From: Microthyrium microscopicum
Taxonomy: Eukaryota; Ascomycota; Dothideomycetes; Microthyriales; Microthyriaceae
NCBI GenBank assembly: GCA_010405405.1
Contig: MU004234.1
Span: forward strand, 2,001,642-2,065,641
Reading direction: 5' to 3'
Length of the DNA: 64,000 bases
The notes beneath the pieces are model-generated. The model saw only the letters and a program-made list of their open reading frames with translations. It was not told the origin of the DNA and searched no databases. Each line of letters begins with the position of its first letter. Position 1 is the first letter of the stretch. The translations under genes and the position numbers were made by a program. Below, piece by piece: positions 1-64,000 of this stretch.

Positions 1-1243
1 CATTAGCTGAAGCTGGCAGATCCTGGAACTTCCATTCGGAAGGAGGAATAAACAATTGGTCTAGCCCGCGACTGATTTGATTGAGAAGGAAGCCATGAGA
101 AGGCAGGCCTCGCCTAAAATATGTTAGAAAGATTGATACAGAATATTATGGCATCTCGAGTTTCATGGAATGAAATACACGACTTGTAAAGTACCAGAAA
201 CCGGCGAAACTTTATGTGGGAATCGAAGAACAAAACAAGGACAGATCAACTTACCAATCCAAGGCTTCCATCATATCTTCGAAAGTCCAGTGCCAATTTT
301 TTCTAAAGAGCCGCGCTGTAAAGGGCAACCCTTCAGGCCCGAAAGCCAGCTGTAAAGAAGTCTTGATATAAGTATCTTGAGATTTGCGTTTTCCTTCGTC
401 GAGTACCAACGTGTTATCTCGATCCTGGGCTTTCAATCGAATTGCACTTTCTAGATCAAGTGAAAACTCATAACTAGTAGCCCCAGCCATTTGAAAGGAA
501 GCCACTGAATCACTACGAATAGTGGGAGGCGAGGGCCTTTCATCATCATTCTTTGCTGGCTCGGTAGGCTGGACCTTATCATAATCGCTCAGGAATAGCC
601 ATTGTCCATGGATAACTTGGCGTGAAGGTGATAATCCCAAGACGTCTCTCATAACTTGAAAGGGGACACCCTGCGGCATCTTCCAAAGAAAGTTTCTCAC
701 GGATCGAGTCGCAAATAACTTCTGGACCAGGGACTTACGGTCCGGCTGAATCCCCGGTGCATGTTGAAAGCTATGTGCCCAATAGTCCTGCAAAGCTTTC
801 TGGTTTGATACCACCTGTCGACCACGAGGATCGCTAACCGATCGCATAGCGAAAGCAATCGGACGAAGCTGCATATTGATTCTCCCTGAAGCTTCCTTGA
901 AAAGTGTTTCCATGGTATTCTGCTCGATACTCAAATGCTCGGGAAGGATGACGGGCTCATTCGCGCATAACTTGTCGTACGGTTCTTGTCCAGTAGCCAG
1001 ATGGAAAGCCATAATGCGCGAGGTCAAAGGAGAAGGCCGGCGTACGGGCGGCGTGGCATTTTGCTGGCGACAGCTAAAGCAATATCTTGCTGAGCAATGG
1101 GAGCTCTTGCAACCATATCGTATTTGTATCTCGAATCTTCTGACGAGGTATTGAAATTCGTATTGCTGGGCAAGTAGATCGTTCTGTGCCCCATCTCTGA
1201 CAGCGCTTTCATGACTGCCATTCGTGGCATTTTCTGGGGCCAT
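1..1243 (-). CDS. HECT-type E3 ubiquitin ligase with AZUL zinc finger, N-terminal part (partial)
   Basis: This is the 5' part of a ubiquitin ligase gene that continues past the left edge, so the HECT domain itself is not seen. Exon 1 (255-1243) starts at the ATG at 1243. Residues 45-58 carry Cys45, Cys50, Cys55 and Cys58, the C-x4-C-x4-C-x2-C spacing of the AZUL finger at the N-terminus of UBE3A-type ligases, with a further Cys shortly after. Exon 1 ends in a GTAAGT donor. The intron 114-254 has a CTAAC branch site and a TTTTAG acceptor, and exon 2 (1-113) stays open to the edge. AZUL is known in UBE3A to bind a proteasome subunit, and fungal proteins with this start are HECT ligases. Family assignment is from the finger and the conserved flanks. 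The catalytic domain is inferred, not observed. Confidence 0.75.
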
Positions 1244-1639
1244 GACTCCGGTATAACTGGTAGAACGAAAGATTTCGCGTTAAGGTGACGTGCATGCTTG
1301 ATGCTGTGCTCAGGGCGTTAGACGCGGAGAAGGCGTTGGAGAATCGCGCATGTTATTCGAACATGTGTTGGTCACAGCGTATGGGGTGATTGAGGATAGT
1401 CTTGCAGTGTCTGGATTGATACGGTATGTTCCAAGGTCTTCGAGATGAATTAAGAATTGAGATGAGATATATGAAGAAAGGATTCCGGAGAGTTGGTACA
1501 TGTGCGGAGAGGGAAAGGTCCGATTGGCAATGGTCAAGCTCAAGCTCGTCAGCTCACACCCCTCTCCTCTACAAACTCAACACCAGAAAACTTCTCCTTC
1601 TTCTCACCAACACAACTCTTACACTATACCAACGCAATC
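1244..1639. promoter_or_regulatory. Divergent intergenic region between ubiquitin ligase and MTAP genes
   Basis: The 396-bp spacer separates two divergently transcribed genes and must hold both promoters. The side next to the MTAP gene becomes C/T-rich with CTCACACC- and CAACA-type runs, as is usual for fungal 5' leaders. I see no convincing coding exon in it. Confidence 0.5.
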
Positions 1640-2682
1640 ATGGTCGCCGACACCTACGACAGTGACTATACACCACCATCTCTCTATAAATCCAACTAAC
1701 CCTCCCAGAACCCGTCCACATCGCCGTAATTGGCGGCACAGGTACACACACCCTCCCAACACCAACACCATCACAATCCACCCAACTAACTCCCCTCCCA
1801 GGAATCCACAACCTCCCCAACTTCACCCACGTCGCCACCCTCACCCCAACAACCCCCTGGGGCACCCCCTCCTCCCCAATCTCCATCCTAACGCACCCAT
1901 CCCCCACCACCGGCTTACCCATCCCCATCGCCTTCCTAGCCCGCCACGGTCTCTCCCACCAATTCGCGCCCCACGAAGTCCCCGCGCGCGCCAACATCGC
2001 CGCCCTCAAAAGCCTCGGCGTGCGCAGCATCATCGCGTTCAGCGCAGTCGGTTCGTTACAAGAAGGCATTAAGCCGCGCGACTTTGTCGTGCCTGATCAG
2101 ATCATCGATCGGACGAAGGGGATACGGCCATTTACGTTCTTTGAGGGCGGGATTGTAGGACATGTTGGTTTCGGGGACCCGTTTGATGAGGGATTGAGTG
2201 CAGTTGTGCGGAAATGTGGACACGCATTGGAGGGCGAGGGTGTGGTGTTGCATGATAAAGGGTTGTTGATCTGTATGGAGGGCCCGGCGTTTAGTACGCG
2301 GGCGGAGAGTAATTTGTATAGACAGTGGGGTGGGAGTGTGATCAATATGAGTGCGTTGCCGGAGGCCAAGTTGGCACGGGAGGCGGAGGTTGGGTATGTG
2401 ATGATTTGTATGAGTACGGATTATGATTGCTGGCATGCGACGGAGGAGGATGTTAGTGTTGCGTTGGTCATGGAGAATATGGCGGCGAATGCGGCGAATG
2501 CGCAGAGGTTTGTGGGGGCGGTGCTGGATGCGTTGAGTAGTGAGGAGCATAAGGATTTGGTACAGGCGAAACATTTGGTGGGGATGGGGACGGGTGGGAT
2601 TAGTACGGCTAAGAGTGCTTGGATGCCGGAGGTTATTGAAAGGATGGAGTATTTGTTTCCAGGCCAATTCAAGGGGAAGTAG
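1640..2682 (+). CDS. MEU1: S-methyl-5'-thioadenosine phosphorylase (methionine salvage)
   Basis: The enzyme cleaves 5'-methylthioadenosine with phosphate to adenine and methylthioribose-1-phosphate in methionine salvage. Three exons give 311 aa: 1640-1661, 1709-1741 and 1802-2682. The introns of 47 and 60 nt both contain CTAAC near the acceptor. The N-terminal phosphate-binding motif IGGTG is split by intron 2. Further family landmarks are the ARHG segment, HEVPARANIAALK, the FSAVGSLQEGI stretch, the GPAFSTRAES segment and the STDYDCW motif. Length matches the PNP/MTAP family. The coding strand is very C-rich up to about 2050 and very G-rich after it. It ends about 200 bp from the convergent aminotransferase gene. 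Confidence 0.93.
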
Positions 2683-2888
2683 ATGGACGCAGTAGGTGGG
2701 CCAAAAGCGGTTCAACATGATTTATGAGCGACGAGGCATGATTGAAGCGGTTATTGTATGCACTTCAACACAGTGTGTGAATGTAGACTATTGAAGAGCG
2801 GATATGTTGACCGTGTTTTGATCTATCAAATGTATAAAGCCACCAATTCATGCAATGCAGTCATGAGCACATCATTCGCTGAGACCGA

Positions 2889-4926
2889 TCAACGATATTC
2901 ATCCATAAATTTCTTGTGGAAATCAGCGATACGGCCAACCCATTCAGTTCCAGGCGGAAGGAAAGTAGTCCGGAAATGTAAAGTGCCTTCAGCTTGTCCG
3001 AATCCTGAGCCTGGAATGACACAGATGCCAGTACTGTCAAGAAGCTTGATGCAGTAGAACTGGTCTGCAGACATTTTCTCTTCCTTTGCCGCCTCTTGTG
3101 CCTTCTGCGGAAGCGTGATACTAGGGAAGAGGTACATAGCGCCCTATTGAAAGTTAGAAAATGGTTTGATTCGGAAAGAGGAAAGAGGAAAGAGTTGGGT
3201 ACCTGAGGATCTTGACAACTGACACCCTCCATCTTCTTGAAAGCATCAAAAAGAGCATTCGCTCGCTTCTTAAGACCTTCGTAAGTCCCATCATACTCTT
3301 GCTTGTACTGCTCATAGCTCTCTTCGCCCTCCTTCGGTGGGTTCGTCATCAGCTCAACCATACACTGCCCAACAACAGGCGGACAAAGCATGATGCTGAT
3401 AAACTTGTAGATCTCCGCTTCAACCTTTGGGTCGAACCCTACCAGTTCAAAGTAGCCACCTCGGTGCCCACACTCACCTACCATTCCCTTGGAAACGCTG
3501 TGCAACGAAGCAAGCTCGATGTGATCATACTTACCAGACTCCTCCTTCTGTAAGTCACGCAAGCACTTCTTGAACGAGCTGAATTTCCCAATGAAGACGT
3601 TGGTTTGGTAAACTTCATCAGCCATGACCACCAGTTTTTCTTCAGCGGCGAGCTTGAGGACTGCCTTGACATCATCTTCTGAGAGACTGGCGCCGGTGGG
3701 ATTGCCTGGATTAATGATTACGATGGCTTTGACTTCTGTTCCCTCGGCGCGAGCGTCATCGAGAGACTTTTTGATAATTTCAAGGTTTGTGCCCCATGCT
3801 TTGCTTTCGTCGAGATAGTAGGGTACGCATTTGGTGTTGAGGACGGCCAATGTTGCAGTGTACAAGGGGTATTGTGGGATTGGGACTAGGATTCCGGTGG
3901 ATGGCGAAGAGCTGATTACGTTGAGGAGAGTGTTCACGCCAGAGGATGCACCGGCGGAGAGATAAATATGGGCAGGGTCGGCGGAGTAGCCATCGCGGCC
4001 TAAAGATGGTTAGAAAGTTTCAAAGCAGCATACCTGACCGATCATGAGGCTGTAGACAAGGCTGAGCTTGCAGTCAATGCTCCCAAGCATGGAGGGGAGA
4101 GTTCCGACATCGCGAGTCGCAAGGAAATTTTCCGATCTGACAATGTATGAAAGGATCAAAATGGAGTAGACTCACGTTCAATAAAATCAGCAACGCTTTG
4201 CTTAATTCCTGGAGCACCGGAACTATTGCTGTATGCGCCGACACTCTTGACTTCTTTTAACAAAGTTCTTGCGCGCGCAATTGCATCCTTCTTGTAGCCC
4301 AAGCCAATCAAAGCATCTTCTTTTTCTAAAAGATCTGGCCATTCTAACAGACTAACAACCTGGCGAAAGAAGGTAATTGGCTTTTGGTCGAGTTGCTGTG
4401 GGTTGCCAATGTTGGCGAAAATGACTTGATCGAAAGGTAGATCTTTGCCTTCGCCTTTGGCTAGAGTGGCGCGATACTGCTCAGCGCGCTGAGGAATGAC
4501 ACCGCGCACAGCATATTCGGCGGTGCGAACATGAGGATTGATGGTATCGATGGTGAGAACGTTGGTAGAAGTCATGGCTGAGGGAACACTGTAGTGTCTA
4601 CGTTGAATGTTGTGATTGAGGCGACGAGTATTAGACTTTATATGGGAAGAAGCTGGCCAAGAAGAGACAGCGGATCGCGCCGAGTACAGGCTGGGATCAG
4701 GCCTGCGGTATTTATGGGCAAGAGTGAGAGACTTTGGCAGATTGGAGTGGGGTTTGGGAAGAGCTTGAGAGAATAGAGAAGAGGCAATGGGCGATGATAA
4801 GAAGGAAGAGTGATTGAGTGGTGTCAGTGTCGGAGCATAAAGCAAAGCTCCTCGCCAGGATAGGCTGCCAGTAGTTGTCCAGACGGAACCACGGATTCGA
4901 TGACGGATACACGTCAATGGAAGCAT
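2889..4926 (-). CDS. ALT1: Alanine aminotransferase, probable dual-start mitochondrial/cytosolic form
   Basis: This is a PLP enzyme interconverting alanine plus 2-oxoglutarate with pyruvate plus glutamate. Exons on the minus strand are 4926-4176, 3999-3203 and 3143-2889 (600 aa). Introns are 4000-4175 (176 nt, long for this window) and 3144-3202. Visible motifs are the FANIGNPQQLDQKP substrate region, NPGNPTGA, the DEVYQ segment and the PLP-lysine motif HSVSKG followed by GECGHRGGY. The first ~115 residues are rich in Arg, Ser and Leu without acidic residues early on, like a mitochondrial presequence. A second in-frame ATG at 4575 (residue 118) starts just before the conserved core and could give a cytosolic isoform. 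Upstream alternatives are not excluded. Confidence 0.92.
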
Positions 4927-5418
4927 CTTGATAGCGCTTTGCCGAGCAATAGGCTAGTAAGATGGTTGTTGATAATAATGTCCCGTTGTGAGTCTTTCAA
5001 CATGCAGCATGAGCTCACCTCTCAGCTACATGCAGAACAAGACATTGTGATCTTGTTTGAAAAGGGCGAAGACCTTCAACAGTACTCTAGAGTCTAGAGT
5101 AAAAGCAAACGACAGCTTGAGCTTGGAAAGTCCATGCAGCAACATCCCACGTTCCAAAATAACTCCCCGCTCTCTGGAACACAGTGCACTAACAGCTACT
5201 AAGACTTGTCAACGCTATTGGTCCGAGAGCTCTAGACCGCATCAAAACGGTGAGCACCATAGACATGAGCTAAGCTCTCTGATATCACACTCGATGGGCA
5301 ACTGAGCTAATCGTCAGCCTGGATGGACTTACAATGTTTGCAAATATTCATCATTCAATGTCTATCTAGTACCTTGTAGTGGTAGTTGAGCAACATATAT
5401 TGCCAAGACGACTCGCCT
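4927..5418. other. Intergenic region between ALT1 and RPN7
   Basis: This spacer of about 490 bp holds the upstream region of the aminotransferase gene and the 3' flank of RPN7, both on the minus strand. Only short unconvincing reading frames occur. I see no RNA gene or repeat. Confidence 0.5.
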
Positions 5419-7011
5419 TTAGCCTCGTTCGCTTCCTCTCAGCCTGACCGACTGACCGTATTTTTGTAGCTTGGTGATAAGTTGATCACCTTGTTTGACC
5501 ACATCTGCATATTGTCGGTTCTTGTCACCCGGTCGGTTTGTCTCAATCACTTCGTTGACTCGATCAATCGTACACGGCACACGATCAGTTGCGATGAAAT
5601 TGGACAGATCCCTATCCTTGTCAGCAAACTACTTCCAGTTACATATGGGTAAACTTACTTGTCCAAGAAGTCAATTGTGACACCAAAGTCCTTGGCCATG
5701 CTTCGAAGCCCCACCACGCGATAGCTCTGAAGAAGCTGTTGATAGCCTCGCAGCCGCATTTCGCGTATGAACCAGTGGCGATGCTCATATAAGTACCGAT
5801 CCTGGCTAAGGAAATTGGTTTCTACCGTTCCAAGAGAGTCAAAGAACTTGGTATAGGTGCCAGTGTACAAGCTACCAACCAGATCGGCGAGAGATGAGAA
5901 ATCAATCGCTGATTCTGCGTCTTGCTCCTCTGCCGTTGACTGTCCAAGAGTTGTGAGATTGACTGCTGCGGGACGTGGTGTTGCTGAGGTTGTAGTGCCA
6001 GCGTCTGGCATATCTTCATCTCCGGCCGATGGCCCAGCTGATAGAGCACCAGAAAGCGCTGCCAGTTTGTCGCTGCTATCACCTAAAATAGCCTTGATCT
6101 CAGGTGCATCTACCACTTTTGTTTTGAAATCCACACGCTTGAGTGACACAGAGCCTGCGAGCACAGCGTAGACGACCAATGACGAGTAGTTGCAGAGCTC
6201 GTAACTGGTAAAGGTAGACAGGCTGTCGAGGAGTAGAGGGGCTGCGAGAGAGTATGATCGAACGGTGAGGAGATGAAGACCTTGATAGGCCTTTAGACGG
6301 TTGCGGCGATCCCAGTCACCACCGCTTTCCACCAAAGCGCTGGCTCGGTCAATGGTCTTCTTCACCAGAAGCTTGTCTCCAAAGAAAAGTCCAGTGCGAA
6401 TAATGGCGAGGACGATGTCAATCTTGGTGCCTAGTATGCTGGTTTTCTCAAATAGCGTCTCGTACTCGGCGATGCCCTTGTCCTGTTGTCAAAGAATCAG
6501 CAGTTGTGTCCATGAGCGCATTTGCAATATATACCTTGTGGCCCACTCGTGTCCAGAACTCGGCTCTCTTGCCCTTTGCAGACTGAACTTCAGTGTCTCC
6601 AGCCTTTTCCACAGCTTCTTCCTCCTCCTTTTTGATAGCTTCAAGCTCAGCCTCATTCGCCTTGACCAGCTTTTCATACAGCGCTTCATCCCACGGTAGA
6701 CTGACAGTCAAGCTTGGCCGCCGTGTCGCGAGTAGATTTGTAGCGTTGGAAGGTGTTCGTCGGATAGCTGTCATGCCGTAGCTATCTGCAGTTGGCTGAG
6801 CAGAAGTACCTTCCCCAAGCATGTTCAGGATGCCTTCGGTGGGATGGGCTAGGTATCGATATAGAGGAGCCATCTCCTTCTCCTCGATGGCAGTCTGCAG
6901 GAACTTGAGGGACGCATTTTGGACAATCTGAGAGGACGAGGGATTCGTTAGATGGAAGATATGCTGGGAGAGGGTGAGGTCGGGGAATTTTGAATAGAGA
7001 ATGTCTCCCAT
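5419..7011 (-). CDS. RPN7: 26S proteasome regulatory subunit Rpn7 (PSMD6), PCI domain
   Basis: Rpn7 is a lid subunit of the 19S regulatory particle. Exons are 7011-6535, 6482-5659 and 5611-5419 (497 aa), with introns of 52 and 47 nt. The last acceptor is the second of two close AGs, and only that one keeps the frame. An N-terminal helical repeat part is followed by an acidic Glu/Lys-rich helix around residues 125-150, then the conserved block from GIAEYETLFEKT through GLFFGDK. The C-terminal PCI region includes YRYLYEHRHWFIREMRLRGY-like sequence. An insert rich in Ala, Thr, Pro and Asp lies in the middle of the PCI part (about 5930-6070) and explains the length above the roughly 390-430 aa of yeast and animal Rpn7. 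The protein ends VRLRGSERG. Confidence 0.93.
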
Positions 7012-7889
7012 GGCTACTGATTGAGGCGGAAAGCCAGTAAATGGTCCAGAGGTGGTTGATTATGAGGCTATGAAGCAACCAGAAAAGCTTCAGACGCACG
7101 ATGAGATGGTGCTGAATGTGTTGTGGAGAGAGCTTTTGGTGGTTGGAGCGGGAGCTTGTCTCGTCAGCCACGCGTTTCTTGTGCCTGGACGCTGTAGGAA
7201 GGAGCGACGTTGGCCAAGGGAGGGGCGCCACACCTCTCAATGAATTGGCTCCCCAGCACTACTGAATATAATATGCTGCATTTCACAACCCATTTCATGA
7301 AATTTCAAAAGATTAGCGGTATCTTGGGAAATTAAAGCACTCGATCATAGAGCGTAGCCTATGAGAGCCAGCGAGGTTGATGGGACTAAATATCTTGGGA
7401 GCTATCCATATTCAACCAGGTTGGCTGAGGTTCCGAAGTTGTCAGAAGCAACCTTGGAACGGTTGAGGAAGGCGCGCCACACGCTCTTTCCTTCATAAAC
7501 TCCAACGCCCTTGCCAACCAACATCGTATCAAAGATCACATTCAACCTATCCAAATACTTCAACTCACCTGAAAGAACTTCACTCTCTAGGCCGATATAT
7601 GATTCAACCCCTCTCGATCATTCAGCCAATCGTACAAAGAGCTTCGTACTAATACCACGAGTTACCATAACGTCTCTTTTTGACAACCCCTCACCGACAA
7701 AGCTGAGCCGCATTGCTCAGTTTGATATCCTATACAGTCATCAAATCAGTTTGCCTTTGAAGTTCTACATCTGCGTCGAAGCACAATACGAAGCACGGAA
7801 ACGCAATAAGTCGATCGGTCATCCTAACCTTACCTCCTCAACATCACCAATACTACAGCCTTACAGCATCGAGTCATAAACACATAGCA
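7012..7889. promoter_or_regulatory. Divergent promoter region between RPN7 and the cap methyltransferase gene
   Basis: This is 878 bp between two divergently transcribed genes. From about 7480 the plus strand becomes C/A-rich and G-poor, which is typical of a fungal 5' leader feeding into the ATG at 7890. A plus-strand reading frame at 7511-7879 lies inside this leader and has no recognisable protein character. Confidence 0.5.
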
Positions 7890-9323
7890 ATGACCGAAAC
7901 AAAAGAAGGCACCAGTTCGAGCCGCAAACCGGCAGAAATGGACCGCGCTCAAAAGCGAAAGCGCGATGGTTCTGTCACTCCACCACCACGATCCCCTCCC
8001 CGCGAGAGAAAGCGTCCTGGCGCCTCCTCTGGCCTTCCCAGCGGCCGCGTCGAGAAACGCCGACCCGGACCCTCACAACCACGCAAAAGAGATGGATCCG
8101 TAACCCCTCCACCACGCTCTCCTCCCCGCGAGAGAAAGCGCCCAGGCGTCTCCGCTCGCCTCCCAACTCGACGTCCTGAAGCCTTATCCCGCGACGCACC
8201 TCGAGATCAAAACCCCCCAGACATGATGTTACAGCGCGGCGTGCATAATGTGGTCGCCCAGCACTATAACGCTGTCCCCGAGCGTGGCCGAGCATGGCGT
8301 CAGACCGACAGCAAGATCAAGGGTCTGCGCAGCTTCAACAACTGGGTCAAAAGTGTGTTGATCCAGAAATGTGCCCCTAAAGAAGACGGCAGGGTCATGC
8401 GCAATGCCAAGGTTCTGGATATTGGCTGCGGAAAGGGTGGTGATCTGATGAAATGGCAGAAGAATCATATTGAACTGTATGTGGGCATTGATCCGGCGGA
8501 TGTGAGCATCGATCAAGCTCGCGATCGGTATGAGCAAATGAAGCGTAAAGATCGAAGGCTTTTTCATGGAGAATTTATTGCGAGAGATGGATTTGGACAG
8601 TCGCTGGACGGTATTGACATCGTCATGCGCGTCGGCTTCGACAAGGGACTGGATGCTCGTTGGGGCGGTGGTGGGTTTGACATTGTTAGCATGATGTTCT
8701 GCATGCACTATGCCTTTGAGACGGAAGCAAAAGCGAGACAGATGTTGCAAAATGTCGCGGGTGCACTTCGCAAGGGTGGCCGATTTTTGGGTGTCATTCC
8801 AAACTCTGATGCGCTCTCCGAGAGAGTCGAAGAATACTACAAAAAGCACTCCAAAGCTGCTCCTCCGGTCCAGGATGACGAAGACGATGACTGGGATCCA
8901 GAGAAGAGCTTGGACACCAAAGAAGAAGAGCCCGCTGCCAAAGACAAAGAAGAGTCGGAGGAGATCGGCTGGGGCAACAGCATCTACAACGTCAAATTTC
9001 CCCAAGGTGCACCAAAGGATGGTATCTTTCGACCTCCATATGGTCACAAGTATTTCTTCTTTCTGGAAGAGGCGGTGGATGAGGTTCCAGAGTTTGTTGT
9101 TCCATGGGAAGCTTTCAGAGGACTGGCTGAAGAATACAATCTTTCAATGGAATATCGAATGCCGTTCAGAGAGGTTTGGGAGCAAGAGAGGCACAATCCA
9201 GTTTTTCGAGAACTCAGCGAGCGCATGAACGTACGAGACCGGAATACAGGAGAACTGCGCGTCAGTGAGGAGGAGATGGAAGCAGCTAGTTTCTATCATG
9301 CATTTTGTTTCGAGAAGGTCTAA
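7890..9323 (+). CDS. ABD1: mRNA cap guanine-N7 methyltransferase
   Basis: The enzyme transfers methyl from S-adenosylmethionine to N7 of the guanosine cap on nuclear pre-mRNA. It is a single exon of 477 aa. The SAM motif is VLDIGCGKGGDL (about residues 175-186), followed by YVGIDPADVSIDQA, the MMFCMHYAFE region, GGRFLGVIPNS, and the C-terminal FLEEAVDEVPEFVVPW and ASFYHAFCFEK blocks, all typical of Abd1/RNMT. A poorly conserved acidic Glu/Asp/Lys insert lies around residues 330-355. The N-terminal ~105 residues are basic, Pro/Arg-rich and contain a perfect 21-residue direct duplication (listed separately). The first ATG fits the leader composition. Confidence 0.95.
   Translation: MTETKEGTSSSRKPAEMDRAQKRKRDGSVTPPPRSPPRERKRPGASSGLPSGRVEKRRPGPSQPRKRDGSVTPPPRSPPRERKRPGVSARLPTRRPEALSRDAPRDQNPPDMMLQRGVHNVVAQHYNAVPERGRAWRQTDSKIKGLRSFNNWVKSVLIQKCAPKEDGRVMRNAKVLDIGCGKGGDLMKWQKNHIELYVGIDPADVSIDQARDRYEQMKRKDRRLFHGEFIARDGFGQSLDGIDIVMRVGFDKGLDARWGGGGFDIVSMMFCMHYAFETEAKARQMLQNVAGALRKGGRFLGVIPNSDALSERVEEYYKKHSKAAPPVQDDEDDDWDPEKSLDTKEEEPAAKDKEESEEIGWGNSIYNVKFPQGAPKDGIFRPPYGHKYFFFLEEAVDEVPEFVVPWEAFRGLAEEYNLSMEYRMPFREVWEQERHNPVFRELSERMNVRDRNTGELRVSEEEMEAASFYHAFCFEKV
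7959..8147 (+). repeat. Direct internal duplication in the N-terminus of the cap methyltransferase
   Basis: Residues 24-44 (7959-8021) and 66-86 (8085-8147) are identical: KRDGSVTPPP followed by RSPPRERKRPG. The spacing is 42 codons. The DNA copies differ at several synonymous third positions, so the duplication is not fresh, yet the protein copies have been kept the same. The unit is rich in Arg, Pro and Ser, resembling SR/RP-type interaction or phosphorylation tails. Confidence 0.9.
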
Positions 9324-9356
9324 TTCCATCGAGATACAAGCCTGTCATACAATCAA

Positions 9357-9378
9357 CCAATCAATCAATCAATCAATC
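9357..9378. repeat. CAAT tetranucleotide microsatellite
   Basis: Five consecutive CAAT units lie 30 bp downstream of the cap methyltransferase stop codon, in the spacer before HIS6. Confidence 0.85.
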
Positions 9379-9534
9379 TTATTTGACTGAAAACCTCTTA
9401 TGTACACCCCATTAATCGCTGTCGTGACACCCATCTCACATTCTCCCAATTCTGAGAAACCGCCAAGCCTCCCCAACTTCACCCCATAACCTCTCTCCCA
9501 TGCCACCATCTCCTTCCACCTGTCTCCCACAAAC

Positions 9535-10434
9535 ATGACGAAATTCCGCCCCTGTATAGATCTTCACGCCGGCCACGTTAAGCAAATCGTCGGCGGCACA
9601 CTCACAGACTCTGACGCAACTCTCACCACCAACTTCGTCTCGGAACACAGCGCAGGCTACTATGCGAAACTGTATAAAGAGCATGGACTAGAGGGCGCGC
9701 ATGTCATTATGCTGGGGCCGGGGAATGAGGATGCGGCCAAGGAGGCGTTGGCAGCGTGGCCTGGTGGATTACAGGTTGGGGGAGGAGTGAGTGCTGAGAA
9801 TGCGAGGAGTTGGGTGGAGAGGGGGGCAAGTAAGGTACGTGGTGGTGATGAAGGGCGGGAAATGAAGGGGAGAAGAGAGAGGGGAGAGCATGGTGGCTAA
9901 TGGATACAGGTCATCATTACGAGTTATCTGTTTCCGGAGGGCAAATTTGATCTCAAGAGATTGGAGAAGACCGTGGAAGCGTTGGGAGGGAAGGAGCAGT
10001 TGGTGATAGACTTGAGCTGTCGAAGACGGGAGAATGGATGGTTTGTGGCCATGAATAAGTGGCAGACGATTACAGACTTTGAGGTTTCACACGGTAATGT
10101 TACAGGAACATGATCTATGACATATATCACTAATAGCGGTGGAACAGACAACATCCGCATGCTAGAGGACTACTGCTCCGAATTTCTCATACACGCAGCA
10201 GACGTCGAGGGTCTCCAAGGAGGAATCGACGGCGACTTGGTATCAAAGCTGGCAGAATGGTGTACGATCCCCGTCACATATGCAGGCGGCGGTAAACATT
10301 TAGATGATCTCAGCCTTGTGAAAAAGCTTAGCAATGGCAAAGTCGATTTGACAATTGGCAGTGCGCTGGATATTTTTGGCGGCAGTCTGGTACGGTTTGA
10401 TGACTGTGTGGCCTGGAACCGGGAACAAGAATGA
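9535..10434 (+). CDS. HIS6: ProFAR isomerase of histidine biosynthesis (His6)
   Basis: 1-(5-phosphoribosyl)-5-[(phosphoribosylamino)methylideneamino]imidazole-4-carboxamide isomerase, the fourth step of histidine synthesis, a TIM barrel. Exons are 9535-9834, 9910-10093 and 10148-10434, giving 256 aa. Introns are 75 and 54 nt. In the last intron an earlier AG breaks frame, while AACAG at 10147 gives the conserved SHDNIRML junction. Seen motifs are [17 protein letters not shown] at the start, [14 protein letters not shown], the VAMNKWQT segment, [11 protein letters not shown] and the phosphate-binding TYAGGGKH plus [13 protein letters not shown]. The length equals that of yeast His6. The first half of exon 1 is C-rich and its second half G-rich on the coding strand. 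Confidence 0.95.
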
Positions 10435-10807
10435 TGGATAGATTGATGCTAATATGGACTTGGCTCGTGGACAGTCAATTATAGAAATCATACAAATCAT
10501 GGGCCACCGAGGCTTATAAGATATATGATAGAAAGGTTTGAACACTGGTAGAGAAGCATTGGACATATTAAAAATATCATGGATAGCCCGGTGGAAACCG
10601 TTTGTTACCGAACGATTGGCATCAAGCGACATCGGGGCATGCGTATGCGGTCGATGTTTATAGATTATCGACGATTTGCCGCTTCGGAGCTCTGAAGGCG
10701 CGAAGCTCGTTTGTATATCATTTGACCTTGCGCTGTGGAAATAACCTTGGATCTGATACCTCGGTCTTGAACTCATATCGCAAGCGATCTAGAATCTGAC
10801 ATCACGA
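10435..10807. other. Intergenic region between HIS6 and the O-methyltransferase
   Basis: 373 bp between two genes on the same strand. It should contain the HIS6 3' end and the methyltransferase promoter. Nothing else is visible. Confidence 0.4.
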
Positions 10808-11746
10808 ATGACATATCAATCCATCGTACAACAGCCAATTGTCAAAACGTCGGCCTTACGATCTTGTCTCTCTCGACGTTCATATAGCAACTCACCTGCT
10901 GCTGTCTCAAACATCATTTCACGACAATTACGTCCAAGACTACCCACCCAGCCCCGAATCATGGCAGATAGCAGAGAGCAGTCTTTCGACAAGACCTACT
11001 GGCGCACGCCAAAATCATTTAGATTCGAAGCCGACGAACGCTGGTCCGCCGTCGACAAATACAACTGGTCTCATCTGCATGCCGGTAACACCAAGCCCGA
11101 CCCCGACATGCTCGAAAAAGTGCTACAAAGCTCCACAGACGGCGGTCTCCCACCCATCGCCGTCTCACCCGCACATGGCAAATTCCTACAGATCCAAGCG
11201 CGTCTAATGGGCGCAAAGAATATCATGGAAGTCGGCATGCTAGGCGGCTACTCAACCATATGGCTCGCCTCGTCCAGCCCCGACGCCAAAGTCACATCCA
11301 TCGAAATTGACGAGGACTTTGCAGCGCTGGCTAAGAAACACTTTGGATGGGCGGGCGTAGAGAAGCAGATTGAGGTCAAGGTAGGAAGCGCGATGAGCGA
11401 GATGCCGAAGCTAGTGGAGGAGGTTAAGGCAGGGAAGAGGGAGAAGATTGATCTGGCGTTTATCGATGCGAACAAGCCAAATAATCTGGAGTATTTCAAT
11501 TGGTGTGTCGAAATGGCTAGACCGGGAGCGTGTATTATCATTGATAATGTGGTACGAATGGGGCGGGTGGTTGATCCGAGTGCTTTTGAGGATCCAAATG
11601 TTGCTGGAACGAGAAGGGCGATTGAGGCAATTGGGAAGGATTCGAGGGTGGATGCGACGATTTTGCAGATGGTTGGGGATAAGAGCTATGATGGGTTCTT
11701 GACTGCGATTGTAAAAAGAGATGCTTCTGGCAGTTCTCATTTGTAG
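10808..11746 (+). CDS. SAM-dependent O-methyltransferase, family 3 (caffeoyl-CoA OMT-like)
   Basis: A single-exon gene of 312 aa. The core carries EVGMLGGYSTIWLA (SAM motif I, about residues 138-151), a TSIEIDEDF motif II, DLAFIDANKPNNLEYF with the metal-ligand-type Asp, and GACIIIDNVVRMGRVVDP, all typical of the cation-dependent Methyltransf_3 family. The natural substrate is unknown; in fungi these act on small phenolics or other metabolites. Residues 1-51 are Arg/Ser-rich and lack acids, like a mitochondrial presequence. An in-frame ATG at 10961 (residue 52) would start the compact cytosolic-type enzyme. The coding strand switches from C-rich to G-rich near 11330. Confidence 0.88.
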   Translation: MTYQSIVQQPIVKTSALRSCLSRRSYSNSPAAVSNIISRQLRPRLPTQPRIMADSREQSFDKTYWRTPKSFRFEADERWSAVDKYNWSHLHAGNTKPDPDMLEKVLQSSTDGGLPPIAVSPAHGKFLQIQARLMGAKNIMEVGMLGGYSTIWLASSSPDAKVTSIEIDEDFAALAKKHFGWAGVEKQIEVKVGSAMSEMPKLVEEVKAGKREKIDLAFIDANKPNNLEYFNWCVEMARPGACIIIDNVVRMGRVVDPSAFEDPNVAGTRRAIEAIGKDSRVDATILQMVGDKSYDGFLTAIVKRDASGSSHL

Positions 11747-12046
11747 GTTATAGTTACAATACTAGTATTAGTATGATTTAATGCAGTATCAAAATCTCGC
11801 AAAGCTGAGGCATAATCTGAAGCATCGTGAAATTCCAGGTCTAGGGCTGAAGCCAGACGCTAGTCCTGTTGTGACTAGTCCGGGGTTTGTTTACTTTCCT
11901 CAGCCTTTGATGTTCCTGGTGGTCATTGCCCACTCTTCTCCCACCCGTAACTTCTTCCCATCAACAACTCAGAGCCAGCTGCAATTGTGATTGCCTTTCC
12001 AGCATTGATGATTTAAATCGCCAATATACCACCACTCCTACGCGTC
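11747..12046. other. Intergenic region before the Cep57-like gene
   Basis: 300 bp containing the 3' flank of the methyltransferase and a C/T-rich leader ahead of the ATG at 12047. No other feature seen. Confidence 0.4.
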
Positions 12047-15031
12047 ATGTCCGATTACACATTCTCCCGCGCAAGCAGTCGATCAAGTCACCATTCAGAT
12101 CTTCCAAGCGCTTCCAATCAAAAACATCGCGCCTTCATCCCAAATAGCCCATCTACAATTTCCAGCTTCCAAGAGAAGGAAGACAACTTCATCATGTCCA
12201 CGCGTCAAGATATCCAGGATGGCGTCTCTCCTCATTTCCGACCTGCTCAACGCCAATCCTACTATAATCCTATTTCTAGCTCTCCTGGTCACCAGTCATT
12301 TAAGAGCTTTGACAACGACGATATCAACAGCGAGTCTAGTGGTGTGCCTACTATCGAGGTAGCGCGTGGTCATCCTCAAGCTCGAGGCACTCCAGGCAGA
12401 CAAAACAACTCCTACATGGCTTCTGATGTCATACTCGCCTCAAGTCCAATGCAAACCCGCCCTTCCCTCCAGTCACGGACAAAACAGGCTCGTCACAGCA
12501 CTGGTGCTGACCGCGCGGACCTCAAAAAGATTGCACCGGCAAAGCGCGTCTCTTCTCTTCGACCAGCACCGGAACAACGCGCTTCATTTCCCTCTGCGCA
12601 AAATACTCAGACTGATGATGGTTCCGACTTTGCGCTTCCTGAATTCGAGGGCATTTCAAAGCTTATTGACCCTCTCGCCGACCAGAAAACCCAGCCTTCG
12701 CGACTCCAATCCAGACTGAACCCAGCTCGCCGAACTTCTAGTGGCAATGATCAATTTTTACCCATCAAATCGGTGGCAGTACCTGTAGACAACAAGCAAC
12801 AGTTCGACATGTTGTCATTCTTACAGAAGGAGATGATGAGACTGCAAAATGAAGTCAAGCGTCTTTCCAAGTCAAATCAAGAATATAAGATTCAAGTTGA
12901 AGATCTTCAAGGCGAACTAGAGGCTGAGCATACAGCACGACAAGCGGACAGTGCTTTCGGGTCTGAGGATGAAGCGAAGGAGTCTGCCACCAAGACTCAA
13001 GTTGAGAATGCTCGCCTACAGGCGAAAGTACGAAGTCTCGAGCGCGAGATCCAGAAAATAAAGGATTATGGCGACGATAGCATAAAACTAGCGGAACGTC
13101 TCAAGAAGGAGCGAAACTTCCTCATCACTCAAAGCAATCCCCAGTCCAAGACCTCGCGAGACCCGAGTGTTGCCAAACTTCAAACCGATAATGGGCACCT
13201 CAGAAAGGAGAATGAGGATCTCCGGGTTCGTGTCGATGAGCTTCAACAGTTAATTGAAGAGTATGAACAACAGCTGAATAATACTCGAGATCGTCATGAT
13301 GATGCGGAAGAAGAATGGGCTCAACGAGAGTCCGACTTTACTCAGAAGCTGGCCGAAGGAGATACTGCCATCATAGCAGAGAATCGGACTCTTCACGGCG
13401 AGTTGCTTGCTCTCCGTTCTAAATACGACCAAGATCTTCAAAGACTCAAAAGCGAGGCCGAGAAGCGACGTGAAGCTTTTGCACGAGCTCAACAAGAGTT
13501 TGCAAAGTTGGAATCTGAGAACATGACGCTCAGAAAAGAACTTCAATCTGCACGAGACAAAGTGGAACGCGATCAGCGAGATCTTCTCGTCAAGGATGCA
13601 AGAACCCCAGAGTCCCAGCAGCAGGTGAATGAGGAACTTCGTCAGAACAACGAGCAATTGAGAGCAGAGCTTGCGCGATTAAAGTCTGGCCCAAAGGCTT
13701 CAGAAGGTTCTCGTCCAGATCGTGCCGAAAGCAGTCGAGCTATCAATTCTCGATCCAAATCACCATCTCGTCAACAAACGACCGCCCCAGCACGTTCTAA
13801 ACGGTATAGCACCCCAATGCCTCACGCAAATGATGATGATGGTAGCGATTCAACCACAGAGCTCTTCTCTGAGCGTAAGCCATTGAATCTAGGCAAAATG
13901 CCCGCCTCGCGAAATAATCGAAATCCAAGCTCTCGCGTCGAACAAGTTGCTCGTGCTGAGCCTGACACTTATCTCACCCAGTTCTCTCCTGAGGATATCA
14001 TCAACATTCGTAGATCTATTGAGGAGGAATATGCCTCCCGCAAAGCCCGAGCAATATCTGCCGAACCAAACAAGCCTTCTTTAGCTCGCAAATCTTCTTT
14101 GCGTAATAACTCGAAAACTCGAATGTCAACAGGCGCGCTTTCTGACGACAATCTCAGTGTCCATTCTGTACACTCTAGAATTTCTCGACGAAGCTCGGAT
14201 GATAAAGATGCTACCACTGGCCAGCCAGACACTCGTCAATCTCGCCGTTCATCTTTATCTGCTCGTCGCCGTACTCCTGGACCCGATGCAGCGGATGATG
14301 GTATGACATCTGCTTTGATCATTCCAGACATTACATTGAATGCAAAGGGGATTAGACCCACCTTGAGCGCCTCTGCACGCAATGTTCTCAGTAATCTGGC
14401 TCCTCACTCTCCTCGCCAATGTACTGTCTGCCATCGCATCGCATCCGCACAACATCCAAACTCACCCCCTGCATCTCCTAGAATCATGACACCAGCGCCA
14501 ATCTCCGATGTGTTAGGCCAACGGGGTGATATCGACTCCACCGTTCGACCCAGCGAACCACCACTCAAAGCACTCTCCCGCGTCATCCGTCAATTGGCCG
14601 ACGAAATCGTCCACGCCAAACTTGAGCTCCACATTGCCGAACGTAGCCTCGCCGCCCACAACCCAGCGCGTTCCAAGCGCGATCGTGACACGCTACATGA
14701 GGCAATTGAAGGCCTCAACAAGATCATCGCCGTCAAATGCGATCAAATCTACAGCCTCTATGATGTGCTCGAAGGCCACAAGGGCGAAATCGCACATAAC
14801 GATGGCGAGATCCGCGAGGCCGACGAGGAGCTAGAGCAAGATGTTACAGAAGATGTACAAGCGATTTTGGAAGAGCTCAAGGCTGGGCGACGCGTGACTA
14901 TCCAGAGCCCGCCTGTGGCTGAGCGTGTGTCGGCTATGAGACCGATGGTGGAGGATATCGACGATGACGATGATGAGTTGCCTTGGGATGGTTTTAGCGA
15001 AACTGGAAGTTTGGCTTCGAAACGACGTTAG
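12047..15031 (+). CDS. Cep57/Ppc89-like coiled-coil protein, probable spindle pole body component
   Basis: A single-exon protein of 994 aa. The first ~250 residues are disordered and rich in Ser, Pro and Gln. Residues ~255-560 form a long coiled coil with repeated Leu/Glu/Lys/Arg heptads starting at LSFLQKEMMRLQNEVKRL. The next stretch is Ser/Arg-rich and basic, including RRSSLSARRR-type sequence. A CTVCHR dyad follows, then a C-terminal helical domain (about 870-945) with LKALSRVIRQLADEIVHAKL and KCDQIYSLYDVLEGHKGE, and a very acidic tail (IDDDDDELPWDGF). This order (coiled coil, linker, C-terminal microtubule-binding helices ending in a YxLYDVLEGH-type motif) fits the fungal Cep57-domain proteins related to S. 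pombe Ppc89. Alternatives are other SPB coiled-coil proteins. Confidence 0.65.
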   Translation: MSDYTFSRASSRSSHHSDLPSASNQKHRAFIPNSPSTISSFQEKEDNFIMSTRQDIQDGVSPHFRPAQRQSYYNPISSSPGHQSFKSFDNDDINSESSGVPTIEVARGHPQARGTPGRQNNSYMASDVILASSPMQTRPSLQSRTKQARHSTGADRADLKKIAPAKRVSSLRPAPEQRASFPSAQNTQTDDGSDFALPEFEGISKLIDPLADQKTQPSRLQSRLNPARRTSSGNDQFLPIKSVAVPVDNKQQFDMLSFLQKEMMRLQNEVKRLSKSNQEYKIQVEDLQGELEAEHTARQADSAFGSEDEAKESATKTQVENARLQAKVRSLEREIQKIKDYGDDSIKLAERLKKERNFLITQSNPQSKTSRDPSVAKLQTDNGHLRKENEDLRVRVDELQQLIEEYEQQLNNTRDRHDDAEEEWAQRESDFTQKLAEGDTAIIAENRTLHGELLALRSKYDQDLQRLKSEAEKRREAFARAQQEFAKLESENMTLRKELQSARDKVERDQRDLLVKDARTPESQQQVNEELRQNNEQLRAELARLKSGPKASEGSRPDRAESSRAINSRSKSPSRQQTTAPARSKRYSTPMPHANDDDGSDSTTELFSERKPLNLGKMPASRNNRNPSSRVEQVARAEPDTYLTQFSPEDIINIRRSIEEEYASRKARAISAEPNKPSLARKSSLRNNSKTRMSTGALSDDNLSVHSVHSRISRRSSDDKDATTGQPDTRQSRRSSLSARRRTPGPDAADDGMTSALIIPDITLNAKGIRPTLSASARNVLSNLAPHSPRQCTVCHRIASAQHPNSPPASPRIMTPAPISDVLGQRGDIDSTVRPSEPPLKALSRVIRQLADEIVHAKLELHIAERSLAAHNPARSKRDRDTLHEAIEGLNKIIAVKCDQIYSLYDVLEGHKGEIAHNDGEIREADEELEQDVTEDVQAILEELKAGRRVTIQSPPVAERVSAMRPMVEDIDDDDDELPWDGFSETGSLASKRR

Positions 15032-15325
15032 ATGCGTGAGGAGGTTAGTGTTTGTGTTTGTCGCAAGTAGTCAGTTCAATTGTGCGTTTACAGCGAGGTA
15101 TGGCGCTCGGAGGGTAGCGTTGCTGATGGGATATCAGCTGCTACATCTTGCTTTGCGGATCATAGGATTGTTTCAAAATAGGCATAGGTTCGGCGCCATG
15201 GAATGAATGAATATCATTATTATCTTGAATTCTTGTTCCGCTCTAAAACACTCGTGGCTCGTGAGCTCCATCAATATATCTATGTGTACAAAGCGCTATT
15301 CGAACTCATTCAGAATTTCCTCAAC

Positions 15326-15936
15326 CTATGCATAATACTCATCATAATCCTCTTCCTCCTCATCCGCTGGCGGAGGAGGCGGCGTCTTCTTCTTAACCAG
15401 ATTCTTGCGATCCATTGGACACGTCGGATTCAGCTTCAACCACGGCTTGATACACTCCAAGTCAAACTTATGATCTGGATGACACGGCAACCTCACCACC
15501 AACGGATACGGATCATCCACAAACTTCTCCCCGCAGATCGGACACATACCGTCACCCAATGAGCTCTTCTTCACGCGCTCTAGCCCATCTAGAAAGGCTT
15601 CACTCACGCCCTCTACGCGGGTTGGTGGATTTGCTGCGCCTTCGAGGAGGTTTGCTAGCATGTGTTCGACTGTTTCTGACGGGTTATCGTTGGCGCGTAG
15701 GGCTTCGGCGAGGAGCACGTAGGAGGCTTCGACGTTGACGGGGAGTGGTTCTACGTTGGTGGGTGCTTCGACTGAGCGCAGGGAGGAGTAGAATGTCGCG
15801 AGGTCGGGGAGGTGGCGGCGCGAGGGAGCGGTTATGGTTGATGCTGAGGAGGGCGCGAGATTGTGCTCGGCTGGATTTTGTTAGTCTGGAGAGACGGGTA
15901 GTGGATGGAAGACTGGGGACCTTCGTAGTCTGTCAT
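15326..15936 (-). CDS. Small RING-type zinc finger protein, putative E3 ubiquitin ligase
   Basis: Two exons, 15936-15921 (only 16 nt, MTDYE) and 15870-15326, with a 50-nt intron carrying CTAAC, give 186 aa. The C-terminal part holds a RING: CPIC, a ~13-residue gap, LPCHPDHKF, then DLECIKPWL and CPMDR. This suits two zinc ions and an E2-binding role. The remaining N-terminal region has no known domain. The tail has a proline run followed by an acidic Glu/Asp/Tyr stretch. The 5' half of the coding strand is C-rich and the 3' half G-rich. The gene converges on the Cep57-like gene with a spacer of just under 300 bp. Its substrate cannot be inferred. Confidence 0.8.
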
Positions 15937-18502
15937 TTTGGATTTTGATATTGTGGTCAAGGTGGATCGGTGGTGAGCGCTGGAGGGAGAGGAAGATGGC
16001 CTTGAGGGTGTTGGCTTCACGATGGTTATTGAAGAAACGTTCCAGGTACCAGTGGTAAACGTACACTGTGTGGAGATTTAATTGCGAGAAGAGTACGGTA
16101 TGGGTGGTTGGGAGGGGGTGTTTGCGACTTGAGTATACGCGGTCAATTGGAGCCTGTGGTGTTGGAGGAGCTACCCCACTGTATGGCACTCAACACCATG
16201 CCATTGAGTCTACGAAGAGTTCACGATATACGATCCTACTTGTCCTTTCATGGGGCTTCCCTCTTAATTGTCCTAAAATCCCATCGAAAGATATCGCGCT
16301 CATACAGATGTGTCTCATCTCATACAATTTAATATGATCTCATCAAGCCATTCAGCACTGGATTTACAGCTTTACCAAGTAAACTCTTCGATCATTATTT
16401 TTTCTTCTCTCCATTTGCTTGATCCTACTAGTGATTGAAGAACTAAGCGTCCACAGTATTCATAATTGGCAGCTCTCAGATCTCAAGAAAAACTGCTATT
16501 TCTGATTCCAAGATCATCCCAACTCGTCATCCAATATCTCAGTCCTTTGATATCAAGCTTCAAGTATACCTGGAAACAAGCCGGGCATTCGATCCCAGAA
16601 TCATCTCACTTTAGAAAGGATCGTTATGTTAATCTTAATCTCGAAACCGGTAAAATCGGATACGAACAATCAAGGAAGCGCGATATCCGAAAGAATTATA
16701 GAAAAGCCAGAGATATCGATCTCAAAGCTTATTCTGAGACACTTCAAACCCAGATTCAAGATCAAAAGTTGACCAACATAAGACATGGATAGCCAGGGCT
16801 AAATAAACTATTTCTAGTTCACTGATGTAGTAGATTGCGAGTAATACACTGCCACCTGCCAGTACTTATGTTCGACTCCAAGGTTTCGTCTTATCAGATT
16901 ATCGACCTTCCGTGAATGGGCAAGTCCATAACATGCATTTCGTTGTAGCCACACTTCTCGGTCAATTCAAACCTTGAAATCGTGCCGAAAAATCTCTGAT
17001 AGCATAAAATCACCACAGAATTCTCAGACCAGGTTCCCCAGAAAATTCTCCTGACGTCAGTCTGCAGGTTGAAGGTTCCTCGGATCCAGTCACGATATGC
17101 ACGATGCGCGATATACATGTCGTTGGACCAATCTTTCGCAAGGTACCTTCGATCGCCCAGCATCAACCACACCAACTCTCTACCTGATCTCCAGCTCCAA
17201 CAATATTCGCCTAATTATCTTCACAAGACTTGCAATGTGCCTTTCAAACCAGATCTAAACCACAGCTCTAGTCCAGCTGACAGTAAACGATGTAACAGAA
17301 ATCGCTCACCGCTCTCTATCAATCAGAAGCCAAACAATACTAATTCCGCACACAATGTACCAGTCTAGCAGTACTCTAGCGAAGCGAAGTCTCCATTGAT
17401 TTCCTTTCCAGGCACCTGACCAATGCGCACCATTCCAACCCATGAAAAATCCCCAGATTCATGGCGGCCGAAGCGCAGCGCGAAACAAGCAGTAAGCAAT
17501 GCACTAACGACACCTTTAGAAAAAAATCTGGAGAAGCAAATTAGCGTACTTATGCGCGTAATATCCAATTCGCGCCTCAAAAATTCAACAAGGGCTTCCG
17601 TATGGATGGATTTTAACAACGCACTACGGAGGCTCGCATATCCACCAAGTTAGCGCAAGTTCAATTTGTTCCCATATTTTTTGTTCGCTGAGATGGTTCG
17701 CTGTGTCTGTGACGAAAAAGTTCCGCATGACCATTCATGTCCCACTAGTTTGGGAACGCCTGCTATCTCCGAATTGAACGTCAATGGTTCAAACTCAAGT
17801 TCAGCCGCTAGGCGATCTAGGCTTTTGGATGAAGTGGGTGTTGCCTTATTGCATGGCTATTGCATAGAGTTGTAAGATACCTGGCGGGTCTGAGCTGAGG
17901 TAAATCTCAAGGATATATTGATGATATGATGGTGTTTGGTTGCAAGGATTTGATATGTATTGCGCCGAGAAGGGCTTTGTTTCGAATGTGCTTGCAACTC
18001 AATTGAGGATAGTGCTCAATGGAGAATATAGTGGGTTGATATTCTGGGGCCGGAAGGAATCAGTGGGAGGCTGTGAGGCTGTTGGTGATGTATTCGGTCC
18101 CAATGTGAATCAAGCTCATGTTGTCAAGATGTGTTGTTTACTGGTTGCCCAAACGACGGTTTTCACGATTTGCAGCAAAGGAACCAACCTGTGATGTTGG
18201 AAGGAAAGCAAATATTGTTTCCGCTCAAACATGTGGCTTTCGAGGAAACTTGGGTGGAGCCTAGAGATACTTCATGTCCATATCGTGTGATATTTTATCA
18301 AGCAATGTGGATCTGTGACTCGATTCCCACGCTTATAAAGCTACGGTTAAGGCGGGATAAACACAACGAAGCCGGCTTCCGATATTGACATTAATCTGTC
18401 AGCCGTAAGCTGCTTGTCTTAGCAGTAGAGAACAAAGGATTTTGTAATTAATACTGGAGTCTAATATCTTATTATATTGGTGTCGTGAGCGACGCCAGGA
18501 TT
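15937..18502. other. Gene-poor stretch with weak ORFs only
   Basis: About 2.6 kb without a gene I can support. Open stretches at 16466-16792 (plus, no ATG start, basic Lys/Arg-rich C-terminal half), 17423-17653 (plus, 76 aa from an ATG) and 17694-17875 (plus, 60 aa with a Cys-rich start) have no family resemblance. They could be remnants or chance frames. No repeat boundary or RNA gene is evident. Confidence 0.4.
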
Positions 18503-18925
18503 ATGGACGGTCCGTATATTGATGTGCTTCAGAACAACGAGAATTCAGAAGTATGTACCTATACCATCGGAAAGCAAGGCAGCTGTTCCGAAGTCTGGTT
18601 CCAAAGTATGTCTTGTACTCAATACTAGTGAATGGTTGTTTGCATCATATGTTGATCGAAGCATGAAACATATACCTCAATAGCCTGGAAAGGTTGAAAG
18701 CTAAAGGTATCTACGATAATGCATCGGATAGCATTGAGGTACCTGACATACTTCTTGTTATAACCTTGGATCGCAGGTCGATCCGGCTACTTTCGTGTCA
18801 CCATTGACCATAAGAAGCCCGCATTAGTTGGCCGATTAGCAACCAGTTACATTGGACAGTTTGCAAACCCTCATGTAGTTTACCAGTGTCAACCAGGGAT
18901 GAGTAAATTGGGGCAGGATATGTAG
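18503..18925 (+). CDS. Small hypothetical two-exon protein (uncertain)
   Basis: I do not recognise this. An ATG at 18503 opens a frame that meets a GTATGT donor after 18605. Joining to 18777, after a TCGCAG acceptor, keeps the frame to a TAG at 18925, giving 83 aa. The product starts MDGPYIDVLQ, has three Cys, no signal peptide and no membrane segment. The intron would be 171 nt. It is supported only by consistent splice sites and an open frame, and sits in a gene-poor region tail-to-tail with another weak candidate. It may be a chance model or an exon pair of a longer gene. Confidence 0.25.
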
Positions 18926-18937
18926 AGACATACTAGT

Positions 18938-19265
18938 CTAGACTTTTTCAAACTTTACTTGGCTCGACGCCTTACCTACAGTATAGTTCGTATCTTGGAG
19001 ACATAGCTTCTGTATCCTTGGCTTTGAATTGGAACGTCAGAGAACAAGATTTACTTACCACGTCAAACAACTCGTTCTTATTGTGTCGGCTGAAAGCTTG
19101 CCGTTGAATAGCAAGATGTACCAAAACGAAACATGTCAAAGTTGGACAAATGACATTCAGGAATCGAAGCCAATTGGCAATAGCGATGCGGCATATTGAA
19201 GTGGTGAACACAACATCCGTGGCGTTCTGAAGCAGAATCTGTTGTGATTCGTAAAAGCTCCCCAT
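18938..19265 (-). CDS. Small hypothetical protein with one membrane-like segment (uncertain)
   Basis: I do not recognise this. An ATG at 19265 starts a frame that reaches a good GTAAGT donor. Splicing out 19010-19058 (49 nt, typical size) joins to a further 24 codons ending in TAG at 18938, for 92 aa. Residues ~34-53 (NVICPTLTCFVLVHLAI) are hydrophobic enough for one membrane helix. It ends 12 bp from the stop of the convergent small candidate. No homology is evident; confidence is low because both members are short. Confidence 0.25.
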
Positions 19266-21300
19266 GTTCAGCTTTCAAACATGCAACGGCTGTTCGGGTA
19301 GTAAACTCATGACCTTGTTCCGCCAAATGCCATTTCCATGATACACAAACGTTGATGTTGAACGAGCATTTTCCCCAAAGTACTCTATGCTGGGGCAGAT
19401 CCGGATCCATAGTGCAATCTTTCTATTAGTAGCTAACTTTAGATCGATTTATGGAAGTCAGAGACATTAGCTTTGAACAGGTGATTTTTTTATAACCTTG
19501 CTGCCTTGCATAATATATAGTATGATCATACATTAGGATTAAAAAGCTTGCTTATGGTGCGGGCTGTTGTGGTACCGGCAATGGAGCTCTCTTCAAGCCC
19601 CAATTCATGCACCAACCAAAACAAGACATCGTCAGTAAACACTTTGATAAAGAGGCATGTGTTTGGTCAGATCGATGATAGGATGGGAGCTTTGGTAATG
19701 TTTACCAGTTAAACAGACTCGAGTGCTCGATGTGTACCTGGGAATACTCCAAAGTACGGCCTGTGGAGAAACTTGTGGTGGTGGTGGTACTGAAATTAGC
19801 GAATTGTCTCATTGGCGGCTGGAGAGGAAACGAACAAATCTTCAATATCCACAGCAAGCTCAATCCCAACTCGGGATCAAACAAAAAGCGGCCGACTTAT
19901 AGGCCGTAGGATCATACTGAAAAGTAACCAAGCAACGTGAATGGTCAATGTATGGTGTGGTTCCCGGATTGTACTCATTCTCCAGAGTCTGGAGTTCAGA
20001 GAGTGAAACATGGCGGATGCAGACAAGCGGACGGGAGGGACGTCATTCCGTAGGCGATGACAGGTCCCAGCCACAGAATCGGGAATCTAGAAAGGATATC
20101 GCACTGGTCTTGAGCTGCGAACGACTCTGTTCGGAGGCGAAAGGGTCTGACAGGAACCGTCAATGAGTTGATACTGAACCAAGTCGGAAGCCAACCACCA
20201 CGAATTCGCAGCAAGCAGTTTTGGCCTGTGTACAAGCTCTGGCCTGTAGACCCACTTGTTCATGCGGATTTGTAGCTTTAGGATTCGCTGAAAGAGGATT
20301 GGGAGACTGTTGAAGGACTGGGGGAGGTCTGCGGGATTTGAGAAGACATGCGTCTGTGCCGCACTCGCAGGGCAGCTTGCACAACTTTGCAGAGGCTTGC
20401 AGAGGCTTGCAGCACATCCGTCGCTTTTTTCCCCAGACTTTACCTGCAAAAGACATGCATTATCCCGGTAATAGGCCCGTTCATTATCCAATATCAGTTA
20501 GAGTCTAGATGCACAGGACGCTGTCTATTCCACCCGTCTTCGTCCCCAGATGCCAGACACTCTCACAGTCCGCACAGTGCTCACAATCCTCACCATCCAT
20601 TTGAATCCCAGTCGACAAACTTCGGGGGGGTGAGGGTCGAGCGCCGTGGGTGTGTGGAATTAGCCAGGACCCCCGCGATGTTCACTGCTCAACCTCGCAC
20701 AGAGACTCTAGCACCTCCAGCGACTGCAGCCATCGCTCGTGGCCTGGTAGTGCTACTCGGAGTAGCAAGCGGTTGTGCTCGTCTGCAAGTGATGCATCTG
20801 CCAATGGATGGACTAGCATGTGAAGAACGCTTGTCTGGGTCGACGTTGGCTTCCGAGCGCTGCACGCGGCTCTGTCGCAAGTCCAAGTATGCTGGAGTCT
20901 GGGCGACAGGCTAGAGTATCCAGCTGGAGGTTATTTGTGTTTGAAGCCAGGCTTCCGCTAGAGTACTAGTTTACCATGCCTGTAGTTGATATTGACGAGC
21001 ATCGAACTTCATACAAACCATGCCAACTACAGCAAGCATGCATAATCCATGGCTGGCAATGAGCATAGCAGGCAATGCCAGGCATGGACCATTGTAGGGC
21101 CCTGAACACCACAAGATGCGGCATGCTGGTCTTTGTCCAAGAGGTGCCAGCATGAATCTCCGTATCGCGTTATTGTTCTGATCGTTCAGGGCCTAGGAAG
21201 GCTGAGTGAGTTCCATTCTTGGTATTAATGTTTCCATAGTTCTACACCCAGCCAACAGCTAAGGTCGGAAGCCGTCGCGCTGGAAAGAGCCCGAGATAAA
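19266..21300. other. Gene-free region with short local repeats
   Basis: No gene can be supported. A plus-strand open stretch at 20348-20914 reads as low-complexity Ser/Pro/His/Arg sequence without a domain. Near 20389-20415 a 10-bp unit (GCAGAGGCTT) is repeated in tandem. Around 21030-21090 the sequence has several GCATG/GGCAATG motifs. This stretch probably belongs to the distal upstream region of the transcription factor gene at 23001. Confidence 0.4.
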
Positions 21301-23000
21301 ATCAAGCTAAAACAAATCAAGTCCATCCGTCATTATTCAAACTTTCAAAGGCACGGAAAGACAGCAGCCTTGTAAAACTACAATACCTGTAGTCTAGCAG
21401 TAGTCTACTTGCAAATTGTCTGTTCCTCTGTTCGCACTGTACTTTGGCCATTGATCATTGACCTCTGTTTTCTCTCTTTGGTCGCTTGTTGGCCCCACCA
21501 ATACACAAACCCTTTCTTCATCTTTACTCTACTACTCTATCCCGCGCTTTTGGTTACTACATAGTAGTTCTATCTACTTCAACTGCTGCAATCACTCCGT
21601 CAATGCTACCTGTCGGTCGTCTTGCAATCCCCCTCTCCTAACCACCAGCCGCCTCTCTCTAGTCTCTCCATCGACTATCTGGTCCAGCAACTCTACCAGT
21701 CTTTCTGCTGCCTCTCTCTTGACTTTTCTACCTGCTTCTTTTCGTGCAACTGACTCTGTCTGCACGCAGTTTGACAGCGCTGATCCGTCCCGCTGTTGCG
21801 TCTGCTTCCTCCAGCCATTGTTGGCTACCAAGGTGTACCGAGCCTTCTCTTTTCTTTGCTTGCCCGTCCCTGTGAATATCAAGGAGCCATCCACCAGCCT
21901 CATTTCTACAGGCATCTCATCTGCACCTACTGCCGCCGAACATCGAGCGGCGCTACCAGACTGGCCAGGCTATCTGACTCGGCCCGCTTGCACGGAAAAG
22001 ATCTAACCTCTTTTTCTCCAGCCTGCTTACATCGGAAGCGCTCTAGGTCAGCAGCTGCTTGAGGGTTTGCAAATCTCAACGAGGTATCGTGGGCCTTGGC
22101 CATCGTGTTGCGCGGCCAGAACCCGACCTTCTGTTTTTCGCGTAGTTGGTCTATTTTCGCCCTGTAACCACTTTTCTACCAAAGTTGTACTCAGAGTACT
22201 TGTGGGTCTAAGGTCGTTGCATTGAAACTTCAGCGAGTATTCTTTGCCACACCAGACCAGTGTTCTCGACAATTACTACAGCTTGGCGGTCGGCTTGTCC
22301 TTCCGCGTTGACTGTGTTGCCCGTTGCATTTCTTACGACCGGCGCTTGCAATCGGCTTGCAGCAGTTTTTTGCCATAATCCTGCATCACCTCAACGCTTG
22401 TTCAGTCCTGTGTCGGTTCGCGGTAGGAGCCGATTGAATCCGTCAACTGGTCCATTATTCATCTTGATCACTTAGCCTCGAGGTGTTCAAGGGTCCAACT
22501 ACTACTACTGGCCCAGTCCAATTCAGTCTTGCCTATCCATCATTCCTTCTTTCTTCCTAGTCACTTCAGGCCTTGAACTCTTCTGCTAAGAGCTTGCATC
22601 TACCAGCCCAGTCTTCATATTCAAGAGGCAACACGAGCAGCACCAAGGTCGCTTGCCATCGTCACTCCCTTGTGGCGCCAACCTACATCACGCTGCATCT
22701 TTTCTACACATCCTTTTCTTCTGCTTTTATTATCTAGCCTTCACTTTGCTTAAGGTGTGTTTGCATTGTCACCAATTGGCTTTGAATCGATTCGCATACA
22801 CATGAGGCTGGTTGCACCTTCACTGTCTATTCCAGCGTCAACATTGGACACTACGATCCGCACGGACAAACTAGTCAACCACTACTCACACTCACCACCA
22901 AATTATCAGCCTGGCTCTATCGTGAGATAGGTTGTTTTCCATCCTTGGCTAGAGGACCTATTCACTTAGTTTCTCTTGCCTGGTAGCACATCGCCTCGCC
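21301..23000 (+). promoter_or_regulatory. Long pyrimidine-rich leader/promoter of the C2H2 transcription factor gene
   Basis: For about 1.5 kb the plus strand is rich in C and T with many TCTTC, CTCTC and CACC runs, and includes several upstream ATGs. A 182-codon open frame (21458-22006) inside it translates to a Ser/Thr/Leu/Cys mixture with no protein character, so I read it as leader rather than gene. Very long 5' leaders with upstream ATGs are common for fungal regulatory genes and suggest translational control; transcription start sites are not visible from sequence. Confidence 0.45.
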
Positions 23001-26000
23001 ATGTCCACAGCTCGAAGGACCAGTGAGGACTCGGGACAAGGAAATGGTGAGTGATACATTGCGTGTGCAGATGCCCTGAACAAAAGCCATATATACGACC
23101 GTCGATCGTACCAGAAGAAGCATTTATTGACGGTATAAATAGCGCCTAGTAATCCAGAAGTTACGGCCCAGACCACGCCCACATTTCCACCACCAAAGAC
23201 AGACAAGCCACGACCTCATGGGTGTTTAACGTGCGGTCGTTTCTTTGCTCGCTTGGAACATTTAAAAAGACATGAAAGGTCACATACAAAAGAGAAGCCT
23301 TTTGAGTGTAATGTCTGTAAACGATGCTTTGCCAGACGAGATCTTTTGCTGCGACATCAGCAGAAGCTCCATCAGACAGGCCACACTACTCGTCCCAGGA
23401 ATGGCAGGAGAAACAGTGGTCAATTGATCACACCCCAGGCTCAAGCTCGACGGAGAGGCTCAATGGCAAGCGCAAATGGCCCTCCTGCAATGAGACCTAG
23501 AGCCAACACCATTGGACACATAGATCATAATATGCTCGCTCACAACTCTACAAGAAACCAAGGAATGCCACACATCTATGGACACCAATCCAGCCAAAGT
23601 ATAGGGACGATCCCTGACTACATGTCAATCCCCATGGAATTTCCTACTTTTGCAGCCACTCATTCACACGCACATCTACCGAGAATTGAGACTAGTGGGC
23701 TTGGACTTGACCTAGATGGAGGCTTGAGGACGGCACCTGTCATGACAAATGGACTTTTTGGGATGGATCGAATGTGGTCGAGCTCAACAATCAACCCAGC
23801 CCAGCTTCATTATTCTGGTGAGCCTGCTCCAGGATCGCCATACACGACCAGCTTTCCACCATTAGGCTCAGCCGACATGGACAACGGATTTGAGTGGTCC
23901 GCAATGGGCGAGGACTTTTTGTCAAGAGGAGCAAATGACGTTGCTCTTGATCAATCATCTCCATCTGCATTTAGTGCAGGTAGCGCTAGCGCTTTCAGCG
24001 AAATGATGATTGATGGCTCTAATAACCCTCCAGTAACATCTGGGCAAATTTGGCCGTCAAACCCCATGGTCACAGCAGCACAATTTGCACACGATCCTAT
24101 CAGTTCAGCTGTTTTTGGGGAACTTATGACCCCTTTAATGTCGCCAGGCACAATGTCCTCGGGAGATGTCCACGAGCAAAGTGGTGTGGATAATTACATG
24201 TCGCTGAATGGCCACATACACATGAGTCCGGTACCTGGCAATCCCTCTCTTACGCAGTTCTTCCCGAGCCTAACATACGGATCAGATGATACAAGCGTCA
24301 CCTCAGCTCATGGGAGTGGCCAATCAAGCTCTATGATGACTTCGTCGATTGATTCGATCACTGATGCAACTCGACAAGCTTTGCTGTCCAGTCTATCACA
24401 ATCTTCTGGGTTTGGTCACTCGTCTCGTCGGATTTCTCAATCCTCTACAACTTCGCCGCTTTCTCCTGGATCCACAATACGGCAAACTCAACCTTCTATA
24501 AACCTGCCTAGCACGTACGATCTTCAGCGATATGTACACTCGTACATCGCGTATTTCCATCCTCACATGCCGTTCATACATTTGCCCACTCTCAATTTCG
24601 ATACTCCTGCGTTCACAAACAATCTGTACTCCAATCCTTCGTATGGACGTGGATTGCTAGGAGGGGGAAGTTGCCTGATTCTTGCTATGGCTGCCATTGG
24701 GGCATCATACGAGTTTGAACATCAAGTAGCCGATGAGTTATTTGAAAACTCAAAAGCCCTGATCCAGCTTTACTTGGAGTCTTCCAGGAAAAACACCCCT
24801 TCGAAGATGAACTTACCAGGGTCAGGAATATCAAAGACTCCATTATGGTTGGTTCAAGCTACACTCCTTAACATTGTCTTTGGTCATCAATGTGGCGAGC
24901 AAAAGTCAGCAGAGATTGCTACGACTCATTGTGCCTCGCTAGTCAGCTTGGCCAAAGCTGCTGAACTAGAGCAGCCAGACCTAGATATCAGTGAGGAAGA
25001 AAACCGTGCATATCTGGTTCGATGCGGTCTTTCATCTGATAGAGATATCAAAATCGAGGGTGGCGAACATCCTCACTCCTGGACACGACAAACTGCACCA
25101 GAGTCTCGTGAGGAGTTTTCAGTATGGTACAGATGGAAGTCAATGGAAGAGCGGAAACGAACCATGTTTTCTGTCTTTATCATTTCAAGTCTTCTTGTCA
25201 CCGCATATAATCAACAACCCAAGATATCAAACTCCGAAATCCATCTCGGTCTACCTTGCGAAGAGAACCTATGGGCCGCTGATACTCCGTTCATGTGGAA
25301 TCAACTGGGAGGCATGGCCAATGCCCAATCCAAGGGCATACCTTTCACCGACGCACTGAACTGGCTTCTCAGCGCTAATCAAAGAAGTCGGCAACACCAG
25401 CGCACATCATCTCATCATACATTAGGCTCTCCTCGCTCCATCGGTCAAGAGAGTGAGCTCCGTCCCAGTACTTTTGGCTGCTATATCTTGATCAATGCCA
25501 TTCACGTTGAAATATGGGAAGCTCGCCAACGACACCAAGGCAGGCAATGGAACATTGAGCAAACAGAACAATTGCGCGCCAACATTGAACCTGCCCTCCG
25601 CGAATGGCAAGCCGCCTGGGCATCTAATCCCATCCACGTACTTGGCCGTCCCAATCCTCATGGCCCGCTTCCCGCAGACTCCATCCCGCTCCTTGATCTT
25701 GCCTACGTACGCCTTTTTGTCAACCTCGGCCGCTCCAAAGAAGCGTTCTGGGCATGGGATTTTGAGCTGATGGCTCAAGAGCTAGCTACCGGCCACGACG
25801 TAGTCCCACACGCCACTGAAGATTCTGACATGTCTGCCAATGTGAAGCGTCTCAAAATCGAAGAGGACGACCACCACTCTTCCGCTAGTACCACCTCGTC
25901 CGCCGACGCCGCAAACTCCTCAAAGCGCGAACGACATCTCCGCAAAGCCGCCTTCTACGCCGCCGACTCCCTCACCATGGCTCACAAACTCGGCTCTACT

Positions 26001-26538
26001 TTCGCAGAATTCACATCCCGGGAACTGCCCATCCAGGCCGCCATGTGCACATTCGACTGCGCACAAGTACTCGCCGAGTGGCTCGCGACTGTGCAAGAGC
26101 GTGTCGGGCGCTATTTGCACGCCATATTAGGCCGCGAAGAAATTGACACTTCGATGCCAGAAGTGTTCATGACGCTGGAGTCTGACGACATTGTACTGCT
26201 AGGCAAAGTCAACGACATATTGAGCGTAGCGCAGAGCAAGATTGTGCAAGACCTGCAAGCAAAGGGCCAAAGTCATGAGAGTGTCCTTATGCCGATGAAG
26301 AGCGGTGGGTATGGGTATCAATTACTGATGAGTATGGCGTATCTGTTGGATAGGGCGGCTGTTTGGGGCAGTAAGTTCATTTCACCCCTTGAATAAGGTA
26401 TATGCTAACCGTTCAATAGTAACAAAAGTCATGGCTGAAGCGCTGAGGATCCACGCAACGAAGATCAAGCATCGCGCAGAAGTCTCTGTTCTTCCGGAAT
26501 TGGCTGATGTCAAGATGGACACGCCTCAAGATTCATGA
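23001..26538 (+). CDS. C2H2 zinc finger transcription factor with fungal-specific TF domain (AmdX/Adr1/Klf1-like)
   Basis: Exons are 23001-23046, 23143-26370 and 26420-26538 (1130 aa), with introns of 96 and 49 nt. The start is chosen because exon 1 (MSTARRTSEDSG) splices in frame to a complete first finger. Two adjacent C2H2 fingers use Cys43/Cys46/His59/His63 and Cys71/Cys74/His87/His92. The core wording RLEHLKRHERSHTKEKPFEC and ARRDLLLRHQQKLH is shared by the AmdX/Adr1/Klf1 class. A long Ser/Gly/Met-rich disordered region follows, then from about residue 465 (SYIAYFHPHMPFIHLPT) a fungal_trans domain covering most of the C-terminal half. These proteins act in the nucleus on metabolic or stress genes; the targets cannot be told here. 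A genuine third exon of 39 codons ends the protein. Confidence 0.9.
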
Positions 26539-27333
26539 AAATGGTCCATCACCATTTATCATTCTTGGTGCATATTTTGACTTATTGCTTGCTTCACATT
26601 GATGCCAAAACAAGTACTTCACGACCATCCTTACTACACTTGCTTTCAGCTACTATTGCATCAACACATTCTGATCCTGATCCCATTTCGGCTGGCTGTT
26701 TGGATACCAACAACTCTTTTCTGGTGCGGCATTTTCGAACGGTCTCGTGCGTTAACATGCTCTGCTTTGACAGAGCTCTGGCGATATTTGCGATATACGT
26801 TGTATGAAATCCTTTATGATATCAACATTCTCTTTTCCGGAACATAAGCAACAGGTACTGGGATACATGGGCATGCTACATGAACAAAAAGGGGCGTATG
26901 TTGGGGAATATAACGAGAGACATCGGCGTTGATTTATTGGGAATCACGAAATCCTCCTCCCGCTATGGGTTGAGCTGGATGAAAGGAACGAATCGATAAC
27001 ATCTAGGCATGTAGCAGTGTGACTATTAGCTTCAATCGTCAAACTAAGAAACATCTGCTGTTTTTCTCATGTCTACATCTAAATGCGTGAAATAGTGAAA
27101 AACATGCTTGTACGAGGATATTCTTATTACGACAATAAGTAAAAAGGCTCAATGTTCTACAGGTCTACAAGTAACCAATCCCATGATATCCGTCCGTCTA
27201 TTCCTTTCCCAAATCACCTTTACAGAGGTCTCATATAACCACACGCTACTCTTATAGCTCAGCAAACTCGCTCGTCAGAGGATCTCCGCTAAAGCTCCAA
27301 CGCCAAACTCAATTGACAGCCAGTGTCCCACAT
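26539..27333. other. Convergent intergenic region between transcription factor and NDE genes
   Basis: About 800 bp between two convergent genes, expected to hold both 3' UTRs and polyadenylation regions. Short frames only; no other feature seen. Confidence 0.4.
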
Positions 27334-29564
27334 CTACTCTCTCGAAACATCGCGTCCAAAAGTCTTTGACTTGAACCAGTCAATAACCACCAAAATCCGA
27401 TTCCGTGCTAGTGTATGTTAGTCTCATTAACAGAACACAACAAAAGGGGTTATAACTTACTGCTAAAGCACATGCTCAGATACGCACTCCGCCAAAACAG
27501 ATACGTCAATGTTCCACCCGATGCAAAATTTCCTGATAACCAACTGATATCCGCCACAGCCTTTTCACTTCCAATGTAAGCCAAAGAGCCTTGGTGAGAG
27601 TACTCAAATGGCCCCATCTGCTTGACTCTTCGAAGGCGTTTCTGGAGGTCTTTGATTTGCTCAAAGACCGCGTCTCTTGTTCCCTTATCTGGCGCTTTCT
27701 CTTGCTTGTCACTGCATTCCTTGAGCTCATCTTCGATCGCCTGCGTCTTTGCCATGTTATTGAACATGCGTGCCAAGAAAGCACCCTCTTGGCTGGCTAC
27801 TTGTGCTGTGGGCGCGTAGTTTGCTACTGCGCAGTCACCGACTGCCCAGACGTTCTCTGTGCCTTTGACGACGAGGAATTCGTTGACGGCTAGACCGCGG
27901 CGGGAGTCTTTTTGTGCGGGGATTTGGTTGATGAGATCTTTGACGACTGGCCTCAAAGCGTTGCCAGTGGCCCAGACGAGGAGACCGTAGGGAATTTGTT
28001 CGAGATGTTTGGTGCCGTCTGGGTTGGTAGATTCGGCTTCGATGAATTTGGGGGTGACTTTCTTGACCATGGTCTTTGTGCGGATTGTGATTGTTTCTTC
28101 CTGGAAGGTCTTTTCTGTGTACTCGATGAGTTGCTTGGAAAACATGGGGAGGACGTTGGGGAGTGCTTCGACGAGAGTTACGTGGAAGTTGTTTTTGATG
28201 TCAGGAATCCATTTTTGGAGATCGTTGTTGAAGAAATCTTGGAGTTCACCGGCGAACTCGACACCGGTGGGACCACCGCCGACTACGACCATGTGCAGAA
28301 GACGCTTGATTTCATCCTCGGACTGATCTTTGAAGGTGGAGGTTTCGCAACAGTCCATGATTCGTTTGCGGATGGCTTGGGCGTCGCCGACTTCTTTCAG
28401 GAAGAGGCCGTGTTCTCGGACACCGGGGATACCTATATGGTCGCGTTAATCATAGAATGTGGGCTAGGCGAAAGAAACGAACCGAAAGTAGCGTTCTCAG
28501 CGCCAACGCCAACTACGAGCATGTCAAACGGAACTTCAGTTTCACTCATATCGCCCTTGATATCGCTATCATCATTAATATGTATGGTTTTGGTCTCGTA
28601 GTTGATCTTGGTGGCTTCGGCTTCGTAGAACTTGACCGATGCTTTCTTGTGTCTCAAAAAGTTGCGAATAGGCTCCATAATAGAACGATGCTCGATTGTA
28701 CCGGTTGTGCATGATGGTAGAAGGGGTGTGAAGAGGAAATAGTTGCGGGGAGAGATAACGATGACATTGTAGTTTTCGGTATCGAGCTTTTTGAGGAGAG
28801 ATACTGAGCCCCAGCCGGTTCCTATTCAAAAGCAAGTCAGTATAGGACGCGCAAGGCCGAGGTTTTAGCACAGAAAGCTTATCATACCTAGAATGACCAA
28901 AGTCTTCTTGCTTGGGTCTGGTTCCTCCTGATCAGCAGGATTGCGCATTTGTATCACACCATAGGTAATGTAGCCAGCTCCAATTAGAGCAGAGACATAA
29001 GTCAATCGCCATGACCAAACAACAAATGATCGGAATTTGCCTCTTTTTTGCTTGGGCGTAGGTGAAAGCACAACTTTTGGAGCTGCACTTTCAGATTGAT
29101 AGCGACGTCCTGAAACATTTTAGTATGAACTCATAATCCGAAGGCTGATATGCATCAGGAAGTCCATTTAATCTTTTCGTAATGCGCTTCTATAACACTT
29201 GATGGTCTCCATCTAGTGTTGTGGAAGCCATTGAGTTTGATAGCAGTATCTCACTCAATGCGAAAATTCAGAAATTAAAACATATTATAAAGTCCTTCAG
29301 CAAACTCAACGCACGAGGCGATGAGAGTCCGGTACTTGACTGTAGTTGTCCTCATTGAAATGGATAAGGGTGTTTGCACGAGAAAAGCTTACCTGATTGG
29401 CGCAGGGAGAGCTGAGCTCGTAGGTTTGTTGCTCGCGGGCGCAAGTTTGGTAATGTAGCTATCGACCGCGAAGCTGGACGAGTTGTATACGTTCGTAGGG
29501 ATTGAGCGATAGGGGATTTGGATTGTCGCTGCATCAGCAGGCGCAATGAAGCGGAACCAGACAT
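27334..29564 (-). CDS. NDE1: Mitochondrial alternative NADH:ubiquinone oxidoreductase (rotenone-insensitive, NDE/NDI type)
   Basis: A single-polypeptide FAD enzyme that passes electrons from NADH to ubiquinone without pumping protons. Five exons (29564-29393, 29109-28888, 28821-28483, 28432-27461, 27407-27334) give 592 aa. The first intron is long (283 nt), the others 50-66 nt. A Ser/Arg-rich mitochondrial presequence is followed by one hydrophobic segment around residues 80-95. Then come the FAD motif LVILGTGWGSVSLLKKL and the NADH motif VVVGGGPTGVEFAGEL. Further landmarks are WATGN, VWAVGDCA and the C-terminal RILVVIDWFKSKTFGRDVSRE, the family's membrane-associated end. I see no EF-hand insertion, so it resembles the calcium-independent forms. 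Whether it faces the matrix or the intermembrane space is not certain, although the presequence-plus-helix layout suits the external type. Confidence 0.93.
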
Positions 29565-31315
29565 GATTGTGGTGATTGGAAAGCTGGGACGGATGTCAAT
29601 GGGTTGCGGCCAACGGGCATAGGTTTCAAATGGAAACTAGGAGAGAAATAGGGATGCGAACGAAAGGAAGTAGGTCTTGTGAGCAGCAAAGGGAAGAAAG
29701 AGAGAGAGCGGAGAGTGGAGGTGAGCGGCGGAAGAGTCGAAAATACCTCTAATGAGTGAAGATTTTTGGAGGCGCTGAGCAACTTTTTGCAGGAGAGCAA
29801 AGAGCAAAGAGCGCGCTCTGGACAGTGAAACAGCACAAGTGCAGGCCAAGATGACGCACCCGCAAATCGATCAAGGCAATCCCACGCTTAGCTCTCTATC
29901 CAACCAATCTGAGTTGCTGAAGCTCTGCCTTACCGGCCCCCTGAGCTCTTTGTTGAGAAGTGAGCTTTGATAACGCCTGCAGATGGCCGACAACTGCCAG
30001 ACCTTGCTGTTGGCTGCTGAAGCCTGAACTGGAGACATGTTAGTTGCGACTTGCTCATCCATGATCAATCAACCAGAGTCATGATCCCGTCAATAAAACG
30101 CGCTGTATAACGTGCGGTTGGTGAGAACACAGAAAGATCTCACGCGAGCATTTTTTGATCACTCTGTCGTTTTATTAGGGATGTGGGACGGTAGCTTACC
30201 GAATAAGGAAACCTTGAAGCTTTCTTTGGTGTTGAGTTGCTGCAAAACCACAACGTTATGCCCAACTCAATCGGCCTTGAAGAACTGCTCCCAGTTCGCG
30301 TGAGCTCATTCAGTTGATATCGATTAGCAATGTCTCCTGGTCCAGAAATCAGTTGGATCAAGTTAAAATGGCAGGCTGTTGATGCAGGATGCGGTAAATT
30401 CCACTTTTGTTGTTGATCTGCCCCACGCTGAAAGCTCTAACAAAAAGCTCACAAGCTCAACAATAGCCAACTTCAGCTCCTACTTCACTCTCTAGTATCT
30501 ACATGCTATATATACTACTGCTTTCAATCCGCCTTTCTCTACAGGTACTTCGTGTAAACAGTCACACCTTGACTCGGCTCCGATTTCCTCTTCTCAGCTT
30601 CCGTATTCCTCCGACCTCTCACCCATCTGTCCGTATGCAGCGGTATGCCACACGCAATGCGGCTCCGCCAGCATTGAACAGTCAAGACTTCAGCTCTTGT
30701 AGCTGTCTTCAACTCCTTGAACATTCGAATGGTTATCGTTCGATTTGACAGAAGAACTCGTGGTTATTCCAACAGCTTCTTGACTGAGAGCCGGGTCCTC
30801 GGTGGTATTTGCATGTGATAGTGAGCACTCCAAATTAGATGACGAAATCAGAGCTAACAGCAATCTTAACGTAAATGCTAAATCACATCGTGAACTTGCT
30901 GTCAACAAGCCATCGGGCCAAATCGGCATCACGCAACTACTCTAGAGTAGCCTCTCAAGCCTATGCATGGTTTCGGGCTATCTAGGAAACCACTGGCTTC
31001 GCGTATGAACTTGCCAGATGTATTCTTGGAGTTGAGCTTGTACTTCAACCTCAGATCATGAATGTGGTATACAAGGTATAGAATCATCAGTCTCTTGAAT
31101 ACGATGCCAATTCACGATCTCGCTGTTTTTGATATCTCGAACCACAATACAGTCCAATCCTAACTTTAGCGTGAGTATATTTCTTGTTTTTCGTCTATGC
31201 TAGGTAGATTTGAACAATAATGTTTACGGGATATATTTCTAAACTTCCACGTCTAGATATGAGATCTTCCATAATCGTGATACATCGCTAAATATACGTC
31301 CATAAACGCTCAATA
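29565..31315. other. Intergenic region between NDE and the thioesterase gene
   Basis: 1.75 kb. The part next to NDE (29565-29860) is purine-rich on plus, so C/T-rich on the coding minus strand, as expected of its leader. The remainder has short frames only, including 30503-30748, none with protein character. No repeats or RNA genes are recognised. Confidence 0.4.
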
Positions 31316-32583
31316 TCATAACTTCTCGCTCTTCGCCAGCCGCTTGTCATTGTCGGCGAAAATAGTATTCTCCCCAACTAGACCCTGCTTTATACCCGGC
31401 TTCAGTCGAAGTAAGCCATCCTGCATCGTACTCGCGACTGGTTTCCCCGACTGCACATCCCATAACCTCTCCACCATGAGTCCTCTGCCATGTCCTATGT
31501 GGTCAATTGCCAACTCCACACAGAACCACTTGGCCTTGCCGTCTGCATCTATCAGACCAAGCTCTTCTGCCTCCGCATGTAACACCACAGTGAAGCTTAA
31601 ACTCGCGATGGCGCTGTACTCATCTCCTTTGCCCAGAAAGTTCGCAATCTTCATCCGTCAGCGGGATATACATGGCAACATGGGCGCGTGACTTACGGGA
31701 AATAGTCCGTTGCGATCACTGGCATATAAATGTGCAATCGCGTGCAAATTTGGCCCCTCCTTCGCATCTGGCATATCTCCCAACACTCGGTAAAACATCA
31801 ATTGCCGTCTCTCCAGCGTCATTCGGTCCTTATTATACGCATCCATGTCGACTTTCCGCATATCCAGCCCTGGGAATTTATCCTCGCCAAATTCCTTCGC
31901 TGCTTCCCACCAGCTATGATCAATCAGCCTCACTCTCTACCATATCATCCATACCGCATCCCGCATCCCCAAATCCACCACCCTCGTACTCATGCCGCCG
32001 CCTAGCATCAAAAGAACGGGATCAGAACTTACAAAGGACTATCAATACTCGGCGCCTCCGCCCAACTCTCCGGTCCCCGTCCTTTCAAGAGCGCATACCG
32101 CTCCTCTAACCGCCCATCTAACGTCCGCGTCGCCTGACTCTTCTCCGGCCTCTTGAATGAACATACCGCCGTGAACATTAACCCCTTGGTGCGTTTCTGA
32201 CTAACATCCACGCGCCGCTGGACATAACCCGCGCCATCCCGGATAGGGGAAATGGTGTACGTAAATGGCACATTCGTAAACCCGAGCTGGAGAAAATGGC
32301 CCGTTATACTCTAGATTTCACATCAGCACATACACGTTGGATAAGGTCGTTAAGATATTCTTAATACATGTAACACGAATCCCTCCGGCACAGATTTACT
32401 AGCAGCGAGTGCAGACTGGGCATAAACGTGTCCGCCGAATGCGCGCGTGGAATTTCCTGGCCCGAACGCTGGATGCGCGGATTCATACGTGGAATCGTCG
32501 ATTTTGTGGAGGCTGAAGAGGGTGGTGAAGGGCGTGTAGTCGTTGCCGTTGAACCATTGGGCTTTGAGTTTTGGTCTTGTCAT
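31316..32583 (-). CDS. Acyl-CoA thioesterase II (TesB/TES1-like, double hotdog)
   Basis: The enzyme hydrolyses acyl-CoA to fatty acid and CoA, in peroxisomes for the fungal and animal relatives. Exons are 32583-32368, 32310-32033, 31934-31697 and 31648-31316 (354 aa). Introns are 57, 98 and 48 nt; the middle boundary is least certain because several AGs lie near 31935. Landmarks are STRAFGGHVYAQSALAA in the first hotdog, the H-S-x-x-G-x-F and RDGAGYVQRRVDV segments, the charged DMRKVDM linker, LERRQLMFYR, HLYASDRNGL, and HGRGLMVERLWD with VASTMQDGLLR in the second hotdog. The protein ends SEKL, a recognisable SKL-like PTS1 variant, supporting peroxisomal location. The coding strand goes from C-rich to G-rich. 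A MITE sits 217 bp upstream of the ATG. Confidence 0.88.
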
Positions 32584-32791
32584 GGTTTTTATTGCGGTTG
32601 GTTGGTGGGAAGTTGGAGGTTTTTGGGGAGATATCTGATGCTTACGATCTTGGTCAGGTGGTGTAAGCAGAAAGTTGTTACGCGAATTTGGGTATTGTGG
32701 GGTAGCGATTTGGTGTTGGTGTTAGTACGAATTTTGATTGTACGATTGGACTTGGACTTAATTGCGATATCAGTTGGCGAGATACAGGGAA

Positions 32792-32800
32792 AATTACGAG
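32792..32800. repeat. Left target-site duplication of the MITE
   Basis: The sequence AATTACGAG directly adjoins the left inverted repeat and is matched exactly at 33363-33371. Confidence 0.88.
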
Positions 32801-33362
32801 GACCATTATTAGGTGGCAACAGCTATATTATTACATGGCAAGAACAGGATCTTAAATAGCGCCAACTATAGGGATCCATTAGCAGCTAAACCTAAATAGA
32901 ATATTGGCAATATATCTTAGCCTCTTATTAGTAGATACTATAGAATCTCTTAATTCAACTATAATAAAGCCTAAGAGGCGTAAAGAGATAATTAGCTTTA
33001 GTTTTATCGTTATAATACTAAATTAAGGCTTTTAAAGAAATCTAATACTATAATTCCTATTAAATCTTTATACTTATACTTAAAAGCTACTTTATTGCTA
33101 AATCTTAGCTTAATAGCTTAGCTTTATAATAAAGTAGAGAATATACGTAGTTTATTAGTTTATTTTATCTCTCTAGACTAGTACTAATTTAGTAGTTATT
33201 TATCTTCTCTTAAGAAGCTAAACTATATTAGGGTAAGCTAGAGCTTTTAAGAATAAGTCTAGCCTATAATAGGCCATTAATTATCTAATCCCTATAGCTA
33301 TTGCTATTTAAGATCCTATTGTTGCCATGTAATGAAATGCCTATTGCCACCTAATAATGGTC
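32801..33362. mobile_element. 562-bp MITE with long terminal inverted repeats and 9-bp target duplication (Mutator-like class)
   Basis: The ends are GACCATTATTAGGTGGCAA and its exact reverse complement. The similarity continues inward with mismatches to about 75 bp, including a shared GGATCTTAAATAGC-type block and a TATAGGGAT block. The flanks carry a perfect 9-bp direct repeat, AATTACGAG, at 32792-32800 and 33363-33371, so the insertion is clear cut. Long inverted repeats plus a 9-bp duplication are the hallmark of Mutator-like (MULE) elements. No transposase fits in 562 bp, so it is non-autonomous. The interior (about 32880-33300) is TA-rich with CpA and TpG nearly absent, which suggests RIP after duplication. 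Confidence 0.88.
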
Positions 33363-33371
33363 AATTACGAG
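33363..33371. repeat. Right target-site duplication of the MITE
   Basis: The sequence AATTACGAG directly adjoins the right inverted repeat and is identical to 32792-32800. Confidence 0.88.
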
Positions 33372-33836
33372 CAGATGTTGAGTAAGATGATGTTGACAGT
33401 GAATGAGTTTAGAGCCTCTCACCTGTCAGCAATTGGTACCGGTAGTAAAGCTGTTACGAACCTCGGCATCAATACCCTAGAAAAGGCAAAGACTTATAGA
33501 AATATCAAAGAACTTAGACAAATGTGTAGGGTAAGACGAAGAGGCCTCCAAGTGCTGAAATGCCGTTTTGCACAGCCTCATTTCGTGCCAAATGCGGATG
33601 CACCCTCCACCTCCTTTCCATCTCCATGACTGATGGAAGACAACTCTATCGCTTATGACCGCTTTATGCGAGCTATAGAGACCCTGAAGCATCCCACCGC
33701 TCAATCGGCATATTCATCTCCTGTGAAAAACGGCAGTGGACATTTATAGCACCTGATGCCTGCGATATCTGAATTTGAGCAAGCGTATCCTGAGATTGCT
33801 GGGTGGGCGGAAAGTAAACATTGATTACCTAGCCCC

Positions 33837-35994
33837 ATGGCGTTTTCTGACTATTCAAAATCTGCAGGCTTGAATGATGGGCCTCTCACGCGATGCAGCT
33901 CCTGTATGAAGATAGACGTCGAGAGCTTCATCAATCTTGGTTATTACGAGACCAACAAGCAAATCTGGACACATCAGAATAGTTGGGCCGGCTTTAAAAC
34001 TTCAGCAGTGGATGGATGCCAGCTATGTAGACTCCTGTGCATATCGGTATTATCTACGCGGATAATCAAGTTGCAGTCAGACGAGGATTCAGGTGGCTCG
34101 GTCTCGCTTGCAACAGCGCGACCAAACGCACTCCATGTCTCCTTCAATGGCTCGCGGGTTGCTGGATTAGCCTTTGGAGCTAGAAGAGGTAACTTGATCT
34201 TTCAAATCTTGGAGATTCTCCAATAACAAGAAAAGGCTTAGGAACGCATGAGGTTGACACTAAAATAAGCAAGTTTGCTCAAGAGCAGCCGGATTCTGAT
34301 GCTGCCTTTCGTCAGGTTGAGAACTGGCTGACGACGTGCCAATCTCATGAGGATTGCTTGGAGGCAAATAACGTGCCTCTTCCATCAAGAGTCTTGGATA
34401 TTAGGCAGTATCAGATCGACAGTACAGTTAGGTTGCTTGCTGCGTCGGGCATGAAGGGCAAGTATATTGCGTTGAGCCACTGCTGGGGCAGCACAGGAGA
34501 CCAATTGGATGATTTGTGAGTACTCTTAAACACTTAGGCAAGATTTATTGACATCGAAGGATACGAAAATGCTTAATGACTAATATCGATTCTCTCAAGC
34601 GTGGTTTCATGGCTTCTCAACTGCCGCAAAACTTCCAGGATGCGATTTCCGTTGCAGACAGGCTCGGTATTCAGTAGGTCTTCACCACCCATTTAGTGTG
34701 TACGATACCTAACATCTGAATGCTTAGATATGTTTGGATTGATTCTCTTTGCATCGTACAGGACTCGGTTTCGGATTGGATATTTCAGTCATCTTTGATG
34801 AGTGCGGTATATGGTTCGTCCTATTTTACAATCTACGCCTCAGATGCTGGGTTTCTTCGGCCTCGGAGCAAGGCGAGTTTTCTGGAAGCCAAGGTGTGCC
34901 AATTGCCAGGCTCAGGGGACTGGATATACGCAAGATATCCAAGATACGAAAATTACGTTACCGGTCGGCTTTGGGAGCGTGGCTGGGCTTTCCAGGAACT
35001 AATACTTCCTAGCCGAGTCCTGGAATACAGCCCGTCATATATCAGATGGTACTGCAACTCTGGAATATTGATTGAGACCGCGCCAGATCTCACCACGTCA
35101 TCGCTGTCCAGGCTGAAAAACAAGATTGCCAGGATGAACCAAAGAAACCAAAAACCATTTGAGCACCTTCCGTATGCTACATGGTACGAGCTTGTGCAGT
35201 CATACTCCCGTCGAAAGCTTGATAAAGATTCCGACAAGCTTCCAGCAGTCGCTGGTCTAGCCAATCTGTTCTTTGATTTGCTCAACGACCAATACCTAGC
35301 TGGACTTTGGAAAAAGGATCTGGCTGCTGGCATCTGCTGGCGTAAATATCAAGAATCTTTGCAAGAGCCAGCATACTACACTGCGCCATCCTGGAGCTGG
35401 GCATCTAAAATCGGACCTGTGGACTTTACATTTACTGCATTACACAACTACACTCTTGAAGTAGCCGATTATTCGACATATGTACACGGAAGAAGCCGCT
35501 TCGGTCAGGTGAAAGGTGGCTATTTGACCGTCAAAGGTCCTATGCGTACCTTCAAGATCCCACCAGTGACTGCGGATGTATACGGCACAGAGAAAAATCA
35601 CACTGGGATTTATGGACCGCCAAAACTTCATTCAAAAATTGAGGAGAATGCCACCAACCACTGCCACTTCTTCGAAATTAAGACACAAGAGAACTTTCGC
35701 AATTCATTAGGAACTGGCATCTGTACCTTCTCGTTTGATGTCTGCCTCCCAGCTGACTTGCCCACTCTTTACTTGTTCAAACTGAAGAAAGAGGGGATTA
35801 TAAACATCAAGAAAGCGGAGTTTGCTGGTTCACCAGACGGCTTGGTTCTGCGCAGGTATAAACACGAAGACGACTATCTTTATACACGGATTGGGGTATA
35901 TCAGGTGGCTGATCTCAATGCGCTGCGGATGGCTTCTGACACCGAGTATACTGAGCTCCGAGGCTGGGTTACGGAAACCATTACGATTGTTTGA
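33837..35994 (+). CDS. HET-domain (heterokaryon incompatibility) protein
   Basis: HET proteins mediate programmed cell death after fusion of genetically different hyphae. Four exons (33837-34188, 34242-34515, 34560-34673, 34728-35994) give 668 aa, with introns of 53, 44 and 54 nt. The N-terminus has a Cys-rich start with CSSC and CQLC (possible metal site). The HET domain shows YIALSHCWG, LPQNFQDAISVADRLGIQYVWIDSLCIVQDS plus a DW pair, and VYGSSYFTIYAS. It closes with the conserved GRLWERGWAFQELILPSRVLEYS segment. The C-terminal ~300 residues have no repeat domain that I can name. The frame is intact through all exons, with no stop codons. It stands near a MITE insertion and an F-box-like gene. 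Whether it is polymorphic or allorecognition-active cannot be told from one genome. Confidence 0.92.
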
Positions 35995-36862
35995 GCTGTA
36001 AAATGGTTACGGACTGCTCGAATCAAACAGCAGAGTGGGAGACACTGTTGAATTTACTCGACCTGCTCCTTAAACTTTCACGCACCGGGGCATTGATATG
36101 CGGACTACTGTCATAAATCATTGTTGGTGGTCAACAATAAGGCGACCGAAACCTTTCTCTTCCTCTTCTTCTTCCTCTTGGTGCTTCGAGTACCTTTGGC
36201 AACAGTAAGCCTACTTTGGCCGTTCTCTGCGGAAGTCTCTGCTATACGACTTTAGTTCTAGCCTACTTCACTGTCTAATAGTTTGGACAGCACTCCAGGC
36301 TTCTGCACTACGAGGTTCCATGAGATAGGGTTCTCTTCCGCTGCTGCTTTCTTGGCCAGTCAACCAGTCGACAAAATAATTGGCACCCTCACATCGAGTG
36401 CGATGTCTACCAATGCACCTTACAAAGAGCGAACTCGTTAATCACCATCGTGCTCGATATTTTACAACTAGTTTACGCACTCAATGAAATTAAGTAGGCG
36501 ATAACAGAATGCAGCGGATGGGAGCCAACGAAGCTGGTGGGAGCGCGCCATTCATTGTGTCGACGGCTTGTCGCTTTGAGCTCTTGTCTGTGTCGTTCCT
36601 TCCACTTCTGTCAAAATGACTCCACTGTTGCTCCTTCCACCTTTGGCAATCGTTCTTGCCATGAGAGCGTACACTCAGTTGTCCGAGCTTCTAGGCTTCC
36701 ACTGCTCCTTGAACACTGAAAGACAGGATCTTTCCGGCATTTGACCTCTCCTCCCATCCTCCCATCCCTCAACACCTTTCATTGATTCAAGAGAAGCAAC
36801 GAAACCGCCAATTGACCCCCTTCTTTGCTACTTGATCTGGATACGCCCATCGTACTTTTCGG
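35995..36862. other. Intergenic region between HET and F-box-like genes
   Basis: 868 bp, no supported gene. A polypyrimidine block near 36155-36180 encodes on the minus strand a short Lys/Arg-rich frame without an ATG; I regard it as simple sequence. The last ~150 bp become C/T-rich ahead of the ATG at 36863, as a leader would. Confidence 0.4.
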
Positions 36863-38383
36863 ATGGCGTTGACTACGGACGCTGAGCTGCTCGATAACAT
36901 GGATTCGGACAGCATCTCGTCAGTCGGCACAAGCTCATCTACAGACACGGACGAGAGTCTCGAGCCGCCATGCCCGTTTCCACAGCTGTTCCATCCAACA
37001 ATGCAGGCGGTCCCCAAATTACGACAAACCCATCTGGGAAGCAGCAGAGTCGATGGGAACTTGAGTGTACTGGATCTTTACTCTCCCCTTCGCCCCCTAC
37101 AGACTTCACCGCTTTTGAAGCTACCAAACGAGATACTCGATATGATTGCTCGACTCGCCACAACCTCGAAACCCCCTTCACTGCTGGCAAACTGCGAAGT
37201 CTGTCCCATCTACGGTCAGATTGAGGTTAAAAAGCTCGGAGGGGTATGCTATCAGTTGTGGCAGATTACGAGACCATTGTCCTACCAAGAAATCATCATT
37301 ACCATGGTTCCTAAACCGAAGAGTTCTGTCGTATACTTCAAAAGCTTTCAACTACTCAGAGCTCAAGCGGCAAAGGGTTTCTGTCGCATCTTAGAGCTAT
37401 CAGCTGTTACAGTTGCCCCATCGACTCAACCTCCCGACGAAAAATGCAAATGGACGAAGGGCGATAAAAGAATGACTCTTGAACTGTTAGAAGTTCTTCG
37501 TTCCATCACATGTGTCCGTCTCAGCTATGATGTCAACCTAAGGTGGCATGGACAAGCTGTAGCGATGCTGCTATCACACATACCCTGTTTGCGACATCTC
37601 AAGGATAACAGCGAGGAACCGGCGATGGCACAACTCAAGCGATTATTTCAGACACCAAAGCACTTGCAAGCAATCGATGTGTCTCAGAAATCAATGGAAT
37701 TCATCCGCCAATTGACACTTCCATCTCAAGAATGGCTTACCGACCTTCGCATACGCATAGACTATGCCAATACTTTCAGCTGGTCTGGCATTCTTTCACC
37801 TTGGTTGCCCAATCTCCAAATCCTCCGTCTGAGGGACGATGACATTATGGGACTGGGGCCGGCTAATATTGTAAGCAGGATGTTTGGTCCTGTGACGCAT
37901 ACACTTGTCGTTGATTGCTTCGATCTTTGTCCTCTTCCCTTGCCTTGGTCCACTTTGGCATCAGAGCTACTCGAGCCCAGACGTCAGCTTTTGATAGAAG
38001 CGAAGAAGAAACCTGCATTCCGGAACTTCATAGTTGATCGGCCCTACGGCATGTACCTTTGGGAATACGAAGGTGTCTTGGACTTGGATCTTTATGGACT
38101 GAATCAGCAACTGCAATGCTGGGCACATCCGCCAGATGATCCACCTTTGCGGCTAGGCGATTTTGAGAGGTGCGAAAATCCATTTGCGGCGCTCGAGCAG
38201 CTGAAAAAAGAAGTTGAAGGCACAAACGTCACTTGTGAGATTGATCTTCCTCAAGTTGATGAAGATCGATGGCAGGAAATGTTATCGGGTGCGATTGGCG
38301 AGGTGACAGACTTTCGCGACGAGTGGCTTTTGCCAGAGACACACGAAGCATGGTGGCACTCTGATTCCGATATGTCGATGTAG
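36863..38383 (+). CDS. F-box-like protein of unknown target
   Basis: A single-exon gene of 506 aa. An acidic Ser/Thr/Asp-rich start is followed around residues 84-100 by LLKLPNEILDMIARLA, which matches the beginning of an F-box (LPxEIL...I). The rest contains spaced Leu-rich segments such as CLRHLKD, LPNLQILRLRDDDIMGLG and LTDLRIRIDY that suggest degenerate leucine-rich repeats, and an acidic Trp-containing tail. Fungal F-box proteins of this build usually recruit substrates to SCF ubiquitin ligases, but this one could be a divergent member. The first ATG fits the leader. It converges on the RNase H-fold gene with a 444-bp spacer. Confidence 0.65.
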   Translation: MALTTDAELLDNMDSDSISSVGTSSSTDTDESLEPPCPFPQLFHPTMQAVPKLRQTHLGSSRVDGNLSVLDLYSPLRPLQTSPLLKLPNEILDMIARLATTSKPPSLLANCEVCPIYGQIEVKKLGGVCYQLWQITRPLSYQEIIITMVPKPKSSVVYFKSFQLLRAQAAKGFCRILELSAVTVAPSTQPPDEKCKWTKGDKRMTLELLEVLRSITCVRLSYDVNLRWHGQAVAMLLSHIPCLRHLKDNSEEPAMAQLKRLFQTPKHLQAIDVSQKSMEFIRQLTLPSQEWLTDLRIRIDYANTFSWSGILSPWLPNLQILRLRDDDIMGLGPANIVSRMFGPVTHTLVVDCFDLCPLPLPWSTLASELLEPRRQLLIEAKKKPAFRNFIVDRPYGMYLWEYEGVLDLDLYGLNQQLQCWAHPPDDPPLRLGDFERCENPFAALEQLKKEVEGTNVTCEIDLPQVDEDRWQEMLSGAIGEVTDFRDEWLLPETHEAWWHSDSDMSM

Positions 38384-38827
38384 CAAAGTCATAGCATTAG
38401 CATTGCGGCGATAGAAACTATCGATTGCTATCATCGCGATCTCCTTGCATCAATTATCAACTTAATATATTTCGACGGCAAAACGGATTTCTTGTACTTT
38501 TAGCGCACTTACATAGATCAATACGATTTTAGAATGCTCCCATCAAGTAGAATGTCTGCCATCGGCCGCGCTTGATTACGACGTGCTTTTTTTCCTTCTA
38601 TCCTGAGCGTCACATGTTTGGTTCCCCGTCAAGTGCGGTGAGGTTTAAAGTATATCTTCTTCAAACAGTGCGATGGAGGACATCTTATTTGATGAAAGCG
38701 TGAGAATCATTTCATCCATCCGTCGACAAGAACCTGATCGACGGCTAATAACGATAAAAGGTAAACGAGTCAATATTGCCTAACACTAAATAACTAACCT
38801 ACGGCTTGAACGCACAATCAATCTCAT
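38384..38827. other. Convergent intergenic region between F-box-like and RNase H-fold genes
   Basis: 444 bp, AT-richer than the genes at its sides. It should contain two 3' UTRs; nothing else seen. Confidence 0.4.
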
Positions 38828-39860
38828 TCAAGACTCTGGAACAGACCTCATGGCATTGCCAGCAAGTCTATCGACTGCGAGCATTCCCTCGCTTCGACGC
38901 TTATGGCCTGGGATCCAGTGGTTGTGAACAGGCACTTCCTTCCGTCCAATGATTCTGGCCATAATTTTGCCTCGCTCAATCCAATACTTCATTCCTGGTC
39001 GATGATTACCACCACTTCCGCGACTGTTCAGAGCCTTCAGCGTATTTTGTGAGTCGCCGAAGAAGAACAGATCATCGCCCTTCTTCAAAAGAGGTGCTAC
39101 CTGCTTTAGACCATAAAGATATGCAGCAGCTTCAGCCTCAGCGCCATCTTCACCCATGAAGCCAATCGAGAACTCTGTCAGCGTCTCCTCATTGGCGCGA
39201 CGATATGCCACTCCCACTCCCATTCGTACCGGTCCTTTGTCGGCTCTAGGTGCTGCAGCGGAACCATCAGCCCACAAGAGTATGCGGTTGCTGGGACCTT
39301 TCAAAGCGATAATCATTCGTTCGAAAGTGACAGCGCGATCGAACTGCTGGATCATGGTGTGGCCAGAGGAAAACAGAGACGGCGCAAACATGCGAATTTC
39401 AGGTTTGCCGCTTCGGGTGAGCCATGTATTGTGGGAAGGCACAGAGAAGTCATCGCGAACAATTCGGAGAGAAGCAAGAATTTCTGGAGGTAGTATATCG
39501 GGAACGACAACTTGGAAATATGAATTGATTGCGCTGCAATGTTCGAATAATCTCGAGTCCATGACTGCGGAGTAACCCAAGCGGAAGGGTAGTGTCAGTC
39601 CTGGGGCAGCAGTAGGAGGAGACACTATAGTGAGCTGGTATAGATATGTCAGTTGATAAACTCTGATATACGTGTGATTATTGACTTACGTCTTGCATGG
39701 AAGCTTCGATACCAAGTTCTGAAATATTGTTCTCGATACTGTCGGTGGAATCGTCCGAATAGTTTTTGTTTGAGATTGGGTCCTCTGGGCCGCAATCAGA
39801 TAGAACGTTTTCGGCAGCATCCATTGAGATTGGAGCAACAGGCATAGTAGACATGTTCAA
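38828..39860 (-). CDS. RNase H-fold protein, solitary (not part of a retroelement)
   Basis: Exons are 39860-39690 and 39634-38828 with a 55-nt intron, giving 325 aa. The start is the ATG at 39860 (a second lies at 39854). After a non-conserved N-terminus with an acidic patch, an RNase H-like domain spans about residues 175-320. ILLWADGSAAAP gives the first catalytic-type Asp, GAEAEAAAYLYGL the Glu, LFFFGDSQNTLKAL the second Asp, and WIPGHKRRSEGMLAVDRLAGNA the terminal His/Asp motif. The full DEDD set is therefore present, so activity is plausible. The order and wording match RNase H domains of LINE-type elements and of stand-alone fungal RNase H-like genes. No reverse transcriptase or repeat flank is seen, so it looks domesticated or host-derived. 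Confidence 0.8.
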
Positions 39861-41507
39861 AGAGTGTTATTTTTGGAATTGTGATTGGCGAAGCGTTTTC
39901 TGCAGATGAAAGGCTTACGCTTTGTATAAGACGAGGTTTTCAGCAATATGAAAGAACGAGGATGGTAGGGAAAGGCGCAGAACTATGAAGCAAAGTGTTT
40001 TGTGAAGAAGATGGCGTCAAAGAAGGTAATGGAATGGTGGTAATTCTATATAGGGCAAAGCGTACACCGCCTTAAGAAAAATATATCGGTGACTACATGT
40101 GGCCTAGCTAACACTGTCACGGTAAGGCTTCGGAGGTATCAATATCAGGAAGCCAATCGTAAGCAATCTTAGCGCCATCTGGAATAGAAAACCGTTTCTT
40201 CATCGGTAGGTAGGAGAGAAGCACGGCAGGAGGTATCCCGAGTTATCAGTAACCAAGCGTCTGAGCAGCCAAGCGTCTGAGCATCTTGAGAGGAAGATCC
40301 ATGGTGATTGCTTATGTCTGGCTCGCAGTCTATGTCCAGTCTATCGTTCTGCTGATAGATAATGCTTCGAAGAGGTAAACTGGCGGGCTATACCAGGCTA
40401 TATAAATAAGAACGCTCAGTCGTTGTGTCAGAAGCAAACATCAGTTAATTTGAGCAATCGCCTTTATCAAAACTCATTTTGTCTTCTTTATTTGGCCCAA
40501 GTAGACACGAATGATTCATAGTGACAGATAATATCATACCTGATAAGCTTCCTGAGCTTTCGACTCAAATGCGATCTCACGAGATTCGCCGTACGGCTGT
40601 CACTGGCATAAACTTCGATCAGCGTCCTCGAAAATATCTTCAGCTTGTTGCTCCCGAGCGCCACCCGGTGTTTTCTGAGCGACATTGACTTCGTCATGTC
40701 AGGCTGAATGATCTCGATATATGGAGACGCTCAAGCAAGGCAAATGGGAGCAATTTTGCGCACTTAGATGATATATCATTATATCGTATTATCGGGCTGA
40801 TAAAAAGCCGTGAGCATGGCCTGTGAGATATCTAGTAAGACAAACCAAACAGATTTGAGATCAGATCTCAGGGTCGGAATACAATTGGTATGATGGCCTA
40901 TTGTAGTGGTGAAATTGCTCTATGTAGTCTTCCTCTGGCACTTGCCGTTGAGCTGATCCTGCTGTACCTGCCACTGCTTCATATTGAAACGGGCACCACG
41001 ATGGCCAGACTCGGGAGATATAAATCTAAGAATGTTTGAAAAGGTGCCAAGTCCACCCACGGAGAATTTCTTTCGAAAGCAAAACTGAGAGAAGGATCCA
41101 ATTTGGCCAAGGGGAGCAAGATCCAAAGAGCTTTCAGGAGAAGAGAAGGTGGAAGATGGCAAGGACATTCGTGAAGACGCTATAGTAGGGCCTGATGAAA
41201 AGACGCAATCGGTTCCTCTGAAAGCGAGTTGATGATTATCTAATATAACCATTCTACCATTTTGTGTTCTCTCTTGCGAGCAAGACCAAGGAGTATGAAA
41301 GAAGGAGCTTCGAACTGGAGCTTATTTCCCCACTCGCCTAAAAATGACGTGCATATACAGACATCACTGCACATACATCAGCTCAGGTTCCATCCAACTC
41401 AAATTACGAAGACGAAAACCGGAGCTTGAGATTCTCTCAACTTGAAGCGTATCGTCGAATCACGAGCTAACTGCCACGTCGACTTAGAAAGCTGCAGCGA
41501 CTTCAAA
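39861..41507. other. Gene-poor intergenic region
   Basis: 1.65 kb between the RNase H-fold gene and the dihydroxyacetone kinase. A 15-bp direct repeat, CCAAGCGTCTGAGCA, occurs at 40253-40267 and 40269-40283. Two minus-strand ORFs (40488-40697, 69 aa; 40920-41252, listed separately) are the only open stretches with ATG starts. No RNA gene is evident. Confidence 0.4.
40920..41252 (-). CDS. Hypothetical small protein (uncertain)
   Basis: I do not recognise this 110-aa frame. It begins with an ATG (MVILDNHQLAFRG), is Ser/Phe-rich in the middle and Gln/Lys-rich at the end (MKQWQVQQDQLNGK), without signal peptide, membrane segment or domain. It lies about 250 bp upstream of the divergently oriented dihydroxyacetone kinase. 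No splice evidence supports or extends it, so it may be chance. Confidence 0.25.
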   Translation of the reverse strand: MVILDNHQLAFRGTDCVFSSGPTIASSRMSLPSSTFSSPESSLDLAPLGQIGSFSQFCFRKKFSVGGLGTFSNILRFISPESGHRGARFNMKQWQVQQDQLNGKCQRKTT

Positions 41508-43601
41508 ATGGTTAGTTTCATCGTTCTCTCATACTACCATCATCAACGCGCCATAATTTGAATACAATGTCGCAGCTGATATTTGACTGATCTAATTTCT
41601 TCCAACTCCTTGATCATAAACCCCAAATAATGACCGTTCAAGGCTAACAACAACTAGGCCTCGTCAAGTGCGTCTAAACTTGTCGAACCCCGTATCAAAC
41701 TCACAAGGACTAGACAGACACTTTATATCTGACCCGACGCACCTGATAACCACCGCCCTCCACTCCCATACCCTCACGAATCCCTCCCTGACCCACCACC
41801 GCACCAACAGGATCCTCTCTCGCCCGCCCTCTTCTACCGTCGGCCTCATCTCCGGCGGCGGCTCAGGCCATGAGCCGAGTTTCGCTGGCTTCGTCGGTGA
41901 AGGCTTGTTAAGTGCGAGCGTTGCGGGAAGTTTGTTTGCGAGCCCAAGTGCTGAGCAGGTTAGTCAAGCGATACGGCTGGTCGCCGCCGGGAACGGTGGG
42001 CGCGGCGTATGTGTAGTTGTTATGAACTACACGGGCGACGTTCTGAACTTTGGACTCGCAGTGGAGAAGGCGAAGGCTAGGGGTGAAAAGGTTGAGTTGG
42101 TGGTTGTGGGCGATGATGTTGGTGTAGGGAGAGAACAGGGTGGGAAGGTTGGGAGAAGGGGGATTGCGGGGACTTGTTTGGTCTTGAAGATTGTTGGTGC
42201 GCTGGCGGGAACTGGGTGAGTAAATGCAAGTTAATGGAAGCGTGGTCTGATGAGTGGTTCAGGGCGGATCTGGAGAGCGTGGTTGATGTCGCAAGGCTGG
42301 TGGCGGCGAATACGGTTTCGATTGGAGCATCGCTGGCACATGTCCATGTCCCGGGTCGCGATGAGAGTAATGAAGATGATCTCAAGTCTAATGAGGTCGA
42401 GCTGGGCATGGGTATCCATAATGAGGCCGGGTCGGCGCGATTGAAGGATGCGGATTTGCCAACGCTGGTAAAGACAATGTTGGCTCATCTGCTTGATCAG
42501 TCGGATAAAGATCGCGCGTTTCTCAAGATTGACAGCCAAGATAGTGTTGTTCTAATGATCAATAACCTGGGCGGAGTCAGCGTGCTTGAGATGGGTGGTA
42601 TTGCAACTGAAGTTGCAGATCAGCTCGAAAAGAGCTGGAAGATTAAACCTGTAAGAGTTCTGGTGGGCACATATATGACAAGCTTAAACGGCCTGGGATT
42701 TAGTATTAGTTTGCTCAAAGTTATGGACACTGGACTGGGAAATGGCAAGAGCATGATTGAGCTATTAGACAGCCCGGCAGAAGCTATAGGATGGAGTGCC
42801 CCTATCAAGAAAGAAACTTGGACTTCCAAGAGGATCAATGCAGCTAAAGAACAAGTTCAGGAGTTCGAGGTAAAGCCGGCAAATTTCAAAAGTAAGCTAC
42901 CAGAACTATGGATGTTAAGTCAGCTAACGATGGTCAAGTCAAGTATGCTCGATCAGTAACCGCACTGACTTCAGGTCTCCGCGCCGTAATCAAAGCGGAG
43001 CCTGATATCACAAACTATGACACAGTAGTTGGTGATGGGGATTGCGGAATTGGCCTCAAAAGAGGAGCCGAGGGTAAGTCATGCTGCATGCTTAATTATG
43101 TGCTCACAATCATTAGGAATTCTCGAAATGCTCAAGGACGCCGAGCCAACAGATGATATTGCCATCTTCCTCGACCGTATCATCCAGGTAGTGGAATCAG
43201 CCATGGATGGGACGTCGGGAGCATTATATGCAATCTTCTTGAACACTCTGGCGCAAAACATCAGGAAACAGTCCCCAGACAAGGCAGAGGACATGCAACT
43301 CGGGATATGGGCCAAAGCTCTCGAGCCATCTTTGAGCGCGCTAGGCAAGTATACGCCAGCAAAAGTAGGGGATCGGACGTTGGTGGATGCCTTGGAGCCT
43401 TTCATTTCCACTCTTTCACACTATGGATCGATTGATAGAGCCGCACAAGCTGCCGCCACAGGGGCAGAGAAAACCAAATCAATGAAAGCCAGCCTTGGGC
43501 GATCCGTGTATGTCAGCGGCGAGAGATGGGATACGGTACCAGACCCGGGTGCATATGGGCTAGCAGTTTTCCTCCAGGGATTGGCTGATGGATTAAAATA
43601 A
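41508..43601 (+). CDS. DAK1: Dihydroxyacetone kinase (Dak1/Dak2-type, ATP-dependent)
   Basis: The enzyme phosphorylates dihydroxyacetone to DHAP with ATP; in fungi it serves glycerol/methanol metabolism and DHA detoxification. Six exons are inferred: 41508-41510, 41658-41667, 41714-42215, 42263-42891, 42939-43073 and 43117-43601 (587 aa). The first exon is just the ATG before a GTTAGT donor, and the second is 10 nt. They are needed because the conserved start [11 protein letters not shown] has no nearby ATG. The DhaK part shows [29 protein letters not shown] and the IHNEAGS segment with the substrate-binding His. The DhaL part carries [16 protein letters not shown], whose Asp residues bind Mg-ATP, and [12 protein letters not shown]. 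The last introns use GCTAAC and CATTAG sites. It converges on SMD2 with 138 bp between. Confidence 0.9.
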
Positions 43602-43739
43602 TTATCGACAGGCGCGATATATCGATTTCATGATTTCGTAGTCTAGCGGGAAACGGCCCAGTGGTATCTTCTCCTTTCCCAACTTCCAGGTTTTCATACG
43701 CCCCAACACCAAGTTACTGTATAGATATCGTAAGCGCCA

Positions 43740-44249
43740 TTAACTGAGAAGAACGAGAATGACAGAGTCGCCGCGTAGGAACCTGGAGAATATTAGTACT
43801 AGCACATACCAATGCAACAACATTCAACTCACATCTTGCTGATGAAACGATCCTTATTGACTGGGCGGCCTTTCTTGCCTTGTGCAGTGCGGGGAGTTTC
43901 AGTCCACATCTCCTTCACATTCTCGAGGACCATATTGCAATGTCGGTCAAAAGCTTTGACTCTTGCGAGAAGCTTGCGGTTGTTGCGACATGAGATCAGG
44001 ACTTGTGTATGGGATCGAACGGCGGTTTGAAGGATGGATAAGGGGCCGACAGTGAACTCGTGCTCTTCGAGAAGCTGAATCTCGTACTCCCTAAGGTTTA
44101 TTAGCTCTAGTGCAAACAGGAAGAGTGTGGGAGATGCCTACGTGAGTTCAGCACGGGGCTTGTTTTGAAGTTCTCTGTAGTAATGTTAGCAAAAGCAGGC
44201 GACAAGGCCGATTAGGCATCAGAGCTTACTGGATCTTTGCGTCGGACAT
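43740..44249 (-). CDS. SMD2: Small nuclear ribonucleoprotein Sm D2
   Basis: SmD2 is a core subunit of the Sm ring on spliceosomal snRNAs. Four small exons (44249-44230, 44174-44142, 44090-43833, 43782-43740) give 117 aa; introns are 55, 51 and 50 nt. The Sm1 motif region is [48 protein letters not shown] (seen in pieces), and Sm2 ends [13 protein letters not shown]. The D2-specific linker with [14 protein letters not shown] is present. The length is very close to human SmD2 (118 aa). The gene stands head to head with the Ams2-like gene and tail to tail with the kinase gene. Confidence 0.95.
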
Positions 44250-44853
44250 GGTGGGTATAAAGAGAGGGGCAGTGCCGACGGGTTTGGAGCTTTCTTGCGT
44301 GTTATGCCAAAAGTGTTGAGCTCGAGAACTTTTGGTTTTTGACATCTGGAGGTTGAAGTTCATGCCAATCTCGGAAAACAACTCGGACCGACAGAGATTA
44401 TTTCAGCCACTTGTTCGGGCCGACCGTCCCAGTAATCGATGCCGGCGCTAGTTCAAACTAGCCACAGTTCAAGTCGCGACTGAAGTTCGCTAGCTCCAAC
44501 GCGCTCATGGTACTTTCCGCGCTAGATCTTCCAGCCTCCAAAACTGCCATTTTGTCTGAGCTCCTCAACTCCAATAAACTGCTTCGACCTCACCATTTAT
44601 ACTCCTGTCAACCACTTCTCCCGCCCTGTCAGATACTCTCAGCTGATAAAGAACACGCCTTCTCCTCTAGGTGCATCCCCTCAATCTTTTAAACATCGAA
44701 GAGCGCGGCGTTTCCAAACAGAAAAGCTCCACAAAGCTCAAGTACCTCTCCACGCGCCCGTAACATCCTCTCTGCTCCAGGCAATATTCCGAGGACAATC
44801 TTCACTCTCTACGCCATGCTTTACAGTTGACACTTCTGTTTGTCCGATTATCA
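44250..44853. promoter_or_regulatory. Divergent promoter between SMD2 and the Ams2-like gene
   Basis: 604 bp shared by two divergent genes. The right part is C/T-rich, as in the leader of the Ams2-like gene. A 61-codon frame starting with ATG at 44507 sits in that leader and could be an upstream ORF; it has no recognisable protein character. Confidence 0.5.
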
Positions 44854-47800
44854 ATGTCTTCACCGGCCTTCTTCAATGAAGCGCGATCCCCGATTAATGC
44901 GGGTCCACCACAGGATCTCGGCGACCAGAGCTCAGAAATAGAACGACGGCCCATGCGAGGTAAGGTTAAACACGGCGCCTCAGAAGAGTTATCGCTGACC
45001 CTACCCCTAGTCAAGGTTCTATACACGTTCGATGATCAAAACAAAACCAACTGTCTTGCTCGTCTTCCAACTACTTTATCCGTACGTGTCGTGACTACAG
45101 AGGAACAGACTCAAATTGGTGTTATTGAGCTCAAAACATGTATCAAAGCTATAGTACTTGCAAGGTTTGTGCTCTGTTTTTCTCGAAAACTGTGTTACTG
45201 ACATCATCCGAAAAGCCCAGAGCTTCTTTCCAAGCTCGAAAACGACTATACCGTGTACGCGTACGACTACTCCGAATATGAAACCCCTCTTGTCGGTCAA
45301 GGAATGCTCTCCCGAGTTTTGGCATCGACCTCTCCAACACCAAGCGCGCCTGCTAGTCAATCAGGAACCTGGATCACGGGTCGGGTGTGCAAGAATATAT
45401 TGGGGTTGTTTGCCAATGGAGCCAAGGAGACGTTGGAAGTGAAGCTAAAGCTAGTGGCGGTTCCGAATCAATGTCAAAACGAATATGACCGGACAATGGA
45501 ATCCTACCGATCTCAAACGAGGGGTATGGCTGAATCGTTCAACTTCGACATGGCAAGCAATTTTTCTGCCCACGAAGCTGAGTTGGTTGGAAATACATCG
45601 TTTCCCCCTCAACAAGCTGTTGGAACTGGCAACCGGACGAGTGCTCATGGTGTTGACGCGCTTCAAGACATGCTTACTCCGAATTTCAACAATGACTACG
45701 ATGACTATAGGTCCCAGACCAACTCTATATACGATGGTAGTCGACCGGGTACTCCGGGAGTGGCACCGGGTATGGTTGGAGACGCAGGGAACGGGCTGGA
45801 TATGTCACGACCATCTTCAAGAGCATCAAAACGACCTTCAGCTGGCCCCGATGAGCAAAGTATGGAGGACGGACAGTCAAGAAAGCGGGCACGAGTGACG
45901 CAAGCAGAATGGCAAGGTCGAACAAACTTCGGAGCACAGCCGAACTCATTACGAGTACAGGCGAGCATTGGAGGCTCCATCCGAGAATTCCGACCATCGC
46001 TAGCGGGCAATCATACGCTGAATGAGATAGGCCCTCGAGCTCCAACTCCCCGTCCTGCTGGAAAGCGTCTTCAACCGACCAACCTCTCGCAAAATCAAAG
46101 TGGCTTCAGACGTGGGTCGTCTTTATCAGAACCTTGGACACAGGGACCGCCCTCTGATACCAGTGTTTACGATGATGCAATTAGTAACATTGGATCGAGT
46201 CCTGATATCCCATCATCTCCACCAGTATTTGACCAACAAGACGACTATCAACAGCAGCCACCTAGTAGTCCAATGCTTCCCGAAAACCACTCTTTGCATG
46301 ATAGTGGATTTCAAAGCGATTTTCCCACAGATGCTATTCAATCGGATGCTCCCTTACACGGAGAGTTGGTTGATTCCAACAAGTCCAAAGTCGATCGTTG
46401 GCGAGAAACTCGAATCAGGCGGAATAATAAACGTGCTTGGTCGGAATATGCGCCTGCAGGTAGTGAGCAGAATGAACCACCGCCACCGCCACCAGCACCA
46501 ACACCTCCCACTATGGTGGTAGAGACTTTGAGACAATCACGCGCCCTCAACGCTATCGGCGTATCACATACAATGGCAACAAGCAGTTCATCAAGAAGAA
46601 GCAGCAAGCCTAAGTCCGCAGCTGTTCCATCTTCTGACGTCGGGCTTCCTTTGGAGTCAAATCCTTACCCTTCAAATACTCCACCAGTCCAGACTCACCC
46701 TGGTATCCAACCGTCAACTAATCGTCAACCTTCGACAGCTCAGCCATATCAAAATCATCCAGCTTACCAACTATCAAGTGAAGCGCACGTTGTTCAAGCA
46801 CCTTTGACTCTATTCGAAGAGCTTAGTAGAGTGGCTAGTTCTGGACCAACCACAAAATCGCAAGAACTACAACCTGCCGCAAGCTTAACATCTGGGCCTG
46901 GCACACGAAATATCCCACTTCCCAAGCGCAATCCCACCTCACGACAGGGAAAACGTCCGCCGGTGAGAAGCTCGCTGCCTCGATCTAATACATGGGCAGG
47001 GCCGTCCTCCGATATGGATGTTATCGAAGTTGTTGATGTTGAGGAGATAGTGCCTGGTGTGGAGGACCCAAACAAGAAACAGAAGCTTGGATCCGGCGCG
47101 ATTCGAAGTACTTCAATTTCAAAGCAGTTACATGCGGCGGTCGCTACGGGCGAACCTGCAACGTATTGCATGAATTGTGGAGCGATAGAGACCCCAACGT
47201 GGCGACCATACTGGGTACGAGTGGAATATGGCACTGGAAAAGATGTTGTTTGTGACGACGAGACCGGTATACATTGTGTCCATCCTCTTCACAAGGACGC
47301 GGATGGCAAGACCACTACGTATCGCATCTACAAAAAGACCACGTCCCTGAAACCCGAGGAAAAAGAGATGTTTGACAAATTCGTCCTGTGCAATCGTAGG
47401 TTTCATCCAGGATTCGACAGTTGCTTTGCTAACATGATCTAGCGTGCGGTGATTACTTGCGTAAACATAAAATTCATCGACCGCAAGCCGTTTTTGAGAA
47501 GTACCAAAAATTACCCAAGAAACCAGCAGGTGCAGGGTCAGGTCGGAATCGGAAGCGTACCAGAAATCCTGTCGTACCTTCGTCTGATGCCACCCAAGAT
47601 CCAGCAAGCACTGCCACCGATCAGATGCCTCATAGTGATGTCTATCCTGATCTACCTACCCAGCCGACATATCAGACTCCAAGTGCACCCAAACCCGTTA
47701 AGGACGTCATGGGACCACCAGAGATACCAGAACACACTGCAGTTCTCCCAGATAATGAGAGAGAAACTGCAATGGCTTTGACAAAGGCTCTTCAGCAAAG

Positions 47801-48734
47801 CCCGGCGCGTGCTGTTATCGCCCGCAATAAGGAGAGCCCGGTCGAGATCGTTGAAGGTCTCACGCCCAAGCCATTGAATAGAGTTCTTTTCCCATCTCCT
47901 GGGAAGAGCAATGGGCGGAAATTTTTGGATGATCCTTTCACGACAAGTCCAATATCCGGGTCAGCTGGGAACATCTCAAAGAAGACTTCTACCGAGTGTG
48001 CTCCCCCAACCGACGAGCAGATTCGAACGCCCTTGGAAGAACCCGAGCAAGCCGACAAAGAAAACCAGCCACCGCCCATGGAGACAGACGATAACCTCGC
48101 CGCCTGCTTCTATGATGTGGTAGACACCACAGATATGTCCTCCCCAGCCCGTGCCGAGTTTCTACAATTCTTCAAAACTCCGACCACTTCCAACTCCAAT
48201 AGACGTTCCACTTCCCGTGGTGCTCTTACTGAACTCCCTGAATTGGGCTCCGACGCGCCAAACCTCCCCACTACACCCTCACGCATACCACGCGCAAGTC
48301 CAAACCCACTTACACCCTGGACGAAGCAAATCATGGAAGGTTTCCCCACCTCGCCCAATAACTCCAACACCAACGCTCTCGATCTTAATAGCCACTTCAA
48401 TAACTTTGAACTCAACCAAAATGTTGGCAACGTCTTCGATAGTCCGAATACCCAACTTAACAAAATGCTTAGCTCAGACATCTGGGGCGCACAGAGTGAT
48501 ATGCCGAGTAGTCCGCCTATTATTGCCGGTGGCATAGGTGATGGGCAAAGCTATTTCAATTTCTATGAGGATGCGACAGCCACTGTTGGCGCATATGCCA
48601 GCGCAGATGGCGCGGCGTTGGCTCTAGAGATGGAGAGCGCTGGAGCTGATCAGCCGGTCATGAATCAGGAAGCTATAGATCAGGTGGACACTGAGGGCGC
48701 AGAGGAAAGAACACAGCCCGAGGACGCGGACTAG
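44854..48734 (+). CDS. Ams2/Spt21-like GATA-type zinc finger regulator
   Basis: Exons are 44854-45164, 45216-47395 and 47443-48734 (1260 aa), with introns of 51 and 47 nt. The N-terminal ~180 residues (VKVLYTFDDQNKTNCLARLP, then YTVYAYDYSEYETPLVGQGMLS and GRVCKNILGLF) match the Ams2/Spt21 N-terminal domain. A long Ser/Pro/Gln-rich linker follows. The GATA-like finger uses CMNCGAIETPTWRP and, after about 60 residues, LCNPCGDYLRKHKIHRP; intron 2 splits Asn-Pro inside the second pair. A C-terminal tail has several SSP and acidic motifs. In S. pombe Ams2 activates histone genes and supports CENP-A loading; yeast Spt21 regulates histone transcription. The same frame continues open for about 70 codons after the TAG (see findings). 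Confidence 0.88.
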
Positions 48735-48944
48735 TACCCCGGAGATTCGGATAGCTTGTTCGAAGAGGCGCCTCCGGATAACGGGTGGTGGGACCCAAAA
48801 GACACACCGGCGCTGGAAGAGGATACGGCTTTGTCTTCGAAGACGGTGAATCCGACTGACATAATGAATACCGAAAGCGAGATAACTGAATCGCCAGAGA
48901 AGACGACTAAGTCAACAACGGAGAGCGGAGCGGATTTGCGGTGA
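48735..48944 (+). other. In-frame open extension after the stop of the Ams2-like gene
   Basis: Immediately after the TAG at 48732-48734 the same frame reads on for 69 codons to a TGA. It has the acidic Asp/Glu/Pro/Ser composition of the preceding tail (for example GDSDSLFEEAPPDNGWWDP). No splice pair of plausible length removes the TAG. It could be a former C-terminus cut off by a nonsense mutation, a readthrough extension, or a sequencing error. Confidence 0.55.
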
Positions 48945-49330
48945 TGTTTAAGTGGTGGTTGTAGTATAGTGTATGCCTTACGAAAGCGCGTGCGGTCTTT
49001 AGACCACCTTTGGGCATTATTAGCGAATTGCATATGCTTGCGAACCAAGCATTTACTAATGATCTTTACGTTTTTCATGTTCCTGTGATCTGGTCAGTCC
49101 TGAATGGTGGTGTCAGATATCCTTCAATCTTTGGGTTGGGGTGGATATATTCTAAGGTGTCATTCAAAAGGAAACTGTCCTGCGCTTCCAGATCGCGTTT
49201 GCGAATAATTTAATGCTTGGATAGATAGGAGCACGATAAATCTCTGCTCCGTGAAGGCCTGGAAGAACCAGGGCGAAAAGGCAATTATCTACCTAAACAT
49301 TAGAAGCTCTGTAAGCTTATATAATAGCTT

Positions 49331-49362
49331 GAGGTGCTTAGCGCTTAGCGCGCAAGCACCTC
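49331..49362. repeat. Perfect 9-bp hairpin (GAGGTGCTT/AAGCACCTC)
   Basis: The arms are at 49331-49339 and 49354-49362 with a 14-nt loop rich in GCGC and AGCGCTTA. It may be a hairpin end of a degraded element; I cannot find a partner element boundary. Confidence 0.6.
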
Positions 49363-49397
49363 TCGCCATTAGCGGACATTAGAGATCAAGGATAATT

Positions 49398-49430
49398 AAG
49401 GATGATTGAGGATGATAGAGGATGATAGTC
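49398..49430. repeat. Short tandem repeat, about 10-bp unit (AGGATGATxG)
   Basis: About three near-identical units of AGGATGAT followed by A or T then G lie in tandem. Similar AAGGATGATAGAG copies follow to about 49475, giving a purine-rich block. Confidence 0.6.
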
Positions 49431-52290
49431 ACTATTGGCGGAGAGATTCAATTAAGGATGATAGAGAATAATAGAGCCAATTAGAGTGACGGAAACCTGT
49501 CCCCAAATGAACCAATCAAAGGTCTTACTTTAGGAACCAATCAGAGAGACGAGTTTATATTATATGACGTAGGGCAAATTCATTTCCAGGTGGAAAACTC
49601 ACCAACCTCCCTTTTTCCTTTTTTTACTAATACCATCCCTTCCGAACCTATAAAGGTTCTTCCAGGCGTACATTCTAACTAGCAGATATTTACTCCTCCA
49701 AGCTCATTGTTAATCGAAAACACAGTGCTCAGAGCGGCGTTGGACGGGAGGGTAGGCTATTCTAATCCCTGCACTATTCAGCCAATTAGCAGGCCTGTCT
49801 TCATGTCTCTCCAACTTCATTCCATCCTCTCTGATCAAAGGCGACTTGGAACTTCATATGATATTGGCGCTAAGTTGTCTTTACTAGACTCGCAATAGTG
49901 GAGGTCTCGAGTCTTCACAACATAAAGCGAAATGGCCATGGAAGTGTATATTTCTCATTTACATCAGTTAGAAGTGCTTTGATTTTTAGCAGAGCCTGAT
50001 GTATTGATATATTGTAGGACCATATACGGTTGAAGCGTTTTTTCTTCAGGTTTTACAATGTGGTATATATTTGAATGGGAGTTATTACTGATTATCGCTT
50101 AAATTGTTTTGTGAAAGCGATCGGGAATCCTCATCGTATTACTAATGTGTAAACTTAAGCCACCTTCTGGGGGGGTTACGGTGCTGAGCTATGGGAATCT
50201 CACGTATTCGATTCCAGTGATATTGTTTTTGCTTTCTAGAAGAGCGATTCATTTGAGCCCGTCCTTCTAAGGATGGACTATGTTTTGATTGTAGCTGTTC
50301 ATTCTTTTCCTGGTGTCTAGGCGTATCCAGCGCTCATAATTGATGGCTTTCTACAAGTCTCGGGATTATAGGTGTATCAGTAGCGCTACCCAAGCTTGAA
50401 CGGAATACGACGTACTCACACAAGCGTATAGCGTATCTTGATCCGTTGTTCGGGATGGGAGGAATAGTTCTAGTTTTGACCCGCAGCTTCCCGACAACGG
50501 ACGATGCACAGGTCGTAGATCAGTCTTTCCCTTTGCTGATGCAGTAGAATTGTTCAATGTGATGGGACTGGAAGCAAACTATTTGCCAAGTCCCATTCAC
50601 AAAGCGGCGAGTTGATACTGCGTAATGGGTTGCTCCACACAGGCAGATTCAACCTGAAGCAATCAAGCTGGAACCAGTTCGAACGAAGTCGGGTTTCAAA
50701 ATGGCTCAGTGGCAATGAGTCTCGCCAGAAGCCTCTGATTTAAACAGGTCAGCAGAACATACTCTAGCAGAGCTTTACACGGCTTCAATCACAAGAGGTC
50801 TAGAATGGGGTAGTGATGACTTAGTAGCTTCGTCATTGACGATACAAGTCACAAGAGACAAGGCACGGCATGAAGAGGATATTTTTGTTAGTCTTCCTTT
50901 GAGTTAGTCCAAAAGTTACAGGATGGTCAGTTGTTGGGGATCGTTGTTAAGGGATCTTCTCATGGATTTTATTTTTGAAAACGACGTGCAGTGTAGTATA
51001 TGTTTAAAAGTAGGTGTTTTCTAATTCATATCACAATTTAGCTCTGTAAATGCGGTCCAGGAAATGTCACCACATGACTAACCGAAACTAAGCCACGCGC
51101 GGTCTGGGCGAGGTGCGGAGTAACGGAGTTCCCAAGTTCAATTCCTGTGATAAACACTTTCCTACTCAATTCGAAATTAATAATTCTATTGGATTTAGTT
51201 TTATTTTTTGCTTTCAGCCCACAAATTCTTTTTTTTATTCCTTCAAAAGCCCAAGTGGCCCTATTTTATGATAGTATTGTACTCAGTGGTGGTTGACAAT
51301 CTCATTGTTCCAAAGCTAAGATACGTCACACCAGGTGCCGAATCTAACTCTCCATACCATTGCCTGGGCTTTCCAATTATTGAGCCCGCACTTCGAACTT
51401 GAGCATGCTGCTAAAGAATTGTTTTTCATTCATTATCAGCTTGTCTTCAAGACATAATCATGGGTTTCGAATGAAGCGGAGTACAGTGTCATTCTTCCGT
51501 GTCTGCAACTATCAAGTGTTCCCAGGCTCGGCAAGCTATTCGATTCAATGGCGCTCCATTATTTTGCAGGCCTTGAGGATAACTTCTAAGCCAGAAGGAT
51601 AATTGGGGTCGTCCTTCGAGCTTCCGTCAGTACGGGCACGTGTGACACATATTATGCTACCTTTGGAAGTGTCACCTAGGTCTCGTTCGAAAAGAGTTGA
51701 ATATGGATCAGCAAGCACTTCGGCCGCTTTATAAGATGCCAATTTTGTATAAAAAGCTAGAAATGATTACACAGTTATCGTTAATGGAAAAGCTTTCAAA
51801 CCAAGAATTATATTACTTTGCAGTTGTTATCTAAAACTTTTAATACCGTGAGCAGGGCAAAACAACTACCAGACTTTACTTCAACAAGGCGCAATGTGAA
51901 TGACATCTGGCATGTGGCAGCTCCAAACAAAGCTGTCTAATTGAAAGGAGTGCCATCTGGAGGTTCTAAGTACGAAGTTCCATCGCACTTGATGGTTACG
52001 ATAGTAAGCTACTTCGCTAGCTCAAAATCCTACACGTAGCTATCTGCCTAGAGGTTTTGCAGGACAGGATAAGTGTATCGATGAATTGTCGTAGCTGCAA
52101 AGGGTTTCTCTTTTAGTTAACAAAACACAAAAAAAAGAACTTAGCACATCTGGTGGATCGAGTTCACCCAATAAAGTTGGTCAGTAGAACTGTGAAAGAA
52201 AGCAGAAAACCGTACGGGATGCATCATTAGGCCAATAGCTTCTGGTTCTGTGGTACTCAGACTGCGTTTCTCCGTTCGAGCAGGCGCTTT

Positions 52291-53757
52291 TCAAGCTTCA
52301 GTGAATGCAACTTCGTTCTCTTTGATATCGAGGAGGAGAATTCTTCTTCGAAGATCGCGGAGCGCAGAGGCCTTGTGAGGAGCGTCGTCGAACTTTCCTG
52401 CAGGAAAGAACAAGTCGGCCTTGCCGAAATCTAGCACCATTGCCTCTCGCTGGATATCTGCAAGGCTCAGAAACCTTAAGCGGTTGTTGTTGCTCTTAGT
52501 CCGGCGAAAGGGGTTCATCTTTTTCTTCTTGGTAGGAACTATCAGTCCCAAGAAGCCCATCGATTGCCGCTTGGAGTGAGCACTACCTGAGCCGGATGCC
52601 AAAGGACCAACTCTCAAACCGAATGTTGTTGGGTCGCTATCCCAAAGCTCGCGCTGCTGGATTCCACAAGTATGATCTGCGATGAGGTTGCCGACGATGT
52701 TCTGAAAGGTATGTCTGTCGTTCGTATGTCCTGGTATCTGGATAAAGTGTATGTCGATGTGGAAAGACCAGAGGTAGTGGACTAGTTTGATGACCTCATG
52801 ACCCAAGGAAATGAACAGATCGGAAACCGTAATTGAAGCAGGATCGGAAAGGAACTGAAGGGGATTCTTTCCATCGACAAAGATGGTAAGAGTGGTGCCT
52901 GGCTTTGGTTCCCCTTCGAAGATGATCAGTCGAAGCAGAATGGCGATACCCATCATCTCAGCTTCGTTGTTGTCACTTCCAGTCAGATAAGCTCCTTTGC
53001 GAACCCAATCTTGGTGCTTTGGGTCGCGATATGCGTCTGGAGAAGTAGCGTGTCGAAAGGTTCCAGCACCTCCTAGAGGTTTGGGTACATTTTGGATGTT
53101 TGCTTTCCCACAAGATCCATCAGAGTAACCAAAAATCAGGTTAGGATGCACTACCTTGGAAAGAGCCGCCTCCAGGGCCACACTGTACTTCTTTTCCTTG
53201 AATATGATTACGGTCGCAGGTAGCGCTTGGGAAGGAGGAGAGAAATATTCCACATCCTCGATTCGGTAGTTGAGAACTTTCGCTTTTGCCTTGATATCGT
53301 CAGAGAATTCGAGAATGCTTATGGCCGCTTCCAAGATCCCCAGCTCTTTTAGTGCTAGGTTCGGATATCTATGATCAGTCTGCACATTATCAGTAACTCG
53401 GAACTTCATTACCACGGGAAAGGCGGCAGCAACCAAGCCCGCTTGACCGGACCTCCCAAATGCGCTAGAACTGAAGTGGTGTAGATAATGTCATAACATG
53501 TAATGAGTACCATGAATGGTGGTCACGTAATGAAATCACAGTATCCGCAATAGTTCAATGTTTTCACGAGTCTGTAAGGTGGAGGAAGCTACCGGCGGTG
53601 GTAAAATGCATGATTCAAAGGCGCGCCCGCAACGTGATGCTTTAGAACTTACCGCATGGATGCGCTCGGGAAGCTGCGCGAACTCAGGCAGGTCACGCTG
53701 CCGACGGAAAGTCCAGAGAGGTTGATCTTCGGGATCGTCAGGCTTGAATAAGCCCAT
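52291..53757 (-). CDS. Second RNase H-fold protein, solitary
   Basis: Exons are 53757-53653, 53571-53540 and 53464-52291, giving 436 aa. The 32-nt middle exon (TRENIELLRIL) is required to keep the conserved-looking RILAFGRSGQAGL junction in frame. The RNase H-like domain runs from about residue 155 to 330: LIFGYSDGSC supplies the first Asp, GSDNNEAEMMGIAILL the Glu, LTIFVDGKNPLQFL the second Asp, and IQIPGHTNDRHTFQNIVGNLIADHTC the terminal His and Asp. A basic C-terminal extension with KKKKMNPFRRTKSNN follows, possibly a nuclear signal. The N-terminal part is unknown. Like the gene at 38.8 kb it has no adjoining reverse transcriptase. The two proteins share only the catalytic pattern, so they are distant relatives or independent. 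Confidence 0.75.
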
Positions 53758-56073
53758 GATCAATATGAGGACGAGGCGACAGTAGAGGAATAATGGCGCA
53801 GCTGTATTTGAGAGACAAGCAGAAGTGATAGTGAGGGTTGCGGAAAAGTTCAACAGCAACGAGAACGAATTTGTGGTGGGAGAAGTATTTGAAGGTAAGC
53901 GGTGTCGATTTGATAGATTGTAGAATAAGGCAGCAGTCCACACTCACTGAAAGTGACAGCATGCTCGAGGTGCCTCCCTCATTGCTGGCTTGACTGCTCC
54001 TGCCAACTACAATTACCTAGCTGTCTGCATACGGCATAGAGCTTCTAGGCCGCTTGTTTCTCCCACCTCGTTCAATATTCTCTGTACTCCAGTTCCTTAG
54101 TATTCCACCATGATACTTCCATAGATTGCAATAAAGCGCCGCGTTATTGAAAGACATTCCAATTGGCACTATGAGGTGAGTACATTTTCCAAGAATTTGA
54201 TTGGTCAGTTTTAATGCTGTCAGTCCCGGACTAGGAACCAATTAGTGGCCCCGTTTTTATGTTTTTCCTGTGCACTTGCGCTCATTGCCTTCCTAGTAGT
54301 AGGCTAACCTGAAGCTATGTTTTCTTCTCAAGCCGTTTAGATTTGGCTGTTATGCGGTAGGAAGGAGCATTATCAAAAAGTCCAGTTCCGAACTAGATTT
54401 TGCTCCATTTGTATATGCCATGAGCCGATTGGGCATGATCGAATAGTCTACTAAGAATAAATACCGAGGCCTGAAAAGCAAAACGAAAGGTAAAAATATT
54501 CAGAAGGAGCGCCTGGGTTTTTGAAAAATGGGATCAATAGGTCTGATATGGGATACAAGCTCCCCCCGGTGGGCTATACGCCGACAAAGGCTCAACGTCA
54601 TCCAGTAACTGAGCGACCTCAAAGAAACAAGAACGATGGCAGCCATGGTCCTTTGGAATTTGGATGATAAAGATAAGCTTAGCTATTTTACAATAAAACA
54701 GCTGTTAGCATTAATGTAGTTCAAAAATGAGCTCCGGATGTTTGTGCTGATATATTGCTTTTGCTTGGAAAGGAAACATTTAAGGCACCATAAATGCCAT
54801 TGTTGATGATACCACTTTGTAACTTTGTTAAAGCGGCAGAAAGTAGATAACAATTGTTCTTGTATCAGGAAGCTAGATCCAGCCGCGTTAGCGCCTGGGC
54901 TAGGCGCAGAGCAACAGGAACTTCTTCGTATTTGATTTCCGGTGGTATCATATTCAGTGGTCAAACAAAGAAAGTTCAGAATGTATCTTTTTACTTCTTG
55001 TTACCCTTCTCACAGCAATTGGATTTTTTTTGAATGCCAAGCAAGACCTTGCCCGAAATTGGCACTTTAGAATAGTGAGAATATAACCCTCGTAGGCCCA
55101 GAGGAAGATTTGCTGGAGATTCAGTCTCCCTGGTATCCACGCGAAGCTCAATAAAGCCTGACATTGCTTATGATGTTTGAGCACTTGCCGCTCGACGAGC
55201 TTTAGCCCACTCACTGCGCGATGCATTCAAGATGGAGCTTATTCAGCGCGAAAGTCTCTCTGGGAACCCATCTAGTATTGTCTCGGAAGTTCTCGGAATT
55301 CTACAGGTTTTATTTTTCCTCTGGTCTTTTCTGTTTCAGCAAAACCGCAACAGCAACAGCAAGAGCGAGCTAGTATCTAATTGGTGGAATGCTTTGTCTC
55401 GTGGCGATCAACAGCCAATCAAATCCAAGCCTTCATGTTTTTTCCAACTTCATCTCATCAAAGGGTAGAAACACTGGAGATGCAACGAATGTAATTCAAC
55501 TTCAAGGGCGAGATATGATGTTGACTAGGTTTGGAGCGTCATGTCTCCCATTTCCAAGGTATTTATGCTTCGTATGATTCCGGCAAAGTTGAACAGAGCA
55601 AAAATTGCAGGTGGCCTCGAACTCACCACTGTTTATGCGGAAATTTGAACCTTTTAATAGCTTCATTTTGACCGCATCAACTTTCAATTTTGAGGCGCTT
55701 GCGAGCTGAGCCTTGCTAAAGATTGGTTCCAACACAAGCTGGCTTTGAGATGTCAACACTTCGGCTCCTTCTACCACCTCAATACCACTCGGTTGCCACT
55801 ATATCAGGACCTTCACTGCCCCAGTTTATTTTGTTGATTATAACCATAACTTGCTCCCTCGTCTTTGGCGCTCTGGATTCTATATAGCCCAACTACCGCC
55901 GCCGGCATATTGCTTCCCCAGCAAAAATCAGCACCAACTCTATCCCTCAAATCAAACCGTCAGTCCTCGCATCGCTCGTCCTTTCTGCCCAGCACTTCTA
56001 CCTTGAACACTTATGCTCTGCCTCTGGCGTCGATCGCGGCTCGGCTAGCCAGCCCACAAGTGAGACTATTGCC
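53758..56073. other. Gene-poor region upstream of the alanine-rich paralogs
   Basis: 2.3 kb. Only short frames are present, among them a plus-strand frame from an ATG at 55232 (78 aa) with a hydrophobic stretch ILQVLFFLWSFLF that could be part of a small membrane protein; I cannot extend it. The last 70 codons before 56074 are open in frame with the next gene but lack an ATG, so I treat them as leader. Confidence 0.4.
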
Positions 56074-57152
56074 ATGCGGGAAGCAGTAAGTATCTCATCA
56101 AAGCTCCTTCTACTTGCAGTACTAATATAGCTTGAGGGTCCTGTTGACAACTCCACTCTCGATGTATCTGAGATTTGCGATCGTCTTCTGTCTGTAGCAA
56201 TGAATGCATCATCAATGGCGGCCGGACGATTCGATATTCAAATACCTGCGCATAATCCTTCCCACACGAAGCGGAAGGCGGCCTTACTTGACAACGAAGC
56301 AGCACTGAGCAGCTGTCTCACTAGCTCTACAAAGTTCAAGCCTGCCAAAGATACCAATTCTTTCAAAAAGCCGCAACACGGCGCCGCCACCGGTAAACGA
56401 AAGGCACATTTTCTCAATGACGAAATTGCATTTGTAGAGCAATTTCAATTGGTTGCCGGGGGGAACTAGAGCCACTGGACGGCCTCCTGTGGTTTCATCG
56501 AGAAGTTATCGCCAAAATGCCTTGGTTGGAGATAGATATCTGTGCAAATGAGATTACCTTGGCTAGAAATTTTGCTCAAGACGCTTATGCAGCCGTTGAA
56601 GAAGCCGATTACGCTATCCAAAATCTCCATCAAATCGCTGAGATAGCCAAGAAGAAAGTCCAAGCAACTCAAACCGAAAACGACTTGGCCATCGCTGCCA
56701 AGACTTTGTTCGCTGCCAAATCTGGGAAAGCCGAGGACCGCGCGAAAGAAGCTGCAGCCATGGTCACTCGTACTGATAAGGCGGCTGATGAGGCATACGA
56801 CACATCTATTCAAGCTAGCTCGATCGGTACTGCAGCTTGGGAGCGTCTTGGGGAGTACGACTTGACATTTGGTGAGAAAAGTGAGCTCACTCGACAAGCT
56901 TTGGACCTCGAGCGTACAATCGACAGCACCGCTGCTGAAGCCAAGAAGGCGAACAATTGTTACGAAGCTAAGGCTGCTCTGGCTCAAATGGCCGAGGAAA
57001 AAGCTGAGACAGCGGTCATATATGCTACAATGGCTGCCGAAAAAGCCGATATGGCAAAGGTTGAGCTCGATTCGTCCAAGAAAGCAGCTCATATTGTTCA
57101 AGAGAGATTGGATAATCTTCCTAATACCAAGCTTCAAACTGTCGAGACTTGA
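56074..57152 (+). pseudogene. Alanine-rich helical protein, paralog 1, interrupted by a one-base frameshift
   Basis: Exon 1 (56074-56085, MREA) joins after a 45-nt intron to 56131, and the frame runs to TAG at 56467-56469. The TAG lies right behind a run of six G (56458-56463). One more G there would put the frame into the long downstream ORF that ends at 57152, giving one protein of about 345 aa. The downstream part is highly helical, rich in Ala, Lys and Glu (e.g. AAKTLFAAKSGKAEDRAKEA, AEEKAETAV), with no known domain. It aligns with the intact neighbour at 58169, including W-x-x-L, then EKS-x-x-TR-x-x-L-x-LE at identical spacing. It could be a real pseudogene, a homopolymer sequencing error, or two small genes. 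Confidence 0.6.
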
Positions 57153-58168
57153 CTAAGAGATGCTACGTTCAAACTCTTTCGAAAGGCGCGAGCGCCTCAG
57201 AAATCTAGCTCCCTAGAAATTGCCAAGAGAAGCTTGACTGGAGGATCATTTCGAAATGCAGAGCCGGCGTGGCGGCGCGAGGAATGACTGCAAGTGCTGA
57301 AATGATTGGAGGGTACATATCGTCACAGTAATGAACCCGTGTAGTACACGCCTGTTTATATTTGTATACGCTTCGCAGAGATTGCGCGAATAGTGTGTAT
57401 AACAAGCAGAAAGGACTCTTTGATTTAGCCATCGAGCCACTGCCAATCTCTAGTATTTGGGATATGGCTCACGCGTCTGTAGTCAACGTGCTTCGGCGTA
57501 CTTTGCTCTGGATCTGTAGTCGTACCAAGATAAGCTCCAGTCAGGGCCGTCTAAACTAGCCTTGAAAGTTTGAAATGAAACCGAGCTTCATGGCGGCTGA
57601 AGTGACCACAACGGCGGTTTCATCGGCTACAGTGTCCATTTCGACGACAAACGGGGTGCTTGGATTGCTATGCGGAAGCTCCATCACGTCTGACGAAAGC
57701 AATTTGAACAAGTCCTTCAAGTCTCATCACGGATGATAGCGAGGCTCACTAGCAACACGCGTAGAAACTCGAAGCTTTATCTGATCGGAATCATCGATAC
57801 TTGCTGGTCGAAATGTGTAGGATGGAGCCTACATCACGCACAGCCCAGAGAGGAACAACAATGGCGGCGTTTGGACCAGAACACCTCAACACTATATGCT
57901 CCAGACCACCTCAAACTATAATCTTCACTGACTCCTGGGATGTCACTATCTTGGTTCTCCAAGTCTTGTTTTTAACAGCCCGCTCCCTCGCCGACCTTAT
58001 TGTCTCCCAATGCTATGTACCTACCATTTCCGCAACCTAACTCTCGCGATCAAGAAATATCAAAGCCAAGCTGGAAAAGAAACACAAATTTGACCACAGC
58101 TGGCGTTGTTGAGGCAGTCTGCGATTCAAAAACCTATCTCAATCGCCCTCAAGAATCTCAGCTTCATC
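57153..58168. other. Spacer between the two alanine-rich paralogs
   Basis: About 1.0 kb without a supported gene. The last 200 bp are C/T-rich and lead into the ATG at 58169. No duplicated promoter block could be matched by eye with the upstream region of paralog 1. Confidence 0.4.
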
Positions 58169-59061
58169 ATGGAGTCAATCAACACTACGTCTACTGATGA
58201 TCAAAGCGCCGGCGCGCGGGGAGCGGTCAGTAGCAAGATAAATACGACATGCTGATGTGTACTATACTGACCAACCCTCAGACCGAGGTCGTAGACTCCT
58301 GCTCCAGTTCATTCGTTAATGACTATACTATCAAGGCTCCAGATGTTACAAGCAAATCATCAGGCTCTCTCCCTCCCGCTATGCTCGAATCTTCCCTATT
58401 CACCCCTGGCGACGGAGACAACAAAGAGAAGCGTAACAAAAACAATTTCAAGGCGAACAAGAATCTACCAGGCCGTATCGTGCAGAAGTTTGCCGCCTGT
58501 ATGAATGATGATCTGAAACCAAGCTTTGCTGATCAGATCGCTCTCATCACACAATATGCTCAAGAAGTTGATGCGGTCATTACCAAGGGCAGATTAGCCG
58601 CTGCAGAATCAAAGGCTGCTATCGCTGAGTACGAAGATAAGACAGCCGACTACGACTATGCTTGTGCAGCCAAGATCGTGCATAGCGCCAATGCCGCGGA
58701 TGCTGCGAAGATGGTTGAACGAGCCACGAAAGTTGCATCAAAGCACGATAAAGCTGCTGCGAAAGCCTACAAAGCCGCCACAAAGGCATATGCCCTCGCC
58801 ACTGAGCAGTGGGACATCCTCATGCAGCCAGGCGCTACGCACGCCGAGAAAAGCATCATCACGCGCAATACTTTGAAGCTTGAAGCTGAGGCCGAGAAAG
58901 CCGCAAAACACGCTGAGGCAATGGGCACTAGTGCCGAGGAGACGGATGAAACGGCAAACGAGGCTATTGTTTATGCTGAAAAAATGGCCGATCGAGTGGC
59001 TAAGGCCGCGATAGAAGAGCAAAAGACCAAGACTGAACTTGCTGCTCGAGGACCGCCATGA
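58169..59061 (+). CDS. Alanine-rich helical protein, paralog 2 (intact, unknown family)
   Basis: Exons are 58169-58225 and 58282-59061, with a 56-nt intron, giving 278 aa. The start ATG is chosen because its 19 codons splice in phase 0 to the main exon, the same phase and place as the intron in paralog 1. Residues 1-100 are polar and Ser/Asn-rich. From about residue 105 the protein is almost all helix-forming, with Ala near one third of residues plus Lys and Glu, for instance HDKAAAKAYKAATKAYALA and AEAEKAAKHAEAMGTSAEE. No signal peptide or membrane segment is evident. The layout resembles LEA-like or coiled-coil proteins in composition only; I do not recognise a family. The copy next door is frameshifted while this one is open. 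Confidence 0.7.
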
Positions 59062-60866
59062 ATCTCACAGTGGTGAAGGTAGATGATTCTGGGGTTGAGC
59101 TTAAGGTCGCCATGAAACGATTTACTACAGAGTTCGGTAAGCTTACTCAACAGATAAAGCAGCGCATGGCCGTCATTGCGGACTCCAAATGTAATTGAGC
59201 CCCAGATCATGATTGATCGATCAGAAATACCACCGGATCGTTGGCGGGATGGAGCCTGGTGAAACCAGTAAAAGATTGGATGATATTCAAAGTAAACATG
59301 GATGGTATTGAATCTGAGTTTATCAGATCTTCGAATGCAGGCTTGTGTAGTGGGATCCTTTGACTGCCTTTAAATTGTAAAGGTTGGGAGGAGAAAGATT
59401 ATTCGCGAATGGAATGTCGGTCATGGAGTATGCCAAAGCTCTCAACAAATGAATGCTTCTATAGTTGTTCGGGTTTGTCTTGATTAGTACAAAACCGTTG
59501 AATTGCTAGGTATCTTGTAGTTTTCGCTGAAGAAACTCAACGTGTGTTAACACTCCAGGACCGTATTTGCAGCGGGCCACCTTTAGGCACGCGTTGCGCT
59601 ACGATGGTCATCATGGCTGATATTCGAACAATCCCAGGCTTCTTGCTGGATTTTAGTTTCTGTAATAGATAGAAGATTATTACTTACAACTACACATGAC
59701 GACTATATTCAGTTTATTCAGCCGCCGGCATTGAAAACCAAATGACGGTTTATAAAAAGCCTTCCACCACCACCAACAACCATAATCCCTGGAAGGCATT
59801 ATCCGAAAATATCATAGCAATAAAACCAATCATTCTCCTGTCATATAGAAAGAAAAATTGAAGAAAAACGAGTTTCTTGAAAAGTGGCCACCCCCAGAGT
59901 TGACCACACTGCCTCGTCCCAAACGGGCAAAAAATTATAATCACCGGCTTAGGCTGACTAGACCCAGCCTATCACGACACTGCAGCGAACAAGCCACAGT
60001 CTCGGAGTGTACATTAATTACAAAGTCCCTAGAACACACCGAGAGACACCGTTTAAGTGGTGATTTATGTAAAATTACTAACTTCTGTATATATACTGTA
60101 TTCCCACCAACCATGGAAAATAAAAAACGATGATAATGCTTGGACTTTATTTTCATCAAATATAAACAATAAAAGGTCTATTTCCTTTTTTCAATACTCA
60201 TGTACTATTACCCGGATCGAACATTGGAGTAAGGGGGTCTATTCTACCTTTACAACGCGCGGTTATCCATCTAAGCCATTTAGACAAGGATCCGCCAAGG
60301 ATCCATAGAAGTCTAGTCAAGGTCATAAAATTGAGGCTTCCTCAAACGATTGAGGGATAGCCCTGAGCCTTGAGCGGGCAATGCCTCTTATGTTTTTAAA
60401 GCTCAACAAATTAGCACAATAGCACAAAATCTTCTGGGAAAAGGTTGCGTAACATGGGGCCACGAACTACTAATCGGTCGATTCCACATATTTAAACAAC
60501 ACTTCAGACGCTGCTATAGGTATTGAATTCAATCACCTCCAGTAGGTTGTGTTTTAGTATGTTCTATTCTAGCTAGCCTATGTTTTAGCAACCCTGACGC
60601 CGGGCTTCATGACAAGCAGATCTATCAGAGCAACGGGACAGTTCGGAGAACCTAGCAAAATCACTAATGATACAAGTAGCAAGAAGAGTGTCCTTCGCGG
60701 CTTCGCCTATACATACGAAGACAATGACAACAATCTCGTTATGGTAAAGAAACAATAACTGTTGGATACAACACGAAGAGAACAAAGAGCAAAGCGTCGA
60801 TGAAAACAGAAGTTGGAGTTTCTGGTCAGACCTCCCCATCGAATATAGACTCAATCTTGTTTGAGC
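59062..60866. other. Intergenic region up to the RIP island
   Basis: 1.8 kb without a supported gene. It contains the tRNA-like relic listed below. Other short frames on both strands have no protein character. Confidence 0.4.
60196..60290 (-). pseudogene. tRNA-like relic, possibly derived from tRNA-Thr(TGT) or a tRNA-derived SINE
   Basis: On the minus strand TGGCTTAGATGG is a good A box, followed at tRNA-like distance by TTGTAAA (where an anticodon loop with TGT would lie) and by GTTCGATCC, a good B box. The T-stem and anticodon stem do not pair properly, so it is not a working tRNA. A short A-rich run follows the tRNA-like part, which would fit a SINE. Only the two box motifs are directly seen. 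Confidence 0.35.
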
Positions 60867-63800
60867 CAGGGTTGCGAATCTAGTAAGTTTTATCTAGTCT
60901 AGTATCTAGTAAATCTAATCTAGTCTAGTATCTAGTACGAGATTTTTTGGACTAAATCTAGTTTTACTAGTATCTAGTTTTAGTAAAAACTAGTCTAATC
61001 TAGTACTAGTATGTAATTATATAAATCTAGTAAATACTAGTATCTAATTAAGTATACTAGTTAAACTAGATAATACTTATTATAATTTAAATATATTTAT
61101 TTTAAGATAATTTTTATATTATTTAATAGCTCTAGACAAAGAGATTCTAGATTTAGTTTTAGTTTTTCTTAAATACTACTAGTTATAGCGTTATAATTAG
61201 TTTTCTAAAATAATATAATAAATTTAAAATCTTAGATTTAAATTTATATAATACTAACTATAATATAATAAGAAATAGTTTAAGATATATTATACTAAAC
61301 TAACTATATTCTTTAAGGTAATAAATTAGTTTTAGCTTATAACTTAATATTTATAATAGTATTTAATACTTTAAGTAAAAAAAAATATTTACTTAGATAT
61401 TATATTAAATTCTACATAATATATAGAATATATATATACTACTATAGTATATATTAGCTTAAGATTACTATAGACTTAATTACTAGTCTAAATATTAGTT
61501 ATAAGTATTATATATAATAGAAATATTTATTTATATTTTTAATTATTTAGTAATAGTAATTATTACTAAGTTATTATATCTAATAAAAGTACTAACCTAT
61601 AGTATAAGCTATGCTCTATAAGATAGCCTATTTAGATTTTCTTATCTACGTCTTATAATATTATATTTAATCTTTAATCTAACTTTAAACTTTAATAAAT
61701 ATTATATCTATAACTAAAAGATAAGATATAAAAAGATATATATTATAATTAGAAAAAAATACTATATTTTCTAGGCTATCTTAACCCCTTTTTTTAGTAT
61801 AAAGGAAAAACTAAATAAGTATAGACATAAAAATAAAAACTAAAAATAAGAACTACTAATCTATAATATCTAAATCTTCCTATTTAAAGTCTACTTTATC
61901 TTTAGCATTAGTAGTAGTAATAAAACTAGTACTAAGATAAAAAGTATTTCTTAATTTAGAAATATAACTATTTAGAGCTATTTTAAAAGCTACTAGTTTA
62001 GGCTTTACTAAAGCCTATCTTTCTACCTAAAAAAAATTAGCTAAAGTATTAAAATTAATAATAATTAGTAACTTATAATATAAGCTATATACTTAATAGC
62101 GTTAGCTACTATTTTAGCTTTTTTAATAGCTTAATCGTTTGCTACTTTAGCTAAGTACTTTTATTATAATTTAGCTCTAAAAGCTACTCTTTTAGCTTTT
62201 ATAGCTTCTTTTTTAGTAGCTTTTTAGTCTAAATACTTTTTAGTAAGTATATAAAGAGCTTCCTAAATAGTTAGTTCTTAGGGCCTAAAAATAGGGCTTT
62301 TAGAACGTCTATTATTTATTAGATATTAATTAATAAAATAATAGAATATAACTTACCTTTAGGGCCTAAAATAAGCACTTATAAGAAAAGAAGATAATTC
62401 ATAACTAGGGCTTAAAGGAGATCTATTTAATAATTAGTTATTAATTAATTAATTAATAAAATAAAAGAATATTACTTACTTTATAGCTTCTAGATACCTT
62501 TTAAGTTACTTTTTAAAGACTAATTTTAGCCCTAACTAATTTATACTTAATACTAGTATATTAATTATTTATTAACAACCTATACTAGTCTAAATCTAGA
62601 TAATAGTAAATAAAATAAGTATAGTAGTATCTACTTAATTATATAGGAAGGTATAATTTATATTAATCTTATATACTTCTAGAATATAATATATAATAAA
62701 AGTATAATTAAGATTAATTCCTTAGTAAAGTAGATTATTTTTAATACTAAAATAAGTATATTTAAGTTTCTATTTATCTATAAAGAAGACTATATAGCCT
62801 AAATAAGGGCTATTAATAGCGCTATCCCTTTTTAGAATAAAGATTTTAAGATTAGATATTCTTTTATTTAAAATTAAAGCATTTTAGTAGCCTAAAAACT
62901 CTACTTAAAATCTCTAAGCTTTAGCAAGCTACTTATATAAGAAAGAATACTCTATTAATATTAATATTAGTTATATAAAAGATTTAGTTACTTACTAATA
63001 AGTTTTATTATATAGAGGTCTAGGTAAAGCATTCTAATTTAAAAAGTTAATAAAAGTAAAAAATAAAAAAATCTTTATAAAAATTAGAATAACTTATAAA
63101 CTAGGCTAAGATAGGCTAGATAAAGACTATAACTAGAAAGAAGAGGAAAAAAGAATATAAAAATAATATCTTTTAGATACTAGCTATAGCTAGAAACTAA
63201 AAAGATAAAACTTTAATAATTTAAGAAAAAAGAATTAAAAAAGAGGAAAGAGTAACTTATATAGAGATTTTAAATTAGACTAACTATATTCTAATTAATT
63301 TAACTATATTCTAAGCTAGATTATAGTTAATCTAATCTAAAATCTCTATATAAGGTACTCTTTCTTCTCTTTTAATTCTTCTTTCTTAAATTTTATAAAA
63401 AAATTACTTTTTAGAAATATATTCTAAAGTACTACTACTCTTAACTAGTTTATATATTATTACCTTTTTAGGATATATATTCCTACTTTTTTTATAGGTT
63501 TTTCTAATAAGTTTTTTTTACTTTTTTTACTTTTTTTAACTAACTTTTTTTTTAGTTATTTAGTATATTACTAAGTAGTCTCTACTTTTTATTTCTATTT
63601 CTAGAAGTATAGAAAATACTTTTTTAAAGCTTTTTATAGCTTTTTTTAGTAAGTTTATTTTTACTTTTTTTTACTTTTTTTTACTTTTTTTACTATATTC
63701 TAATATTTAATTTAGGCTTCTTTTCTAGTAGTATTTCTACTTTATACTTTTAGTATTACTATTAGTAGTAAGTTATTTACTTATATTTTAGAAATATTTT

Positions 63801-64000
63801 ACTAATTTTTATAATTTAGTTTATTACTATTTTTATTAGAGATTATATTTATATTTTCTCTAATATTTCTTTATTTTATTTAAGATTTATCTTTATAATA
63901 TATACTATACGCTATTCTTTATTATTTAGCTAAAACCTAGTCTAAAAGCTATTATTATTTATAATTTAGTTTTTATTTCTTAGTTTTTACTTAAGTTTTC
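60867..64000. mobile_element. RIP-degraded AT-rich repeat, continuing past the right edge; possible hAT-type end
   Basis: From CAGGGTTGCGAATCTAG at 60867 onward base composition collapses to TA-rich sequence for more than 3 kb. In the 300 bp at 61801-62100 I count two CpA and no TpG, while TpA dominates; this is the signature of C-to-T change at CpA by RIP. The first ~200 bp contain many CTAGT/CTAGTA copies, and the CAGGGTTG start resembles hAT termini with subterminal repeats. No coding frame survives. T-rich CTTTTTTTA runs occur at about 63490-63690. The other end is outside the window. Confidence 0.75.
60881..61075. repeat. Cluster of CTAGT-type subterminal repeats
   Basis: Many copies of TCTAGTA/CTAGTCTAG variants, in both orientations because CTAG is palindromic, lie within 200 bp of the CAGGGTTG boundary. 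Such clusters near an element end can be transposase binding sites; alternatively they are a simple-sequence expansion changed by RIP. Confidence 0.65.

Follow-up and report, generated by a model that had tools for sequence, protein, structure and literature searches.

Antiparallel coiled-coil hairpins of known structure, such as those of the HAMP-Tsr fusion 3zx6, the Smc segment 5xg2 and PI3K p85 iSH2, are among the closest described systems to the two proteins considered here. In Alacoil-type packing, an alanine is found at each seventh position of the helix. LEA proteins and hydrophilins have a helical composition rich in Ala, Lys, Glu and Thr, which is common to both proteins, and hydrophilins are defined by a Gly content over 6% and a hydrophilicity index over 1. 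GARP is a Glu/Ala-rich protein of Trypanosoma.

The window, that is, the whole stretch of 64,000 nucleotides that was analysed, corresponds to C5:2001642-2065641, C5 being a contig of 2.77 Mb in a host genome of 36.88 Mb and 20 contigs. Positions are those of the window unless a contig is named. The two genes, P1 (56074-57152, +) and P2 (58169-59061, +), are neighbours on one strand, in a region where short introns and genes of the HET-domain, Ams2/SPT21-type and HsbA families (Pfam) are present, features that point to a filamentous ascomycete. Searches of the window for tRNA and for Rfam RNA were both empty.

When compared with LEA proteins and hydrophilins, P1 and P2 are less hydrophilic and less Gly-rich, and P1 has heptads. 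Both fall well short of the hydrophilin definition, with 10 Gly in 278 residues and a GRAVY of -0.52 for P2, and 5 Gly in 228 residues and a GRAVY of -0.37 for the C frame of P1. The best Pfam line for P1 is GARP (PF16731), with 13.8 bits (E 0.041) over residues 83-147 of the 243-aa frame, short of the 27.4 bits that the curated cut-off requires, and P2 has no GARP line at E up to 1. Other sub-threshold Pfam lines were Arg_decarbox_C for P2 (12.2 bits) and CBM_35 for the N-terminal stretch of P1 (14.0 bits). With E up to 1, no match above the curated cut-off was obtained in Pfam for P1 or P2, and none of any kind in NCBIfam or among PDB sequences for either protein. Two short peptide patterns gave 180 stretches in prokaryote species genomes and 67 in viral contigs, none of which was confirmed, and a literature search for a protein family of this kind returned nothing relevant. 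Judged by Pfam, NCBIfam, PDB sequences and the literature, the family is apparently undescribed, in agreement with a preliminary description of this DNA that had recognised no known family, and with it a fungal genome gains a protein family of two members. The reading that we favour, tentatively and at slightly less than even weight, is that of an old tandem duplicate encoding orphan, probably intracellular, antiparallel Ala-rich helical hairpins with a structural or scaffolding role.

Gene models of P1 and P2

The two genes comprise the following features:

56074-56085 (+): P1 exon 1, 4 codons (12 nt) from the ATG, ending GCA ahead of GTAAGT
56086-56130 (+): P1 intron 1, predicted, phase 0, 45 bp, GTAAGT...TAG
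56131-56469 (+): P1 N-terminal coding stretch up to an in-frame stop, 112 aa open
56393-56469 (+): P1 frame-change zone, candidate intron 2 (GTAAAC...CTAG) or broken frame
56466-57152 (+): P1 Ala-rich helical core, 228 aa, 20.6% Ala, homologous to P2
58169-58225 (+): P2 exon 1, 19 codons, ATG at 58169
58226-58281 (+): P2 intron, predicted, phase 0, 56 bp, GTCAGT...CAG
58282-59061 (+): P2 exon 2 (P0001), 259 aa, a polar N-terminal part followed by an Ala-rich helical core

The predicted intron of P2 has a good branch-like ACTGAC upstream of its acceptor, and the spliced product is 278 aa long, with an exon 2 frame that is uninterrupted to 59061 and a core containing 26.7% Ala. For P1, the upstream open frame (55888-56130) has no ATG besides that at 56074 and, if intron 1 is left unspliced, translation meets the stop at the end of that frame. 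This intron is a tentative prediction, given that the branch-like TACTAAT lies very near the acceptor. The preliminary description gave both genes a phase-0 intron near the N-terminus, and the predicted intron comes after a GCA codon in P1 and after GCG in P2.

A codon log-odds model built from 14 other ORFs of the window, which themselves score 0.09-0.24 bits per codon, points to coding in both cores and in the N-terminal stretch of P1. The scores are 0.19 bits per codon for that stretch (56131-56466), 0.30 for the core of P1 and 0.31 for exon 2 of P2, and together with the open frames they support the earlier claim of two plus-strand coding units at this place. The share of the score that comes from synonymous choice is 0.03-0.035 (-0.01 to 0.09 in the training ORFs) and, given that this share is small, the coding score reflects mostly amino-acid composition. 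The strand opposite the core of P1 (56466-57152, -) is also open, over 228 codons, which is probably a by-product of composition because the codon scores of this strand are close to zero or negative.

The frame of P1 that follows intron 1 stops at 56467-56469, and the core is read in a different frame, open at 56421-57152 (243 codons). P1 is thus not one open frame past intron 1. This frame change had been passed over in the preliminary description, whose tandem pair of paralogs with a common core is upheld. Because the reading frame changes upstream of it, the 228-aa frame of P1 may be an incomplete protein. Several splice choices could join the N-terminal stretch to the core frame and, among the options listed, 56393-56469, with a GTAAAC donor and a CTAG acceptor, is the most ordinary-looking. 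The zone near 56.39-56.47 kb may be either a second intron or a broken frame. The N-terminal stretch also holds a short protein-level repeat, KRKAALLDNEAA / KRKAHFLNDEIA, whose mismatches fall mostly on third codon positions (8 of 12, against 4 of 12 first and 2 of 12 second positions), and the extension of this repeat into 56393-56469, the piece that intron 2 would remove, counts against the second intron.

The frame changes in this zone, the in-frame stop and the repeat that runs into the piece to be spliced out are what would be expected if P1 were a decaying pseudogene and P2 alone the working gene. We regard this as somewhat unlikely, given that the core frame of P1 is open over 243 codons and keeps its coding score, that acceptable splice ends for a second intron are available, and that the frame change may come from an assembly error.

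Directly 3' of the stop of P2, a frame at 59061-59196 is coding-like (0.21 bits per codon over 45 codons) and is possibly a lost tail of P2 or an unrecognised exon. It has no Pfam match at 0.1, and no clear splice donor was seen when one was looked for at the 3' end of P2.

Homology and age of the pair

It is clear from the sequence comparison that the cores of P1 and P2 are homologous, beyond a compositional likeness. They have in common ~180-200 residues with ~31% identity, and their Smith-Waterman score of 188 was reached by none of 8000 shuffles, 2000 each of the global, 20-residue-window, mod-7 and mod-11 kinds, for which the best scores were 99, 122, 104 and 111, respectively. When matches of Ala, Lys and Glu are not credited the score is 40, which was reached by none of 2000 window shuffles (best 37) and none of 2000 global shuffles (best 36). 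The check proposed in the preliminary description, an alignment beyond Ala/Lys/Glu composition, was thus run with a positive outcome, and the best such alignment, of 45 residues (DKAA...AY...W..L.....T..EKS..TR..L.L), falls on the motif pointed out there. Each half of the core taken alone also has a score that none of 2000 window shuffles reaches. In the genome search, P1 and P2 are mutual best matches after self (E 1.3e-6 and 1.9e-6), and in a set of 306 ORFs drawn from 124 kb (stop to stop, 80 aa or longer, ORFs containing N being left out) the runner-up scores 47 with P1 and 58 with P2, versus 188 for the pair.

At the DNA level the likeness of the cores is weak, their score being reached by 1 of 300 shuffles, and no likeness above shuffle level is seen in the 5' region (123 of 300), the N-terminal exon part (175 of 300) or the 3' flank (229 of 300). 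In both genes the best match of the 5' region, which is non-significant, coincides exactly with the junction between the first exon and its intron. Given that the DNA outside the core is at shuffle level, the duplication is old or fast-evolving and not young in sequence, contrary to the young family that had been proposed. A recent duplication was rejected on the protein identity of ~31% and the state of the flanking DNA.

Searches of the host genome, the one fungal genome covered, with both proteins and with fragments comprising the turn and the second helix returned only P1 and P2 as credible members, and very diverged copies might escape these searches because they score only their best candidates. 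A line on C1 from the fragment search (E 1.19) was considered as a third member and set aside.

Predicted structure and nature of the proteins

The motif of the core and the loop predicted within it are placed as follows:

56838-56912 (+): P1 motif W-x-x-L ... T-x-x-EKS-x-x-TR-x-x-L-x-LE, invariant columns
56850-56867 (+): P1 hairpin loop, residues 129-134, AlphaFold2
58810-58884 (+): P2 motif W-x-x-L ... T-x-x-EKS-x-x-TR-x-x-L-x-LE, invariant columns
58822-58839 (+): P2 hairpin loop, residues 181-186 of P0001, AlphaFold2

The invariant residues are W125, L128, T134, E137-S139, T142, R143, L146, L148 and E149 in P1 (228-aa frame) and W177, L180, T186, E189-S191, T194, R195, L198, L200 and E201 in P2 (P0001). 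The distance from W-x-x-L to EKS-x-x-TR-x-x-L-x-LE is therefore equal in the two proteins, as the preliminary description had noticed. AlphaFold2 predicts helices at residues 79-180 and 187-256 of P2 (P0001) and at residues 19-64, 68-128 and 135-216 of P1 (228-aa frame), with a short break at 65-67. Two long helical arms and one short turn are thus predicted in both proteins, in models of low confidence (mean pLDDT 61.9 for P2 and 61.1 for P1, pTM 0.40 and 0.35), and the six-residue loop falls at one position of the motif in both. The blocks of highest pLDDT, 80-85 in P2 and 80 in P1, lie at or beside this loop. The two models are not independent, because both used one two-sequence alignment. 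In the models, T-x-x-E-K-S is best read as forming the turn and capping the return helix, a probable structural meaning that the preliminary description had passed over. Given this meaning, relatives may be searched for by the turn motif and not by composition.

A Foldseek search with the model of P2 gave no match at E <= 0.001, an absence that excludes nothing. The structure neighbours of this model are a mixture of long-helix and antiparallel coiled-coil proteins, with chemoreceptor, Smc, PI3K iSH2 and SH3BP5 as the families named, and no particular family stands out. The predicted fold itself is common and, as it stands, the pair is one of many cases of fungal orphan genes with a common fold.

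The hydropathy of P1 has a power of 12.2 at period 3.5, reached by none of 500 shuffles, and that of P2 a power of 6.4, reached by 7 of 500. The values range over 12.2-14.7 in P1 and 5.2-6.4 in P2, and the heptad pattern is clear in P1 and mixed in P2. At period 3.667, which is of the 11-residue type, the power is 0.28-0.53 in P1 and 6.2-7.8 in P2, where it is as strong as the heptad. In P1, alanine occupies 17 of the 28 slots of one heptad position, a stripe that none of 3000 shuffles reproduced and that resembles the Alacoil type, whereas the stripe of P2 is non-significant (288 of 3000 shuffles).

In the antiparallel hairpin that we favour, each protein would have a flexible polar N-terminal part followed by a long Ala-rich hairpin. 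The first helical arm would span ~100 residues, continuous in the model of P2 and interrupted at 65-67 in that of P1, and would be followed by the six-residue turn and by a second helix, 70-82 residues long. The motif would form the tip of the hairpin, with W-x-x-L closing the first arm and T-x-x-E-K-S capping the second. The Ala-rich faces of the helices, strongest in P1, would allow close helix packing and favour self-assembly or hetero-assembly of P1 and P2. The proteins may then be small structural or scaffolding proteins whose variable N-terminal part gives specific contacts.

The same composition is compatible with stress protectants of the LEA/hydrophilin type, disordered when hydrated and helical on drying or on membranes. 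A helical sequence rich in Ala, Lys, Glu and Thr with few bulky residues would suit such proteins, as would the period of 3.667 in P2 that matches the heptad period in strength. Nonetheless, no LEA model of Pfam was found for P0001 or the P1 frame at E up to 1, the hydropathy and the low Gly content given above stop short of the hydrophilin definition, and the heptads of P1 are clean. In addition, the conserved Trp and the conserved turn in both proteins suggest a fixed fold. We consider stress protectants of this type unlikely.

Amphipathic helices that coat membranes or lipid droplets, with 11-mers like those of perilipins or apolipoproteins, would likewise be long and Ala-rich and would account for the period of 3.667 in P2. 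This is improbable given that P1 has almost no power at that period and that no such Pfam family was found at E up to 1.

Convergence of P1 and P2 on an Ala-rich coiled-coil composition is highly improbable and already disfavoured: the pair is not listed by SEG-masked BLASTP at 1e-4 (ORFs containing N excluded), BLASTP with composition adjustment reaches only 27.3 bits (E 2e-4, a single comparison) and the N-terminal parts align no better than chance, with 182 of 2000 shuffles scoring at least as high, but the score of the pair exceeds all shuffles, including those that preserve heptads and 11-mers, the signal persists without credit for Ala, Lys and Glu (0 of 4000), and the genes lie in tandem on one strand with a matching predicted intron phase and exon ending.

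Surroundings of the pair

From ~61 kb the sequence is AT-rich, with a GC fraction of 0.21, a TA/AT ratio of 1.59 and a (CA+TG)/(AC+GT) ratio of 0.23 at 60.5-64 kb. This island bears marks of RIP, and the location of the pair next to repeats, as given in the preliminary description, is borne out by the fact that the stretch borders it. The island ends near 69 kb, and the 3240 bases directly past the window read N. An RNase H-like family is represented in the genome by three matches at 1e-5, and all of these lie on C5:2053938-2079434 (-), a span of ~25.5 kb with matches on both sides of P1 and P2:

52291-53490 of the window (-): RNase H-like copy
5021-6859 of L006 (-): RNase H-like copy
C5:2078814-2079434 (-): RNase H-like copy

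The family takes its name from the L006 copy, which has a Pfam RNase_H line of 28.9 bits. For the window copy at 52.3 kb, which is 38% identical to the L006 copy over 202 residues, Pfam itself gives no line. Weaker relatives lie at 38828-39685 of the window and, in the joined 124 kb, at 94397-94912. A HET-domain gene (PF06985, 49.5 bits) is found at 34720-35994 of the window.

These surroundings could be read as a nursery of orphan families at a RIP-mutated island, with the hairpins as assembly modules in self/non-self recognition or transposon control. The two copies of the hairpin family would be confined to this place, with the RNase H-like copies flanking them and the HET-domain gene further out, and the hairpin proteins would work with these neighbours. 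We hold this to be very improbable. The pair would carry greater weight if the co-localised RNase H-like copies were functionally linked to it. A study on Neurospora describes lineage-specific genes that cluster with HET-domain genes near telomeres (PMC10684091). The likeness to that case is an analogy only, because P1 and P2 lie ~0.7 Mb from the nearer end of C5.

Past the island, at 8581-9228 (-) of L006, lies a gene whose product is a hydrophobic surface binding protein of the HsbA type (PF12296, 77.2 bits). The left edge of the island (60866-61000) is 94-98% identical to C8:62.8 kb, C5:90.7 kb and C11:81.1 kb, each less than 100 kb from the start of its contig, and 85% identical to C10:1.67 Mb. 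The repeat at 59886-60097 is dispersed, with one counterpart on C1 and two on C7 at 72-77% identity.
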